A stretch of DNA of 49,426 nucleotides, from assembly GCA_947626685.1 (NCBI GenBank), contig CANQTD010000013.1, positions 1-49,426 on the forward strand, in the 5' to 3' direction. The stretch comes from an uncultured Clostridia bacterium. Lineage in GTDB: Bacteria > Bacillota > Clostridia > Christensenellales > Borkfalkiaceae. A model generated the notes under the pieces. The model was not told the origin of the DNA. It searched no databases and saw only the letters and a program-made list of their open reading frames with translations. Position 1 is the first letter of the stretch. Each line of letters begins with the position of its first letter. A program made the position numbers and the translations under genes. Positions 1 through 49,426 of this stretch are shown here, one piece after another.

Positions 1-197
1 TCGCTTATATCAAAACCCCTTTCCCCCGCTACGCGGGTACTTTCCCCAAAGGGGACAGCGAGAATCGCCCCACCCCCTACCCCCTCCCACGGAGGGGGCG
101 AGCGCGACGAAATAGGGGGTTCGCTTATATCAAAACCCCTTTCCCCCGCTACGCGGGTACTTTCCCCAAAGGGGACAGCGAGAATCGCCCCACCCCC
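1..197. repeat. Pair of perfect 77-bp direct repeats
   Basis: Positions 1-77 and 121-197 are identical over 77 bp, giving a 120-bp period. The unit contains CCCCGCTACGCGGG-type and CCCCAAAGGGG short inverted repeats. A diverged third copy with an insertion lies at about 31272-31394. No gene is visible in the first 217 bases. The stretch is intergenic and GC-rich, and belongs to a family of composite intergenic repeats also seen near 9.6, 12.2, 18.1 and 31.3 kb. Confidence 0.85.
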
Positions 198-217
198 GTC
201 GGGGGGAAGCCTTACAC

Positions 218-243
218 GGACATGGTATGGCCGAATTGGGTCA
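218..243 (+). repeat. 26-nt bipartite motif, copy 1
   Basis: This is GGACATGGTATGGCCG followed by six bases and GTCA. On the minus strand its TGA is the stop codon of the GH2 gene, so the motif begins at the end of that gene. See the finding on the 26-nt motif family. Confidence 0.7.
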
Positions 244-1986
244 TTTCGTGTTTTTCACGCTCTCCGTGAGCGCTCTGATCCGCGCGAGGTCGAATTTCGG
301 CGTGCGGTCGGCGAAGAGCAGTCCGTTCACTTCCTGCTGGACGTCGGTGAGCTGCGTGTAGCAAAATCCTTTGAGCTGCGCGGTGCGCGCGATCCCGCCG
401 AGCAGGTCCGCATAGCGCGCGTAGAACTCCTCTTCGCTTTCGGCTCCCCCGTTATAGCCCCAATTTTCGCCGAGCATGTCGCCCGACATGGCGATCCCGC
501 CGAATTCGGTGAGAAGGACGGGCTGTCCCGCGTACTTCTCCCCGCCGCACATCATCCGCCGCCCCTGCGGGAAGAGGGCGTCGTAGTTCTCCCTGCGGTA
601 TTTTTCCTCAAACGCCGTACCTGCGGCCGCGTAGTCGTGCACGCCGATGACGTCGCTCTCCTCCATGCACTCCCAGCCGTCGTTCGTGCTCACGGGTCTC
701 GTCCCGTCGAGGGCTTTGGCGGAATGGTACAGTGCGCGCGCGAGGGACTGCCGGATGCGGCATGAGGAAAGGTTTTCCGCACCCCAGCTCTCATTTAAGG
801 GGACGTAGCACACGACGCTCGTGAAATTCCGCGCCGCAAGCACGAGCCCGTTCCATTCGCGAAGCAACCGCTCCGCCTCTTGCGTGCAGAAGCCGTACGC
901 CGAGGGCATCTCGCACCATGCGACGAAGCCGAGCTCCTCCGCGTAGTAATAGAAATAGGGGTCCTCCCACTTCTGATGCTTCCTCGCGCCGTTGAACCCC
1001 ATCGCCTTCGCGAGCTCGATATCCCTTTTCAACGCCTCCGCGCTCGGCGGCGTGAGCCCGCTCTCCTGCCAATACCCTTGATCGAGCACGAGCCTTTGGT
1101 AGAAGGGCTTTCCGTTGAGGCAGAACTCGCCCCCTTCCGCCGAGATCTTACGCAGCCCGAAGCGGGTGTGCGCCTCGTCCACGCAGACCCCGTTGCGGTA
1201 GAGACGGAACACCGCCCCGAGCAGGGTGGGGCGTTCGGGGCTCCATGCGTAAACGGGGTCGGGAAAGCGGGGCTCCGTTAGGAAGAGCGCGTACCTCGTC
1301 CTCCGCCCGTCGAGGGTGAACCGCGTTTTCTTGATCTGTTTTTCGCCGAAGAATACGGCAATCTCCCCTTCGTCCGCAACGCCGCGCAACGTCGAGATCT
1401 CGCCCGAGACGCTGCATGCGTCGTAATCGGGAACAAGGCGGTAGCTCTCGATGCAGTCGTCGCCGAAATAGTCGATCCAGACGCTCTGCCATATCCCCGT
1501 GTTCGGGAGATACCAACAGCCGAACCGCTCCCCCGTCCAGCTCTGCTTGCCGCGCGGAACGGCGGGGTCGAAGGGGTCGGTGCAGCGGACGACGATCGTG
1601 TTTTCCCCCTCGCAGAGGAGCGCGGTGACGTCTGCGGAAAAGGGCGTATATCCCCCTTCATGCGAAACCGCATGCCTGCCGTTCACCCAGACGTCGGCGG
1701 CATAGTCCGCCCCGTTGAAGCAGAGAAGGGCGCGCCTGCCTCGCATGGGCGTGAACTTTCTGCGGTACCATACCCGTTCGTGGGGCGCGTTCTCCCCGAC
1801 GCCGCTCGCCGCATATTGGTAGCTGAACGGCACGTTGATCTTCATCGGGAAGGGCACGTTTCCCGTGTCGTAGCCCTCAAATAGGCCGCGGTCCTCATCG
1901 TCGAAGGCGAACTCCCATTCGCCGTTGAGCGAAAGCCATTCCCGCCTGCGAAACTGCGGGCGCGGGTACTCCGTTCTCTCAAACAT
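241..1986 (-). CDS. Glycoside hydrolase family 2 (beta-galactosidase/glucuronidase-like)
   Basis: Predicted 581-residue retaining glycosidase. The order matches GH2: an N-terminal sugar-binding jelly roll (NGEWEF, VWYRRKF, GGYTPF, about residues 15-170), an immunoglobulin-like beta-sandwich, then a TIM barrel from about residue 270. The likely acid/base glutamate is in PLNESWG and the nucleophile in TEFGG. There is no signal peptide, so it should act in the cytoplasm on short oligosaccharides or glycosides. The start at 1986 (MFERTEY) follows a strong GGAGAGGAGA ribosome site; an upstream in-frame ATG at 2028 has a weaker context. It lies about 60 bp downstream of the phosphatase gene on the same strand, possibly in one transcript. 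The substrate cannot be told from sequence. Confidence 0.9.
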   Translation of the reverse strand: MFERTEYPRPQFRRREWLSLNGEWEFAFDDEDRGLFEGYDTGNVPFPMKINVPFSYQYAASGVGENAPHERVWYRRKFTPMRGRRALLCFNGADYAADVWVNGRHAVSHEGGYTPFSADVTALLCEGENTIVVRCTDPFDPAVPRGKQSWTGERFGCWYLPNTGIWQSVWIDYFGDDCIESYRLVPDYDACSVSGEISTLRGVADEGEIAVFFGEKQIKKTRFTLDGRRTRYALFLTEPRFPDPVYAWSPERPTLLGAVFRLYRNGVCVDEAHTRFGLRKISAEGGEFCLNGKPFYQRLVLDQGYWQESGLTPPSAEALKRDIELAKAMGFNGARKHQKWEDPYFYYYAEELGFVAWCEMPSAYGFCTQEAERLLREWNGLVLAARNFTSVVCYVPLNESWGAENLSSCRIRQSLARALYHSAKALDGTRPVSTNDGWECMEESDVIGVHDYAAAGTAFEEKYRRENYDALFPQGRRMMCGGEKYAGQPVLLTEFGGIAMSGDMLGENWGYNGGAESEEEFYARYADLLGGIARTAQLKGFCYTQLTDVQQEVNGLLFADRTPKFDLARIRALTESVKNTK

Positions 1987-2022
1987 GATCGTCTCCTCTC
2001 CGCGTTTTGAACGCGGACTTTC

Positions 2023-2048
2023 GGACATGGTATGGCCGTTTTATGTCA
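2023..2048 (+). repeat. 26-nt bipartite motif, copy 2
   Basis: GGACATGGTATGGCCG, six T-rich bases, GTCA. As with copy 1, the minus-strand TGA of the motif is the stop codon of the upstream gene (the phosphatase). Copies 1 and 2 therefore flank the GH2 gene in the same orientation. Confidence 0.7.
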
Positions 2049-3170
2049 TTTGGCAATTTTTTTGCTTCCTACGAGGATGAGCGGGACTTCCATCTCCTCG
2101 GTGAGCGAGGCGTGGTGCCCCTTGAAGTCGTGCGAGAGCGGCGTGAGGCGCATGATCTTGTCCGTCTTTCCCACGGCGATGAAGTCGCCCAGCCGTTTCG
2201 CGTGCTCTCCGCGCCCGCCGAAGTAATTGTTGTCGATGAGCTCGTCCGAAGAAACCAGCTCGAAGTCCCCGCCGTACCGTTCGCGGAACAGTTTGGCGAA
2301 CGTTTTCCCGCACCCATCCTTCACTTTGAACGCCACGGCGCGCGCGTCTAAATACTGCGGCCACTGCAAGAGCGCGGTGAGCTCGGTATCCCGATACAGT
2401 TCGATCGTGCCGCCGACGTCGATCTGCCCGTGGTCTGCGGAGACGATGAAGAGCGTGTCCTCCACATCCTTTTGCAGCTGTTCCACGCCCCGTTCGAGCG
2501 ACCCGATCACCCGCTTCGCCTCCTCGGACGTGACGCCGAACTCGTGCATGGTATGGTCGGGTTCGTCGCAATAGGCGTAGACGAAATGCTTCCCCTCCCC
2601 CTTGCAAGCCGTACGGATCCCGTCGAAGAACCCGCCGATGTCGCTCCAAACGACGGTATCCGCGACCTCATAGTTCCAATACGCGGGCGCGACCGCGCGC
2701 ACCGCATAGTCCCGCCCCGCCCTGTTCCAGAAGGGCTCGGCGGGAAGGATGCGCCGCACCGTCCCCGCGGGGAGCTGTTCGTGCGTGAACGAGTCCCTGT
2801 CCAAAAAAATGTCGACGGCGCGGCCGAGCTCCTCGAGATAGAGGCTCCAGCCGAACCAGCCGTGCTCCATCGGGTACTTGTTCGTAATGTACGACGTCGT
2901 CGCGTTCGTCGTCGTGGAGGGGAAAACCGAGGTGAGGATCTGCCGCGTATGGCGCATGAAGAAGGAGCCTTGCGGAAGATTTTTTCGGAGCGGGTGGACG
3001 CCCATGCCGTCCAAAACGAGGAGGACGATGTTTTTGTACCCCTTTGCGAGCTCCTCTTCGAGAACGGGCAGGGTGGGCTTGTCGTTCGGACAGCCCAAAT
3101 ACTCCGCAAGCGTGGCGGAGATATTCACGATGCTGTTGTGAAAATCAGGTTTGATCATGCGTTTTTCCAT
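2046..3170 (-). CDS. Alkaline-phosphatase-superfamily phosphodiesterase/nucleotide pyrophosphatase-like
   Basis: A 374-residue protein of the alkaline phosphatase / nucleotide pyrophosphatase fold. Visible are the metal-binding VLDGMG near residue 38, the FPSTTTNATTS segment with the expected threonine nucleophile, the EPDHTMHEFG motif and the SADHGQ motif, all typical of type I phosphodiesterase/PglZ-like hydrolases. No signal peptide is seen, so a cytoplasmic role is likely. The start at 3170 is chosen because GGGGAG sits six bases upstream; an in-frame ATG at 3176 has no spacing from that site, and ATG 3158 is also possible. The gene starts about 15 bp after the end of the ClC gene, suggesting co-transcription. 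The substrate is unknown. Confidence 0.8.
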   Translation of the reverse strand: MEKRMIKPDFHNSIVNISATLAEYLGCPNDKPTLPVLEEELAKGYKNIVLLVLDGMGVHPLRKNLPQGSFFMRHTRQILTSVFPSTTTNATTSYITNKYPMEHGWFGWSLYLEELGRAVDIFLDRDSFTHEQLPAGTVRRILPAEPFWNRAGRDYAVRAVAPAYWNYEVADTVVWSDIGGFFDGIRTACKGEGKHFVYAYCDEPDHTMHEFGVTSEEAKRVIGSLERGVEQLQKDVEDTLFIVSADHGQIDVGGTIELYRDTELTALLQWPQYLDARAVAFKVKDGCGKTFAKLFRERYGGDFELVSSDELIDNNYFGGRGEHAKRLGDFIAVGKTDKIMRLTPLSHDFKGHHASLTEEMEVPLILVGSKKIAK

Positions 3171-3186
3171 ACCCATCTCCCCAAAA

Positions 3187-4842
3187 TCACGGTTTTTGCG
3201 CCTGTTCCCCTCCCCCATTTTCGGGCGGGTCCTGCGGCGGGTCGGGGGCGGGCGGAGCATGCTCGGTGACGCTGACGACTTCCCCCACGAGAGAATTGAG
3301 CTCGGAGAGGAAATCGTTTTGATCTACGGGCATGCCGTCCACCGTCAGAAGGTCGCCCGCGGCGAGATTGGTCTCCCCGCCCGGCGTGACGCTCTCTTCC
3401 CCCCGCGTAATGCCCGTGACGAGCGCGGAGTACGGCCAGAGAACGTCGCGGATGTTGCGCCCATCCGCCTTCGTCACGCGCACGGTCGCGGTGATCTTCT
3501 TCGCATGCGCGCGATCTTCCTCATACATTTCTTCAAAGATCGCCTCATACATGGGTTCGAGGCGGAACAGCCCGCCGATCAGATACCCCACCGCGACGCC
3601 GATGACGGCGGGCAGCAAGAAGGAAAAGTTCCATGTGAGTTCCACCGTCATCAAAATGCCCGTGACGGGCGCGCGCACGACGGTGGTGAAGAAGGTCACC
3701 ATGCAGATGACGACGAGCGCGTCGGTATAGGCGGGGTCCATGCCCGCCTTCTGCAAGAGGAGCGAGACGAGCATGCCGCAGGCTCCCCCCATCGCCATCA
3801 TGGGAACGGAGACGCAGCAGGGAAGATCGGAGCCCGCGTTCACCACGGTCGCGACAAATCTCATGCCGAGAATGAGCAGCAGAGAGACCCAAAGCGGAGC
3901 CCCAAACACGGACATGGTATGCCCCGATGAGCCCGAGAGCGCGTGAAGGAACTCCACGCCGCCGCCCATCGTCCACTCGGAGATCAGCCCAAAGACGCCC
4001 GCGAGAAGGAAGGGAATGAGAAAGTTTCCGTACCCGCGGAATATGCGGATCTTTTTGAAGAACTTGCGCGCGGCGAACACGAGGCCGTAAAACGCAAGCC
4101 CCAAGAGCGCAGTCGGAACGGCCGCGGCGAGCACATAGAGACAAAGGAGCAGATCCACCCCTTCGGGGAAGGCGAACCCCGCGAAAAACGCGCCGTTTTC
4201 CAAGCCCACGAGGGGGCCGAGGAGCCCGCGGATGACGATCGCGACCGCGACGGAGGAGAAGGAGCAGATGAACACTTCGGGCGTGAACCGCTTGTGCGCT
4301 TCCTCATAGGCGAAAACCATGCCCGTGAGGGGCGCGTTGAGCACGACGGCGAGCCCCGCGCACGCACCGCCCGTGATCTGGTAGCGGCGGGCGGCCGAGC
4401 TCCTGCGCGTAAGGTCGCTCATCCCCTGTCCGCAGGAAGCGCCGATGAGCAGCCCCGGCCCTTCCGCACCCGCGGTGAGCCCGAAAAATATGGCGAAAAG
4501 GCTCGCGGCGAACATGCCCGTGAGCGTCTTGTACCACTTGAAGCGGAAGAGCCCCTGCGTCGCGCCCTCCGTCTGGGGGAAGCCGCTCCCGCGGATCATG
4601 GGGACGAACTTCACGATCCCGCCGACCACGACCGCGCCCACGCACAGGGCGAGGAAGAGGAGCGGGATAAAGTAGGGATGGGTACGGAAAAACCCGTAAT
4701 ATCCGACGGAAAATTCCTCGCAGAGCAGCACGAGCGCGCTGTAACAGGTCACGGTGAGACCCGCGAACGCACCCGTCAGCGCGCCCACGGCGATGATCTC
4801 GAACCCGTTATGAACTTTTCCCCCGATCGCTTTCCTTTTCAT
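3187..4842 (-). CDS. ClC-family chloride channel/transporter with C-terminal RCK_C-like domain
   Basis: About 551 residues with roughly ten to twelve hydrophobic segments. ClC signatures are present: GSGFPQ (selectivity-filter helix), GAEGPG in place of GREGP, and a DLPCCVSVP region near the third anion-binding loop. The last ~90 residues (RVTKADGRNIRDVLWP onward) read like a TrkA-C/RCK_C regulatory domain, followed by a proline-rich tail. Start 4842 (MKRKAIGG) was chosen over the 4932 ATG, which would overlap the upstream ABC gene; the ribosome site is weak (AAAGGGG about 16 bases up). A partial copy of the GGACATGGTATGCCCC core is embedded near 3909 and encodes GHTMS. Channel versus H+/Cl- antiporter cannot be decided here. 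Confidence 0.85.
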   Translation of the reverse strand: MKRKAIGGKVHNGFEIIAVGALTGAFAGLTVTCYSALVLLCEEFSVGYYGFFRTHPYFIPLLFLALCVGAVVVGGIVKFVPMIRGSGFPQTEGATQGLFRFKWYKTLTGMFAASLFAIFFGLTAGAEGPGLLIGASCGQGMSDLTRRSSAARRYQITGGACAGLAVVLNAPLTGMVFAYEEAHKRFTPEVFICSFSSVAVAIVIRGLLGPLVGLENGAFFAGFAFPEGVDLLLCLYVLAAAVPTALLGLAFYGLVFAARKFFKKIRIFRGYGNFLIPFLLAGVFGLISEWTMGGGVEFLHALSGSSGHTMSVFGAPLWVSLLLILGMRFVATVVNAGSDLPCCVSVPMMAMGGACGMLVSLLLQKAGMDPAYTDALVVICMVTFFTTVVRAPVTGILMTVELTWNFSFLLPAVIGVAVGYLIGGLFRLEPMYEAIFEEMYEEDRAHAKKITATVRVTKADGRNIRDVLWPYSALVTGITRGEESVTPGGETNLAAGDLLTVDGMPVDQNDFLSELNSLVGEVVSVTEHAPPAPDPPQDPPENGGGEQAQKP

Positions 4843-4867
4843 CTTCGGTAACGGCCCCTTTTTAAGA

Positions 4868-6610
4868 TCAGCCTGCGAACTGCGCATAGTAGAGTTCGGA
4901 ATAGAACCCGCCCTTTTCGAGCAATTCCGCATGGGTGCCCTGTTCCACGACGCGCCCCGCCTTCATCACGAGGATGAGATCGGCGGTCTGTATGGTGGAG
5001 AGGCGGTGGGCGACGACGAAGCACGTCCTTCCCTCCATGAGGGCGGCGAACGCCTGTTGCACGATGCGCTCGGTGCGCGTGTCGATATTCGACGTCGCCT
5101 CGTCGAGAATGAGCATGGGCGGACGGCAGAGCATGACGCGCGCGATGCAGAGGAGCTGTTTCTGCCCCGCCGAGAGCACGCCGTCCTCCGAGATGACGGT
5201 GTCGTACCCCTCGGGAAGGCGCAGAATGAAGTTGTGCGCCTTCGCCGCCTTCGCCGCCGCGATCATCTCCTCCTCGGTGCAGCCGGGCCGCCCCATGCAG
5301 AGGTTTTCGCGCACGGTCGCCGTTTTCAGCCACGTATCCTGCAGGACCATGCCGTAATTTTCTCTCAGAGAACTCCGCGTGATCGTGCGGATGTCCTTCC
5401 CGTCCACATAGATCGCGCCCCCGTCCACGTCATAGAAGCGCATGAGCAGGTTGATGAGCGTCGTCTTGCCGCACCCCGTCGGCCCGACGATGGCGACCCG
5501 CATGCCCGGTCTCGCGTGCAGGGAAAAATCCTTGATGAGTTCGCGCTCGGGCGTGTAGGAGAAGGCGACGTTTTCCGCACACACGTCCCCTTCCGCCCTG
5601 CCGAGCGGGGGAAGGGCTCCGTCGGGGCTCTCTTCCTCCTCGCCGATGAGTTCGAACAGCCGCGCGGCGCAGGCGAGCGCATTCTGAAATTCCGCGAGGA
5701 CCTCCGAGATCTCGTTGAAGGGCTTGGTGTATTGGTTGGCGTACGAGAGGAAGGTGGAGAGATTGCCGACCGAAAACGCGGCGGCCGTGCCCGCGGTGGA
5801 CAGCACGAAGAACGCGCCTGCAAGGGCGACCGCAGCATACACGAGGGCGTTGACGAAGCGGGTGGACGGATTGGTCGTGGACGAGAAAAAGACGGCTTTC
5901 AACGAGGCGCGCCTGACTTTTTCGGCCTTTTCTTCGAAGATGGCGGCGTTCTCCTCTTCGCGGGCGAACGCTTTGACAGCTTTGAGATTCGCGATCATTT
6001 CGTCTGCAAAGGCCGCCTCGTCCGCACGCGCCTCCGCCTGCGCCTTGAACGTCTTGAACGTGCGCCTCGCGATGAACCGCGCGACGAACAGGGAGAGCGG
6101 CGTGATGAGAAAGACGACGAGGGCGATCTCCCAGCGGATGGCGAGCATGATCCCGAGCACGCCGCCTATGGTCAAAATCCCCGTGAAGAGCTGCGTAAAG
6201 CCGAGCAGCAGCCCCTCGGAGAATTGCTCCGCGTCGGTGACGATCACGTTCGCGACGTCGCCGTAAGCGCGGGCGTCGATGTATTTTAAGGGCAGTCTGC
6301 CGAGTTTGGCGAACGCGTCGCGGCGGACGTCCGCAAGCACGCGGTAGGCGATGCGGTTGTTCATGAGGCTCATCAGCCATTGGAAGAGCATGCCCGAGAG
6401 CGCGCACGCGCCGATCGACGCCAGATAGACGGAGAGGCGACGCCAGTCGACCGCGCCCTTTCCCGCAACGCAGTCGATCGCCCTGCCCGCGAAGAAGGGC
6501 GTGAGCAGGTTCGCCGCCACGACCGCGGCCGCCGTCAGAAGGGTGAGCACCACGAGGGGGAGATGGGGTCTGATATAGCGGAGGATGCCCGCGAACGTCT
6601 TTCTCTTCAT
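4868..6610 (-). CDS. ABC exporter half-transporter, second of pair
   Basis: 580 residues with an N-terminal six-helix type IV ABC membrane domain (about 1-310) and a C-terminal ATPase. The ATPase shows a Walker A (GPTGCGKTT), the LSAGQKQ signature, a Walker B ending LILDEATS and an H-loop in VAHRLST. The complete signature and catalytic glutamate suggest this is the fully active half of a heterodimer. Its ATG overlaps the last four bases of the upstream ABC gene (ATGA), a classic sign of translational coupling. It probably exports a drug, lipid or peptide. The substrate is unknown. Confidence 0.95.
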   Translation of the reverse strand: MKRKTFAGILRYIRPHLPLVVLTLLTAAAVVAANLLTPFFAGRAIDCVAGKGAVDWRRLSVYLASIGACALSGMLFQWLMSLMNNRIAYRVLADVRRDAFAKLGRLPLKYIDARAYGDVANVIVTDAEQFSEGLLLGFTQLFTGILTIGGVLGIMLAIRWEIALVVFLITPLSLFVARFIARRTFKTFKAQAEARADEAAFADEMIANLKAVKAFAREEENAAIFEEKAEKVRRASLKAVFFSSTTNPSTRFVNALVYAAVALAGAFFVLSTAGTAAAFSVGNLSTFLSYANQYTKPFNEISEVLAEFQNALACAARLFELIGEEEESPDGALPPLGRAEGDVCAENVAFSYTPERELIKDFSLHARPGMRVAIVGPTGCGKTTLINLLMRFYDVDGGAIYVDGKDIRTITRSSLRENYGMVLQDTWLKTATVRENLCMGRPGCTEEEMIAAAKAAKAHNFILRLPEGYDTVISEDGVLSAGQKQLLCIARVMLCRPPMLILDEATSNIDTRTERIVQQAFAALMEGRTCFVVAHRLSTIQTADLILVMKAGRVVEQGTHAELLEKGGFYSELYYAQFAG

Positions 6611-8325
6611 GCCTCCGCCTCCGTCTGCGAAATGTAGATCTCGCGGTATAGCCCGCAGCGCGCCATGAGCTCATCGTGGGTACCCATGTCCGCGATATGC
6701 CCCTCGTCGAGCACGAGGATCTTGTCGGCGTGCATGACGGAAGCGACCCGCTGCGAGACGAGGAATACGGTGCAGTCGAGCTCCTTCAATGCGGCGCGCA
6801 GTCTCGCGTCGGTGGCATAGTCGAGTGCGGAAAACGCGTCGTCGAGAATGAGGATCTCGGGCTTTTTCGCGAGGGCGCGGGCGATGGTGAGACGCTGCCG
6901 CTGGCCGCCCGAGAAATTGCGCCCCTCCTGCTCGACGGGCGCATCGAGCCCGCCCTTCGCTTCGAGCACGTCGAGCGCCTGCGCCGCCTTCGCCGCCTCC
7001 ATGAGTTCCGCGTCCGTCGCCTCCCCGTTCCCCCAGCGCAGGTTGGAAGCGATCGTCCCGCGGAAGAGGACGGTCTTTTGCGGCACATAGCCCACGATCC
7101 CGCGGCGTAGCGTTTTTGCGGAAATGCTGCCGACGGGCGTTCCGCCGATCTTCACGCACCCTTCCGTCGCCTCATAGAAGCGGGGAATGAGGCTCACAAG
7201 CGTGCTCTTGCCCGAGCCCGTTCCGCCGAGGACGCCCACCGTCTCCCCGCGCGCGGCGGTGAACGAAATGCCGCTCAAAGCGGGCGCGCCGCCCCCCGCA
7301 TAGGTGAAGGAGACGTTTTCAAACGAGACATGGGGTGCGTTTTCTTCGATTTTATCGCAGGAAGCCGCCGCCTGTTTCGGCTCCCCCTCCGTATCGAGGA
7401 CGGCACCGATGCGGCGCATGCAGGCGACCGCCTTCGTCGTGGTGACGATCCAATTCGCGAATTTGATGAGTTCGACGAGGACGAGGGCGAGATAGCTGTA
7501 CAGTGCGAGCACGTCGCCCTGTTCGAGAACCCCGGCGTCCACGCGCACGCCCCCGACCCAGATGAGCGCGACGGCGGCGAGATTGACGAGGGCGAACGTC
7601 AGGCTGCCCATGACGGCGGCGATGCGCCCCACCCCGACCTGCGCCTTTTCGAGGCCGTCGCACTGTTTCGAGAAGGCCGCGGCCTCCTTTTTCTCCATGC
7701 GGAAGGCGCGGATCACGCGCGCGCCCGCCAAATTCTCACGGGCGGAGAGATAGACGCCGTCCAGCTTCTCCTGCACCGCCCTGTGGCGGGGCGTACACGC
7801 CGCCATCACCGAAAAGACGACGGCGGCAAGCAGCGGAATGACCGCGAGAAACACGATCCCCGCATACACGTCCACGACGAACGCCATCGCCGCTGCCCCG
7901 AGCACCACGATGGGCGAACGGAGGAAGAGGCGGAGGGTGAGGTTGATCCCCGTCTGCACCTGCTGGGCGTCGCTCGTCATGCGGGTGAGCATAGACGGGG
8001 CACCCATGTCGTCGATCTGCGCGAAAGAAAAGGACTGCATGCGCACGAACAGCCGCTTTCTCAGCTCCGCGCTCGTCCCCACCGCCGCCTTCGCCGCGAA
8101 GTACTGCGCGGTGAGCGCGAACGCGAGCCCGAGCACGCCGAATCCCACAAGCAGAAGGCATGCGTGCACGATATACCCCTTGTCGGCCTGCGCGATGCCG
8201 ACGTCCACGACGGACGCCACGACGAGGGGCACGAGCAGTTCCATTCCCGCCTCGAGCAGTTTGAAAAGAGGCGATAAAATCGCCTCGACCTTATACCGTT
8301 TTAAGCAGGAAAGTAAGTGTTTCAT
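6607..8325 (-). CDS. ABC exporter half-transporter, first of pair
   Basis: 572 residues: six membrane helices, then an ATPase with Walker A GGTGSGKST and the signature FSGGQRQR. Walker B ends LILDDAFSALD, so the usual catalytic glutamate is aspartate, and the H-loop histidine position reads VSQRVAS. This degenerate catalytic site is characteristic of one half of heterodimeric exporters (BmrC/BmrD, TM287/288 type), with the 4868-6610 partner supplying the intact site. The reading frame stays open far upstream, but MKHLLSCLKRY at 8325 is the natural family start and avoids overlap with the exchanger gene, 20 bp upstream. The ribosome site is poor, so coupling to the upstream gene is likely. Confidence 0.93.
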   Translation of the reverse strand: MKHLLSCLKRYKVEAILSPLFKLLEAGMELLVPLVVASVVDVGIAQADKGYIVHACLLLVGFGVLGLAFALTAQYFAAKAAVGTSAELRKRLFVRMQSFSFAQIDDMGAPSMLTRMTSDAQQVQTGINLTLRLFLRSPIVVLGAAAMAFVVDVYAGIVFLAVIPLLAAVVFSVMAACTPRHRAVQEKLDGVYLSARENLAGARVIRAFRMEKKEAAAFSKQCDGLEKAQVGVGRIAAVMGSLTFALVNLAAVALIWVGGVRVDAGVLEQGDVLALYSYLALVLVELIKFANWIVTTTKAVACMRRIGAVLDTEGEPKQAAASCDKIEENAPHVSFENVSFTYAGGGAPALSGISFTAARGETVGVLGGTGSGKSTLVSLIPRFYEATEGCVKIGGTPVGSISAKTLRRGIVGYVPQKTVLFRGTIASNLRWGNGEATDAELMEAAKAAQALDVLEAKGGLDAPVEQEGRNFSGGQRQRLTIARALAKKPEILILDDAFSALDYATDARLRAALKELDCTVFLVSQRVASVMHADKILVLDEGHIADMGTHDELMARCGLYREIYISQTEAEA

Positions 8326-8345
8326 AGCAATTTTGCAAAGAGAGT

Positions 8346-9374
8346 TTACGCGAGGAAGAGGTAGACGTAGTACCCGATAAAGCACGCCACCATGACCGCG
8401 CCCGCGGCCCTCGTGAGCTTGCCCTTCCCGAGGAAGGCGCACACATAGAGCAGAGCCGCCGCGTCGAACGCGACGAGCGCGTCTATGAGGTTGCCCGAGA
8501 TCGTAAAGGTGAGCGGGCAGAAGAGCGAGGACACGCCCGCGACGAGGAAAATGTTGAAGATATTGCTGCCGATGATGTTCCCGACGGCGATGTCCGTCTC
8601 CCCTTTCGCCGCCGCAACGACGGACGTGACGAGTTCGGGAAGAGAGGTGCCGATGGCGACGACGGTGAGCCCGATGATGCGCTCGGGAACGTTGAACGCC
8701 GTCGCGACATAGCGCGCGCCGTCCACGAGCAGCGTGCCGCCGCCCACGACCATTCCGAGCCCGACGAGGGTGAGCAAAATGAGCACCCACACCTTCCCGA
8801 GCATCTTCCTCTTCCATGCGTCGTATTTGTTCTTCGGAGGCTTTTCCTGCACGGGAGTTTCGGACATGCCCCCCTCGCGCGCCCTCTTCTGCTCCTTGCG
8901 AGCATTCAGAAAGAGCAAGGTCATATACCCCGAAAAGACGACGAGGAGAATGAGCCCGTCCCACCATTCGATGGCTCTCCCCCATGCGCCGAGCCCCACG
9001 AGAAGGGCGGAGGCAAGGAGAAGGACGGGGATATCGAGCCACAGCGAGACCTTCTGCACGGGGAGTTTGCGGATGAGCGCGGAGACGCCGAGAATGAGCA
9101 GAATATTCACGATATTGCTGCCCACGACGTTCCCGATCGCAATGTCCGTGGACTTTTGGATCGCGCCCGTGACGGAGACGGCGAGTTCGGGAAAGCTCGT
9201 CCCGAACGCGACGACGGTGAGCCCGATGACGAGGGCGGGGATCCGCATCTTCCCCGCAAGCCCCGCCGCGCCTTCGACGAACCAATCCGCGCCCTTTACG
9301 AGGAGCGCGAACCCCACGACGATGAGGACGATCCAGATCCACAGCCAAGCGTCTGCCCAAACATTTCCGTTCAT
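8346..9374 (-). CDS. CaCA-family cation/Ca2+ (Na+/Ca2+ or K+/Ca2+) exchanger, YrbG-like
   Basis: 342 residues in two homologous halves. Each has the alpha-repeat signature: GTSFPELAVS ... GNVVGSNIVN in the first half and GTSLPELVTS ... GNIIGSNIFN in the second, with a charged cytoplasmic loop (about residues 155-190) between them. About ten membrane helices are expected. It should exchange Ca2+, or possibly Mn2+, across the inner membrane. The gene starts after a GGGGG-containing ribosome site. It is preceded by a promoter and a leader resembling the manganese-sensing yybP-ykoY riboswitch, which would make Mn2+ or general divalent-cation export the more likely role. It leads the run of genes through the ABC pair. 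Confidence 0.92.
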   Translation of the reverse strand: MNGNVWADAWLWIWIVLIVVGFALLVKGADWFVEGAAGLAGKMRIPALVIGLTVVAFGTSFPELAVSVTGAIQKSTDIAIGNVVGSNIVNILLILGVSALIRKLPVQKVSLWLDIPVLLLASALLVGLGAWGRAIEWWDGLILLVVFSGYMTLLFLNARKEQKRAREGGMSETPVQEKPPKNKYDAWKRKMLGKVWVLILLTLVGLGMVVGGGTLLVDGARYVATAFNVPERIIGLTVVAIGTSLPELVTSVVAAAKGETDIAVGNIIGSNIFNIFLVAGVSSLFCPLTFTISGNLIDALVAFDAAALLYVCAFLGKGKLTRAAGAVMVACFIGYYVYLFLA

Positions 9375-9420
9375 AAAAAGACCCCCACAAACATTTCACG
9401 GTATCCCGTCAAAATGATTT

Positions 9421-9510
9421 GCCAAGAGTCTTGTCGTTCAAACGAACCGCCTTTGACACGCGCGCGCGGCGCGGGGGATGTTGCCAAGACGCGGGGACTA
9501 CTCCCTCCCG
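9421..9510 (-). promoter_or_regulatory. Candidate yybP-ykoY (Mn2+) riboswitch
   Basis: The transcribed minus strand contains GGGAGTAG near the 5' end (9498-9505) and CAAGACTCTT at the 3' end, matching the conserved GGGGAGUAG and CAAGACCUU elements of the yybP-ykoY family. A GTTC-GTTT-GAAC hairpin lies just before the 3' element, in the position of the second arm. GGGAG can pair with CTCTT to close the element. It lies 46 bp upstream of the exchanger start and directly after a good promoter. The identification is by eye; a covariance model was not run. Confidence 0.55.
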
Positions 9511-9518
9511 ACATGATG

Positions 9519-9547
9519 AATTTACCATATTATGCCCGAAATGTCAA
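9519..9547 (-). promoter_or_regulatory. Promoter of the exchanger leader
   Basis: On the minus strand, TTGACA (9542-9547), a 17-base spacer and TAAATT (9519-9524). Transcription would begin near 9512, immediately before the riboswitch candidate. This is a strong vegetative-type promoter. Confidence 0.75.
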
Positions 9548-9831
9548 GCGCGTTGCGCGGAATGGGCAATTTTTTTGCCCGACGGCAGAATTTTTCGGCG
9601 GACGGCTCGTAAATCAGGCGCCACCCCTTCCGTCACCTTCGGTGACACCCACCCCTCGAGGGGTGGGCAAGGTAGAGCTCTCGGCTTCCCCGATGGGGGG
9701 GGGGAAGGCTTGGAGCGCGCTGCCCCTCGCTAAAAGGGAGAGCGGGTGCCGATCAAACAAAATTGGGGCATGCCTTTCGGACATGCCCCCGTCGTTTGAC
9801 GCGAACTTGATAACATTACCATGATCATTCA
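9548..9831. repeat. Intergenic GC-rich composite repeat, no gene
   Basis: About 280 bases without a supported gene. It contains GGGCAA-TTTTT-TTGCCC (9564-9580), a ccacccctcgaggggtggg palindrome near 9645-9665, and a GGGGCATGCC/GGACATGCCCC-type hairpin near 9767-9790. A similar hairpin lies at about 12444-12466. The short open frames on either strand are shadows of repeat sequence. Confidence 0.6.
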
Positions 9832-11286
9832 TCAGCTTGTGACGAAGTCGACCACGATCTTAAAATTTTGAAATCCTATCCCGAGGATATTTTTGGTCGT
9901 AATCAGAATGTTCATTGTCCCGAGCGCCGATGAGGGTTCAATGAGGGAAGAATATTGTTTTATGTGGTCAAAGTTTTGTTGGAATGCACCAATGTGACCA
10001 TTATATGTATAGATATTACGCTTGTTGACAGAAAAATCAATTTTGTATTCTTGAGTAGAGACAGGCAATGTGGCGCATTTACAGTCATATTCGATGGTGA
10101 TGCGCATTTTGTAATTCTGCTTTTCCAACTCGATCAAATCAAAGTAGGAAGGCAGGTCCATATTCTTGTCCAAATCGCTGTCGGACGGTCCAAAGTTGTT
10201 CTGCACGACAAAATACCCATTGATCGTCCATGCGCAATGTGTGACAAATTTCCACTTCGCCGTGATCGTTTGCAAGGAAACCGCCTCGGTGCCCTCCCCG
10301 ATCCTTCTGTCGCCCGCATACCAACCGTCGAAAATATAAGCGTTGCGGGTGGGAACGGGGAGCGCGGGATAGGGCTGCCCCACCGCCACCTCGACGGAAG
10401 CGGTCTCGCACATGCCGCCGCCTGCGTCCAGCGCCACCGTTTGGCTCTCCAACTTTTTGCCCGGTTTTTCGAAAGCGCCCAATTTTTCTTCTTCAAAAGC
10501 GAGAGAGAAGCCGTCGGGCTCGAAGAAGCTCGTCTTGGAATACACGAGTCCGGACATCCCCTGCCCCAGCACGCCGAACGAATCCATGTAGAGAATGCTC
10601 CCCGCGGCGGGGTCGTAGACGACGCTCTCATACACTTTCATGCTCGCCACCGTCGTGTACAGATAGTACCCTGCCGCATTGACGCCGGGGGTCAGATCGT
10701 AGTCGTGCGTCTCGCCGACCGTCGTCTGAAACAGGCTGGCGTTCATCACGGAGTGCTCGAGCGTCTCTTTTACGCTCGTCGTCATGGAGTTTTCGATGCC
10801 CGCTTCCACCTTTGCCTCGAAGATCCCCGCTGTCGCGCCCACGGAATCTTTGATATATGTCTTGGTCGTGAGCGATACGCCCGTCTCCACCACCGAGCGC
10901 AGATTTTCGACCGTCTCCTCCGAGCTGAATCGGCTGAAGGAGAACGTGTGCTTGGATTTTACCTTACCGTCGTAATAGAATCCGCTCGCGCCGGCGGAAC
11001 TGAGGGGCACCCAATCGATGATCCCGAGGTAATAGATATAGTAATAGTTGCCGTCCATGAGTTCGAAGCTGTCGACGGGGCGGTACTTCCTCTCCTCGGG
11101 CGTCTCGGAGACGGTGCTCTCCGTATAAACCGTGAGGGGTTCGACGCTGCCGCCATTGTCGCCATTGTTCTGCGTGCCGCCCATGAGAGCGCCCAGATCG
11201 CACCCGCCCATGACGGGAAGCAGCAGGGATACGAGCATCGATCCCGCAAGCAGCGTGCCGATCGCGGACATGGTACCCCTCTTCAT
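9832..11286 (-). CDS. Secreted lipoprotein, possibly with a pore-forming-toxin-like beta domain, plus InlB-type repeat
   Basis: 484 residues. The N-terminus is a lipoprotein signal (MKRGTMSAIG, hydrophobic core, VMGGC lipobox, cysteine near residue 30), so the protein should be anchored to the outer face of the membrane. Residues about 110-220 are rich in alternating Ser/Thr strands (TGVSLTTKTYIKDSVG, ENSMTTSVKETLEHS), reminiscent of membrane-inserting regions of beta pore-forming proteins; this is only an impression. Residues about 300-350 form a Listeria-Bacteroides (InlB B) repeat ending IFDGWYAGDRRIGEG...ITAKW. The C-terminal 130 residues are unrecognised and AT-richer. Start 11286 has GGAGGTGG upstream; the longer frame to 11490 overlaps the neighbour. 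It follows the PH-like gene by 2 bp. Confidence 0.75.
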   Translation of the reverse strand: MKRGTMSAIGTLLAGSMLVSLLLPVMGGCDLGALMGGTQNNGDNGGSVEPLTVYTESTVSETPEERKYRPVDSFELMDGNYYYIYYLGIIDWVPLSSAGASGFYYDGKVKSKHTFSFSRFSSEETVENLRSVVETGVSLTTKTYIKDSVGATAGIFEAKVEAGIENSMTTSVKETLEHSVMNASLFQTTVGETHDYDLTPGVNAAGYYLYTTVASMKVYESVVYDPAAGSILYMDSFGVLGQGMSGLVYSKTSFFEPDGFSLAFEEEKLGAFEKPGKKLESQTVALDAGGGMCETASVEVAVGQPYPALPVPTRNAYIFDGWYAGDRRIGEGTEAVSLQTITAKWKFVTHCAWTINGYFVVQNNFGPSDSDLDKNMDLPSYFDLIELEKQNYKMRITIEYDCKCATLPVSTQEYKIDFSVNKRNIYTYNGHIGAFQQNFDHIKQYSSLIEPSSALGTMNILITTKNILGIGFQNFKIVVDFVTS

Positions 11287-11291
11287 CGTCA
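11266..11291 (+). repeat. 26-nt bipartite motif spanning the lipoprotein start codon
   Basis: GGACATGGTACCCCTC, six bases, GTCA. It overlaps the start of the lipoprotein gene, whose ATG lies inside the six-base spacer on the minus strand. Spacing is identical to the intergenic copies. Confidence 0.5.
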
Positions 11292-11831
11292 AGCCACCTC
11301 CGCGAGATGTTTTTTGATGAGCTCGATGGCGTCGTTGACGTCGTCGACGGCGAAGGTGAACCTCTTCCCGTCCTTCGCGCTCAGGATGACATATCTGCGT
11401 TGGAGCGCCTTGACCTTGTGGACGCCGACGGACAAGATCTCGCCGTAAGGAAGGGTCACGCTCTTCGTGATGAGGCACCAGCCGTTCCAATGGATGCCCG
11501 CATTGCCCTCGATGCGGTCGTCATAGACAGAGAGGCTCGCGCTGTGCAGCATAAAGCAGGAATAGATCGCAATCAGGCACGCGACGAGCGCAATACAAAA
11601 GAATACGATGCTGGTCGTTGCCCATCCCGTGAGCGTATTCAGTTCGTCCGCATAAAAATCGGGGCGGATGAGGTAATCGAGATTGTTCTTCATGTTTTCC
11701 ACCTTGCCGTTGAACACAAAGAACAAAATCAGCATGAGGATCGCGAGGATCGCGGAGATCGCGATGAAGATGAGGTTCTCTCTTTGCTCCAACTTGTTGG
11801 TACCGAACTTCCGGATGGGGGTTTGTGACAT
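11289..11831 (-). CDS. Membrane protein with bacterial PH-like domain
   Basis: 180 residues. Two hydrophobic helices lie near residues 20-42 and 65-90. A C-terminal beta-rich domain (LSVYDDRIEGNAG ... ILSVGVHKVKALQRRYVILSAKDGKRF) is typical of bacterial PH (bPH/YdbT-like) domains and ends in an amphipathic helix. The start has GGAGGAAGAAACC ahead of ATG. The gene has its own promoter facing the XRE regulator and lies 2 bp before the lipoprotein gene, so the two are probably one operon. Function is unknown; a role at the membrane with the lipoprotein is inferred from the coupling. Confidence 0.75.
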   Translation of the reverse strand: MSQTPIRKFGTNKLEQRENLIFIAISAILAILMLILFFVFNGKVENMKNNLDYLIRPDFYADELNTLTGWATTSIVFFCIALVACLIAIYSCFMLHSASLSVYDDRIEGNAGIHWNGWCLITKSVTLPYGEILSVGVHKVKALQRRYVILSAKDGKRFTFAVDDVNDAIELIKKHLAEVA

Positions 11832-11860
11832 GGTTTCTTCCTCCGTATGGATTTTTTATT

Positions 11861-11914
11861 ATTGTATCACGAGGATTTCTCGTAAGTCAAGTATTTTACG
11901 AGATTTTTTCGTAA
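11861..11914. promoter_or_regulatory. Divergent promoter with TCGTAA/CGAG operator array
   Basis: Minus-strand promoter TTGACT (11885-11890), 18-base spacer, TACAAT (11861-11866). Inside the spacer is CGAG-gattt-CTCG (11870-11882). Overlapping it are CTCGTAA (11879-11885), TTACGAG (11896-11902) and TCGTAA (11909-11914), giving inverted half-sites across both promoters. The divergent XRE protein is the obvious ligand, repressing the operon and itself. Confidence 0.6.
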
Positions 11915-11924
11915 ATTGGATACA

Positions 11925-12143
11925 ATGTTAGATACCATGAAAGTCGTAGCGAAGAGGATCAAGGAACTGCGGATGGAGCGGGAACTCTCGCAGGAATCGT
12001 TCGGGAAACTGCTGCACGTCTCGCAGGACACGGTCTCGCTGTGGGAAAACGGCCGCGCCCTTCCCACCACCGAATTTGTGATCGCAATGTGCAGACAGTT
12101 CGACGTGTCCGCAGATTATCTGCTCGGCTTGCGCGATTATTGA
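11925..12143 (+). CDS. XRE-family transcriptional regulator
   Basis: 72 residues forming a single Cro/C1-type helix-turn-helix: LSQESFGKLLHVSQDTVSLWENGRALPTTE, then FDVSADYLLGL. This minimal size is typical of small repressors without a sensor domain. Start choice is uncertain: ATG 11925 follows TAAATT (11912-11917) by seven bases, and ATG 11937 follows TACAAT (11921-11926) by ten. Neither has a Shine-Dalgarno site, so a leaderless transcript is likely. It is divergent from the PH-protein/lipoprotein operon, with an operator array between them. Confidence 0.85.
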   Translation: MLDTMKVVAKRIKELRMERELSQESFGKLLHVSQDTVSLWENGRALPTTEFVIAMCRQFDVSADYLLGLRDY

Positions 12144-12480
12144 AGCCTTTTCCCACCCCATTCCACAAATGGGACGCCGAAAAACGCTTCCCCCTGTGGG
12201 GGGAAGCTCCCGCAGAGCGGGAGATGAGGGAAGCTTTTAATTACGTTACCCTGAGCGGAGGCGTAAGCCGTAGTCGAATGGGTCTCCACATTATAATAAG
12301 GACATGTTTCGACTACGCTACTGCAAGGATTTTCCTCATACCGAGGCGAAGCCGAGCGTATCTTAAAGATTCACTCACCCCCTTCGGGGGTTCGGAATGA
12401 GGAGTACCAGACTCTCGGCTTCCCCGATGGGGGGAAGGCTTTGAGGCATGTCTTTCGGACATGCCCCTGCTGTTTCTTGT
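12144..12480. repeat. Intergenic repeat region
   Basis: About 340 bases without a supported gene. It contains a ggggggaagct/gagcgggag segment (12186-12222) and, at 12334-12378, the element CCGAGGCGAAGCCGAGCGTATC followed by TTAAAGATTCACTC. That element recurs at 31413-31456 and, inverted, at 28934-28957. A hairpin (GGCATGTC/GGACATGCC) lies at about 12445-12465. The GC-rich sequence appears to be decayed repeat material. Confidence 0.6.
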
Positions 12481-12482
12481 CA
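12457..12482 (+). repeat. 26-nt motif, diverged copy
   Basis: GGACATG followed by nine diverged bases, then TTTCTT and GTCA, with the same overall length as the main family. The core is weaker than in the other intergenic copies. Confidence 0.4.
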
Positions 12483-12519
12483 AATGCGCCGCGCGGCAGA
12501 AGCCGCGCGGCGCATTTTT
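12482..12519. terminator. Strong hairpin terminator
   Basis: A 16-bp perfect GC-rich stem (AAATGCGCCGCGCGGC and its complement) around an AGAA loop, followed by five T on the plus strand and three on the minus. It lies 17 bp past the acyltransferase stop, so it probably ends that transcript and may work in both directions. Confidence 0.8.
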
Positions 12520-12535
12520 ATATCCGTAAACTTGT

Positions 12536-13816
12536 TCAGGTGCGGTCTTTGCGCACGTTCTCCATCGCGAGGAAGTGGATCTCCAACGTCGCGAACACGA
12601 TCTTCGTCAGACGGTCGCGGAGCCCCACGGGGTGCAGCCAATACGATTCGTCGGGCGTGGAGAGGACCACGCTGTCGCCGAAGATGTTCCGCCAATACTT
12701 GATCTTGCGCCACGGGTAGTCGTATTCGACGTGGACGCCGTCGAGCTCGGTGCCCGCCCATGTGAGGGAGACGGGCTCGCCGTAAGCCGTGCATTCGAGG
12801 TGGGTGCTCTCGCAGGTCTGGACGAGCTTGCCCATGCCCTGATCGTAGAACCGCTTGGCGTTGGGGAGGGTGCGCACCCGCACGTCCGCCTCGAAGCGGT
12901 ATTTCCCGCTGCGCACCTCTTCGCGCACGTTCGCGCGTTCCCATTTCGTCCAATCGGGGATATGGGAGAACTCGGTGTTGCCGTCCTCCGCCTCGAGCTG
13001 ATAGGTCTCGAGCATGTTCCACACCTTGCCGCACGCGTTGCACCACAGCTTGGTGCCTTTGGAATCCATCTCAAATTCCTTTCCGCAGTGCGGGCATTGG
13101 TAGAGGATATTGTGCAATCCGTAGGCGCGGTTCTTGAAGGGAATGGTGATGCCGTATTCGAGCATGTAGGCGTAATCGTCGCGCTGCATCCCCTTTTGGA
13201 TCCGCGCGTCGATCTCCTGCCACGGGAGGGTGCGGATCTCCTCGGCGGTCGCAAGGCATTCGATCTCCCCGCGCAGAGGGATGCGCTGTTCCGTCTTATT
13301 CCACTGCGGTGCGGAGACGAACGCGCCGTACATGCGCAGGCATACGAGGGGCACTTTCAGGAGTTTCGCCATCTTCGCGAGCGATTTCGGGATGTACCCC
13401 GTCGTGCCGTCGTAGCCGAACCCGCTCTCGGGGTAGACGCACACGATCGACTTGTTGTGCTCGATGCAGTAGCGCATATGGCGGATGACGTGATAGTCTT
13501 TTGTGAACCTGCGTTTGGGAATGCTCCCGATCACATGCATGATATAGTCGCCCACGTCGCGGAACACGTCGAGGGAGACGACGTTGTTTGCGTCGTAAGG
13601 GGCGATTGCCGCGTACTCTATGGGGAAGTCAAGCATACTTTGGTGGGTCGCAATGAGAAGATAGGGCGGCTTGATGCCGTCCATGCGGATCTTCTCGATC
13701 GTGATGGGACGCCCCACCCTGCGGGGCAGGATCCCGAACGTCCTTGCGATCCACATCCAGAACTTGCTCGGCTTGCGGGGACGGCGGGAAAAATCGTAGT
13801 GCTTGACTTTTGCCAT
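12536..13816 (-). CDS. PlsC-like acyltransferase with inserted zinc ribbon
   Basis: 426 residues. The N-terminal ~210 residues resemble 1-acyl-glycerol-3-phosphate acyltransferases: HQSMLD supplies the catalytic HX4D, and YPESGFG corresponds to the glycerol-phosphate-binding EGTRS block. A zinc ribbon follows (CPHCGKEF ... CNACGKVW, about residues 255-285), then a ~140-residue C-terminal domain. This is longer than the usual ~240-residue PlsC. It is probably involved in phospholipid or other lipid acylation at the membrane. Start 13816 has GAGAGAG upstream; the ATG at 13900 has no such site. It appears to be a single-gene transcript ending at the 12482 terminator. Confidence 0.75.
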   Translation of the reverse strand: MAKVKHYDFSRRPRKPSKFWMWIARTFGILPRRVGRPITIEKIRMDGIKPPYLLIATHQSMLDFPIEYAAIAPYDANNVVSLDVFRDVGDYIMHVIGSIPKRRFTKDYHVIRHMRYCIEHNKSIVCVYPESGFGYDGTTGYIPKSLAKMAKLLKVPLVCLRMYGAFVSAPQWNKTEQRIPLRGEIECLATAEEIRTLPWQEIDARIQKGMQRDDYAYMLEYGITIPFKNRAYGLHNILYQCPHCGKEFEMDSKGTKLWCNACGKVWNMLETYQLEAEDGNTEFSHIPDWTKWERANVREEVRSGKYRFEADVRVRTLPNAKRFYDQGMGKLVQTCESTHLECTAYGEPVSLTWAGTELDGVHVEYDYPWRKIKYWRNIFGDSVVLSTPDESYWLHPVGLRDRLTKIVFATLEIHFLAMENVRKDRT

Positions 13817-13916
13817 ATCTCTCTCTAATATTTCTATCAGATCATTCGTTAATTTATCGAACAAAATGATTATAACACGGGGCGGCCCCATTGTCAACAA
13901 AAATGACGGCGTATTT

Positions 13917-14510
13917 TCAGAGAATTCCTTCCAATAAGATCTTCACGCCGATGGCGATGAGGATGATCCCGCCGACGATCTCCGCCTTGTCCGAGAAGCG
14001 GTCCCCCGCCTTTTTCCCGACAAATACGGCGGGAAGAACGAGCGCGAACGTGATCGCCCCGATCACGACGGAGCACCATATCGCGGACATGGGTAGCCCG
14101 TTTTCCGTCTCTAAGGCGAGAAGGGTGACGCCGACGGCGAGCGCGTCGAGAGAAGTCGCGACGGCTTGTAAGAGAAGTTTCCCTGCCCCGAGCGGCTTTT
14201 TCTCCTCCACCTTTTCCCCTTTCTTTTTCTTGCGCGCGTCGAGGGCGCAGTCGACGAGCATCTTCCCGCCGATGAAAAGGAGCAAAGCGAACGAGAGCCA
14301 CGGCGCGATCTTCTCGACGACGAACGCGAACGCGTAGCCGAACGCATACCCTGCCGCGGGCATGAAAAATTGGAAGAAGCCGAACGCCCCCGCAATGAGG
14401 AGCGGCTTCCACCATTTCATCGACGGCTCCGTCATGCCGTCCGTCATGCCGACGGCGACCGCGTCCATCGCGAGCGCGACGCCGATGAGCAGCAATTCCC
14501 AGACTGCCAT
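13917..14510 (-). CDS. mntP: Putative manganese efflux pump MntP
   Basis: 197 residues with six hydrophobic helices in two related halves. Each half carries the family aspartate motif (ALAMDAVAVG and ATSLDALAVGV), with a lysine-rich cytoplasmic loop (KKKKGEKVEEKK) between them. The length matches the MntP/YebN family, which exports Mn2+. No riboswitch is evident in its short upstream gap, unlike the exchanger gene at 9374. It follows the 81-residue gene by 29 bp and the cardiolipin synthase cluster. A copy of the 26-nt motif lies inside the frame at 14085-14110. Confidence 0.9.
   Translation of the reverse strand: MAVWELLLIGVALAMDAVAVGMTDGMTEPSMKWWKPLLIAGAFGFFQFFMPAAGYAFGYAFAFVVEKIAPWLSFALLLFIGGKMLVDCALDARKKKKGEKVEEKKPLGAGKLLLQAVATSLDALAVGVTLLALETENGLPMSAIWCSVVIGAITFALVLPAVFVGKKAGDRFSDKAEIVGGIILIAIGVKILLEGIL
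14085..14110 (+). repeat. 26-nt motif inside mntP
   Basis: GGACATGGGTAGCCCG, then TTTTCC, then GTCT: the same 16+6+4 spacing as the intergenic copies with three changes in the core. On the coding strand it encodes ENGLPMS. Confidence 0.45.
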
Positions 14511-14539
14511 AATTCCTCTATATGATATTCAGTAGGTCG

Positions 14540-14785
14540 TTATAACTTCTTTTCGAGAGATCTCACGCGGTTCATGGGGAAGGGGGCCGTCTGCGGCGTG
14601 CAGACCTCCGTCCGCAGAACGACGCCCTCCGCGAGGCCCTCACTTCCGAGGGGCGCGAGCACCCTGTCCCCCGCTTCCACGGCAAAGGGGGAAAGATACC
14701 AATAGGGCGCGCCCGCGATCTCCACCTTCGCAAAGAGAAAACTGCCGTTTGTGGCGAGCACGCCGCCCGAAAGAGAATGGATCAT
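14540..14785 (-). CDS. Small conserved-looking protein of unknown function
   Basis: 81 residues (MIHSLSGGVLATNGSF ... RSLEKKL). No family is recognised. The sequence looks beta-rich, with a GDRVLAPLGSEGLAEGVVLR segment resembling a small barrel or an SH3/OB-like fold. Translation is supported by a clean GGAGG site seven bases before ATG. It lies 10 bp after cardiolipin synthase and 29 bp before mntP in an apparent operon. There is no signal peptide or membrane helix. Confidence 0.6.
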   Translation of the reverse strand: MIHSLSGGVLATNGSFLFAKVEIAGAPYWYLSPFAVEAGDRVLAPLGSEGLAEGVVLRTEVCTPQTAPFPMNRVRSLEKKL

Positions 14786-14795
14786 ATTGCCTCCG

Positions 14796-16379
14796 TCAGA
14801 ACAGCGGTGCGAACAATTTGGCGAGTTCGCAGAGCCCTCTCCACACCACGTTCTTCTTCGCGTCCTCCTCCGTCTGCCTCTTGGAGACGGAAAACGCCGC
14901 TACCATGTCCGCCTTCATGCCCTCCATCGCCTTCGTGCGATACATGAGCACCGCGTTCTCGAAGTGATAGAGGAAGGAGCGGTAATCGAGGTTGATCGTT
15001 CCGATCACCGCCATCTCCCCGTCGGCGAGGCACATCTTCGCGTGGACGAATCCGGGCGTGTATTCGTAGAGCTTCACGCCGCCGCGCAGAAGCGCCATAT
15101 AGTTGGAGCGGGTGAGCGAGAACGCGAGCTTTTTATCGGGGATATGCGGCGTCAGGATGCGGACGTCCACCCCCCGCTTGGCGGCGAGGATGAGGGCCTC
15201 GCGCATGCGGTAGTCGATGATGAGGTAGGGCGTCGTGAACCACGCGTATTCCCTCGCGCTGCTCAAAATGTTGATATAGACGTCCTCGCCGAGGTGTCTG
15301 CCGTAGAGGGGGTGCGGCCCGTCGCCGTACGGCTGGACATACCCCTCCCCTTCCGCAAACTCATATTCCGCGGGAATGAAGCGGGAGACGTCCTCCGCCT
15401 TTCTCGTCTGCACCCCGTAGAGCCGCAAAAAGAGGAGCGCGAGATTTTTGACCCCTTCCCCCTCGAGGCGGACGGCGGTGTCCTTCCAATAGCCGAAGGG
15501 ATGGGTCTCGTTGATATATTCGTCGGCGAGATTGATCCCGCCCGTGTAGCCCACCTTTCCGTCGATCACGGCGATCTTGCGGTGGTCGCGGTTGTTGTGC
15601 ACGTTGGTGACGACGGGCACGAAGGGGTTGAACTTCACGCAGGCGATCCCCTTCTTGCGCAATGTCTTGTAGTAGTTGGAACGCACCTTGCCCATGCTGC
15701 CGATGTCGTCGTACATCACGCGCACTTCCACGCCCTCTTTGGCCTTGCGCTCCAAAATCTCGAGGACAGATCCCCAAAACTTGCCGTATTCGATGATGAA
15801 AAATTCGAGGAAGATATATTTTTCGGCGCGTTCGAGGTCCCCGAGCAGACGGGGGAGCATCTCCTCGCCCGAAGCGAAATACTCCGTCTTGGTCCCCCCG
15901 TGGAGGACGGCCTGCGGATTGGACGTCGCGAGCGCTTCGCTCACGGCCGCCCAATTTCCGAGCTCGCGGTGGACGGTCTCCTTCGCCAACACGCGCTTTT
16001 CGTGCATCGCCGTCTCCCTGCGGAGCTGTGCGTACAGCTTGCGCGTGCGCCCGCTCGGTCTGTGAGAGGAAAAGACGGCGTAGATCGCCACGCCGAAGAG
16101 GTTGAGGGCGATGATGCAGATGATCCACGGAATCTTCGTCTCGGGCACCATGTCGCGGTTGGCGGCGTGGATGACCGTCACGACCACGACGAGCCACGAG
16201 GCGACGCTGAACAGGGCGGCGAGATAGCTCTCCAGATCGGGAAAGAAGGCGACGAGCAGAAAGTTGAGGGCGAACACCCCCGAGAGGATCGCCGCAAAAA
16301 AGAGCACAAAGAGAAAAATAATGGTCAGCGCGACAAAGGGAAAACGGCTGAATACCTTTTTGAGCTTTTTGTTCTTCAT
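14796..16379 (-). CDS. cls: Cardiolipin synthase (phospholipase D family)
   Basis: 527 residues. Three hydrophobic segments in the first ~110 residues anchor it in the membrane. Two HKD motifs follow: HRKIAVID (with GKVGYTGG after it) and HAKMCLADGEMAVIGT (followed by NLDYRSF). This arrangement is that of bacterial cardiolipin synthase, which condenses two phosphatidylglycerols into cardiolipin and glycerol. The start overlaps the last four bases of the upstream LRR-protein gene, so translation is coupled. A minus-orientation copy of the 26-nt motif lies in the frame near 14885-14910 and encodes part of ADMVAAFSVS. Confidence 0.92.
   Translation of the reverse strand: MKNKKLKKVFSRFPFVALTIIFLFVLFFAAILSGVFALNFLLVAFFPDLESYLAALFSVASWLVVVVTVIHAANRDMVPETKIPWIICIIALNLFGVAIYAVFSSHRPSGRTRKLYAQLRRETAMHEKRVLAKETVHRELGNWAAVSEALATSNPQAVLHGGTKTEYFASGEEMLPRLLGDLERAEKYIFLEFFIIEYGKFWGSVLEILERKAKEGVEVRVMYDDIGSMGKVRSNYYKTLRKKGIACVKFNPFVPVVTNVHNNRDHRKIAVIDGKVGYTGGINLADEYINETHPFGYWKDTAVRLEGEGVKNLALLFLRLYGVQTRKAEDVSRFIPAEYEFAEGEGYVQPYGDGPHPLYGRHLGEDVYINILSSAREYAWFTTPYLIIDYRMREALILAAKRGVDVRILTPHIPDKKLAFSLTRSNYMALLRGGVKLYEYTPGFVHAKMCLADGEMAVIGTINLDYRSFLYHFENAVLMYRTKAMEGMKADMVAAFSVSKRQTEEDAKKNVVWRGLCELAKLFAPLF
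14885..14910 (-). repeat. 26-nt motif inside cls
   Basis: Read on the minus strand: GGACATGGTAGCGGCG, TTTTCC, GTCT. This is the only good copy whose core lies on the opposite strand to the others. Confidence 0.45.
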
Positions 16380-17482
16380 CGGATCACCTCTTCATTCGTA
16401 TCTTCATGCCGCGCCCGTTCATACACCGTGCAGCCGCACGGGGCGGTGTGCGACGAAAATTCCCCCTCGAGCAGCACGTCCGAACGCGGCGTGTGCAGGC
16501 GGGTGAGCCCGTTCGCCCCGAGGAAGGCCTGCGGGGAGATCTTTTCGGGCGAAACGCCGCATGCGTCGATCTCTTCGAGCGCATAGCAGCCGTAGAACGC
16601 ATACGCTCCGAGGGTGCCTCCCGTAACGGTCACAGAGGTCAACGTCTCGGACATGGTATAGCCGTCCGCGGTCTGAAACAGCCATAAGAGCTCTCCCGAG
16701 AAGCCGCTTTCCATACCCGAAAGGCTGCTTCCGACGAAGGGAAGCGTGAGCTTTTGCAAAGCCTTGCACGGGAGCAGCGCGCCGCGGTCGGCAAACGCAC
16801 AGCCGCGCACGGTGAGCTCCGTGAGAGCGGGCAGAGCGGCGACGAACCGCCTTCCCCCGGGCGTATCGAGATAAATGGCGCCGTCCTCAAACGCGTAGGG
16901 CGGCTCCGCGGTCACCGCCTCCACTTCGCTCCCGATGAGCGCAGAGGCTTCGAGCTCCGCGTCGTACGCCAAACCGAGTTCGCGCGCACCCGTCTCTTTC
17001 AGAAAATCCGCGGGGAGCTGACCGCTGAGAAGGACGACCCGCCGCGCGTACTCCGCTTCCTTCGGGGAGACGGAGGTGCCGTCGAAGCCGAACGCACCGC
17101 CCGCGTACCAGAGCGTTTCGCCGTATTCGCAAAAGAGCGCGGTCCTTTCGAGACCGGGGAGCTGTGAGACGTCGAGGGCGAGCAGGGAGAGAAGAGACCC
17201 GCGGGCAAGAATTTCGTACGCGGCACGCATCTGCGCGTCCGACGCGATCCGTCCGTGCTTCTCCCCGTCAAAGAGGACGATGCCGCCGCCGTCCGCCCCT
17301 TCGAGGAGATCGAACGCCTCGGCCTCGGAGAGCGCGGTCTCCGTTCCGTCCTCCCATGTGCAGACATACCGTTTCGCGCCCCTCGCCAGCGTGCGGGGAG
17401 GCGGGAGGAAGAGCATGAGCACGCACGCCGCAAAGACCGCGGCGGCGAACAGGTACGGCAAAGTTTTCTTCAATCGTCCCAT
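16376..17482 (-). CDS. Secreted or membrane-anchored leucine-rich-repeat (BspA-like) protein
   Basis: 368 residues. An N-terminal hydrophobic helix (LPYLFAAAVFAACVLMLFL) serves as signal or anchor. The C-terminal ~170 residues contain leucine-rich repeats of the BspA/LRR_5 type (LPALTELTVRGCAF, ALQKLTLPFVGSS, LTSVTVTGGTLGAYAFYGCYALEEI). The N-terminal part is unrecognised. The upstream trmL stop lies 13 bp inside this gene and its own end overlaps cls by 4 bp, so it is part of the trmL-cls-mntP transcript. Function is unknown; BspA-like repeats usually mediate protein or surface contacts. Confidence 0.75.
   Translation of the reverse strand: MGRLKKTLPYLFAAAVFAACVLMLFLPPPRTLARGAKRYVCTWEDGTETALSEAEAFDLLEGADGGGIVLFDGEKHGRIASDAQMRAAYEILARGSLLSLLALDVSQLPGLERTALFCEYGETLWYAGGAFGFDGTSVSPKEAEYARRVVLLSGQLPADFLKETGARELGLAYDAELEASALIGSEVEAVTAEPPYAFEDGAIYLDTPGGRRFVAALPALTELTVRGCAFADRGALLPCKALQKLTLPFVGSSLSGMESGFSGELLWLFQTADGYTMSETLTSVTVTGGTLGAYAFYGCYALEEIDACGVSPEKISPQAFLGANGLTRLHTPRSDVLLEGEFSSHTAPCGCTVYERARHEDTNEEVIR
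16649..16674 (+). repeat. 26-nt motif inside the LRR gene
   Basis: GGACATGGTATAGCCG, six bases, GTCT. The first 16 bases differ from the intergenic consensus at one position. On the coding strand it encodes QTADGYTMS. Confidence 0.5.
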
Positions 17483-17967
17483 TTCAGACGGTGCAGGTCG
17501 CCCTGCTTCTCCAATCCTTCGAAATCGTGCTTCCTCAGCCCCTCATAGACGGCGACCGCCACGCTGTTGGAGAGATTGAGCGAACGCCTCTCCCCGAGCA
17601 TGGGGATACGGACGCAGCTTTCCCTGTGCGCTTTGAGGAGCTCCTCGCCGAGCCCCGCCGTCTCCTTGCCGAATACGAGCGCGCAGCCCTTTTCGAAGGG
17701 AATTTCGGTGTAGCACTTCTTTGCCTTCGTCGTGAAAAAGTAAAAGGGAACGCCGCGAAGGGCCGCCTCTGCCTCCGCGAAATTCTCGTGCACGCGCACG
17801 TCGACGAACGGCCAATAGTCGAGACCCGCCCGTTTCAGATATTTATCGGAGATCTCGAACCCGAGCGGTTTGACGAGGTGCAATACGCACCCCGTCGCGG
17901 CGCAGGTGCGCGCGATATTGCCCGCGTTCTGCGGGATCTCGGGCTCAACGAGAACAATGTGGAACAT
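17470..17967 (-). CDS. trmL: tRNA (cytidine/uridine-34-2'-O)-methyltransferase TrmL
   Basis: 165 residues of the SPOUT (SpoU) family. It opens with the family's MFHIVLVEPEIPQNAGNIAR and contains GLDYWP, the FGKETAGL knot motif and the IPMLGERRSLNLSNSVAV cofactor-binding loop. It methylates the wobble ribose of tRNA-Leu isoacceptors. The length matches E. coli TrmL (157). There is no Shine-Dalgarno site: TTGTCA-17-TACAAT (17974-18002) ends exactly six bases before the ATG, so the mRNA is probably leaderless. It is the first gene of the run down to mntP. Confidence 0.93.
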   Translation of the reverse strand: MFHIVLVEPEIPQNAGNIARTCAATGCVLHLVKPLGFEISDKYLKRAGLDYWPFVDVRVHENFAEAEAALRGVPFYFFTTKAKKCYTEIPFEKGCALVFGKETAGLGEELLKAHRESCVRIPMLGERRSLNLSNSVAVAVYEGLRKHDFEGLEKQGDLHRLKWDD

Positions 17968-17973
17968 GCCTAT

Positions 17974-18002
17974 ATTGTAATTTATTTTTTTGCTTTTGAC
18001 AA
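17974..18002 (-). promoter_or_regulatory. trmL promoter, leaderless configuration
   Basis: TTGTCA (17997-18002), 17-base spacer, TACAAT (17974-17979), six bases, ATG (17965-17967). With the usual 6-7 base distance from the -10 box, transcription starts at or next to the A of the ATG. Confidence 0.7.
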
Positions 18003-18437
18003 GTACTTTGCGTACATTTCCGAAAATGCCGCCCGCGCTATCAAAGAACTATCCACGCGCCAAGCGGGTGATATTTCATTTTTGTCCTTGCCCACCCCTC
18101 GAGGAGGAGCAACGCGAGTGACGGAAGGGGTGTTTCTTGATTTGAATGACCCCCCACCCTGACCCTCCCCCCTTTTGTGAGACAAAAGGGGGGAGGCGAC
18201 GGATACCTCACACTCTCGCCCTCCTATTCCTCAAAGGGAGGCGACGGATACCTCACGCACTCGCCCTCCTATCCCTCAAAGGGAGGCGACGGATACCTCA
18301 CGCACTCGCCCTCCCCCTTATACTTGAGGGGGAGGGGTAGGGGAGGGGGTGCGCTCCCAATTATGACGACAAGAATTTACACCCCTCCCCGCATACAGCG
18401 GCCCCCCTCAAGGGGCAGCCAAGATTGACTGATAGAC
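18003..18437. repeat. Intergenic region with three-copy 45-bp tandem repeat
   Basis: About 430 bases without a supported gene. Three units beginning GGGAGGCGACGGATACCTCA start at 18191, 18236 and 18281, a 45-bp period. Around them are long C- and G-runs (CCCCCCACCCTGACCCTCCCCCC, broken by single bases) and the ccacccctcgagg element shared with 9.6 kb. The 45-bp period keeps a plus-strand frame open, but it has no ribosome site or protein-like composition. Confidence 0.65.
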
Positions 18438-18476
18438 AAGAAGCTCCGTCTCCCATAGCGGGAGACGGAGCTTCTT
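18438..18476. terminator. Perfect 17-bp hairpin after the TIR operon
   Basis: AAGAAGCTCCGTCTCCC pairs with its exact complement around a five-base loop. It begins seven bases after the stop of the TIR gene and likely ends that transcript. The T-run is short on either strand. Confidence 0.7.
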
Positions 18477-18482
18477 TGGGGC

Positions 18483-20192
18483 TCAGATCTTCATGTTTCT
18501 GAAACTCTCTTCATATTTTTTCAGATCGTTTTCGCGAGATTCCAACCCTCGAAGTTCTTCCCTTGCTTTTGTGTCGTCGGAATTACCTGATAAAAACCAC
18601 CCTAAAAATATGATGGTGGGATATCCAGGCACCATCGGAGCACTTGAAAATAAGAGGTTCTCGGGGAAAGAAACATGGACTAAAAGTGTCAATACCAAGA
18701 ATAGCCCGACGTGGATCCCCATTGCGATGACGATCGCAATGATAATTGCCAAGCGCTTCCCTTTTTTACTCTTTCTCTCTCCCTTTTCGATCCTCTCGTT
18801 CAGAGCGGCTTTCTTCTCCCTCAAGGCTGTTCTCTTCCTGTTGAGTTCTGCTTGGTATGTATTCTTATACCAACGGATGAACTCCTCGATCTCCTCCGCG
18901 GTCTCCCCATCGGCGTATTGGCGCGCCCGAACGAGCGCGTTGTTTTGTCCGATTTGATCCCAAAACGAAATGATGTCTCCCGCAGAACTATTTTTTGTGA
19001 TATACTTTATTAAATCTTTCCCGGTGACGCACCACCACTGCGACAGGAATTGCAGCCACCACGCCTCGCCGTTTTCGGGATCGGTCTCGAGCACCCGCGA
19101 GAGAATTTCTTGTGCCTTATCGTAACTTTCATGTGTTTTTTCCGGTATCAACTGCCTTGCGCGCTTCAATAGGGTGTCCACTGTACTGCCGTCTCCCGCC
19201 GACATGTTTCCGCGCAACCTTTTCATGTTCTCCTCGAGGCGGTCGAGCTTCTTCGCATTCTCCTCCTCTTCCAAGCTCTTGCGGCTGCGGCCCAATTTCC
19301 GCTCGATGGCGTCGGCGAGCAGCACCTCGTAACCGCCCGCGCCGTGCCGTACGAGATCGACGCCCTGCGCGCGGAGGAAGGGCGGGAGGTCGGTCACATT
19401 GCGGCTGTCGAATACGGCGCATGCGACGCCGCTCAGTTTTTCCTCTTCCATGCGTTCCTCGAAGCGCGACCATTCGTTCTTCACCCACGGCGCCTGCACA
19501 TACTCGGCTTTGGTCGCCACGAGGATGAAAAACTTGCAGCTGTACAGCGCGCGGAAGATGACGGGCTCATAGTCGGAAAAGAGCATATTGCTGAGCGTGA
19601 CGTCCGAGAAAAAGACTTTGAACCCCCGCCGCCCGAGTTCATCGTAGATCGTCCGCGCGATAAGGGCGTCCTGTGTGGGATTTCCGTCGTCGTCCGTCGA
19701 TTTGAAGGAGAGAAAGACGTCGAAATCCTCCGCCGCCTCCGTTCTTCTCGCGATCTCCCGTTGCAGACGGTCGATCTCTTTCGCAAGCGCCTCGTATTTC
19801 CCGCGCTGTTCGAAAGAGGCCGCTTTGAGCGCGCTAAGATAATCAGGATCTTCGAGGATGCTCTGCCTGACCGTGCGGTGACAGGTGGGGACGAGTTTCC
19901 CCGTGCGCGGATCCTTGACGTATTCGACGCCGTATTCGCAGAGCACAAGACCCCAGAGGACCTCGGCGTCCCCGCCGTTTTGCTCCGCGATAAGCCTGTA
20001 TTCGCGGATGGCGTCTGCGAATCTGCTCTCGCTACGCAGCCGGTTCGCACGGTTGATCTCCTGCGTGAGGCGGTCGCTCTTGGGCTCGCGGAAAATGACC
20101 TCATTCCCGCAATACGGACATTTCGCATGCAATTTGTCGGAAAGGCGCATGGGCGCGCCGCAACGCTCGCACTGTAAAGTGAATGCTTCCAT
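18483..20192 (-). CDS. TIR-domain membrane protein with N-terminal zinc ribbon
   Basis: 569 residues. A zinc ribbon (CERCGAP ... CPYCGN, residues 8-29) is followed by a helical, TPR-like stretch (40-150). A TIR domain spans about 157-290: FDVFLSFKSTD, GFKVFFSDVTL, ALYSCKFFILVATKAEY, APWVKNEW. Glu240 in WVKNEW occupies the position of the catalytic glutamate of NAD-cleaving TIRs. Coiled-coil and helical segments (300-475) follow, then two membrane helices (about 481-509 and 520-536) and a charged tail. Start 20192 has GGAGG twelve bases upstream; the ATG at 20288 lacks support. It is the last gene of the SPFH-TIR operon controlled from about 21.7 kb. The AT-richer 3' half differs from the 5' half. 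Immune versus housekeeping role is unresolved. Confidence 0.85.
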   Translation of the reverse strand: MEAFTLQCERCGAPMRLSDKLHAKCPYCGNEVIFREPKSDRLTQEINRANRLRSESRFADAIREYRLIAEQNGGDAEVLWGLVLCEYGVEYVKDPRTGKLVPTCHRTVRQSILEDPDYLSALKAASFEQRGKYEALAKEIDRLQREIARRTEAAEDFDVFLSFKSTDDDGNPTQDALIARTIYDELGRRGFKVFFSDVTLSNMLFSDYEPVIFRALYSCKFFILVATKAEYVQAPWVKNEWSRFEERMEEEKLSGVACAVFDSRNVTDLPPFLRAQGVDLVRHGAGGYEVLLADAIERKLGRSRKSLEEEENAKKLDRLEENMKRLRGNMSAGDGSTVDTLLKRARQLIPEKTHESYDKAQEILSRVLETDPENGEAWWLQFLSQWWCVTGKDLIKYITKNSSAGDIISFWDQIGQNNALVRARQYADGETAEEIEEFIRWYKNTYQAELNRKRTALREKKAALNERIEKGERKSKKGKRLAIIIAIVIAMGIHVGLFLVLTLLVHVSFPENLLFSSAPMVPGYPTIIFLGWFLSGNSDDTKAREELRGLESRENDLKKYEESFRNMKI

Positions 20193-20214
20193 TTCGGGTT
20201 CCTCCGTACCGTGA

Positions 20215-20616
20215 TCAAATCGTTTCGATCTCCCGCTCGGCGAGCAGGACGTCGATCTGCGCGGGGTCGACAGGTTGCCCCGCTTCAAGCGCAGCGCGCA
20301 TCCCCGCCAAAAGTTCAGCGAGCCGCTCGTCGACGCGCTTTACCTCCTCCTTCGCGGAGGGCGTGAGATAGGCGATCCGCTCCCCCGCCGCCCTCAGCAG
20401 CGAGGCCGTTTCTTCCCCCGCAAGCGCACACAAAAGTTCGGCTGTTTTGGCGTTCCTCGCGATCCGCGCACGGCTCTCGATGAGAAGCGTTTCTTCGGAC
20501 ATGGGGTCGGAAACGGGCTTCTTCCGCTTTTTGAGCCATACGATCAAAAGCGTGACCAAAACCGCTGCCAAAAGCAAAGCCGCAACGCCGATCACAACGT
20601 AGTAAATGGGCTTCAT
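20215..20616 (-). CDS. Small single-pass membrane protein
   Basis: 133 residues: a strong N-terminal helix (YYVVIGVAALLLAAVLVTLLIVW), a KKRKK stop-transfer signal and a ~100-residue cytoplasmic helical domain rich in Ala, Glu and Arg. Start 20616 follows AAGGAGAA at good spacing; the longer frame to 20835 runs into the SPFH gene. It lies 10 bp after the SPFH gene and 22 bp before the TIR gene, so the three are co-transcribed. No family is recognised; it could be an adaptor or assembly factor for its neighbours. Confidence 0.75.
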   Translation of the reverse strand: MKPIYYVVIGVAALLLAAVLVTLLIVWLKKRKKPVSDPMSEETLLIESRARIARNAKTAELLCALAGEETASLLRAAGERIAYLTPSAKEEVKRVDERLAELLAGMRAALEAGQPVDPAQIDVLLAEREIETI

Positions 20617-20626
20617 GGTATTCTCC

Positions 20627-21655
20627 TTATAATTTACTCCCGCAGGCGAAACAGAATCTCGAGTCGGGCGGCAGCTCCCGTCCGCATGCGGGGCATTTCT
20701 TCTTTTCGGAGGCGAGAGGCTTCCCGCAGCCGCTGCAAAATTTTGCGCCCGCCGCCAGCTGTGCGCCGCAATCGGGACAGAACCGCCCGGCTTGGCCGCC
20801 CTGCGGACGCCATCCGATCGCCTTGCTCGTTTCAAGCTCCATCGCGAGGTCCTCGGAATGCTTGTCCCTCATGTATTTTTCTCTCTCCCATGCGCGCGCT
20901 TCTCTGCGCTCTTCATCGGAGATCGCGTCGAGCCGCGCTTTTTCTTCCCGTTCCTCGCGGAGGGAAAGCTCCCTCTCCGCCTTTTTTTCGTCGGCGGCCT
21001 GCCTCCGCGCTGCGAGGATGCGTGCCCTGTCCTCCTCGGGAATGCCGATCGAGCGGATCACAAAACTGCAAAGCGTCAAGCCGTATTCCCGCTCCAACAT
21101 CTGCGAAAGGGCGGGCATGATCCCCGCCGCGATCGAATCGCAATTTTGGGTCATTGTCTCAAAGGTGAGCGACCTCTCCCCGATCTCACGGGCGATCGCG
21201 GGCTCGATCGCGCTGAGAAGCCTGCCCAAAAGGCGGTCGTAGAGCATCTCCGCCGTGTAACTTCCCTCACTGCCGATCAGTTCGAGGTAGAACTTCCTCG
21301 GATTCGCGATCTTGACCTCGTATTCCCCGTAAGCTCTCGCCGAAAAGCTCTCGTCCGTCTCACGGTCGCGGAAAGAAAAGCTGCTCGCCGTGCCCCAATT
21401 CAGCTTGAGTTTATAGGTGCGCGAGATCCAGATGACCTCCACGTTGATGCTGCCCGTCTTTTTCCCGTCGCGCGATTCGAAGATATTGTGCGGCCCCGCC
21501 GGAAGGGTATCCATCATCTGCCCGTCCTTGATCAGGATCGCCGCATGCGTGTCGGGCACGATGACGCGTGCGCCCGCGTCCAGATCCGTAACGTTCACGC
21601 GCTCAAAAAGCTGCCGGTTGTTCCCCGAATACAGAACGTCCGCAATTCTTTTCAT
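20627..21655 (-). CDS. SPFH/band-7 domain protein with double zinc ribbon
   Basis: 342 residues. The SPFH-like region (about 30-215) matches the virion-core/YdjI-like group: VPDTHAAILIKDG, ISRTYKLKLNWGT, ARAYGEYEVKIANPRKFYLEL. A charged coiled coil (215-285) follows, then two zinc ribbons (CPDCG...CSGCG and CPACG...CFACG). There is no transmembrane helix; the family forms membrane-associated oligomeric rings. Start 21655 has AAGGAGGA six bases upstream. It is the first gene of the SPFH / membrane protein / TIR operon, and its promoter carries an operator facing a divergent XRE regulator. Confidence 0.85.
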   Translation of the reverse strand: MKRIADVLYSGNNRQLFERVNVTDLDAGARVIVPDTHAAILIKDGQMMDTLPAGPHNIFESRDGKKTGSINVEVIWISRTYKLKLNWGTASSFSFRDRETDESFSARAYGEYEVKIANPRKFYLELIGSEGSYTAEMLYDRLLGRLLSAIEPAIAREIGERSLTFETMTQNCDSIAAGIMPALSQMLEREYGLTLCSFVIRSIGIPEEDRARILAARRQAADEKKAERELSLREEREEKARLDAISDEERREARAWEREKYMRDKHSEDLAMELETSKAIGWRPQGGQAGRFCPDCGAQLAAGAKFCSGCGKPLASEKKKCPACGRELPPDSRFCFACGSKL

Positions 21656-21672
21656 AATTCCTCCTTTTTTTC

Positions 21673-21728
21673 ATTATACAGACAAAAAATGTCTAAGTCA
21701 ACTGTTTCAGAAAGATTTTGTCTATAAT
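21673..21728. promoter_or_regulatory. Divergent promoters of the SPFH-TIR operon and its XRE gene, with operator
   Basis: On the minus strand, TTGACT (21696-21701), a 17-base spacer and TATAAT (21673-21678). The spacer holds a perfect inverted repeat AGACA-aaaaa-TGTCT (21680-21694). On the plus strand, TATAAT (21723-21728) overlaps another TGTCT half-site (21719-21723) and lies six bases before the XRE ATG. The layout predicts repression of both directions by the XRE protein. Confidence 0.75.
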
Positions 21729-21734
21729 TTTTTT

Positions 21735-21941
21735 ATGAACATTCGGCTCGCCGAAAATGTAAGAAACCTGCGGATCGCGGGGAAGCTGACGCAGAGCGGA
21801 CTTGCGGAGAAGCTCGCAGTCACGCAGAGAAAGGTCTCCTATTGGGAGAGCGGGAAGGTGGAGCCCGACCTCGGGGACCTTTGGAAACTCGCGGATTTTT
21901 TCGACGTCTCTGTCGACGAACTGATCGGCAGGAAGGAATGA
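21735..21941 (+). CDS. XRE-family regulator of the SPFH-TIR operon
   Basis: 68 residues, a single helix-turn-helix (LTQSGLAEKLAVTQRKVSYWESGKVEPDL) plus FFDVSVDELIG. The ATG is exactly six bases after a TATAAT and has no ribosome site, suggesting a leaderless mRNA and autoregulation through the overlapping TGTCT site. It closely resembles the 11925 gene in size and layout. The longer upstream frame runs through the promoter region and is not credible. Confidence 0.88.
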   Translation: MNIRLAENVRNLRIAGKLTQSGLAEKLAVTQRKVSYWESGKVEPDLGDLWKLADFFDVSVDELIGRKE

Positions 21942-21961
21942 CCGCGGCTTTTTTTCAATCG

Positions 21962-22003
21962 AAAAATCCGTTATTTTGAAGTTCATCGAAATAACGGATT
22001 TTT
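21962..22003. terminator. Bidirectional terminator
   Basis: AAAAATCCGTTATTT and AAATAACGGATTTTT form a 15-bp stem with a 12-base loop. The T-tract on either strand makes it suitable for both the XRE gene and ypeB, which converge here. Confidence 0.85.
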
Positions 22004-22042
22004 ATCGTTTTTCGGGGATTTTTTGAGAAAATTTCCCCTATT

Positions 22043-24028
22043 TTATCTGAGATAGCTGCCTCGCGCGCTCTCGCGGACGCGGTAGATGCGGACCTCTTCG
22101 AGCGTGTTTGCGTCGAGGTAGACGATATACTCGTCCTCGCCGTAGGTGCAGCCGAATTCATAGCACAGCACCTCGCCGCCCTCCGCGGGAATGACCGCGA
22201 GGTTGACGGCATACGGCTCGAGCCCTTCCGCGAGCGCATTCCTCGCCTCGCTTTCGGAGGCCGCGTGCTCGAACGTCCACTCCTTGTCGTTTAGCAGGTA
22301 TCCGCGCGCGTCCATGCCGACGACGCGGCCCTTTTCTTCGCACACGCGGACGCGGATGATCTCGGGATACACCCGCACCCCCTTCACCACGGTGGTGTAA
22401 GTGATATTGGCGACCATTCCGCCGTCGGAGAGCCAGACCGCCTCCACTTCGCCGATCCCGAGCCCGGAGAGGAACTCGCGGGCGATGGCGTCGCACGTTT
22501 CGAGGTCGAAATTCTTCTGCGTGCACGTCTCATAGGTGTCGAAGAAGGCGAGCTTGCCGCCCCGCTTGGCGATCTCGGCGAAGATCTCCGTCCCGTTCTC
22601 GTCGGTGAGCACGAAATTGTAGCAGGCGATCTCGCGGGCGACCGTTTCCCCCGTATATTTGATCTCTTTGATATGGTAGCTCTCGAAGTACTGCTTGGCG
22701 AGCTCTTCGGCCTCGGAGGAGCTGATCTCGTCGAGAAGGGTGAGGCGGTTCTCGCCGATATTGCCCTCTTTGGAGAAGGGAGCCTCGGAGATCTCGCCGT
22801 CCTGCGGCTGCGGGCGGGTGCCCTGACCCAGCTCGGCGAATTTCTCGATCATGCTGCCGCTTCCCGAGAGCATGTTGCGCACATCGTTCGAGCTCATGTT
22901 CATGACGAGTTCGTTGAGCTCGTTGTAGAGCTTGTCGTTGATCTCATAGAGACGGACGACGTTTTCGCGTTCCTCCGCGCTGAGGGCCTGCCCTCTCGCG
23001 AGTTTTGCGAGCATCTGCCGCGCGTAAGCCCCCGTGCGGTTGACGAACGAGGAGATATCCGTCCCCGTCGCGGCGTCCACGGGGATCTTCTCGATCGCGC
23101 TCTCGAGGAGAGCCGTGTCGACGAGGATATCCGTGAGGAGCTGCCGCTGTTCGTTCGCACCCGCCGAGACGCGGAGTTTGCCGAGATTTTCGTCGAGGTC
23201 CTCGGAGACGGAGACCATCTCATAGAGGGTGGAACGCGCGCCGCTCTCCGCCTCCACCGACATATCGTTCATGCGGAACGCGCCCGCCGTGACGATCGCG
23301 GAGAGGATGAGGCAGGCGGTCCCGAGAGAGATCACCGCCGCGAGCCAGCCGCCGAACCCGTAGGTGCGCTTGCGCTCGGTGCGCTGTTCGCGCCTGTGCT
23401 TTCTGTCCTCCGCCTTGCGGGCATGGGCCGCCTCTCTCGCCTTGAGCTTGTTCTCGCGCGCCCGTTCCTTCGCCTCATGGCGTGCCCGTGCGAGGGCGAC
23501 GCGCTCCCGCTTTTCGCGTTCGAGCCGCTTCTCGCGCTCCGCCTTCGTCTCGTTCTTCAAGAGCTCTTTTCTCGCGACGCGTTCGGCCTTGCGCTCGGCG
23601 CGCTTCGCTTTGAGCTCTGCCCTGCGGCGGGCGTCGTTTTCCTTCTTCTCCGCCCGCTTCTTCGCGATGAGTTCCCTGCGGGCGAGCTTCTTTTCGGCGA
23701 TCGCGCGCTGCTTGGCGAGCCGCTTTTCCTGCACGGCCGCCTTCTTTTCGATCTTCTTTTCGCGCACGGACGTCTTTTTTTCGATCTCCGCCTCTTTTTT
23801 GTCAAGACGCTTCTTCGCTTCCTTCACCCTCTTTTCGGCGGCGACCTCCTCTTTGAGCTGCGCCGTCTTGGGCGTCTTACTGCCCGTCTTGGACATGGTA
23901 CCCTCCTTTTTGGTCTGTTTCTTTTCGGGTGCGGGTTTCTGCGAATCGACCGTCTCCTGCGTGAAGCTCTCCACGCGCTCTACTTTTTCTGCTCCGCTCG
24001 AGATATTCTTTCCGATTTTCTTCTCCAT
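22043..24028 (-). CDS. ypeB: Germination protein YpeB with long charged N-terminal extension
   Basis: 661 residues as drawn. From about residue 228 (GGWLAAVISLGTACLILSAIV membrane helix) it matches YpeB: helical domain with LRVSAGANEQRQLL, then PepSY-like repeats (CYNFVLTDENGTEIFAEIAKRGGKLAFF, AREFLSGLGIGEVEAVWL). YpeB stabilises SleB in the spore. The first ~220 residues are an extremely basic and acidic coiled coil (EKKAAVQEKRLAKQ-like), so the protein exceeds the usual ~450. Two starts have perfect ribosome sites: 24028 (AAGGAGGAAAT) and 23896 (AGGAGGGTACC, MSKTGSK). The operon with sleB is conserved across spore formers. Confidence 0.88.
   Translation of the reverse strand: MEKKIGKNISSGAEKVERVESFTQETVDSQKPAPEKKQTKKEGTMSKTGSKTPKTAQLKEEVAAEKRVKEAKKRLDKKEAEIEKKTSVREKKIEKKAAVQEKRLAKQRAIAEKKLARRELIAKKRAEKKENDARRRAELKAKRAERKAERVARKELLKNETKAEREKRLEREKRERVALARARHEAKERARENKLKAREAAHARKAEDRKHRREQRTERKRTYGFGGWLAAVISLGTACLILSAIVTAGAFRMNDMSVEAESGARSTLYEMVSVSEDLDENLGKLRVSAGANEQRQLLTDILVDTALLESAIEKIPVDAATGTDISSFVNRTGAYARQMLAKLARGQALSAEERENVVRLYEINDKLYNELNELVMNMSSNDVRNMLSGSGSMIEKFAELGQGTRPQPQDGEISEAPFSKEGNIGENRLTLLDEISSSEAEELAKQYFESYHIKEIKYTGETVAREIACYNFVLTDENGTEIFAEIAKRGGKLAFFDTYETCTQKNFDLETCDAIAREFLSGLGIGEVEAVWLSDGGMVANITYTTVVKGVRVYPEIIRVRVCEEKGRVVGMDARGYLLNDKEWTFEHAASESEARNALAEGLEPYAVNLAVIPAEGGEVLCYEFGCTYGEDEYIVYLDANTLEEVRIYRVRESARGSYLR
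23891..23916 (+). repeat. 26-nt motif at the internal start of ypeB
   Basis: GGACATGGTACCCTCC, TTTTTG, GTCT. The six-base segment is identical to that of the best intergenic copies. The ATG in the motif is the alternative ypeB start with a Shine-Dalgarno site. Confidence 0.5.
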
Positions 24029-24037
24029 ATTTCCTCC

Positions 24038-24790
24038 TTAAATGGCAAAGACGTGCTTGCCGATGACCGTGACCGTCTTGCGGCCGAAGATCCATGAGCT
24101 CGTCGCGACAGCGGGATTATAGTAGTAGAGACAGCCGTAAGTGGGATCCCAGCCGTTCATGGCGTCGCGCGCGGCGTTGTATGCCGTCTGGTCGGGTTCG
24201 AGATTGATCTGTCCGTCCGTGACCGCGGTGAACGCGCCCTTCTGGTAGACGACGCCCGAGATGGTGTTCGGGAAGGACGAGCTCCTCACGCGGTTCATGA
24301 TGACCGCGCCGATCGCGACCTGCCCCGTGTAGCTCTCCCCTCTTCCCTCGGCGTAAATGCACTTGGCGAGGAGATACAGATCGGACGAGGTGTAGTTCGA
24401 CGAACCGGAGTTGGACGGTCTCGACCCGCTCCCGCCCTGCAAGCTGTTGTACGAATCGTTCATGCCGAGGGCGGCGTACGTCGCCTTACCGACGATCCCG
24501 TCCGCGGTGAGCCCGTTCTTCTTCTGGAAAGCGATGACCGCCTTCTTGGTCCCCGCGCCGAAAATGCCGTCTACGGAGCCCGTGTAATATCCCCAATTTT
24601 TCAATCTGCGCTGGACTTCCTTGACCTCGGCACCCGTACTGCCCTGACGGAGCACGGCGGTCTCCACGGCGAGGTCAAGCGTCTGATCGGCCTCCGCCTG
24701 CGCGTTGAAGGCGGCCGTTGCGGCCGTACCCGCGGCTGTTGCCCCGAGGATCGCAAGCGAAAACGCGGCGACTAACAAAAACTTCTTCAT
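24038..24790 (-). CDS. sleB: Spore cortex-lytic enzyme SleB
   Basis: 250 residues. A signal peptide (residues 1-33, ending AFNAQAEA) precedes a PG_binding_1 domain (VLRQGSTGAEVKEVQRRL ... FGAGTKKAVIAFQ, about 46-108), a Ser/Asn/Gly linker and the SleB/CwlJ hydrolase domain (about 134-250). The likely catalytic glutamate is in KCIYAEGRGES. It is a lytic transglycosylase that cleaves muramic-delta-lactam peptidoglycan during germination. Start has an AGGAGGAAATC site. Together with ypeB 9 bp downstream it shows the organism makes endospores. A sigma-G promoter would be expected; GAATA (24831-24835) lies near CATT (24808-24811) but the -10 match is poor. Confidence 0.95.
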   Translation of the reverse strand: MKKFLLVAAFSLAILGATAAGTAATAAFNAQAEADQTLDLAVETAVLRQGSTGAEVKEVQRRLKNWGYYTGSVDGIFGAGTKKAVIAFQKKNGLTADGIVGKATYAALGMNDSYNSLQGGSGSRPSNSGSSNYTSSDLYLLAKCIYAEGRGESYTGQVAIGAVIMNRVRSSSFPNTISGVVYQKGAFTAVTDGQINLEPDQTAYNAARDAMNGWDPTYGCLYYYNPAVATSSWIFGRKTVTVIGKHVFAI

Positions 24791-24879
24791 GATTTCCTCC
24801 TATGCGCAATGTGTGCAAGGAGAAAAATTTTATTCAACGCACCCCGCGGAGGAAAAGCGAGGCGGCGAAAAAATTTCAT

Positions 24880-24909
24880 GTATAAAAACATTCTGTCACG
24901 GCAATAACT
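24880..24909 (+). promoter_or_regulatory. Sigma-F-like promoter of spoIIR
   Basis: GTATA (24880-24884), a 15-base spacer and GGCAATAACT (24900-24909), close to the sigma-F consensus GYATA-N15-GGNNANANTR (mismatch at the last two positions). It lies 18 bp before the spoIIR ATG, as expected for a forespore gene. Confidence 0.6.
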
Positions 24910-24927
24910 TTCGCGACGGAGGAAGAT

Positions 24928-25458
24928 ATGAAAAAGTTTGCAATCGGAGCGATCCTTGCGGTCGCGATCGCGGCGATCGCGTTTTGGTGCGGCGGGTTCT
25001 CGGACATGGGTAGTGCGAATGACGCGTATCTGCGCATTCACATCCGCGCGGATTCCAATGAGGCGGAGGCGCAGGCGGTCAAATATAAGGTGCGGGACGC
25101 CGTCGTCAAATTCCTCACGCCCGTCGTCGCCGACTGCGGCACGAAGGACGCGGCAATGAAAAAAATCGCCGAAAAACTCGGCGAGATCGAAGAGACGGCT
25201 GAAAGCGTTCTGGCCGCGAACGGCTATGGGTACGGCGCGAAAGCGAGCCTGCGCCGCGAGGAGTTCCCCACCCGCGTCTATGACCGCGTCACACTCGAAG
25301 CGGGCGTGTACGACGCGCTCATTCTCGAACTCGGCTCGGGCAAGGGGGATAATTGGTGGTGCGTCGTCTACCCTCCCCTCTGCTTCTCGGGCGGGGGCGG
25401 CAACGTCGTCTACCGGAGCAAGATCGCCGAGATCATCGAGCAGTTCTTCTCCGATTAG
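24928..25458 (+). CDS. spoIIR: Stage II sporulation protein R
   Basis: 176 residues. A short N-terminal membrane helix/signal (FAIGAILAVAIAAIAFWCGG) is followed by the SpoIIR signatures LRIHIRADSNEAEAQAVKYK, ANGYGYGAKASL, FPTRVYDRVTLEAGVYDAL and GDNWWCVVYPPLC. SpoIIR is made in the forespore under sigma-F and triggers processing of pro-sigma-E in the mother cell through SpoIIGA. The start has GGAGG eight bases upstream. Divergent from sleB and convergent with the YjbR-like gene 7 bp away. Confidence 0.95.
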   Translation: MKKFAIGAILAVAIAAIAFWCGGFSDMGSANDAYLRIHIRADSNEAEAQAVKYKVRDAVVKFLTPVVADCGTKDAAMKKIAEKLGEIEETAESVLAANGYGYGAKASLRREEFPTRVYDRVTLEAGVYDALILELGSGKGDNWWCVVYPPLCFSGGGGNVVYRSKIAEIIEQFFSD

Positions 25459-25465
25459 AACGCGG

Positions 25466-26131
25466 TCATTTGGCGAGGCGTCTGCTCTCTTCGAGAAAGG
25501 CGGCGACCTCATCGAAGGGGACGGTGCCGTCCAAGAACACGCTCACCCAATGTTTTTTGTTCATGTGCCAGCCGGGAAGCACGCGCGCCCCGTCCACGAG
25601 GCGGGGAAGGGAAACGGGGTCGGTGCGGACGTCGACAAGCTCGGCCTGTCCGCTCCCCGAAAGCCCCAGCTTCCCGCGCCCGACGTTCATCAAGACGGCA
25701 TACCACTTCCCGCTGTCCTTTCTCCGCAGGACGGCGGTGTCGGGGTACCTCTCCCATAAAAATTCCGCCTCTTCGCCGTACTTCTCCCGCGCATACGCGA
25801 TCACGCGCGCCGTGAGAGGTTCGCGGAAGGCGTTTTTTTCGAAGCAGGCCGCCGCGATCTGCGTGAGCGCGCGCTCATACGCCGCGCGCACGTTCCCCAC
25901 AAATTCCCCCTCCGCCTCGGCGACGAGGTGCTGGGTGTACGGCTCTCCGAAGGCGGGGTCGATGAGCTCCGTCCGCACCCCGCCCTGCTCCGTCACGGTG
26001 ACGAAAAGATCGAGATCGAGGCCTTGAAGTCGGACATGGGTGCCCCATTCTTTGCCATCGAACGAAAATCCGAACGCTTTGAGCTTGTCGGGATCAGGCT
26101 TCAAGCCCCCGAAGATCTCCTCCGCCGTCAT
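25466..26131 (-). CDS. YjbR/MmcQ-like protein with extra N-terminal domain
   Basis: 221 residues. The C-terminal ~120 residues match the MmcQ/YjbR fold (TARVIAYAREKYG, FLWERYPDTAVLRRKDSGKWYAVL, LPGWHMNKKHWVSVFLDGTVP), a double-wing domain of unknown biochemical role. The N-terminal ~100 residues (MTAEEIFGGLKPDPDKL ...) are a separate, less familiar domain. Its ATG directly follows the mnmA stop codon with no gap, so translation is coupled to mnmA. Probably cytoplasmic. Confidence 0.8.
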   Translation of the reverse strand: MTAEEIFGGLKPDPDKLKAFGFSFDGKEWGTHVRLQGLDLDLFVTVTEQGGVRTELIDPAFGEPYTQHLVAEAEGEFVGNVRAAYERALTQIAAACFEKNAFREPLTARVIAYAREKYGEEAEFLWERYPDTAVLRRKDSGKWYAVLMNVGRGKLGLSGSGQAELVDVRTDPVSLPRLVDGARVLPGWHMNKKHWVSVFLDGTVPFDEVAAFLEESRRLAK

Positions 26132-27211
26132 CTAAAAGGCCTCCTCTATGACGCCGCCGCCGAGACATTCCTCCCCGCGGTAAAAGACGGCGTACTGCCC
26201 CGGGGTCACCGCGCGCTGCGGCTCGGCGAACGTCACCCTCGCCTCCGCTTTCCCCGTCCGCTCCACGCGCACCCGCTGTTCGGCCTGACGGTAGCGCAGC
26301 TTGGCGGTGCAGTCGAGCGACTTCTCCGCGGGCATGGCGGGGATATCGTTGATGTGCGAGACATAACAGCCGTTGGAAAGCAGGGGAGTTTCGTCGCCGT
26401 GGGAGACGTAGAGGACGTTGTGCGCAAGGTCCTTTTTGACGACGAACCAACGCCCCTCTTCCCCCTTCTTCCCGCCGAGATCGAGCCCGCGCCGCTGGCC
26501 GAGCGTGTAATACATGAGCCCCATGTGCTCGCCGACTTCCTCGCCGCCGAGGGTGAGGATCTTGCCGGGCTGTGCGGGCAGGTACTCCTGCAAAAACTTG
26601 CGGAAATTGCGCTCGCCGATGAAACAGATGCCCGTGGAATCCTTCTTCTTCGCCGTGGAGAGCCCGCTTTTTTCCGCGATCGCGCGCACTTCCGTTTTCA
26701 TGAGGGAAGAGAGCGGAAAGAGCACCCCCTCGAGCTGCGGCTGCGTGAGTTGGTTGAGGAAATACGTCTGGTCCTTCCCCCCGTCCTTCGCTTTGAGCAG
26801 GCGGTGTACGCCGCCCTCGTGGGAGATGCCGCAGTAGTGGCCCGTCGCGATGAAGTCCGCGCCGAGTTCCTTCGCATACTCCTTAAAGGGTCCGAATTTG
26901 ATCTCTCGGTTGCAGAGCACGTCGGGGTTGGGCGTGCGCCCCGCACGGTACTCCGCGAGGAAATAGGAGAACACGCGGTCCATGTACTGCCTGGCAAAAT
27001 TCACGGAGAAGTAGGGAATGCCGAGAAGAGCGGAGACGCGCTTCACATCCTCGAAATCGTCGTCCGCGGTGCACACGCCGTTTTCGTCCGTCTCCTCCCA
27101 ATTCCGCATAAAGAGCCCCACCACGCGGTAGCCCTGCTCTTTCAACAGCAGAGCCGCGACGGAACTGTCCACCCCGCCCGAAAGCCCTATCACGACCGTC
27201 TTTTGCGCCAT
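26132..27211 (-). CDS. mnmA: tRNA-specific 2-thiouridylase MnmA
   Basis: 359 residues. The PP-loop SGGVDSS near the N-terminus, the catalytic cysteine in [12 protein letters not shown], the second cysteine in [10 protein letters not shown] and the [13 protein letters not shown] motif define MnmA/TrmU. It installs s2U34 on tRNA-Lys, -Glu and -Gln. Start 27211 (MAQKTVV) has GGGAGAG upstream; the 27250 ATG is unsupported. Expected sulfur donors are not encoded in this window. Confidence 0.97.
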
Positions 27212-27290
27212 AACCGCTCTCCCGTTAAATTTTTTTCTCCATTTTACCATATTCGGCGAAAAATATAAAGCATTTTTCCGTAGAATGTGG

Positions 27291-27296
27291 TATAAT
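27291..27296 (+). promoter_or_regulatory. Extended -10 promoter of the tRNA
   Basis: TGGTATAAT provides an extended -10 (TGN plus TATAAT at 27291-27296), 28 bp before the tRNA 5' end. No clear -35 is seen at 17-bp spacing, which is normal for extended -10 promoters. Confidence 0.6.
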
Positions 27297-27324
27297 GCTT
27301 CTCGAAACGGAAAGACGTTATAAC

Positions 27325-27401
27325 GTACTCGTAGTGTAATTGGATAACATTACGGCCTCCGACGCCGTCGACTCCGGGTTCGAGCCCCGGCGGGTACACC
27401 A
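27325..27401 (+). tRNA. tRNA-Arg (anticodon CCG)
   Basis: A full cloverleaf can be drawn by hand. Acceptor GTACTCG pairs with CGGGTAC (one G-T). The D arm is GTGT-AATTGGAT-A-ACAT. The anticodon stem ACGGC/GCCGT encloses CTCCGAC with anticodon CCG. The variable loop is CGACT, the T arm CCGGG-TTCGAGC-CCCGG, the discriminator A and the CCA is encoded (27399-27401). It reads CGG codons. The last A of CCA is also the first base of a strong hairpin. Confidence 0.95.
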
Positions 27402-27545
27402 AGACGCCCCTGCGCTTTTGCGCAGGGGCGTCTTGGTGTATTTGTCACGGGCGAGAACCCGTGGGTTCGCCCCGCCCGCACGTTCTTTATGTCGTCGAAG
27501 GGCGGCACGAGCGGGCATCGCCCGCGAAGTAGCCCCGGCGGGCAC
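27393..27545 (+). repeat. ~150-bp direct repeat, left copy (overlaps tRNA 3' end)
   Basis: From the tRNA 3' end (GGTACAC) through the hairpin to CGAAGTAGCCCCGGCGGG. It is nearly identical to 28680-28828, apart from a few single-base differences. The two copies bracket the AT-rich nuclease-like gene. Confidence 0.8.
27401..27434 (+). terminator. Hairpin directly after the tRNA
   Basis: AAGACGCCCCTGCGC and its exact complement around TTTT, a 15-bp perfect stem. It starts on the last tRNA base. No T-run follows, but it may aid termination or 3' processing. An identical hairpin lies at 28687-28720. Confidence 0.65.
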
Positions 27546-27595
27546 ACCGAAAGAAAACGAAAGCAGTCCTTCCTCCCCCCGCCATTTTACGTACA

Positions 27596-28558
27596 TCAGC
27601 TTCTTTCCTTCTTCCATTTCGGCATACCGCCAAAACATTCAATAGCTATCGTTTGAATATCTTTAATCAAATTAGCTGTGAACGTTTGAGTATCTTTTTT
27701 GGGCTCATCTTTTTCAATAATAATTAACGGAAGCTTATGCTGTCGATATAATGCAATATTTTCTTCCTTGTTTTTCTTATACTTCGGGGTATCCATACCA
27801 TTGTATTCAATATAAATTCCTTTGTTTATGCTGTCAATAGGGATAAACCAATCACTCCTCACCGACTTTTCGGTTATATCGATTACCGGTTTGTGACAAC
27901 AATGGAAAATTTCAGATGCATAAAGGATATCGTCAATTTTGACTTCCATATCGCTATCTAATGCATGACCGTCAGTTGAATAATAGAAATGCACTTCCGT
28001 TTCTTTATTTTTATCATCGCGCATTCTGCCCTGCTCTTTGGGCGCATTTTCGGTGTCAAGTTTTTGTTTTTTCTCTATTAACTCTTGTACATCTCTATAA
28101 GCTCTTTCCAGTAAAGCGTTATCGTCGTTTGAGCTATTGTCAGCCATTGCAATAGCAATCAACTTGTTACAATTTGTTTTGACACGCTCAAAATCCTTCA
28201 TTCTAAAAATATAATCTTTCAAATTAAAGTAATATTGCCTAAACTCAGATATTGTAGAATTTTTATCTAAGCCTCCCATATACTCTTTTGTTTCTTGATA
28301 ACAATCCGCGCATTGTTTGTATTTGTTTTTTATTCTCATACCACAAACAACACAAAAACTTTGAGTAGCGACAGTGGCTTCTCTTTTATCAGCGTCAACT
28401 TTGGCATTATCGGCTACATTTAAGTCAATATTCTCAATCTTAATTACGCCATTTTTCAAATCATTTGCATGTTTCCTGCACAACCTATCCTTTCTATACT
28501 TTCCCATATATGAACTTGTAGGCTCTCCACAAATAGGGCACACGAACTTTTCAGTCAT
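27596..28558 (-). CDS. Zinc-ribbon protein with restriction-endonuclease-like domain
   Basis: 320 residues, much AT-richer than its neighbours. Two zinc-binding pairs occur early (CPICGEP...CRKH near residue 10 and CVVCGM...CADCYQE near 75). A helical middle follows. The C-terminal ~140 residues read like a PD-(D/E)XK-type nuclease core: DGHALDSDMEVKIDDILY, SDWFIPIDSINKGIYIEYNG, YKKNKEENIALYRQHKLPLIIIE. Start 28558 has GGAGAGGGATTTT upstream; the 28573 ATG is less likely. The gene stands alone between two ~150-bp direct repeats, the left one touching tRNA-Arg. Likely horizontally acquired; a defence or repair nuclease is a reasonable but unproven guess. Confidence 0.7.
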   Translation of the reverse strand: MTEKFVCPICGEPTSSYMGKYRKDRLCRKHANDLKNGVIKIENIDLNVADNAKVDADKREATVATQSFCVVCGMRIKNKYKQCADCYQETKEYMGGLDKNSTISEFRQYYFNLKDYIFRMKDFERVKTNCNKLIAIAMADNSSNDDNALLERAYRDVQELIEKKQKLDTENAPKEQGRMRDDKNKETEVHFYYSTDGHALDSDMEVKIDDILYASEIFHCCHKPVIDITEKSVRSDWFIPIDSINKGIYIEYNGMDTPKYKKNKEENIALYRQHKLPLIIIEKDEPKKDTQTFTANLIKDIQTIAIECFGGMPKWKKERS

Positions 28559-28637
28559 AAAATCCCTCTCCATTCATTAGTTACTGATAAATTATAACAT
28601 GGACACAATTTTTTTGCAAGAGAAAACCGTCAGAAAA

Positions 28638-28676
28638 GCAAAAACCTTAACCGCAAACAGTTCGACTAAGGTTTTT
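28638..28676 (-). terminator. Hairpin upstream of the nuclease-like gene
   Basis: AAAAACCTTA and TAAGGTTTTT are separated by about 17 bases. On the minus strand the stem is followed by a T-rich stretch. It probably stops transcription arriving from the right. Confidence 0.55.
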
Positions 28677-28679
28677 CGT

Positions 28680-28828
28680 GGTACACAAGACGCCCCTGCG
28701 CTTTTGCGCAGGGGCGTCTTGTGTATTTGTCAATAGCGAGAACCCGTGGGTTCGCCCCGCCCGCACGTTCTTTATGTCGTCGAAGGGCGGAACGAGCGGG
28801 CACCGCCCGCGAAGTAGCCCCGGCGGGT
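28680..28828 (+). repeat. ~150-bp direct repeat, right copy
   Basis: GGTACAC followed by the 28687-28720 hairpin and the same GC-rich tail as at 27393-27545. The sequence continues (28829-28957) into an element repeated at about 31168-31260, and the last bases (28934-28957) are the inverse of the element at 12.35 and 31.43 kb. No gene is visible in 28574-28958. Confidence 0.8.
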
Positions 28829-28958
28829 GTATTTGTCATGGGTTTTGCCTCATTCCGCCCCGACCCGAGGCTTCTATTGTAAACTAAGGTCGGCACGAGG
28901 AGCAAAGCCCTCATTCCGAGGCCCGTGAGGGCCGAGTGAATCTTAAAGATACGCTCGT

Positions 28959-29819
28959 TCAGTTCTGATAGAAGGCAACGCCGACGGCGTTGGGACCGAT
29001 ATGCGTTCCGATCGTGCTTCCGATCTGATGGACCGGGATCGTTGCGGGATCGGCGATGTGATCTTTCCAGAGCGCCGCGCTGTCCTGCAGATATTTTTTG
29101 AGATATTCGTCGGAAAGTCCCGAATACATGAGCCCGTACGGCATGGAAAAATCGATCCCGCCGCATCTATCCACAAGCTGCATCAATAAGTTGTTGCTCC
29201 GCCTGCTTCCGATCGCCTTGCCGGCGAGTTTCACTTCACCGCCCGAGACGGAGACGACGGGCTTCACCGAAAGCACCTCTCCGGCGAGCGCCGCCACACC
29301 CGAAATCCTTCCGCCCTTCCGTAAATATTTGAGCGTATCCACGACGGCGAGGACTTGAATTTTCTTTTTCTTCTCATTCAATTCGTCGACGATCGATGCC
29401 GCATCGGAATCGGCGCTTCCCGCGGCAAGCCGCAGCGCATATTCGCCGAGAATGCGCTCCCCTGCGGCGGCGTTCAGACTATCCACCGCGAATACCCGCC
29501 CCGCAAACCGCTTCGCCGCCTTTTGGGCGCAGGCAAAGGTGCCCGAGAGCTTCGAAGAGATCGTGATGGCGATCACGCAGTCCCCCTCTTGCGTCAGTTT
29601 TTCAAACGCCTCGCCCCACCGGTATTCGTTGATCTGGCTGGTCTTGGGGAACGCGTCGCTCTCGATCAGACGCTCGAAAAACTGCCTGTGCGAAAGGTTG
29701 ACCCCATCCAAAAAAGTTTCGCCGCCGAACCCGATCTCCATCGGGATCATGGACAGCCCCATCTCCTGCGCTTCCTCCTGTTCGATATCGGAGGCGCTGT
29801 CAATCAATATCTTTATCAT
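28959..29819 (-). CDS. DegV-family fatty-acid-binding protein
   Basis: 286 residues. The family pattern is clear: MIKILIDSASDIEQEEAQ at the N-terminus, ETFLDGVNLSHRQFFERL, PKTSQINEYRW, ITISSKLSGTFACAQKAA and LKYLRKGGRISGVAAL. DegV/FakB proteins bind fatty acids and hand them to the FakA kinase; no fakA is seen here. Start 29819 has GGGAGAAGAG upstream and overlaps the preceding membrane-protein gene by 20 bp, so it is the last gene of the marR operon. The open frame to 30062 is antisense-like shadow. Confidence 0.92.
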   Translation of the reverse strand: MIKILIDSASDIEQEEAQEMGLSMIPMEIGFGGETFLDGVNLSHRQFFERLIESDAFPKTSQINEYRWGEAFEKLTQEGDCVIAITISSKLSGTFACAQKAAKRFAGRVFAVDSLNAAAGERILGEYALRLAAGSADSDAASIVDELNEKKKKIQVLAVVDTLKYLRKGGRISGVAALAGEVLSVKPVVSVSGGEVKLAGKAIGSRRSNNLLMQLVDRCGGIDFSMPYGLMYSGLSDEYLKKYLQDSAALWKDHIADPATIPVHQIGSTIGTHIGPNAVGVAFYQN

Positions 29820-30576
29820 CCGTCTCTTCTCCCTGCCTCTCGGCGCCTGCCCCTTGCGCCGCGGCCTTTTTCCCGCGAGATCTGTTCGGGAACATGATGC
29901 CGTGAAAGTCAAACTTCCATTTGCCGTCGATCTTGTCGAAGCGGTTCCACAGCCAAAGGAGGTAGCCGAGCACGGCAAAGACGCCGAGCAGCCCGAGGAT
30001 CCACAAAAACACGCCGCCATAGCCGAGCTCATTGACATTGAGGAAGAAATACGGATACTCAAACCCCGGGATCACGGCGCCGAGCAAAAAGATATAGGCG
30101 ACATAAACGAGCGGGATGATGAGACTGTACAGGGGAGCAAAGACGGAGAGTGTGCGCTTCTCGTCAAACAAAACATAGTCAAGGATGAAGAGAAGCGGCG
30201 CGAGGAAATGATAGGACATATTCCCGACGTTCTGCCAATAACCCGCTTGCAGGGGAGATTCCAGCAGGAATATGACGACGAGGAAGGTGACGAGGATCAT
30301 GATGACAGTCATGAACTTGAACGTACGCAGCTTGCGGTTGTACCCTTCTGTTTTGCCCGCCCGCACCTGCTTCACCGTATCGGCAAGGACGATGACGGAG
30401 ACAACGAACACAAAATAATTGCTGATGTTGGTGTAGAACTTCAAGAAGTCCCACGAAAAGACATTCCCGCCGTTCTGCCCGATATAGAAAATGCCGAGAG
30501 ACAGCAGACAGGCGAACGCCGAGACGACGCACAGCACGACGCGATAGATGAGTTGCGTGACTAAATTTTTACACAT
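29800..30576 (-). CDS. Pr6Pr-family membrane protein
   Basis: 258 residues with about six membrane helices. The opening helices and the YTNISNYFVFVVSVIVL segment fit the Pr6Pr/FAR-17a-like family; the C-terminus is a charged cytoplasmic tail (SRGKKAAAQGAGAERQ). Start 30576 is preferred because GGAGG touches the upstream ATG (30585) but stands nine bases from this one. It lies 42 bp after the MarR gene and overlaps degV. The biochemical role of the family in bacteria is not known; coupling to DegV hints at lipid or fatty-acid handling. Confidence 0.75.
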   Translation of the reverse strand: MCKNLVTQLIYRVVLCVVSAFACLLSLGIFYIGQNGGNVFSWDFLKFYTNISNYFVFVVSVIVLADTVKQVRAGKTEGYNRKLRTFKFMTVIMILVTFLVVIFLLESPLQAGYWQNVGNMSYHFLAPLLFILDYVLFDEKRTLSVFAPLYSLIIPLVYVAYIFLLGAVIPGFEYPYFFLNVNELGYGGVFLWILGLLGVFAVLGYLLWLWNRFDKIDGKWKFDFHGIMFPNRSRGKKAAAQGAGAERQGEETDDKDID

Positions 30577-30618
30577 GGGATCCATCCTCCGATAATATAT
30601 ATTGGTTTTGCGACCCGC

Positions 30619-31068
30619 TTACAGGTTGTATCTTTTACAAATTTCCGTCAGATTGTCTGAAATGCGTCCGAGCGAGCGATAGAGCCCTGCCCGCTCTTCG
30701 TCGGATATCCCGAGGCTGCCTTCTTCCAGAATCTCTGAAATCTTTTCGGCGACGATTTGAGCGATCTGCCCTCCTTTTTCCGTGAGACGGATGGGGTTTT
30801 TGTACTTTCGTTCGCTCTTCACATCGACATAGACGAGCCCCGCCACGGCAAGCTCCTTCACCGTTCTCGACATCATCCCCTTGTCCTCGCCACATAGTTC
30901 ACAGAGCTTTGTCAGACTGATCCCTTCGGCGCAGTTGTACAGCCCGAACAGGCACTGCACTTGTTTCCCCTTGAGCCCGAGCGCCGCCATCTCGATATTC
31001 TTGATCCTTTGGACGCACCTCGTGATATGGATGAGTAGCAACGTAAATACTGTGTATCTTTGTTCCAT
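30619..31068 (-). CDS. MarR-family transcriptional regulator
   Basis: 149 residues, typical MarR length. The winged helix is seen in GISLTKLCELCGEDKGMMSRTVKELAVAGLVYVD followed by the wing SERKYKNPIRLTEKG, with dimerisation helices at both ends. The start has GAGG nine bases upstream. It is first in the marR / Pr6Pr / degV operon, and its promoter holds a perfect TTGTTG-N6-CAACAA palindrome over the -35 box, indicating autorepression and co-regulation of the two lipid-linked genes. Confidence 0.9.
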   Translation of the reverse strand: MEQRYTVFTLLLIHITRCVQRIKNIEMAALGLKGKQVQCLFGLYNCAEGISLTKLCELCGEDKGMMSRTVKELAVAGLVYVDVKSERKYKNPIRLTEKGGQIAQIVAEKISEILEEGSLGISDEERAGLYRSLGRISDNLTEICKRYNL

Positions 31069-31085
31069 AAAAACCTCACCCGCTT

Positions 31086-31117
31086 ATCATACTATGTTTT
31101 TGTTGTCTTGTCAACAA
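31086..31117 (-). promoter_or_regulatory. MarR operon promoter and operator
   Basis: On the minus strand, TTGACA (31109-31114), 17 bases, TATGAT (31086-31091). The inverted repeat TTGTTG-N6-CAACAA (31100-31117) covers the -35 box, the usual place for a MarR operator. Confidence 0.75.
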
Positions 31118-31755
31118 TTTTTACCGTAAAAAGAAAAACCGCAACGACCGCGGTTTCCGTGGTACTCCCGACGAGTGTATTCGTCACGCGGGTTTTTCCT
31201 CATTCCGCCCCGACCGAGGCTTCTATTGTAAACGAAGGTCGGCACGAGGAGCGTAGCGACGAAGTAGGGGTTCGCTTATATCAAAACCCCTTTCCCCCGC
31301 TGCGCGGGTACCGTCTCGGGCAGGTAGATTCCTGCCCTCGGTCACCGTTCGCGCCTTCCGATGCGCTCACTCACCGCAAAGGGGACAGCGAGGGGGTGGG
31401 CAAAGGAGCCGTCCTCATACCGAGGCGAAGCCGAGCGTATCTTTAAGATTCACTCGGTCCTTGCGGACCTCGAAATGAGGGGTGGGAGCCTTCACCCCCT
31501 CGGGGGGGGGAGCCTTTCTCGGCTCCACCTTTGGGAGAGCTGTCACAAAGAGATGTCCCGCGCGCACTATTTTCTACTAAACGCGACCCTTCGACTTCGC
31601 TTAGGGCGATGGCTTTGCCATCAATTTGCACTGCGCCTTATTATCTTAAGGACAATTCGGATTACGGGCAACGGGGTTTTAAGACGCACTACCCTACCCC
31701 CCCCTCACGACGATTTCTTGGCACAAGAAATCGTCGTGAACCTAAAAGAGGGTCG
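31118..31755. repeat. 640-bp gene-free region of composite repeats
   Basis: No gene is supported. From left to right it holds an AAACCGC/GCGGTTT hairpin (31133-31158); a segment at about 31168-31260 (CCGAGGCTTCTATTGTAAAC and neighbours) matching 28829-28905; a diverged copy of the repeat from positions 1-77 (31272-31394) with about 45 bases inserted; the GCCGAGCGTATC element (31413-31456) also at 12.35 kb; and a 16-bp perfect hairpin near the HAD stop. It is a nested graveyard of the intergenic repeat family. Confidence 0.7.
31705..31739. repeat. 16-bp perfect hairpin after the HAD gene
   Basis: TCACGACGATTTCTTG and its exact complement around GCA. It lies 16 bp past the HAD gene's stop. There is no T-run, so it may be a 3' stabiliser rather than an intrinsic terminator. 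Confidence 0.6.
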
Positions 31756-32442
31756 TCACTGCGGTTCTTCTGCCAATGAGAAGAGCGTGGAGAAAAGTTC
31801 TTCGTGGCTCGTCACCGTTATGTCCGCTGCGGGCGGGTCCGCGTACCGGCCCGACTGCGCCGTTTGGATATAGACCGTCTTGATACCCACGCCCTGTGCG
31901 CCCCCGACGTCGTCGCGCAGATCGTTCCCGATGTAGACACAATCGTGCGCCTTCAGGGAGAACTTTTTGAGCGCCCGTTCGAAAAAGTGCGGGGACGGCT
32001 TCTTCCACCCGATCTCCGAGGAGAGCACGATCCCGTCGAATTTGTCCGCCAGCCCGAGGGCGCAGAGCTCGGGATAGGTGAAGCACGCCTGCGCATTGGA
32101 GAGAAGGTAGGTTTTCGCCCCTCTTTGGCGAAGACCCGCGAGCAGTTCAAAGACCGCGGGATAGCAGCGCAACCTCTTTACGGAAGCGGCGCGGAACGCC
32201 CCAGCAAAGTCCGCAGCCCCATACTGCGCGCCGTAGAGCGCGGCCAGCTTTTCCATCACGGGAAGAAGATCGGTCTCCCGCCAATCGGGGAGCCCGTTTC
32301 CGCACAGCTTACGGTACGTCTGCGCCGCCGACCTGCCGTCGGTATGTAGCATTCCGCCGACGCGCTCCCAAAATTCGGGGCTCTCCTCGTCGGTCTCAAT
32401 GTCGGCAAGCGTACCATAGAGATCGAAAAGAAAGTTCTTCAT
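31756..32442 (-). CDS. HAD-superfamily phosphatase (subfamily IA)
   Basis: 228 residues. Motif I is FLFDLYGTLAD (nucleophile Asp7), motif II LLSNAQ, the lysine and motif III are in GWKKPSPHFF and CVYIGNDLRDDV. A four-helix cap sits between motifs I and II, as in YjjG/YfnB-type enzymes that dephosphorylate small metabolites. No ribosome site precedes the ATG; instead TTGCGG-17-TATAAT ends exactly six bases before it, so the mRNA should be leaderless. Confidence 0.88.
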   Translation of the reverse strand: MKNFLFDLYGTLADIETDEESPEFWERVGGMLHTDGRSAAQTYRKLCGNGLPDWRETDLLPVMEKLAALYGAQYGAADFAGAFRAASVKRLRCYPAVFELLAGLRQRGAKTYLLSNAQACFTYPELCALGLADKFDGIVLSSEIGWKKPSPHFFERALKKFSLKAHDCVYIGNDLRDDVGGAQGVGIKTVYIQTAQSGRYADPPAADITVTSHEELFSTLFSLAEEPQ

Positions 32443-32448
32443 GCGGAT

Positions 32449-32477
32449 ATTATATCACGGGTTTCCCAAATCCGCAA
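32449..32477 (-). promoter_or_regulatory. HAD gene promoter, leaderless configuration
   Basis: TTGCGG (32472-32477), 17 bases, TATAAT (32449-32454), then ATCCGC and the ATG. Same geometry as the trmL and XRE genes. Confidence 0.7.
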
Positions 32478-32566
32478 GCGGCATCTGGGAGCGATCCGGA
32501 ATACGCACAAGTTTGATGCGAATTCATATCTTTCCGCATTCCGACTATTTTTGGGGGCCGTTAATT

Positions 32567-33658
32567 TTATATTCTGCGCCGCTTGACCAAGAATACAATC
32601 AAGCCGCACAATGAGGCTCCAACTGCGATGCCTGCCACACCGAAGATAATGCCGACAACCCAAGATGACTTCGGAGCATTAACCGTGGAAGAATTCTCGG
32701 CACTTGTAAACAAAAAGGTATCGATCACTTCGCCGCACTCCGTGCACTCCCTGTGCCAAGTCTGTACATCGGGATTCTCGGAGAGATCCGCGATCCATTC
32801 TCCCGGAGAATGGGGCGTCTTCTCGGTCTCATATAATGTCATCTGTGCGTTACAAATGAGACAGACGCGATAAACATACCCCGTAGCGCTACAAGTTGCC
32901 TTCTGCAAATATACCTCTTCGCTCCAGACATGAGCACATTGACCGAGAGGCGGAGTGTGTTCTTCTACGACCTTCTCGCCGCAGACTGTACAATCCTTGT
33001 GTCTGAGACCGCCGTCGTTTATTGTGGCCTCCACATCTGTGATCCAATCGCCGGGCGTATGCGGGAGCTTTGGGGATGTCGTGAGCGTCTCCTCCCTGCC
33101 GCAGACGGTGCAACACTGGTAGGTGCGCCCCTCCTCTGAGCAGGTTGCCTCCTGCGTAAAAGTCTCCGCCGCCCATATGTGGTCACAGAGAATGCCGACG
33201 ACGGACGGGAGTACGACAACGTCTATATCTTGTTCACTGTTTTTCAACACGGCACGGCATGTGAGCGGGATATCTGCCCAGCTATCGCTTTCCTTGATTC
33301 TGAACTTGAGTAGAGCAACCTCGCCATTCAGATCAGACGCGGAGGAAAAAAGAATAACGCCATTTTGATCTGTGTCGCTCCAGTCGGACATAAGCGCATT
33401 CCCTACCAGCCATTCGCCGTGAACATATTCGAGCATATCGGAGTCGTACTGCGGCACAAGCGCCATCGACTTGATGGACGGGCAGCCCGAGAGAACAACC
33501 TTGATCTCCACAGTCTCTCCCTTATGCGCCGCCGCCGCTGAAAAGGTGATCGTAGCGCCTGTCTCTTCAGCCGAAACTGTCAATGGCAACCCAATACATG
33601 GATATATGAACATCATCAACGCCATAAAGACTGTGATAAAAAACCTTTTCATGTACAT
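32567..33658 (-). CDS. Membrane-anchored cohesin-domain surface protein
   Basis: 363 residues. Signal peptide (about 1-30, ending TVSAEE). Residues ~34-160 read as a cohesin fold (ATITFSAAAAHKGETVEIKV, ALVPQYDSDMLEYV, GEVALLKFRIKE). About four cysteine-rich modules of the form H-x-W ... CS..G...YxCxxCG follow (160-325; some lack part of the cysteine set). A membrane helix (about 333-357, VVGIIFGVAGIAVGASLCGLIV) ends in KRRR. The orientation puts the cohesin outside. It lies 3 bp after the 1551-residue dockerin-bearing protein, whose stop is beside its ribosome site (GGTGAT). The pair resembles a minimal scaffoldin/dockerin system. Cohesin assignment is by pattern and has not been checked by profile. 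Confidence 0.75.
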   Translation of the reverse strand: MYMKRFFITVFMALMMFIYPCIGLPLTVSAEETGATITFSAAAAHKGETVEIKVVLSGCPSIKSMALVPQYDSDMLEYVHGEWLVGNALMSDWSDTDQNGVILFSSASDLNGEVALLKFRIKESDSWADIPLTCRAVLKNSEQDIDVVVLPSVVGILCDHIWAAETFTQEATCSEEGRTYQCCTVCGREETLTTSPKLPHTPGDWITDVEATINDGGLRHKDCTVCGEKVVEEHTPPLGQCAHVWSEEVYLQKATCSATGYVYRVCLICNAQMTLYETEKTPHSPGEWIADLSENPDVQTWHRECTECGEVIDTFLFTSAENSSTVNAPKSSWVVGIIFGVAGIAVGASLCGLIVFLVKRRRI

Positions 33659-33661
33659 ATA

Positions 33662-36600
33662 TCACCAATAGAGAGGATATTCATCCGGCAAGAGGGTGTT
33701 TCTCAGCAAATAGATCGCGTCGTCGCTGTTGACGGTGTCGTCCCCGTTCATGTCGCCGCTTTGGTTGAGGCCGAAGAGCGAGCCGCCAAAGAGCGTGTAC
33801 CGCAACAGGTAGACGGCGTCGTTATCATCTACGGAACCGTCACCGTTGAAGTCGCCGCGCGGGACGTCGATGACGCTCACGTTACCAGGAGCGACATCCA
33901 AAGTAACCGCACGATCGGAGCCACCATCATTGCTTGCATTGACCAGTGCAGAGCAGGAGATGGTATAATCCCCGGCAGGGCAACCATCTTTGACCTTAAG
34001 CACGAGCTCAAAGATATATGTATTTGACTCGGTATTTGCATCATATGTAAAAGTCGCCATCTCATTTTGGGCATCCCAGTCGGCGATGACACCTTCCACC
34101 TTCCACCTTCCCTCAACGATCTCAAGATGCGTCTTGTCATAGAGGAAGGAGTGAAGTAGCACAGATTTGACTGCAGGCATATTCGCAAAACTGAACTGCA
34201 CCACGACTTCTCCGCCCGCAACCGACGTTCTATTTTGGATCTTGAGTTGTGCGGCCGTGGACTCGATAACTTTCTGTGCAATCGTGATCTCGTACGTCAT
34301 CTCGTAGCCGTCGTACACGACCGTGATCGTATGCGAACCATATTTCGTCATCTCGGGAATACCGAACAGGCATTCCTCATCCGCCATGATACTATACACC
34401 ATGCCATCGCTCATCGTCTGTCTGAGAATAGGATATTCGAAAACGTCGTTGTATTGATAGTCCGTCTTTGTCTGGGTCAGATCGATCTCGATTTTCTCCA
34501 TCTTGACCTTGACAACTTCCACAGGTACAAAGCGCGTCTGCTCCTCTTCTCCGTATGCATAGGATAATCTAATTGCAGTGACGTAAATATCCTTGTCTGA
34601 GCCGTGCATGCTAAAATCATATTTGAAAGAATAATTCATGGAGGTCTTTCTCACACCGTCATCCATATAGGTCAACTCAATGACTGGATCGGTAAGGAGC
34701 TCCCCTTCCGTAAACTGCGTCTGTGTGATGGCGGCGACTCTCACGCGGTTCTCTGCCCAGGTTGCCTCCACTGTACCGCTGTACAACTGGGAATTATTTT
34801 CGTTTTGATTCGACGCCTCGACAACGTTCATAGTGCCGAGGACTTGCTTTACCGTAATGGAACCTTTGCCCAACGAAGTCTCAATGCTCCCTTCGCCGAC
34901 ATTGCGCGCAATCTTGTGTTTGATGAGTACAAAGGAAGCAGCGGGGTCATTGAAGGCTCCGGTTGCGTTGATGACGCCGCTGGAACAGGACTGCACGATA
35001 CGGCCCGCATTGATGCCGCTAATGCCGGATACGGCGATTTGAAGATCTTTGCTCGTCGCAATCTCGAGCGCGCTATTCTGTGCCGCACTCCAACACTCCT
35101 CAATCGTACCCGTCGAGTGATTGAAGCCCACAAGCCCGCCAACTGCAAGATCCGTGTTGCTACCCGCAGAGATATCGATATCCAGACTGCGCCTGGAGAT
35201 ATAGCCGCCCGCCGCGTCTGCACCGGAGGCAAACCAGAGTCCGTCGGCCGTCATCGCAAGCTGGTTCTTGTCCGCCTGCGAATCGGGTTCGTTTGTACCC
35301 CAGTTCGTGAAAGCCTCCCTCGTCGTTCCGCTTACGTAGTACTTTTCATCACTATAATTGTAGAAGAAAGCGTTCCCGTCCTCCCACGTCCAACTATTGA
35401 CATTTTCGCCATTGCGTTTTGCGCCCAACCAAAACATCTGATTGGTGACGGTGTGGTAGGTGAACAGCTTTTCTATGAGTTCCTGTTCGTTTGGGGAATG
35501 AATGGAGATCAATTTCTCTCCGGCACCGGAATCCACACAGCCGAGCGCCTCTTCGTATGGTTTGGAGCCGTCGTACAGCGTGTAAAGTGCACTTGCGGTG
35601 TATAATTTGACCCGTTCGAGCAGTTCATCATCATCGGGCACTGCGCCTTTTGCGCCGTCGGTGCCGTTGACCTGTGCGGATCTGCCCGTACCGCCTGCGC
35701 CGCCGGCTCCTCCAAGCCCCACGTCGTTGTCTGCGAGAATGATCTGTGCATTCCCGCGAGCTATGATGTCCATATCCTTATTGGAGATAGCTGAGCCGAA
35801 AAGTCCCCCCTGGCCGCCGTTGCCGCCCTGGCCACCGAGCCCGCGGGAGCCGTTATTGCCCAGGACGCCCCAGTGATTGCCGCCGCTTCCTCCGTTACCG
35901 CCTTGGCCGCCGTTGCCGCCCTGGCCGCCTTGCCCACCGTTGAAAACCACGATGCCGTCATATACGACCAAGCATTCCGAAGCCAATGCGTCTCCACCGA
36001 TGCCCCCTTGACCGCCATCGCCTCCAAGTCCGCCTTGGCCGCCGTTACCACCGTTGTAGCTGAAGGCACCGCCGCCGCTTCCCTTTCCGCCTGCGCTGCC
36101 GTTACCTCCCTGGCCGCCAAGACCGCCCAAGCCGCCATTCAATGTCAAACCGGCGCCGAGAGCGACCGATACGCGCTTGGCGCTCATGGCCGTGCCGCCA
36201 CACCCGCCCGGAAAGCCGACGCTGCCACTTTTCCCCTTCGGCCCCGTCTGTGTGATGCCGGAGGCATTGCCGACGGGGGCACCGTCTGCGCCCTTTTCGC
36301 CCGTCACGCCGCAGGCGCCGGAAATCGTAAGCGGGGCGGTCCCCGTGATCACGACGTCGTTCTTTGCGCTGATCGTGCTCGCGATTCCCTCCGTTGCGGC
36401 TGCAATCTCATTGCCACTGCCCTCGGAGACGATCCAAAGCGTTTTTTCTGCCCTGGTGCTGATCGCACCGTCGGCAAAGGTATAAGTAAAGTGTACATCT
36501 TGCAGCGCGATAACGCGATCCTGTTCGGAATTTTCCACGAAGAACGCAAGGCCGCTGTAAACTTTGTCGGGGTCGCCGATCACACGAATGGCCGATGCGC

Positions 36601-38317
36601 CTGCACCGAGGGTAATCATTTTTCCAATTTCTGTGGCATCTAACGAACGCAAGTCAAGGATGGTCGTTTTCCCAATCATTGCGGGAATCTCCGCTACCGT
36701 TGCGGGCGTCACTGTTTCTGCCGATGCAAAGAGAGTTTCCATGTCCAGCGTGGGCGCGTCGTCGGGGACTTCATTCTCCTCCACTTTGCCCTCATAGACG
36801 AGGTTAGAATTGATGTTCACATTGCTGTGGCAATTTTGGAGTCTGCCCCCGTTATAGCCGACGATGCCGCCCGCATATTCGACCGATTCATCTTCCAGCA
36901 TGATGTTCCCCTCTACGCTGAGGTTCTTGATGGTACCCGTGTTGTACCCGAACAGTCCGACGTAGGGTGTACTCGACCCGTCCGTCATGTGAATATTAAG
37001 GTTGCTGATCGTGTTTCCGTTTCCATCGAAGGTACCCCTGAAAGGCGTATTCTTGGAGCCGATGGGTTGCCAATCGGGATAGGCAGACATATCGATATCA
37101 CAGGCAAGGATATAGTTGCCGCGCAAGTCATTTCGGATCTCGTTCAGCTGTCTTGCAGAGGAGATGACTTTGTCATATGCGTTGTAGTCGAAATCCCCCT
37201 CGTTGACGGTCTTATAGACAAATTTTTTCAACAGGGAGTTGCTCTTGGCGGCGACTTGCTCGTTGTAATAATTTTGGAGTTCGGTCTTTCTCTCCGCATA
37301 TTGGGAGGGAAGCAGATCCCACATGGCAATGAGTGTCAGACCGCTGGACAGTACCTGGGCGTTCTCGTCGTCGACGCCATCCCCCCAACCATTCACGGAA
37401 GAAACGTCGGTCACATTGAGCTGTCCCTTAGAGGAGCCTCGCGAAAAAGTAGAAGTGCTTCTGATTTCTCCTTTTGTGTTGACGGACTGCGTTAGTTTGT
37501 TCTCCACCTTGGTCTGAAATTCTGCATCGGCGAAGGAGGACACCTTCGTGCTTCCACTCGCCTCTGCCGATGTCGACAGCTCAACGGAGGAAGATATTGC
37601 CACGTTGGCATACATGGAGGAGAAGGTGTACTCGCCGCCACGCTTATAGGACACAATGATATGCGTGCCGTATGTATCGAAAAAGTCCTTGGGCGACCAA
37701 GTGTACTGCGGGAAGGAATCCGTCAACGCGCCATAGACATTGGAGCGTAGATGCTCGCGAAGAGCCGCCGCGCTCCCCATGACGCCACCATTGTCCCAAT
37801 TCAACGTCCACGAATCAAGATATTTTTGATAATTATAAATCGTGTACTCGATTTCTGCAGAAGCGGAGAGTGAGGTGTCCAATCCCATGGAGAAACCCGC
37901 CTCCATTTTGGCGGATCCAATGACAAAGTTTGTGCTTGCACTCGCTTTAGTATTGAGATCGACCCCCATTGCGAGCGCAAGAGAAGCAAAACTCTTGCTT
38001 GTAAAGCCTTTCCCATAGCTTGTGGAAACCATGTCTTTACTGACCTCAAACGCGCTCAAGTCACTGTCGTCGAGTATGGTAACCAAATGATTCTGGGACA
38101 GAAGATCATCCGACCTATCGTTCGTATCGATGGTGCGCAGCAAGTTGACGCCGCGGCCAAGATAGCCGAGGTCATTGATTTCCTCGGGAACGCTCACCGT
38201 TGCGCTTGCATGGGTGAGGTCTCCGCCGACGACGAAACACGTCAACGCAAATACACAACTCAATGCAAGTGCACCAAAACGTTCCATTCCGATTTTTTTG
38301 CTTTTGTTGGCTTTCAT
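33662..38317 (-). CDS. Secreted MACPF - GLUG - Gly-rich - C-type lectin - cohesin - dockerin protein
   Basis: 1551 residues. Signal peptide (to about 39, ASA). The MACPF domain (about 45-370) contains the signature YGTHIIVSYKRGG (216-228). GLUG-type repeats follow at about 425-500 (FRGTFDGNGNTISNLNI, GLFGYNTGTIKNLSVEGN, GGIVGYNGGRLQNC). A glycine-rich, collagen-like stretch spans 670-890 (GGQGGNGG repeats). A C-type-lectin-like domain (about 910-1035) carries WLGAKRN, WTWEDG and TNWGTNEPDS. A beta region comes next, then a cohesin-like domain (about 1330-1465) and a C-terminal dockerin (last ~70 residues) with two Ca2+ loops, DFNGDGSVDDND and DMNGDDTVNSDD. AAAGGAG precedes the start by ten bases. 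It likely attaches to the neighbouring cohesin protein, presenting a pore-forming or adhesive module at the cell surface. Confidence 0.85.
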   Translation of the reverse strand: MKANKSKKIGMERFGALALSCVFALTCFVVGGDLTHASATVSVPEEINDLGYLGRGVNLLRTIDTNDRSDDLLSQNHLVTILDDSDLSAFEVSKDMVSTSYGKGFTSKSFASLALAMGVDLNTKASASTNFVIGSAKMEAGFSMGLDTSLSASAEIEYTIYNYQKYLDSWTLNWDNGGVMGSAAALREHLRSNVYGALTDSFPQYTWSPKDFFDTYGTHIIVSYKRGGEYTFSSMYANVAISSSVELSTSAEASGSTKVSSFADAEFQTKVENKLTQSVNTKGEIRSTSTFSRGSSKGQLNVTDVSSVNGWGDGVDDENAQVLSSGLTLIAMWDLLPSQYAERKTELQNYYNEQVAAKSNSLLKKFVYKTVNEGDFDYNAYDKVISSARQLNEIRNDLRGNYILACDIDMSAYPDWQPIGSKNTPFRGTFDGNGNTISNLNIHMTDGSSTPYVGLFGYNTGTIKNLSVEGNIMLEDESVEYAGGIVGYNGGRLQNCHSNVNINSNLVYEGKVEENEVPDDAPTLDMETLFASAETVTPATVAEIPAMIGKTTILDLRSLDATEIGKMITLGAGASAIRVIGDPDKVYSGLAFFVENSEQDRVIALQDVHFTYTFADGAISTRAEKTLWIVSEGSGNEIAAATEGIASTISAKNDVVITGTAPLTISGACGVTGEKGADGAPVGNASGITQTGPKGKSGSVGFPGGCGGTAMSAKRVSVALGAGLTLNGGLGGLGGQGGNGSAGGKGSGGGAFSYNGGNGGQGGLGGDGGQGGIGGDALASECLVVYDGIVVFNGGQGGQGGNGGQGGNGGSGGNHWGVLGNNGSRGLGGQGGNGGQGGLFGSAISNKDMDIIARGNAQIILADNDVGLGGAGGAGGTGRSAQVNGTDGAKGAVPDDDELLERVKLYTASALYTLYDGSKPYEEALGCVDSGAGEKLISIHSPNEQELIEKLFTYHTVTNQMFWLGAKRNGENVNSWTWEDGNAFFYNYSDEKYYVSGTTREAFTNWGTNEPDSQADKNQLAMTADGLWFASGADAAGGYISRRSLDIDISAGSNTDLAVGGLVGFNHSTGTIEECWSAAQNSALEIATSKDLQIAVSGISGINAGRIVQSCSSGVINATGAFNDPAASFVLIKHKIARNVGEGSIETSLGKGSITVKQVLGTMNVVEASNQNENNSQLYSGTVEATWAENRVRVAAITQTQFTEGELLTDPVIELTYMDDGVRKTSMNYSFKYDFSMHGSDKDIYVTAIRLSYAYGEEEQTRFVPVEVVKVKMEKIEIDLTQTKTDYQYNDVFEYPILRQTMSDGMVYSIMADEECLFGIPEMTKYGSHTITVVYDGYEMTYEITIAQKVIESTAAQLKIQNRTSVAGGEVVVQFSFANMPAVKSVLLHSFLYDKTHLEIVEGRWKVEGVIADWDAQNEMATFTYDANTESNTYIFELVLKVKDGCPAGDYTISCSALVNASNDGGSDRAVTLDVAPGNVSVIDVPRGDFNGDGSVDDNDAVYLLRYTLFGGSLFGLNQSGDMNGDDTVNSDDAIYLLRNTLLPDEYPLYW

Positions 38318-38348
38318 TGTACAAATACTCCTTTAATTTTATAGCTAT

Positions 38349-38357
38349 ATTATACCA
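38349..38357 (-). promoter_or_regulatory. Extended -10 promoter of the MACPF gene
   Basis: TGGTATAAT on the minus strand (TATAAT at 38349-38354), 32 bp before the start codon. No obvious -35. It lies just inside or after the 39-residue ORF, so the MACPF gene may be read both from here and from upstream. Confidence 0.45.
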
Positions 38358-38358
38358 A

Positions 38359-38478
38359 TTAAAAAGTCGGCTCTTCTGTTTTGCAGAGGAGTGCTTTGAG
38401 TTTCCTCAACCAATAATAAGCAACTGATCCAATTGGACTTTCGAAAGTGTTTTCTTTAGACATATCAAATTCAGTCAT
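38359..38478 (-). CDS. 39-residue ORF ahead of the MACPF gene
   Basis: The frame MTEFDMSKENTF ... ALLCKTEEPTF reads from ATG 38478 to TAA with GAGGGTG upstream at correct spacing. It has a central amphipathic/hydrophobic segment (SVAYYWLRKLKALL). No family is recognised. It sits in the leader of the MACPF gene and could be a small membrane-associated peptide or a leader ORF that tunes expression. Confidence 0.45.
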   Translation of the reverse strand: MTEFDMSKENTFESPIGSVAYYWLRKLKALLCKTEEPTF

Positions 38479-38744
38479 AACGCACCCTCGCTTAATTTTA
38501 TAAATAATATCGTTTTATAAATAAGACGACATAAAACGACAAAATGTTACAATTTTTTCCAAAGTAACAATCAATGAAAAATCAATCCCCACTTTAATTG
38601 CGCCACAAAGGCGATGCAAAAGCCGCAAGCACTACGTCTTGCTCAAGATGCATAAAACACAAAACCCTCCTTTCGTTTTGTAGAGGCTTGGCATTCAAAC
38701 CTACAGACAAAAGTGACGAATATACTCTCGAAATATAAAAATAT
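38479..38744. other. AT-rich intergenic region
   Basis: About 265 bases without a gene. It contains two TTTATAAA-type direct repeats (near 38497-38520), the inverted repeat TGTTAC-N13-GTAACA (about 38545-38569), and short stretches resembling shuffled coding sequence. No strong promoter with both boxes is seen. Confidence 0.5.
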
Positions 38745-38780
38745 ACGCCCCAAAAGCAGAACGACTTTTGAGGCGTTTTT
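38745..38780. terminator. Terminator copied with the phosphoesterase fragment
   Basis: ACGCCCCAAAAGC ... GACTTTTGAGGCGT hairpin followed by TTTTT on the plus strand. It is nearly identical to the terminator at 42254-42289. Confidence 0.75.
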
Positions 38781-38814
38781 GTTTGGGGAAGCATTCCCCT
38801 TTCGTGCTTTTGCT

Positions 38815-38880
38815 TTATTCGAGACGAATGATCTTTTGATACAAGACCGTCTTATCTTCCGTCAAGTCCCCGTCCATATT
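38815..38880 (-). pseudogene. 3' fragment of a metallophosphoesterase gene
   Basis: Translates as MDGDLTEDKTVLYQKIIRLE and a stop, which is the C-terminus of the phosphoesterase at 42324-43010 with two or three changes. Similarity extends through the terminator, so 38745-38879 is a diverged duplicate of 42254-42388. The rest of the gene is absent; the neighbouring sequence is the anti-sigma gene. Confidence 0.8.
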
Positions 38881-38912
38881 TCTTCCCAAAAGACTTTTGC
38901 GCCGCATACGCG

Positions 38913-40718
38913 CTATTTGTTGATGGGTTGGAAGATGAACACGTTTTGTTCATAAGATTTTGAAGTCAGTTCTTCGAGCCCCAGCCCCGTCTCCGTGCGA
39001 ACGACGCGGTAGTATTTCGTCTCGTTCATCCCTCTGTGACGGTATACATGGTCCACTTTGTAGGAGTCGTTTCCGACGTGAAGGTAATAATTGTCTACAC
39101 TCTCCAATTCAAAATCGCCCAACGGGATAAAGTCATCGCTCATGACCGTCACCAATTTGCCGACGCATTCGGCGAGGTCAACGGGGCAATAAGACAATTT
39201 GCCGCCGATCTCTCCAAGCAACATATCGAATTCGTCGTCGAACCACTCTGCCTCCGCTTCCGAAACGAGCCCCGTCTCCAATCCTTCCCCGCAGGCAAGC
39301 ACCGATCCGTCACGGACATAGGCAGACCCCGATCCGTCAAAGATGGAAAGGTTCTCATACATTCCGAGAAACTTGTTATAATACTCCGCCCATTCGCGGT
39401 TATCCCAATGCAACTTCAAAAGTCCATGATTTTCGTACGGAACAGGGACGCCTTCGACCATTTGATGGGCGATCGTACGATAATTACCCACGCTAAGAGT
39501 ACCCAAGCGGTAAACATTGCCCTCTGCCTGTACATAGCCCCCCCGCTCGGTATAAAATAGTTTTTTATCTCGATCGATCCCTTTAATTACGGAATTGCAG
39601 ATGTATGCCCAACCGTCACGCGCCCAAAATGCTTCTTGTATGAAAACATCTTTGTTGGGCATGACGTCGGTAAAAATGAGATTGTTATCCCCGTCCACAG
39701 AGAGGGTGTAGACCGATGAGACCGCTGACGTAACGTCAATGCCGACGGCAAGGCCGTTCACAAAACCGCAGATATTCAGACCCTCGATCTTATAAATATA
39801 CCCCGTGCTGTTGTCGATGACAAAGGAGGCCGAGAGCGCGCTGGTGTAATACATAGGATTGCCTCCTGCGATTCTATCTTCATACTGGACTCGTTCCGCG
39901 TCAAAACTCGTCGCCCCATTCTCATCATACATCAACCCTTCCGGACGGATATCGACATACTCGGAGCTGCGTTTTCCGTTCGCATCCCTGTAATCGTAAT
40001 AGCCCGACTTCTCCACCTTCGCCACATATTGGATGAAGGTGAACCGCTCCGTCGTGTACAGGCGGTTGATCTGCGCGTCAAGTTCTTCCTGCTCAATGCG
40101 GCGGTCTTCATCGATGAGATTGCCGTTGTTGTCGTAGACGTCCTCCGTCACCTCCCTGTTCTTCATGAAGGTCACTTTGGCGACGCTTGCCTCGTCGTAC
40201 TCCACATTGCCCGCCTCATAGCTCTCCGTGGTGCTGTAAAGGTAGTTGTACTCCCTATCCGACTTGTCGAGCGGTTGAACGCCGCGGTTTTCCACGATCT
40301 GCCCGGAAAGAAGGGAGACGGCGGGCCCCACGTCACGGCCTGCGGAGGCGGGCGAAGCGGCGGGTCCCGCTTCCCTGCGGATGCTATAAGCCGTAACGCC
40401 CTCGTTGTCCACCATGAGATTTTCCATATATTCCAACTTGATGGAGTTTACGATATGGATGCGAGGAATGAAAACCGCGAGCAGAGGCGTCACGACCGCC
40501 ACCAGCGCGACGCTTGCAAAGATTGCCGTCCACCGAACAGGATGACGCCGCAAAGTGTTCTTTTTGGAAGAGGCCGCCTCGGGTGCGGCACGGCGGGCGC
40601 GCTCCGTCCCCTCCTCTGCGGCGCGGAGTTGCCGTACCCGTTGTTTCATACGGCCGGTGAGAGCGGGCTTCGCTTCGTCGATAAACACAAACTGTGTCAT
40701 ATAGTCCCGGTATGTCAT
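38913..40718 (-). CDS. Large anti-sigma-factor-like membrane protein
   Basis: 601 residues. A ~65-residue basic cytoplasmic N-terminus (MTYRDYMTQFVFIDEAKPAL ... RMKQRVRQL), one membrane helix (about 70-92, WTAIFASVALVAVVTPLLAVFI), then ~500 extracellular residues with no recognised domain. This is the topology of ECF anti-sigma sensors. Start 40718 has GAGGAGGAA upstream, and ATGA overlaps the restored stop of the ECF sigma gene, as in genuine sigma/anti-sigma pairs. It lies between the ECF gene and the surface operon, so it may sense extracellular conditions that control the MACPF/cohesin genes. Confidence 0.75.
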   Translation of the reverse strand: MTYRDYMTQFVFIDEAKPALTGRMKQRVRQLRAAEEGTERARRAAPEAASSKKNTLRRHPVRWTAIFASVALVAVVTPLLAVFIPRIHIVNSIKLEYMENLMVDNEGVTAYSIRREAGPAASPASAGRDVGPAVSLLSGQIVENRGVQPLDKSDREYNYLYSTTESYEAGNVEYDEASVAKVTFMKNREVTEDVYDNNGNLIDEDRRIEQEELDAQINRLYTTERFTFIQYVAKVEKSGYYDYRDANGKRSSEYVDIRPEGLMYDENGATSFDAERVQYEDRIAGGNPMYYTSALSASFVIDNSTGYIYKIEGLNICGFVNGLAVGIDVTSAVSSVYTLSVDGDNNLIFTDVMPNKDVFIQEAFWARDGWAYICNSVIKGIDRDKKLFYTERGGYVQAEGNVYRLGTLSVGNYRTIAHQMVEGVPVPYENHGLLKLHWDNREWAEYYNKFLGMYENLSIFDGSGSAYVRDGSVLACGEGLETGLVSEAEAEWFDDEFDMLLGEIGGKLSYCPVDLAECVGKLVTVMSDDFIPLGDFELESVDNYYLHVGNDSYKVDHVYRHRGMNETKYYRVVRTETGLGLEELTSKSYEQNVFIFQPINK

Positions 40719-41208
40719 ACTTCCTCCTCTGAAAGATACACTTTCAACTTTTCGCGTGAGCGGGACAGGCATTTCTGGATCGCCCGATCCGTTTTGCCGA
40801 GCAGCCCCGCGATCTCCTTCGCGGTATATCCTTCGTAATAATGGAGATAGACCGCTTCCCGCGCAACCACAGAGACTTGTCCATTGCCGTTTCGAGGTCC
40901 TCGGTCTCCCCTCCGTTTCGCTGTTGGGACGCGCCGTACGTCGTTTCCCGTTTCCTGCGCCGCGCGTTGCCCTTCGCGAGATTTTTGCTCTTATTGATGG
41001 CGACCCTGATCAGCCATGCCTTCATGTGCTCGTCGCTCTCAAAGCCCACGCAGAACGCGCGGTCCATGAGTTGCAGCAAAACGTCTTGCACGACGTCCTC
41101 CGCGTCGGGCGCATTCCGCACATATTGGTACGACACCCTGAAAAGCATATTCGCATAACGCTCTACTACGCTTTGCACAAAGGCGTCGTCAATACATGAT
41201 TTGTACAT
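40715..41208 (-). pseudogene. ECF sigma factor gene with single-base frameshift
   Basis: The first ~110 codons give sigma region 2 (VVERYANMLFRVSYQYVRNAPDAEDVVQDVLLQLM, HMKAWLIRVAINKSKNL). Near 40876-40878 the frame shifts by one base. Region 4 continues in the other frame: AVYLHYYEGYTAKEIAGLLG and KTDRAIQKCLSRSREKL, ending at TGA that overlaps the anti-sigma ATG. Adding one base after AAG restores a normal ~164-residue protein. Unrepaired, the product lacks region 4 and could not read a -35. Cause unknown: real mutation, or a sequencing or assembly error. Ribosome site GGAAGG precedes the start. Confidence 0.85.
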
Positions 41209-41342
41209 ACTCTTTTACCTTCCGATGAAGTTCTCTCATATATAATACAACAACCGAAGATGAAAGCAGACATTTACTAAAAAAATTTTTATACTTTCAG
41301 CCGTCCGCTTCCGATTTTGAACGGTTATTCGCGTTGAATCGC

Positions 41343-41368
41343 GGACATGGTATGCCCGTTTTTGGTCA
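41343..41368 (+). repeat. 26-nt bipartite motif, copy left of the small plus operon
   Basis: GGACATGGTATGCCCG, TTTTTG, GTCA. Together with flanking bases (ATCGC before, ATGTA after) it is identical over 36 bp to the copy at 42217-42242, so the two bracket the 41431-42165 operon as direct repeats. Confidence 0.75.
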
Positions 41369-41383
41369 ATGTAGGGAAACACT

Positions 41384-41413
41384 TGACATTTCATTTTAGA
41401 AAATGATACAATA
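41384..41413 (+). promoter_or_regulatory. Promoter of the small plus-strand operon
   Basis: TTGACA, 18-base spacer, TACAAT in the interval 41384-41413. The spacer holds the palindrome ATTTTAGAAAAT-type (CATTTT-A-GAAAATG), a possible operator for the small regulator-like product downstream. Confidence 0.6.
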
Positions 41414-41430
41414 CTGGCAGAGGTGATAAA

Positions 41431-41621
41431 ATGAAAAAGTTTTGTGAACGCGTAAAAAGGCTTTTGGAAGAGAAAAAATGTCTCGAGCGGAATTGAAACA
41501 AATGGTAACACGCAGCAGGCATGTTTTGACCAAGAAAGACAAAAGCGATATCGTCGCTCTTTTATATGGCGAGGAAAAATCCACTTCGAGGAGAGAAAAA
41601 AATGACAAGGTGGCAATTTGA
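41431..41621 (+). pseudogene. Small regulator-like gene split by a frameshift in an A-run
   Basis: Two short overlapping frames: 41431-41496 (21 residues, MKKFCERVKRLLEEKKCLERN, with GAGGTG site) and 41478-41621 (47 residues, MSRAELKQMVTRSR...). Adding one A to the A6 run at 41473-41478 joins them as ERVKRLLEEKKMSRAEL..., the usual opening of an XRE-type protein, with DKSDIVALLYGEE after. The rest of the helix-turn-helix is diverged. It could be a broken gene, a slippage-regulated gene, or two coupled peptides. Confidence 0.5.
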
Positions 41622-42165
41622 TAATACAATGATACAAATGCTTCATAGCATGATCGGCAGGCGGTTCTTATCGTTTGAACGCGACACTTCTGCGGAAGGA
41701 CAGTCCTATTGTGCGGTTCGTCTCAATTTTGACGATACCTCTTTATTGCTGAAAAACGAAGAAGAGGAGATCGCTACATTTGAAGACAATGTCGCGTCTT
41801 ATGAAGAAGCGGCAAAATTCACATGCACCATAAGCGATCCGAATCAGCCATTTCCTTCCGGGCTTGTCGGAGTCGCTATAAAAAAGCATGTTGTCGATGA
41901 ACTTGTTGTGAGTGTTGCCATTGTTTCCGATACAATACAATGTGTTGAACACGGCATGAATATCGTTATCGATATGGCCTTGATCATAAGGACGGAAAAC
42001 CACACATATATCTTTTCAAAAAGCCATGTGTGGTTTGACGAAGTAATATATATCAATATAGATAAAGACATGGATGATATTTGTCCGCTACCTTCTGATA
42101 TGAACCTTTGGGACAACGACGGGGAGTGGAATGTGACGATAGACAGGTCTGTTCGAACATTATAA
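41602..42165 (+). CDS. Hypothetical protein
   Basis: 187 residues, AT-richer than the left half of the window. ATG 41602 follows GAGGAGAG and overlaps the end of the small ORF by 20 bp, so the two are translationally linked. No family, signal or membrane helix is recognised. Secondary structure looks mixed with several beta-strands (SYCAVRLNFDDTSLLL, LVVSVAIVSDTIQCVEHG, MALIIRTENHTYIFSKS). The operon is bracketed by identical 36-bp repeats containing the 26-nt motif. Confidence 0.65.
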   Translation: MTRWQFDNTMIQMLHSMIGRRFLSFERDTSAEGQSYCAVRLNFDDTSLLLKNEEEEIATFEDNVASYEEAAKFTCTISDPNQPFPSGLVGVAIKKHVVDELVVSVAIVSDTIQCVEHGMNIVIDMALIIRTENHTYIFSKSHVWFDEVIYINIDKDMDDICPLPSDMNLWDNDGEWNVTIDRSVRTL

Positions 42166-42216
42166 AACCACTTTGGAACAATTGCCGGCCTCATGGTAAA
42201 AACAGCGTCAGATCGC

Positions 42217-42242
42217 GGACATGGTATGCCCGTTTTTGGTCA
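42217..42242 (+). repeat. 26-nt bipartite motif, copy right of the small plus operon
   Basis: Identical to the copy at 41343-41368. It lies 12 bp from the terminator shared by the plus operon and the minus-strand phosphoesterase. Confidence 0.75.
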
Positions 42243-42253
42243 ATGTAAGGAAA

Positions 42254-42289
42254 ACGCCCCAAAAGCAGAACGGCTTTTGAGGCGTTTTT
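42254..42289. terminator. Bidirectional terminator
   Basis: ACGCCCCAAAAGC ... GGCTTTTGAGGCGT stem with one mismatch, TTTTT on the plus strand and TTTT on the minus. Serves the 41602-42165 gene and the phosphoesterase converging on it. Confidence 0.8.
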
Positions 42290-42323
42290 GTTTGGGGAAA
42301 TATTTCCCTTTCTCGCTTTCGGT

Positions 42324-43010
42324 TTATTCGAGACGAACGATCTTTTGATACAAGACCGTCTTATTCTCGGTCAAGTCCCCGTCCATATGATAGTGCCCGA
42401 AATACCAATGCTTGTATCGGACGGTATCTTCGAACAGCGACAGCATCCTGTTCTCGGGAAACGTCTCCATCTTGACGCCCCGTTCGCGGAGCGGCGGATA
42501 CCAGAGCGCCTTCTCATCGCAGGAATGGGTCACGATATAGTCCACCGTATGGTTGTACCGTTTGAGGTTGGCGATGCCCTCGTCGAGCTCCTCATAGGTA
42601 GGCGCTTCCCGCGCCCACCAACTCACCCCCTCCGTGCGCGTATACCTGTCGGTGCTGGTCGCACCGCCGAACGTGAAGAGGGTCTTTCCTTCTATCTCAT
42701 AGACTTGCCCGCGCATGAGGTGAATGACGGTCGGCTTGACGAAATGCACCTTTCCGCCCTTCCATTCCTGCACGGGGAAGGCGTCGAGAAGATCGAAATT
42801 CTCGTGGTTGCCGTCCACAAAGAGCACCGTAAAGGGCAATTCTTCATAGGGAAGAAGGTCTTCCTCCCATGTTTTAGCGTCCCATACCGCGCCGAAATCG
42901 CCCGCGACGATCAGGCAGTCCTTCTTCGTGAGCTCCGGATGCGCTTTCGCAAAACGGAGGAGCTTTGCAAAATCGTACCCACCGTGCGTGTCGCCTGTAA
43001 TAAAGAGCAT
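42324..43010 (-). CDS. Calcineurin-like metallophosphoesterase
   Basis: 228 residues. Metal motifs: GDTHG (residues 5-9), GDFGAVWD, DGNHENFD, THSCDEKALW and FGHYH. These form the di-metal centre of PPP-like phosphoesterases. Start 43010 (MLFITGDTHGG) puts the first motif at the N-terminus as usual; the upstream frame overlaps the previous gene. It lies 19 bp after the SLOG-FtsK-gamma gene, so the two are probably one operon. Substrate (protein, nucleic acid or signal nucleotide) unknown. Its 3' end and terminator are duplicated at 38.8 kb. Confidence 0.85.
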   Translation of the reverse strand: MLFITGDTHGGYDFAKLLRFAKAHPELTKKDCLIVAGDFGAVWDAKTWEEDLLPYEELPFTVLFVDGNHENFDLLDAFPVQEWKGGKVHFVKPTVIHLMRGQVYEIEGKTLFTFGGATSTDRYTRTEGVSWWAREAPTYEELDEGIANLKRYNHTVDYIVTHSCDEKALWYPPLRERGVKMETFPENRMLSLFEDTVRYKHWYFGHYHMDGDLTENKTVLYQKIVRLE

Positions 43011-43029
43011 AGCGGCCTCGGTCTCCCAT

Positions 43030-43833
43030 TTATTGATCGAAGTCTGAGTCGCCGTATTTGGCGAGAAATTCCTCGTATGTGATGAGGACTTTGCGCGACT
43101 CGGCACGGTTGTCAAACGGCGTCACATACCCCAAATCTTCCATCCATTCTATGATCTTTCCCGCGCGGTTATAACCGACGGCGCATTTGCGTTGGATGAA
43201 AGAGATCGACGCCTTCCCCTCCTTGATCACAAGTTTCAGAGCCTTGAGATAGACGGGGTTCAACTCGGGGGCCTCCGGTTCGGCCGTTTCGTTTTGAACA
43301 TTTTGAAGGATTTGAACGTTTTGAAGGGCAGCCTCTTCACGCTTTTCCGCCTCGTTGAGCGCGCAGCTCAACCCCCAAAGGAGTTTCGTCGCCGTCCTGT
43401 GCGCCTGCGGCCATTCGCTTGCACTCGGCCCGGTAATGTTTAAGGTCAACCCTTCGCCGAAAGCCATCAGCCATGCCGCGACCGCGAACGCGCTGTCCGC
43501 GTTCCAAACCTTCAAAAGAGGACGCCCCATCTCTCTGGCGGCCTTTTCCGCAACGCTCGCATTGCCCGAGAGGGCCTCGGTGCCGGGATAAATGATGAGC
43601 GTCAAGTGTGAATCCCTCACGTTCCACTGCGCCTGTTGCGCGGTATCGGAGGACGGGGTCTCCTTGAGCTCGGGGAAATGCGTCTTGAGCCCGGGAGGGT
43701 TCGGCGTATCCTCCGCCCACCCGTTTTGAGGACACCAACCCGAAATGGGGATCTCGTTCTCCCTCGCGAAATCGAGGGCCGCGCGCTCGACGCCCGTCTG
43801 CCCTCCCGACATAATAAAAGCGATCTTTTTCAT
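43030..43833 (-). CDS. SLOG (MoCo-carrier-like) domain fused to FtsK-gamma winged helix
   Basis: 267 residues. Residues 1-150 match the putative molybdenum-cofactor-carrier family of the SLOG superfamily: MKKIAFIMSGGQTGVERAAL, ISGWCPQNGWAED, RDSHLTLIIYPG, GRPLLKVW. After a linker with repeated LQNVQ, the last ~75 residues match the FtsK gamma domain (LVIKEGKASISFIQRKCAVG, YNRAGKIIEWMEDLGYV), a winged helix that reads polar DNA motifs in FtsK. A nucleotide-binding Rossmann domain joined to a DNA-binding winged helix recalls DprA in layout. TTGCAA-17-TAAAAT (43924-43952) provides a promoter. Confidence 0.8.
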   Translation of the reverse strand: MKKIAFIMSGGQTGVERAALDFARENEIPISGWCPQNGWAEDTPNPPGLKTHFPELKETPSSDTAQQAQWNVRDSHLTLIIYPGTEALSGNASVAEKAAREMGRPLLKVWNADSAFAVAAWLMAFGEGLTLNITGPSASEWPQAHRTATKLLWGLSCALNEAEKREEAALQNVQILQNVQNETAEPEAPELNPVYLKALKLVIKEGKASISFIQRKCAVGYNRAGKIIEWMEDLGYVTPFDNRAESRKVLITYEEFLAKYGDSDFDQ

Positions 43834-43923
43834 CCTATTTCACCATCCTGATTGTTTTTCTTTGCCCCGAATGATCTCGATCGGGCGCTTGCGCTTCGGA
43901 TTTTCACCGCTTCGCCTACCGAC

Positions 43924-43952
43924 ATTTTAGCACAAGCGGAAAATAATTGCAA
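43924..43952 (-). promoter_or_regulatory. Promoter of the SLOG-FtsK-gamma / phosphoesterase operon
   Basis: TTGCAA (43947-43952), 17 bases, TAAAAT (43924-43929), about 85 bp before the ATG. The rest of 43834-44195 holds no gene, only this promoter, a motif copy (44083) and the terminator at 44143. Confidence 0.6.
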
Positions 43953-44082
43953 TTCTTTGCGCGATATTTTATCATACCCCTCTTTTTCGATACTATCGGA
44001 CGATGATCGCTTTGCCCATACTTTGCGATCCCCACTCCCATTGTCCCAACGCCTTTCCTACGCAAATCAAACGCCATATCTC

Positions 44083-44108
44083 AGACATGGTACGCCCGTT
44101 TTTGGTCA
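44083..44108 (+). repeat. 26-nt bipartite motif, copy before the second phosphoesterase terminator
   Basis: AGACATGGTACGCCCG, TTTTTG, GTCA. It lies 35 bp beyond the terminator of the 44196-44876 gene. Confidence 0.7.
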
Positions 44109-44142
44109 TTCCGAGGACGTTGCCGTCCTTGTCGCATGAAAG

Positions 44143-44168
44143 AAAAAAGGCGAGGAGCCCCTCGCCCA
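44143..44168 (-). terminator. Terminator of the second phosphoesterase
   Basis: On the minus strand, GGCGAGG-GGCT-CCTCGCC followed by six T. It starts about 28 bp after the stop codon. Confidence 0.85.
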
Positions 44169-44195
44169 TTCTCCCAAAACACGCCTTTTATAAGT

Positions 44196-44876
44196 TTATC
44201 TTCCGACATAAAAACTTCTGCAATCTTCGATGCGGAAACAGCCCAATACGCCGCTCAGGTAGGTTCCCGTGTCAAGGTGGATCTTACAATAGTCCGAGAC
44301 GCGGCCTCCGCGTTTTCCCTCGCGGAGATAGCATCGGATTCTCGGCTCGCCTCCCAAAAAGAAGGTGGGCGTGTGGCCGAAAAAGACGCTCTTCCCGCCG
44401 CGTGGAAGAACGGCTGGATCCTTGAAGGTGCGGTCGTAGACGAGCTGCTCGGGGGTAGCGTCTTTGAGCGGCAAAAGATGCCCCTCCCTGTCAAGCGGTG
44501 CGCCCGCATGGACGCAGATAAATTCTTCCGTTTCATAAAAATACGGAAGCGCCTCGAAGCGGTCCACCGTTTCCCAATCAAGTAGCTCGCCGTCATATGG
44601 AAAATATTCCCTCAGCCTCGACAGGATAAGGTCATAGTCCCGCGCGTCCCGCATGAGCGACCAATAATATTTGAGAAAATCGTATTCATGGTTCCCCGCA
44701 AGAAGCACGGCGTTTTTCATGGAGAAGAGGCGCGCGGCAAGACGGACAGACTGCTTGCCCTTGTCGATCATGTCCCCGCAACAGATGAGGGCGTCGCCGT
44801 CCGAAAATCCCACCTTCTCCATGAGCCGGCAAAAGAGTTCGTATTCGCCGTGAATATCGGATAAAATATAGGTCAT
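44196..44876 (-). CDS. PPP-family serine/threonine-type metallophosphatase
   Basis: 226 residues. PPP signatures: SDIHGEYELF (motif I), CGDMIDKGKQS (II), LAGNHEYDF (III), ICVHAGAP and FFGHTPT. This matches bacterial PPP phosphatases and bis(5'-nucleosyl)-tetraphosphatase-like enzymes. Start 44876 has GGAGTTT upstream; the ATG at 44894 is possible. It stands alone with a strong terminator. Substrate unknown. Confidence 0.88.
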   Translation of the reverse strand: MTYILSDIHGEYELFCRLMEKVGFSDGDALICCGDMIDKGKQSVRLAARLFSMKNAVLLAGNHEYDFLKYYWSLMRDARDYDLILSRLREYFPYDGELLDWETVDRFEALPYFYETEEFICVHAGAPLDREGHLLPLKDATPEQLVYDRTFKDPAVLPRGGKSVFFGHTPTFFLGGEPRIRCYLREGKRGGRVSDYCKIHLDTGTYLSGVLGCFRIEDCRSFYVGR

Positions 44877-45224
44877 GGCATAAACTCCACACAAATTAAA
44901 ATGAACGACTTTTCTTTATAGCATTCCAATATTGGGAATTAAGTTTTACCTTTCATTTTCTCTATCGTATCATAAAGTTTTTCCGAAAATCAACTATAAA
45001 ACGTGACAAAATCGGAACATATCACATTTCGAATAACGTTTGCGCTTCGTTTATAAAAAATGAGCCAACCTTAAAATCGGTTCAACTCATTCTTTTTGGG
45101 GCTGCGCGCGTCGATCGCACAAGAAGCAAAACAACATTAAACCTCAGACATGGTATGCCCGTTTGGAGTCAATATTGTAAAACGAATGAAGATTACAGTT
45201 CTCTTTTATCTTCTTTCATTTACT
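44877..45224. other. AT-rich gene-free interval
   Basis: About 350 bases. It contains a minus-strand terminator (45059-45097: AATGAG...AACC paired with GGTT...CTCATT, six T on the minus strand) and a copy of the 26-nt motif at 45146-45171. No gene is visible. Confidence 0.55.
45146..45171 (+). repeat. 26-nt bipartite motif, rightmost copy
   Basis: AGACATGGTATGCCCG, TTTGGA, GTCA. It shares the leading A with the copy at 44083; the two bracket the PPP phosphatase gene. Confidence 0.7.
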
Positions 45225-45425
45225 TCAATCGCTTTGTACTACGAAAGATGATTGTAACTCTTCTTGGTGACCTTTTAAATGATCGGTGTGCCCCCCTAAA
45301 ACGACGATACTCTCATTCAGCGGTATACTAACAAGCAAATTGACATTTGTGTGTTTTTTCAGCCCAACAGCACTTCCTTTAAAGATTTCTTCGTTACCCA
45401 AGCCGCCACCGTATAGCCGATGGAT
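45225..45425 (-). pseudogene. Possible 5'-truncated gene remnant
   Basis: A minus-strand frame (GGGLGNEEIFKGSAVGLKKH, then TNVNLLVSIPLNESIVVLGG, ending SSFVVQSD) runs 66 codons to TGA at 45225-45227 without an in-frame ATG; a TAG lies just upstream. Composition is protein-like, so it may be the tail of a lost gene. No family recognised. Confidence 0.3.
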
Positions 45426-45443
45426 TATTTCCTATTAGATATG

Positions 45444-45469
45444 AAAGAAACGGCCAAAGCCGTTTCTTT
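45444..45469. terminator. Hairpin terminator
   Basis: AAAGAAACGGC-CAAA-GCCGTTTCTTT, an 11-bp perfect stem with T-tracts on both strands. Likely terminator of the minus-strand three-gene operon ending at 45592. Confidence 0.75.
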
Positions 45470-45591
45470 GAACCATCGCCTTACCGCGCCGTGCATCATT
45501 CGGATAAAATTCTGTCTTTTTGGTGGGCGCAGCAAGCTCTTTCTATCATCGCAAGGCTTTCTTGCGAATCAGTTGTTCTCGTCCAATTTGA

Positions 45592-46173
45592 CTAATCTGA
45601 TTCAGCAAAATTCTTTGTCAAGAAATCACTTATATCTTTTTTTGATTCTTGATAAATCTGTCCCGCCATAAACGCCATTATAATCATCTCAAGGGCTTGA
45701 GGACTATAGTACCTGAATTTCAAAAAATACAGAAAAGTACTTTTAAAGCTTTCCAACCCCGACTCTTCTCTTTGTAATATATTCCCAAGTCCCTCCACGC
45801 ATAGGGCATCAAGAACAAACATATATACAAAAAGCTCGTTTAAATACAATAAATCTGAATCCGATTCGCTTATTTGAATGGGCTGACGTCTCAATAACCA
45901 ATATGCCATGTAAGCAATAATCTTAATACTATTGCCATTTTTTATTTGATGGAAATCTTCTAGACGTTTAATGTCAATGAAATAATCAATTAATGCATTA
46001 CCGAGAATCGATGTATTGACGCTTGCCCCCTTTTCCTTGTAATGCCCCTCCTGTAGAAAGTGGTTCATTTCAGATAATAAGGTCCGATATCTCTCTTGAA
46101 ATTTGGTTTCAGATATACCATATTTTGCTAGCACCTCTGACGCTAGCATACACTCAGCTTTAATTGAATTCAT
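45592..46173 (-). CDS. Hypothetical helical protein
   Basis: 193 residues, AT-rich, nearly all helical by appearance. The middle has hydrophobic helices (IKIIAYMAYWLL, LLYLNELFVYMFVLDALCV, ALEMIIMAFMAGQIY) that are amphipathic rather than clearly membrane-spanning. No family recognised. It overlaps the upstream membrane-protein gene by 14 bp and is the last gene of a three-gene operon. Frame is supported by the coupling and coding-like composition. Confidence 0.65.
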   Translation of the reverse strand: MNSIKAECMLASEVLAKYGISETKFQERYRTLLSEMNHFLQEGHYKEKGASVNTSILGNALIDYFIDIKRLEDFHQIKNGNSIKIIAYMAYWLLRRQPIQISESDSDLLYLNELFVYMFVLDALCVEGLGNILQREESGLESFKSTFLYFLKFRYYSPQALEMIIMAFMAGQIYQESKKDISDFLTKNFAESD

Positions 46174-46534
46174 ACAACCTTCCAGTTGCCTCGTTTAAGG
46201 CCTTCGCTTTCATCATCAAAGTTTCCGTCATTCGTTTGGAAAAAATTCTTCTGTGTTTTTTATCATTAAATTTCTTGCCGCTATTACTCATACATTCCAC
46301 TCGAATATTTCCCTTCCTAATCAAGGCATAAAAGTATTTGGCAGCCTGTTCTTCTTTCCCGAAAGAATCCTTTAGCAACCTCTTTTCGGCCACGCTCAAA
46401 ACATGAGGTATGATAGGCTTACTGTCCTTGTTGCGCCGCTTCCTTTGGCCGAGCGCATATATAATGCAACCTATTATAGTCCCCACAATGAAAACTGCTG
46501 ACACTGCCAGTATGCTAATGTAGAAGTAAATCAT
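46160..46534 (-). CDS. Small membrane protein
   Basis: 124 residues: one N-terminal membrane helix (IYFYISILAVSAVFIVGTIIGCIIYAL) followed by GQRKRR and a ~90-residue basic cytoplasmic domain. No family recognised. ATG overlaps the preceding gene's stop by four bases and its 3' end overlaps the next gene, so all three are translated together. Confidence 0.65.
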   Translation of the reverse strand: MIYFYISILAVSAVFIVGTIIGCIIYALGQRKRRNKDSKPIIPHVLSVAEKRLLKDSFGKEEQAAKYFYALIRKGNIRVECMSNSGKKFNDKKHRRIFSKRMTETLMMKAKALNEATGRLYEFN

Positions 46535-47022
46535 TTTTCTTCTCCTTTAATCAATCTTACAAACCACGGAATAGATCCAATCACTATCGTCACGGCTAAA
46601 AGCGAGCCATTGGTAATAGCAATGAGTGCTCCATGATCGCCTCGTACCGACTCAACGGCATATGTTATCCCCTCCACAAGGATCAAGAGGAGTATGAAGA
46701 GTAAAAGGGCTCGTCTTTTATCATCGCTGAAGTCTCCCTCCATCCCCATTATGGTCGCTAATACTATTGTCAAGCTGAGCAGCATAACATCAGGCATGGA
46801 GAATAAAGCTTCCATAAAAGTTCCAATGGGAACTCCTTGGCTCATCAACCCGCGGACACAGATTAGCGGAATAAAACTTATGGATATTACCAGTATATTG
46901 CAAACCGCGCCCCAAAAAGTTACCTTTCTTGTACCTTTAGATGGAGAGCAGCTCACCAAGGTGCTTGCTTTCTTTGCTTTCGCTATGGCCGATCCCATAG
47001 CCACAAATGTACTTTTTCTCAT
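46531..47022 (-). CDS. Membrane protein, first gene of AT-rich operon
   Basis: 163 residues with about four membrane helices (FWGAVCNILVISISFIPLIC, VMLLSLTIVLATIMGM, ALLLFILLLILVEGITYA, SLLAVTIVIGSIPWFV) and a basic, Ser/Lys-rich N-terminus. GGAG lies 12 bases before ATG. It is transcribed from a strong promoter at 47151-47179 through a ~120-base leader with a hairpin. Function unknown. Confidence 0.65.
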   Translation of the reverse strand: MRKSTFVAMGSAIAKAKKASTLVSCSPSKGTRKVTFWGAVCNILVISISFIPLICVRGLMSQGVPIGTFMEALFSMPDVMLLSLTIVLATIMGMEGDFSDDKRRALLLFILLLILVEGITYAVESVRGDHGALIAITNGSLLAVTIVIGSIPWFVRLIKGEEK

Positions 47023-47049
47023 TGTTACGAATTACTCCATAGATACAAA

Positions 47050-47081
47050 GAAGAACGGGGTTAGCCACTTTCCCGTTCTTC
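47050..47081 (-). promoter_or_regulatory. Hairpin in the operon leader
   Basis: GAAGAACGGG and CCCGTTCTTC, a 10-bp perfect inverted repeat with a 12-base loop, lie between the promoter and the 47022 start. No T-run follows, so it is not a simple terminator; it could be a regulatory or stabilising structure. Confidence 0.5.
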
Positions 47082-47150
47082 AAATCTACTGAGTAAGACC
47101 TAACAATAAATTCTCGTACAGTAAAGAGCTTATCTTTGGAATGCAATACT

Positions 47151-47179
47151 ATTATAATGCACTTAGTCCCATTTGTCAA
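47151..47179 (-). promoter_or_regulatory. Consensus promoter of the three-gene operon
   Basis: TTGACA (47174-47179), 17 bases, TATAAT (47151-47156): a perfect consensus promoter. The remainder of 47180-47358 holds no gene. Confidence 0.85.
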
Positions 47180-47358
47180 GAGTATTTTGTAGCAGACAAT
47201 AGGGCAACTTGGTTATTTTTGTCTAAAATGACTCATGTCCCAATGATAATTTACCCCTCTATGAGCTCCATTAAACATACGACAAAACGGGAACGTACAC
47301 CCCCCGGGGCATCATCTCTGCCTCTTAAAACTTCTTTGACCTTCTTTGTATAGTCCTT

Positions 47359-48447
47359 TCACCACCCTTTAAGGGTAGGATACGCGCTCAACAGGTCTAT
47401 TTCTTTGCGAGGATTTACGGCGAACTTCTCTAAACCTGCAAGCGTAGCGACTAAAGGATTGCTGACCACTTTTTTCCTTGACTTAAATTCTGTTTGACAG
47501 TCTTGGCAAATATGAGTGGTGGTCAATTTACAGCCTTCCGTACCACTTTCGAATACCGCTGAACCGCAAGTGGGGCATTGAAGTGTGGCTATTCTCTGTT
47601 CCAAAAAAGGCAATGCTTGCTGAATCATCAGTAGCCTCACTTGTTCAACAGGCAGTTCGGCCCCATCTATTATCACTTTGTCAAAGGTTTCATCAATGGT
47701 TGGCTCGCGGCTATCTGTTGCATAGGCATGAACGTGAATGCCGTACTCCTCAGTCTTGGGTGATGTCCATAGTAATGCTGTATTCGATCCCCAAATAGCA
47801 AGCCCATACGGGAAGTCACTTTGCTTAATGGCTAAGGTTCGATGCGGAGAAATTACCTGCCTTTGTACACAATTGTCACCAAAAAATTTCTTCGCTTTGA
47901 TGATGGGATTCCCTACGCTGATCTTAGAATCAAAAAATTCACGTCCACAGCCGGCGCATAAGTGCTTTTTATGAGGATTAATGGAAAACCAATCTTTGTC
48001 CAAATGCGGATAACCGCATCGGGGACACTCTACATACTCTATGGGCAAATTCAAAATATTTGCAAAAGTATAAGAGACGGCAGCAACCGCATCGAACTCC
48101 ACTGTGTCCGTGTCGGTTTTAACAGCGACACGCGCAAAGGTTTTATCATATACTTTTTTCCCGCCCACCTCTTTACGGGCATGAACATGAATCCCAAAAT
48201 CCATAGGGAAACGGGTTGTATCGTAAACAGCGGGTAATGCACCCCAAAGCGCAATCCCACCGGGGAATTCTTGGGGATCAATAGCAAACATTTCTTCAAC
48301 TGCTCGATTCTCTCTTACTGTTTGAACATATTGACAGGTCGCGTCCAATGTGCCGTCAACAAAGAATACTGGGGCATGATGTTCTGTGCACCAATATTTC
48401 GGTTTTCCATTACGCGCTTTTCCAATATAGACAATTTGACACCTCAC
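47359..48447 (-). CDS. Zinc-ribbon protein with a duplicated module
   Basis: 362 residues from a GTG start (48447) with GGAGGGGGC upstream. Two similar modules each contain FPxGxAxWG and GIHVHA: FPGGIALWGALPAVYD ... FGIHVHARK near residues 62-112, and FPYGLAIWGSNTALLW ... YGIHVHAYA near 213-246. Each is followed by a zinc ribbon (CPRCGYP ... CAGCGREF and CPTCGSA ... CQDCQTEF). The N-terminus has a further CTEHH cluster. No known family is recognised. Alternating modules and ribbons suggest nucleic-acid or protein binding. AT-rich and isolated, consistent with an accessory gene. Confidence 0.75.
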   Translation of the reverse strand: MRCQIVYIGKARNGKPKYWCTEHHAPVFFVDGTLDATCQYVQTVRENRAVEEMFAIDPQEFPGGIALWGALPAVYDTTRFPMDFGIHVHARKEVGGKKVYDKTFARVAVKTDTDTVEFDAVAAVSYTFANILNLPIEYVECPRCGYPHLDKDWFSINPHKKHLCAGCGREFFDSKISVGNPIIKAKKFFGDNCVQRQVISPHRTLAIKQSDFPYGLAIWGSNTALLWTSPKTEEYGIHVHAYATDSREPTIDETFDKVIIDGAELPVEQVRLLMIQQALPFLEQRIATLQCPTCGSAVFESGTEGCKLTTTHICQDCQTEFKSRKKVVSNPLVATLAGLEKFAVNPRKEIDLLSAYPTLKGW

Positions 48448-48503
48448 TTCAAAGCCCCCTCCTGTTATCGGTTTGGAGAAATTTCTCCATAAATAGAGAC
48501 GAG

Positions 48504-48836
48504 TTAAACTGGCAAAATGTTACAAAAAAATTTTGGATTTTTGAATTTTCTTGTGATAAGACGAATGAGTGATTTATATAGACTCTTACTGTATACTCTT
48601 GAGAATAATTGATCTGCGAGCATTTTATATGACCTTGAAAGATCGAATTTATCAGATTGGCTATTAATATACTGCAATAAAAGTCGTCCAACTTTAAGAT
48701 CATCAGAGCCAAGTCTCCACGAAAGAAATCCGCCCCTTCTGCGCCGCAATGCCGTAAAATTTCTCCGACAATCACCTAAACAAGAAAATCGACATAATCT
48801 TCCCTTTTCATGAAGGACATAATCACTACGACTCAT
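48504..48836 (-). CDS. Doubtful small basic protein
   Basis: 110 residues (MSRSDYVLHEKGRLCRF ... KNPKFFCNILPV), rich in Arg, Lys and Leu. There is no good ribosome site, and another frame (48449-48775) is open over most of the same span. It may be a short gene or a decayed one. No family recognised. Confidence 0.3.
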   Translation of the reverse strand: MSRSDYVLHEKGRLCRFSCLGDCRRNFTALRRRRGGFLSWRLGSDDLKVGRLLLQYINSQSDKFDLSRSYKMLADQLFSRVYSKSLYKSLIRLITRKFKNPKFFCNILPV

Positions 48837-48955
48837 ACATACAGAGCGTCTCTCATCGCACCCTTTCTATTGCAAGGGCGCAAATCGAAAGTTGACATTA
48901 TAAAATACGAAAATTTTATAAAGAAGAGTTGTTTATGCAATTCCCGTGAATGTAT

Positions 48956-48961
48956 TATAAT
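48956..48961 (+). promoter_or_regulatory. -10 box of the last XRE gene
   Basis: TATAAT exactly six bases before ATG 48968. The -35 is weak. The geometry repeats that of trmL, the HAD gene and the XRE gene at 21735. Confidence 0.5.
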
Positions 48962-48967
48962 TGTTTC

Positions 48968-49312
48968 ATGATGGCCATGAAAAATTCTCCTATGATTTCA
49001 CTGGTGAAAACCAACATACAGAAGTTCATGATACAGAAGGGCGTTACTGTTCGTGAATTGGCTCTGCGGACCGGTCTAACTGAAGTCGCTATCCGTAATT
49101 GGTTTTCCGCGGCAAATTACTCTCCGAGTTTAGCCAACATCGAGAAGGTTAGTGCCGCGCTTGAAATACAGCCCTTTGAGCTGTTTTGCGACATTGGAGA
49201 CGACGCCATCCCCTTGACGGACGAAAAGAAAACACTTCTCGAAAAGTACGACAATCTGACTCCAAAGCAAAGGGCGGCCATCATGACCATGCTTGATAGT
49301 TACCTCGAATAA
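48968..49312 (+). CDS. XRE-family regulator with C-terminal helical extension
   Basis: 114 residues. Helix-turn-helix at about residues 20-75: MIQKGVTVRELALRTGLTEV, IRNWFSAANYSPSLANIEKV, ALEIQPFELFC. The C-terminal ~35 residues (LTDEKKTLLEKYDNLTPKQRA) resemble the tail of phage-type repressors that lack a peptidase domain. Start could be 48968, 48971, 48977 or 48989; the first fits a leaderless mRNA from the nearby TATAAT. It is followed by a sigma-factor-like gene 15 bp away. Confidence 0.82.
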   Translation: MMAMKNSPMISLVKTNIQKFMIQKGVTVRELALRTGLTEVAIRNWFSAANYSPSLANIEKVSAALEIQPFELFCDIGDDAIPLTDEKKTLLEKYDNLTPKQRAAIMTMLDSYLE

Positions 49313-49327
49313 CCGCACGACAAGACG

Positions 49328-49426
49328 ATGAATCCACAGAAGTTTAATCGGATACTCAGTAAAATCAAATATGACAAGCAAGCGATTATTCCTATTTACC
49401 AAGAGTTCTATCCCAAAATCATCCTA
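49328..49426 (+). CDS. Start of a sigma-factor-like gene (runs off the window)
   Basis: 33 codons are visible: MNPQKFNRILSKIKYDKQAI, then IPIYQEFYPKIIL. This resembles the region 1.2/2 opening of small sigma-70-family proteins (helix, then IYxEFYPKI). No clear ribosome site. It follows the XRE gene by 15 bp, so co-transcription is likely. Only the N-terminus can be judged. Confidence 0.5.
   Translation, partial: MNPQKFNRILSKIKYDKQAIIPIYQEFYPKIIL

Follow-up and report, generated by a model that had tools for sequence, protein, structure and literature searches.

A dockerin-bearing MACPF protein encoded next to a membrane cohesin: a candidate two-gene surface-display operon in a small-genome Clostridia-type bacterium

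In the 98%-complete genome of a small-genome Clostridia-type bacterium, we found two adjacent genes that code for a predicted secreted perforin-family (MACPF) protein ending in a cohesin and a dockerin (gene A), and for a membrane-anchored protein whose ectodomain starts with a cohesin (gene B). Both lie in the window, i.e. the whole stretch of 49,426 nucleotides that was analysed (contig CANQTD010000013.1). Domain profiles and gene order agree in supporting the original prediction of a perforin-family dockerin cargo beside a membrane cohesin. With moderate confidence, we interpret the pair as a dedicated surface-display operon with one cargo and one anchor. If this is true, small-genome Clostridia use cohesin-dockerin assembly to display a perforin-family protein, and such modules would also exist as closed single-cargo operons rather than as pieces of large scaffolds. 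The features are as follows:

38745..38776, minus strand: terminator-like hairpin (13 pairs) in the interval that separates gene A from the anti-sigma-like gene upstream of it (six such hairpins in the window against 5.9 expected, i.e. chance level)
33662..38317, minus strand: gene A, MACPF to cohesin-dockerin protein of 1551 aa with a predicted signal for secretion (ORF and domain searches)
38204..38317, minus strand: signal peptide-like N-terminus of gene A, residues 1-38, end approximate (hydrophobicity)
37223..38200, minus strand: MACPF domain, residues 40-365 (Pfam, PDB profile matches, model, structure comparison)
36803..37165, minus strand: GLUG-like region, residues 385-505 (Pfam Glug below cut-off)
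35618..36400, minus strand: Gly-rich stretch, residues 640-900 (composition; conserved Gly columns in the alignment)
35186..35626, minus strand: C-type-lectin-like domain without EPN/WND, residues 898-1044 (profile against solved structures)
33863..34270, minus strand: cohesin-like domain of gene A, residues 1350-1485 (sub-threshold Pfam match, relatives, solved-structure profile)
33665..33859, minus strand: two-loop type I dockerin of gene A, residues 1487-1551 (Pfam, profile, loop table)
32567..33658, minus strand: gene B, membrane-anchored cohesin protein of 363 aa (ORF, Pfam, hydrophobicity)
33566..33658, minus strand: signal peptide-like N-terminus of gene B, end approximate (hydrophobic stretch)
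33194..33565, minus strand: cohesin of gene B, ends approximate (Pfam over cut-off)
32708..33193, minus strand: Cys-rich repeats of gene B (one segment resembles an IgA protease chain of solved structure)
32579..32671, minus strand: C-terminal membrane helix of gene B, followed by KRRRI (hydrophobic stretch)

Domain architecture of the MACPF protein

Downstream of the signal peptide-like segment, the sequence of gene A contains no further membrane helix, LPxTG motif or lipobox. Its MACPF domain is recovered by Pfam (PF01823; E 2.3e-7, residues 210-323, 31.6 bits against a cut-off of 21.5). The signature of the family takes the form Y-G-T/S-H-x(7)-G-G; in gene A it reads YGTHIIVSYKRGG at residues 216-228 and, with small changes, it is conserved in all 14 aligned sequences. 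Structure comparison places the model of the MACPF domain in the MACPF/CDC fold: MACPF proteins, in many cases pore formers, hold the top ranks, and rows 40-50 comprise two further MACPF proteins, a CDC-like pore, a CDC, gasdermins, RCD-1 and an aegerolysin pore. The predicted MACPF signature is thus upheld by profile, motif and fold alike. The best sequence-profile and fold matches include 2qp2 (Plu-MACPF), GNIP1Aa and Mpf2Ba1, none of which is known to contain a cohesin or dockerin. Eight close relatives (P0001-P0008) are of similar length to gene A, with best local alignments that are 50-62% identical.

The MACPF domain is followed by a series of regions more loosely defined at the sequence level. 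Of the GLUG repeats that had been proposed, a GLUG-like region is present, though its Pfam Glug score (18.3 bits) stays under the cut-off of 20.5; it is this region that attracts most of the family matches among the matches listed. The long Gly-rich stretch is as predicted, with 34% Gly and 21 overlapping GGxGG motifs. Pfam finds no C-type lectin (PF00059) in gene A itself; however, Lectin_C scores over its cut-off at the aligned position in two distant relatives, P0011 and P0014, and a profile built from gene A and six of its eight close relatives, when run against solved structures, recovers C-type lectins. At E values of 1 or less it finds 108 different solved sequences, with single-domain chains from 1e-6 among the best 60 of the 108; the lowest value, 1.7e-21, is a sum over the domains of one receptor, the best single domain of which scores 0.01. 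By sequence profile, the domain is thus recognisable as C-type-lectin-like. EPN/QPD and WND motifs form the calcium-dependent sugar site of these lectins. At the corresponding places gene A reads EPD and WFA, and EPN or WND-type motifs are found in none of the nine sequences comprising gene A and its close relatives, while all five distant relatives have both. The suggestion that the domain binds sugar is consequently unsupported.

The C-terminal tail couples a cohesin-like domain to a dockerin. The former scores 22 bits with Pfam Cohesin (PF00963), under the cut-off of 24.1; nevertheless, the aligned stretch passes the cut-off in three of the six relatives scanned (P0009, P0011 and P0014), and a cohesin-dockerin profile matches solved cohesins with E 7.3e-5. 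Because of the relatives that pass, we regard the stretch as cohesin-like by family evidence, which bears out that part of the prediction if not by its own score. The dockerin is recovered directly (Dockerin_1, PF00404; E 1.7e-5, 25.4 bits against a cut-off of 22.9), and both of the predicted calcium-binding loops have D, N, D, D/N and D at places 1, 3, 5, 9 and 12. In all 10 sequences of the gene A clade the two loops differ from each other at positions 10-11; in 12 of 13 other tails, including those of six more distant MACPF proteins, they are identical there. The same cohesin-dockerin or dockerin tail occurs in database proteins with accessions that stand for LRR, M23, transglutaminase and CHAP.

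The membrane cohesin and the recurrence of the gene pair

Gene B passes the Pfam Cohesin cut-off on its own (PF00963; E 1.9e-5, 25.3 bits against 24.1), and its hydrophobic ends fit a signal peptide and a membrane helix, in keeping with the predicted membrane protein whose ectodomain begins with a cohesin. Residues 176-239, within its Cys-rich part, match a solved IgA protease chain (9qa6, E 1.4e-8), and it is possible that these repeats form a stalk. At the junction of the two genes, a single codon separates the TGA of gene A from an ATG, so that, as had been noted, gene B begins 3 nt after gene A; a second ATG leaves a gap of 9 nt and agrees with the length of its database twin, P0035 (361 aa, 100% identity). 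The interval under study ends at position 38478, 161 bases beyond the start of gene A.

A Pfam survey of the 98%-complete genome yielded a single dockerin over the cut-off, that of gene A, and two cohesins, one each in genes A and B; neither a two-cohesin protein nor a glycoside hydrolase with a dockerin turned up. With no other dockerin over the cut-off and no other cohesin, the modules of the two genes have no other detected partner in the genome. A candidate second dockerin (contig C3, E 0.26) was rejected: it consists of one loop only, and the peptidase-like ORF around it shows, as judged by eye, an HE-type motif.

As predicted, the two-gene module recurs in related genomes. In two further genomes of the family gene B lies 16-18 nt after gene A or its tail; thus, B stands behind A or its tail in all three family genomes found to have B. 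More broadly, the cohesin-dockerin profile matches in eight of the 398 family genomes searched. Five of these contain a cohesin-dockerin cargo, always adjoined by a separate cohesin protein (5/5), and in two of the five the cargo is a non-MACPF protein; among these other family cargos, the domains recognised are List_Bact_rpt, Big_3 and a GLUG that stays under its cut-off. Against genome contigs, P0003 as a query gave no match and the MACPF alignment A4 found one locus. Elsewhere, MACPF matches occur in nine more of 396 genomes of the order and in one more (G729) of 391 of the class. A MACPF frame was found in eight of the nine order loci (the exception being L054), and no cohesin or dockerin in any of the nine, over stretches of 4-17 kb, some ended by contig ends.

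The surroundings of the pair are probably an accessory region, since two flanking genes vary across the genus: the anti-sigma-like gene is present in three and a HAD gene in 14 of 61 genomes, own genome counted. An origin in a mobile element was considered and rejected, with no match for gene B in a plasmid collection, none for alignment A4 in viral contigs, and no mobile gene recognised by Pfam among 19 flanking and other ORFs of the window, which are part of its ORFs. NCBIfam gave no match in either gene.

Proposed surface display and alternative readings

In the display system that we favour, A would be secreted via its signal peptide, no anchor of its own being detected, and its dockerin would bind the cohesin that B carries at its outer end; the MACPF protein would thereby be retained on the surface of the producer, above the Cys-rich repeats. 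Binding between the cohesin and the dockerin of one A chain is improbable, as no more than about four residues separate the last cohesin strand (its end placed by eye) from the first dockerin loop. The cohesin could take up the dockerin of a second A, such that A is extended or clustered on one anchor, and the head-to-tail chains proposed earlier from the adjacency of the two modules are possible. Clustering would raise the local density needed by a ring-forming MACPF protein. The likeliest role, we infer, is contact-range attack, perhaps through pores, on other cells, be they bacteria or host or protist cells. A bolder version, which we hold to be speculative and on the whole unlikely, is a new class of surface weapon in which the cargo is its own scaffold, with perforin-like proteins that would polymerise head to tail on the membrane cohesin and so be pre-clustered for pores. 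The differing dockerin loops of the gene A clade could offer one face to the anchor and one to the next A. As only two proteins are involved, pairing, polarity and clustering would become testable.

A different, possible though doubtful, interpretation is that A is a large adhesin or surface-coat fibre, with a non-lytic MACPF domain serving in binding or oligomerisation and fibres that form via cohesin-dockerin contacts and are tied down by B. Adhesins usually contain GLUG-like, Gly-rich, Ig-like and C-type-lectin-like parts, and both the accessions of the tail-sharing database proteins and the domains of the other family cargos are consistent with it. Further, the amphipathicity of the MACPF hairpins is unconvincing: the share of shuffles reaching the value of gene A is 0.067 for hairpin 1 and 0.031 for hairpin 2, and the relatives are mixed. 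These points have to be set against the retention of the MACPF signature across the alignment and the lead that MACPF proteins, including many pore formers, take in the structure comparison.

One might also envisage soluble chains of A, each dockerin pairing exclusively with the cohesin of a neighbouring A; B would then hold some other protein or take no part in binding. The two cohesins of the window are just 23% identical, and in genome G018, where the MACPF part of A seems to be missing, that of A scores 31 Pfam bits against 20 for that of B; the low identity and the scores would both suit such chains; yet the placement of B behind A or its tail in all three family genomes found to have B, and the lack of any other dockerin found for its cohesin, make them improbable. 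Least credible of all is a remnant or minimal version of a cellulosome-like or mucinolysome-like system: the type I dockerin and the cohesins do belong to the same families, but the counts of both modules in the genome disfavour it, and Pfam found in the genome neither a two-cohesin protein nor a dockerin-bearing glycoside hydrolase; by the definition in PMC11557425, a cellulosome has at least one such hydrolase.

Comparison with known systems

Cohesin "sockets" and dockerin "plugs" are mainly familiar from cellulose- and mucin-degrading complexes. The statement that known cohesin-dockerin systems assemble cellulases was incomplete, as the toxin complexes of C. perfringens (PMC12997984, describing Adams 2008) and mucinolysomes also use these modules. 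In that account, C. perfringens has five cohesin and five dockerin proteins with glycoside hydrolases as cargo; as in the present pair, cohesins and dockerins are single, the assembled products there being secreted tissue-damaging proteins rather than cellulases, and a GH31 protein carries cohesin and dockerin together, as does gene A (PMC12997984). Here, by contrast, the candidate operon has two genes, which code for a single MACPF cargo and a single membrane anchor. For predicted cohesin-dockerin pairs, a pDockQ threshold of 0.3 was benchmarked on C. perfringens with a recall of 1.0 and a precision of 0.82 (PMC12997984).

In cellulosome terms, gene B matches a "nonSLH-anchoring" scaffoldin (cohesin plus C-terminal membrane helix), and gene A is formally a "monovalent adaptor" scaffoldin with one cohesin and one dockerin (PMC11557425). 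In contrast to cellulosomes, no multi-cohesin scaffoldin or dockerin-bearing hydrolase was found by Pfam in the genome, and the "adaptor" A itself bears the MACPF cargo. Anchors like that of gene B are already on record: Lachnoclostridium sp. MSJ-17, which presumably does not degrade cellulose, has proteins with one cohesin and a C-terminal membrane helix (PMC11557425). However, the dockerin proteins of MSJ-17 number up to 39 and it has a scaffoldin with two cohesins, as against a single dockerin protein adjoining its anchor here.

Our literature search returned no paper joining MACPF with dockerin, or dockerin with perforin, and the co-mentions of MACPF and cohesin among the matches listed look unrelated in the excerpts given. 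If the display reading is true, it would join two fields, MACPF/perforin and cohesin-dockerin, that are unlinked in the literature searched. Comparable in destination are the BSAPs, MACPF antimicrobial proteins of gut Bacteroidales, which like gene A are destined for the cell exterior (PMC12853789). As receptors they use outer-membrane proteins, a lipoprotein or surface glycans, and in BSAP-1 a separate domain sets receptor specificity (PMC12853789). BSAPs are lipoproteins held by a lipidated Cys (PMC12853789), whereas gene A, which has no lipobox, would be held by its dockerin-cohesin contact.

Gene layout and recurrence of the pair

The genes for the secreted MACPF protein with a C-terminal cohesin-dockerin tail (gene A) and for the adjacent membrane cohesin protein (gene B) are laid out as follows:

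38745-38776: terminator-like hairpin of 13 pairs, upstream of gene A
33662-38317, minus strand: gene A, 1551 aa
32567-33658, minus strand: gene B, 363 aa, directly after gene A

The 3-nt gap between the genes becomes 9 nt if the second ATG is the start of gene B, which would match the 361-aa size of its database twin, P0035. As the window scan, in which such terminator-like sites were overall not commoner than chance, lists the hairpin upstream of gene A and none between A and B, the two probably constitute their own transcript. The N-terminus of gene A is signal peptide-like, and a search of it for a further membrane helix, LPxTG or lipobox found none; gene B combines a signal peptide-like N-terminus with a C-terminal helix followed by KRRRI. 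The Cys-rich repeats of gene B (window 32708-33193) match part of the solved IgA protease 9qa6 (1.4e-8), and similar repeats are seen by eye in the gene A relatives P0011, P0012 and P0014 and in the cargos of genome G035.

We searched 398 genomes of the family with a cohesin-dockerin profile (E 1e-6) and obtained matches in eight. Five of these (G000, evidently the present genome, G978, G018, G1054 and G035) encode a cohesin-dockerin cargo, each time with a separate cohesin protein directly adjoining it. The A-B pair itself is present in 3/398, so the two-gene module recurs in the family. A Clostridia MAG (L058, JAIDSQ010000003.1) encodes a 1549-aa gene A followed after 18 nt by a 313-aa gene B; contig C104 of G978 agrees with it in length, contig number and match coordinates. 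G018 retains a C-terminal remainder of gene A (335 aa from the first ATG; 61% identity over gene A residues 1189-1551), with gene B beginning after a gap of 16 nt. G018 gave no MACPF match, and at this locus (L007/L036, contig C17) an acyltransferase-like ORF, recognized by eye, lies upstream of the A-tail. Decay, rearrangement or misassembly might account for this configuration.

At 50-62% identity in best local alignments, P0001-P0008 are the closest database relatives of gene A, followed by P0009 (44%) and the remoter P0010-P0012 and P0014, with MACPF listed for all of them. The distribution in genomes is rare and patchy: the MACPF profile matches 10/396 genomes of the order and 2/391 of the class, the present one included in each, and no cohesin or dockerin was found at nine fetched MACPF loci of the order, at which the script did not recover one MACPF frame.

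A Pfam search of the present genome (52 contigs totalling 1.78 Mb, 98% complete) found one MACPF domain, two cohesins, of which one scores under the cut-off, and a single dockerin above it, all within A and B. The detected components thus form a closed system confined to the pair. The sole other dockerin-like match (E 0.26) was rejected as a single loop inside a peptidase-like ORF. The same picture holds in two further pair-bearing genomes. G885, apparently identical to G978 and the source of L058, has one dockerin, and its cohesins were detected by the custom profile only, not by Pfam; G018 has a single dockerin along with two cohesins.

Cohesin-dockerin tails on other cargos

In G1054, of the same genus (L097, 5377-9874), a 1225-aa cargo frame with Big_3, cohesin and dockerin domains and an N-terminal part that looks helical by eye is followed by a 268-aa anchor frame comprising a cohesin, a Gln/Gly-rich linker and a C-terminal helix. 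In G035 (L098, 951-15108), two very large cohesin-dockerin cargos, with frames of 1905 and 2170 aa, lie on either side of two small cohesin proteins, both of which look like lipoproteins with a lipobox-like Cys, and hence the anchor there may be a lipid in place of the helix. No MACPF was found in the cargos of either genome. Because both pair non-MACPF cargos with cohesin proteins, the predicted display arrangement extends beyond MACPF cargo. The remaining three family genomes with profile matches have a 660-aa frame with two cohesins and, by eye, a C-terminal helix (G052), a 775-aa frame with one cohesin (G1043) and an LRR-like frame with a dockerin, visible as a 1959-base piece (G078).

A database query with the tail recovered 38 proteins at E <= 0.001 among 2381 candidates, about half aligning in the dockerin only (~30% of the query). 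These include P0001-P0008 and three further MACPF proteins (P0042-P0044); further ones have accessions for LRR, M23, transglutaminase, CHAP or M14. Across P0039-P0068, a cohesin-dockerin or dockerin tail is common to LRR, peptidase, CHAP and transglutaminase proteins, a hint of a broader non-cellulosomal dockerin surface proteome.

Proposed assembly and the lectin-like domain

We propose that gene B would grip gene A through the dockerin of the latter. The first dockerin loop of gene A starts at most about 4 residues past the last cohesin strand (strand end placed by eye); hence, its cohesin is unlikely to reach the dockerin of the same chain, and so would accept that of a second A. Positions 10-11 of the dockerin loops, which presumably have a role in binding, differ between the two loops in 10/10 clade tails (window, P0001-P0008 and G018), with DN, DE, EE, EN, NE or ED versus SD. 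In contrast, they are the same in both loops of 12 of the 13 other tails, the exception being G1054 (TV versus MV). This pattern fits a clade dockerin whose two faces have grown unlike. Gene A is a candidate pore former, the amphipathicity of its MACPF hairpins giving a mixed signal.

The sugar-binding role originally predicted for the C-type-lectin-like domain fared less well. We take EPN and WND to be its sugar-site motifs: in gene A and all eight close relatives the former reads EPD, EPH, EPT, QPS or QPT and the latter WFA, WYA, WYS, WSA or WVT, so that both are absent in 9/9 of the clade. In contrast, all five distant relatives keep EPN and have WND, WSD or WDD at the second place. Hence, the ancestral domain may have bound sugars with Ca, while that of the gene A clade probably has another ligand or another binding mode.

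Precedents and neighboring genes

Among the open-licence papers searched, no co-mention was found of MACPF with dockerin, of dockerin with perforin, or of 'bacterial MACPF' with Clostridia; the matches listed for MACPF with cohesin all look unrelated by title and abstract start, and no title or abstract start among those for dockerin with pore-forming mentions such a protein. There are published precedents: BSAPs are surface-held MACPF weapons (PMC12853789), as proposed for gene A; C. perfringens toxins and mucinolysomes use cohesin-dockerin pairing beyond cellulose (PMC12997984), as proposed for A-B; and a presumably non-cellulolytic Lachnoclostridium has proteins that carry one cohesin and a C-terminal membrane helix (PMC11557425), such that the gene B anchor type is not new.

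Elsewhere in the window, at 38913-41208, a 619-aa protein with one membrane-helix-like stretch and without a Pfam match overlaps the end of the sigma-70 region 2 protein immediately upstream, the two being likely a sigma/anti-sigma pair; the 619-aa protein is matched in 3/61 genomes of the genus, including its own. At 43030-43833, an ORF carries cpYpsA SLOG and FtsK gamma domains fused together.
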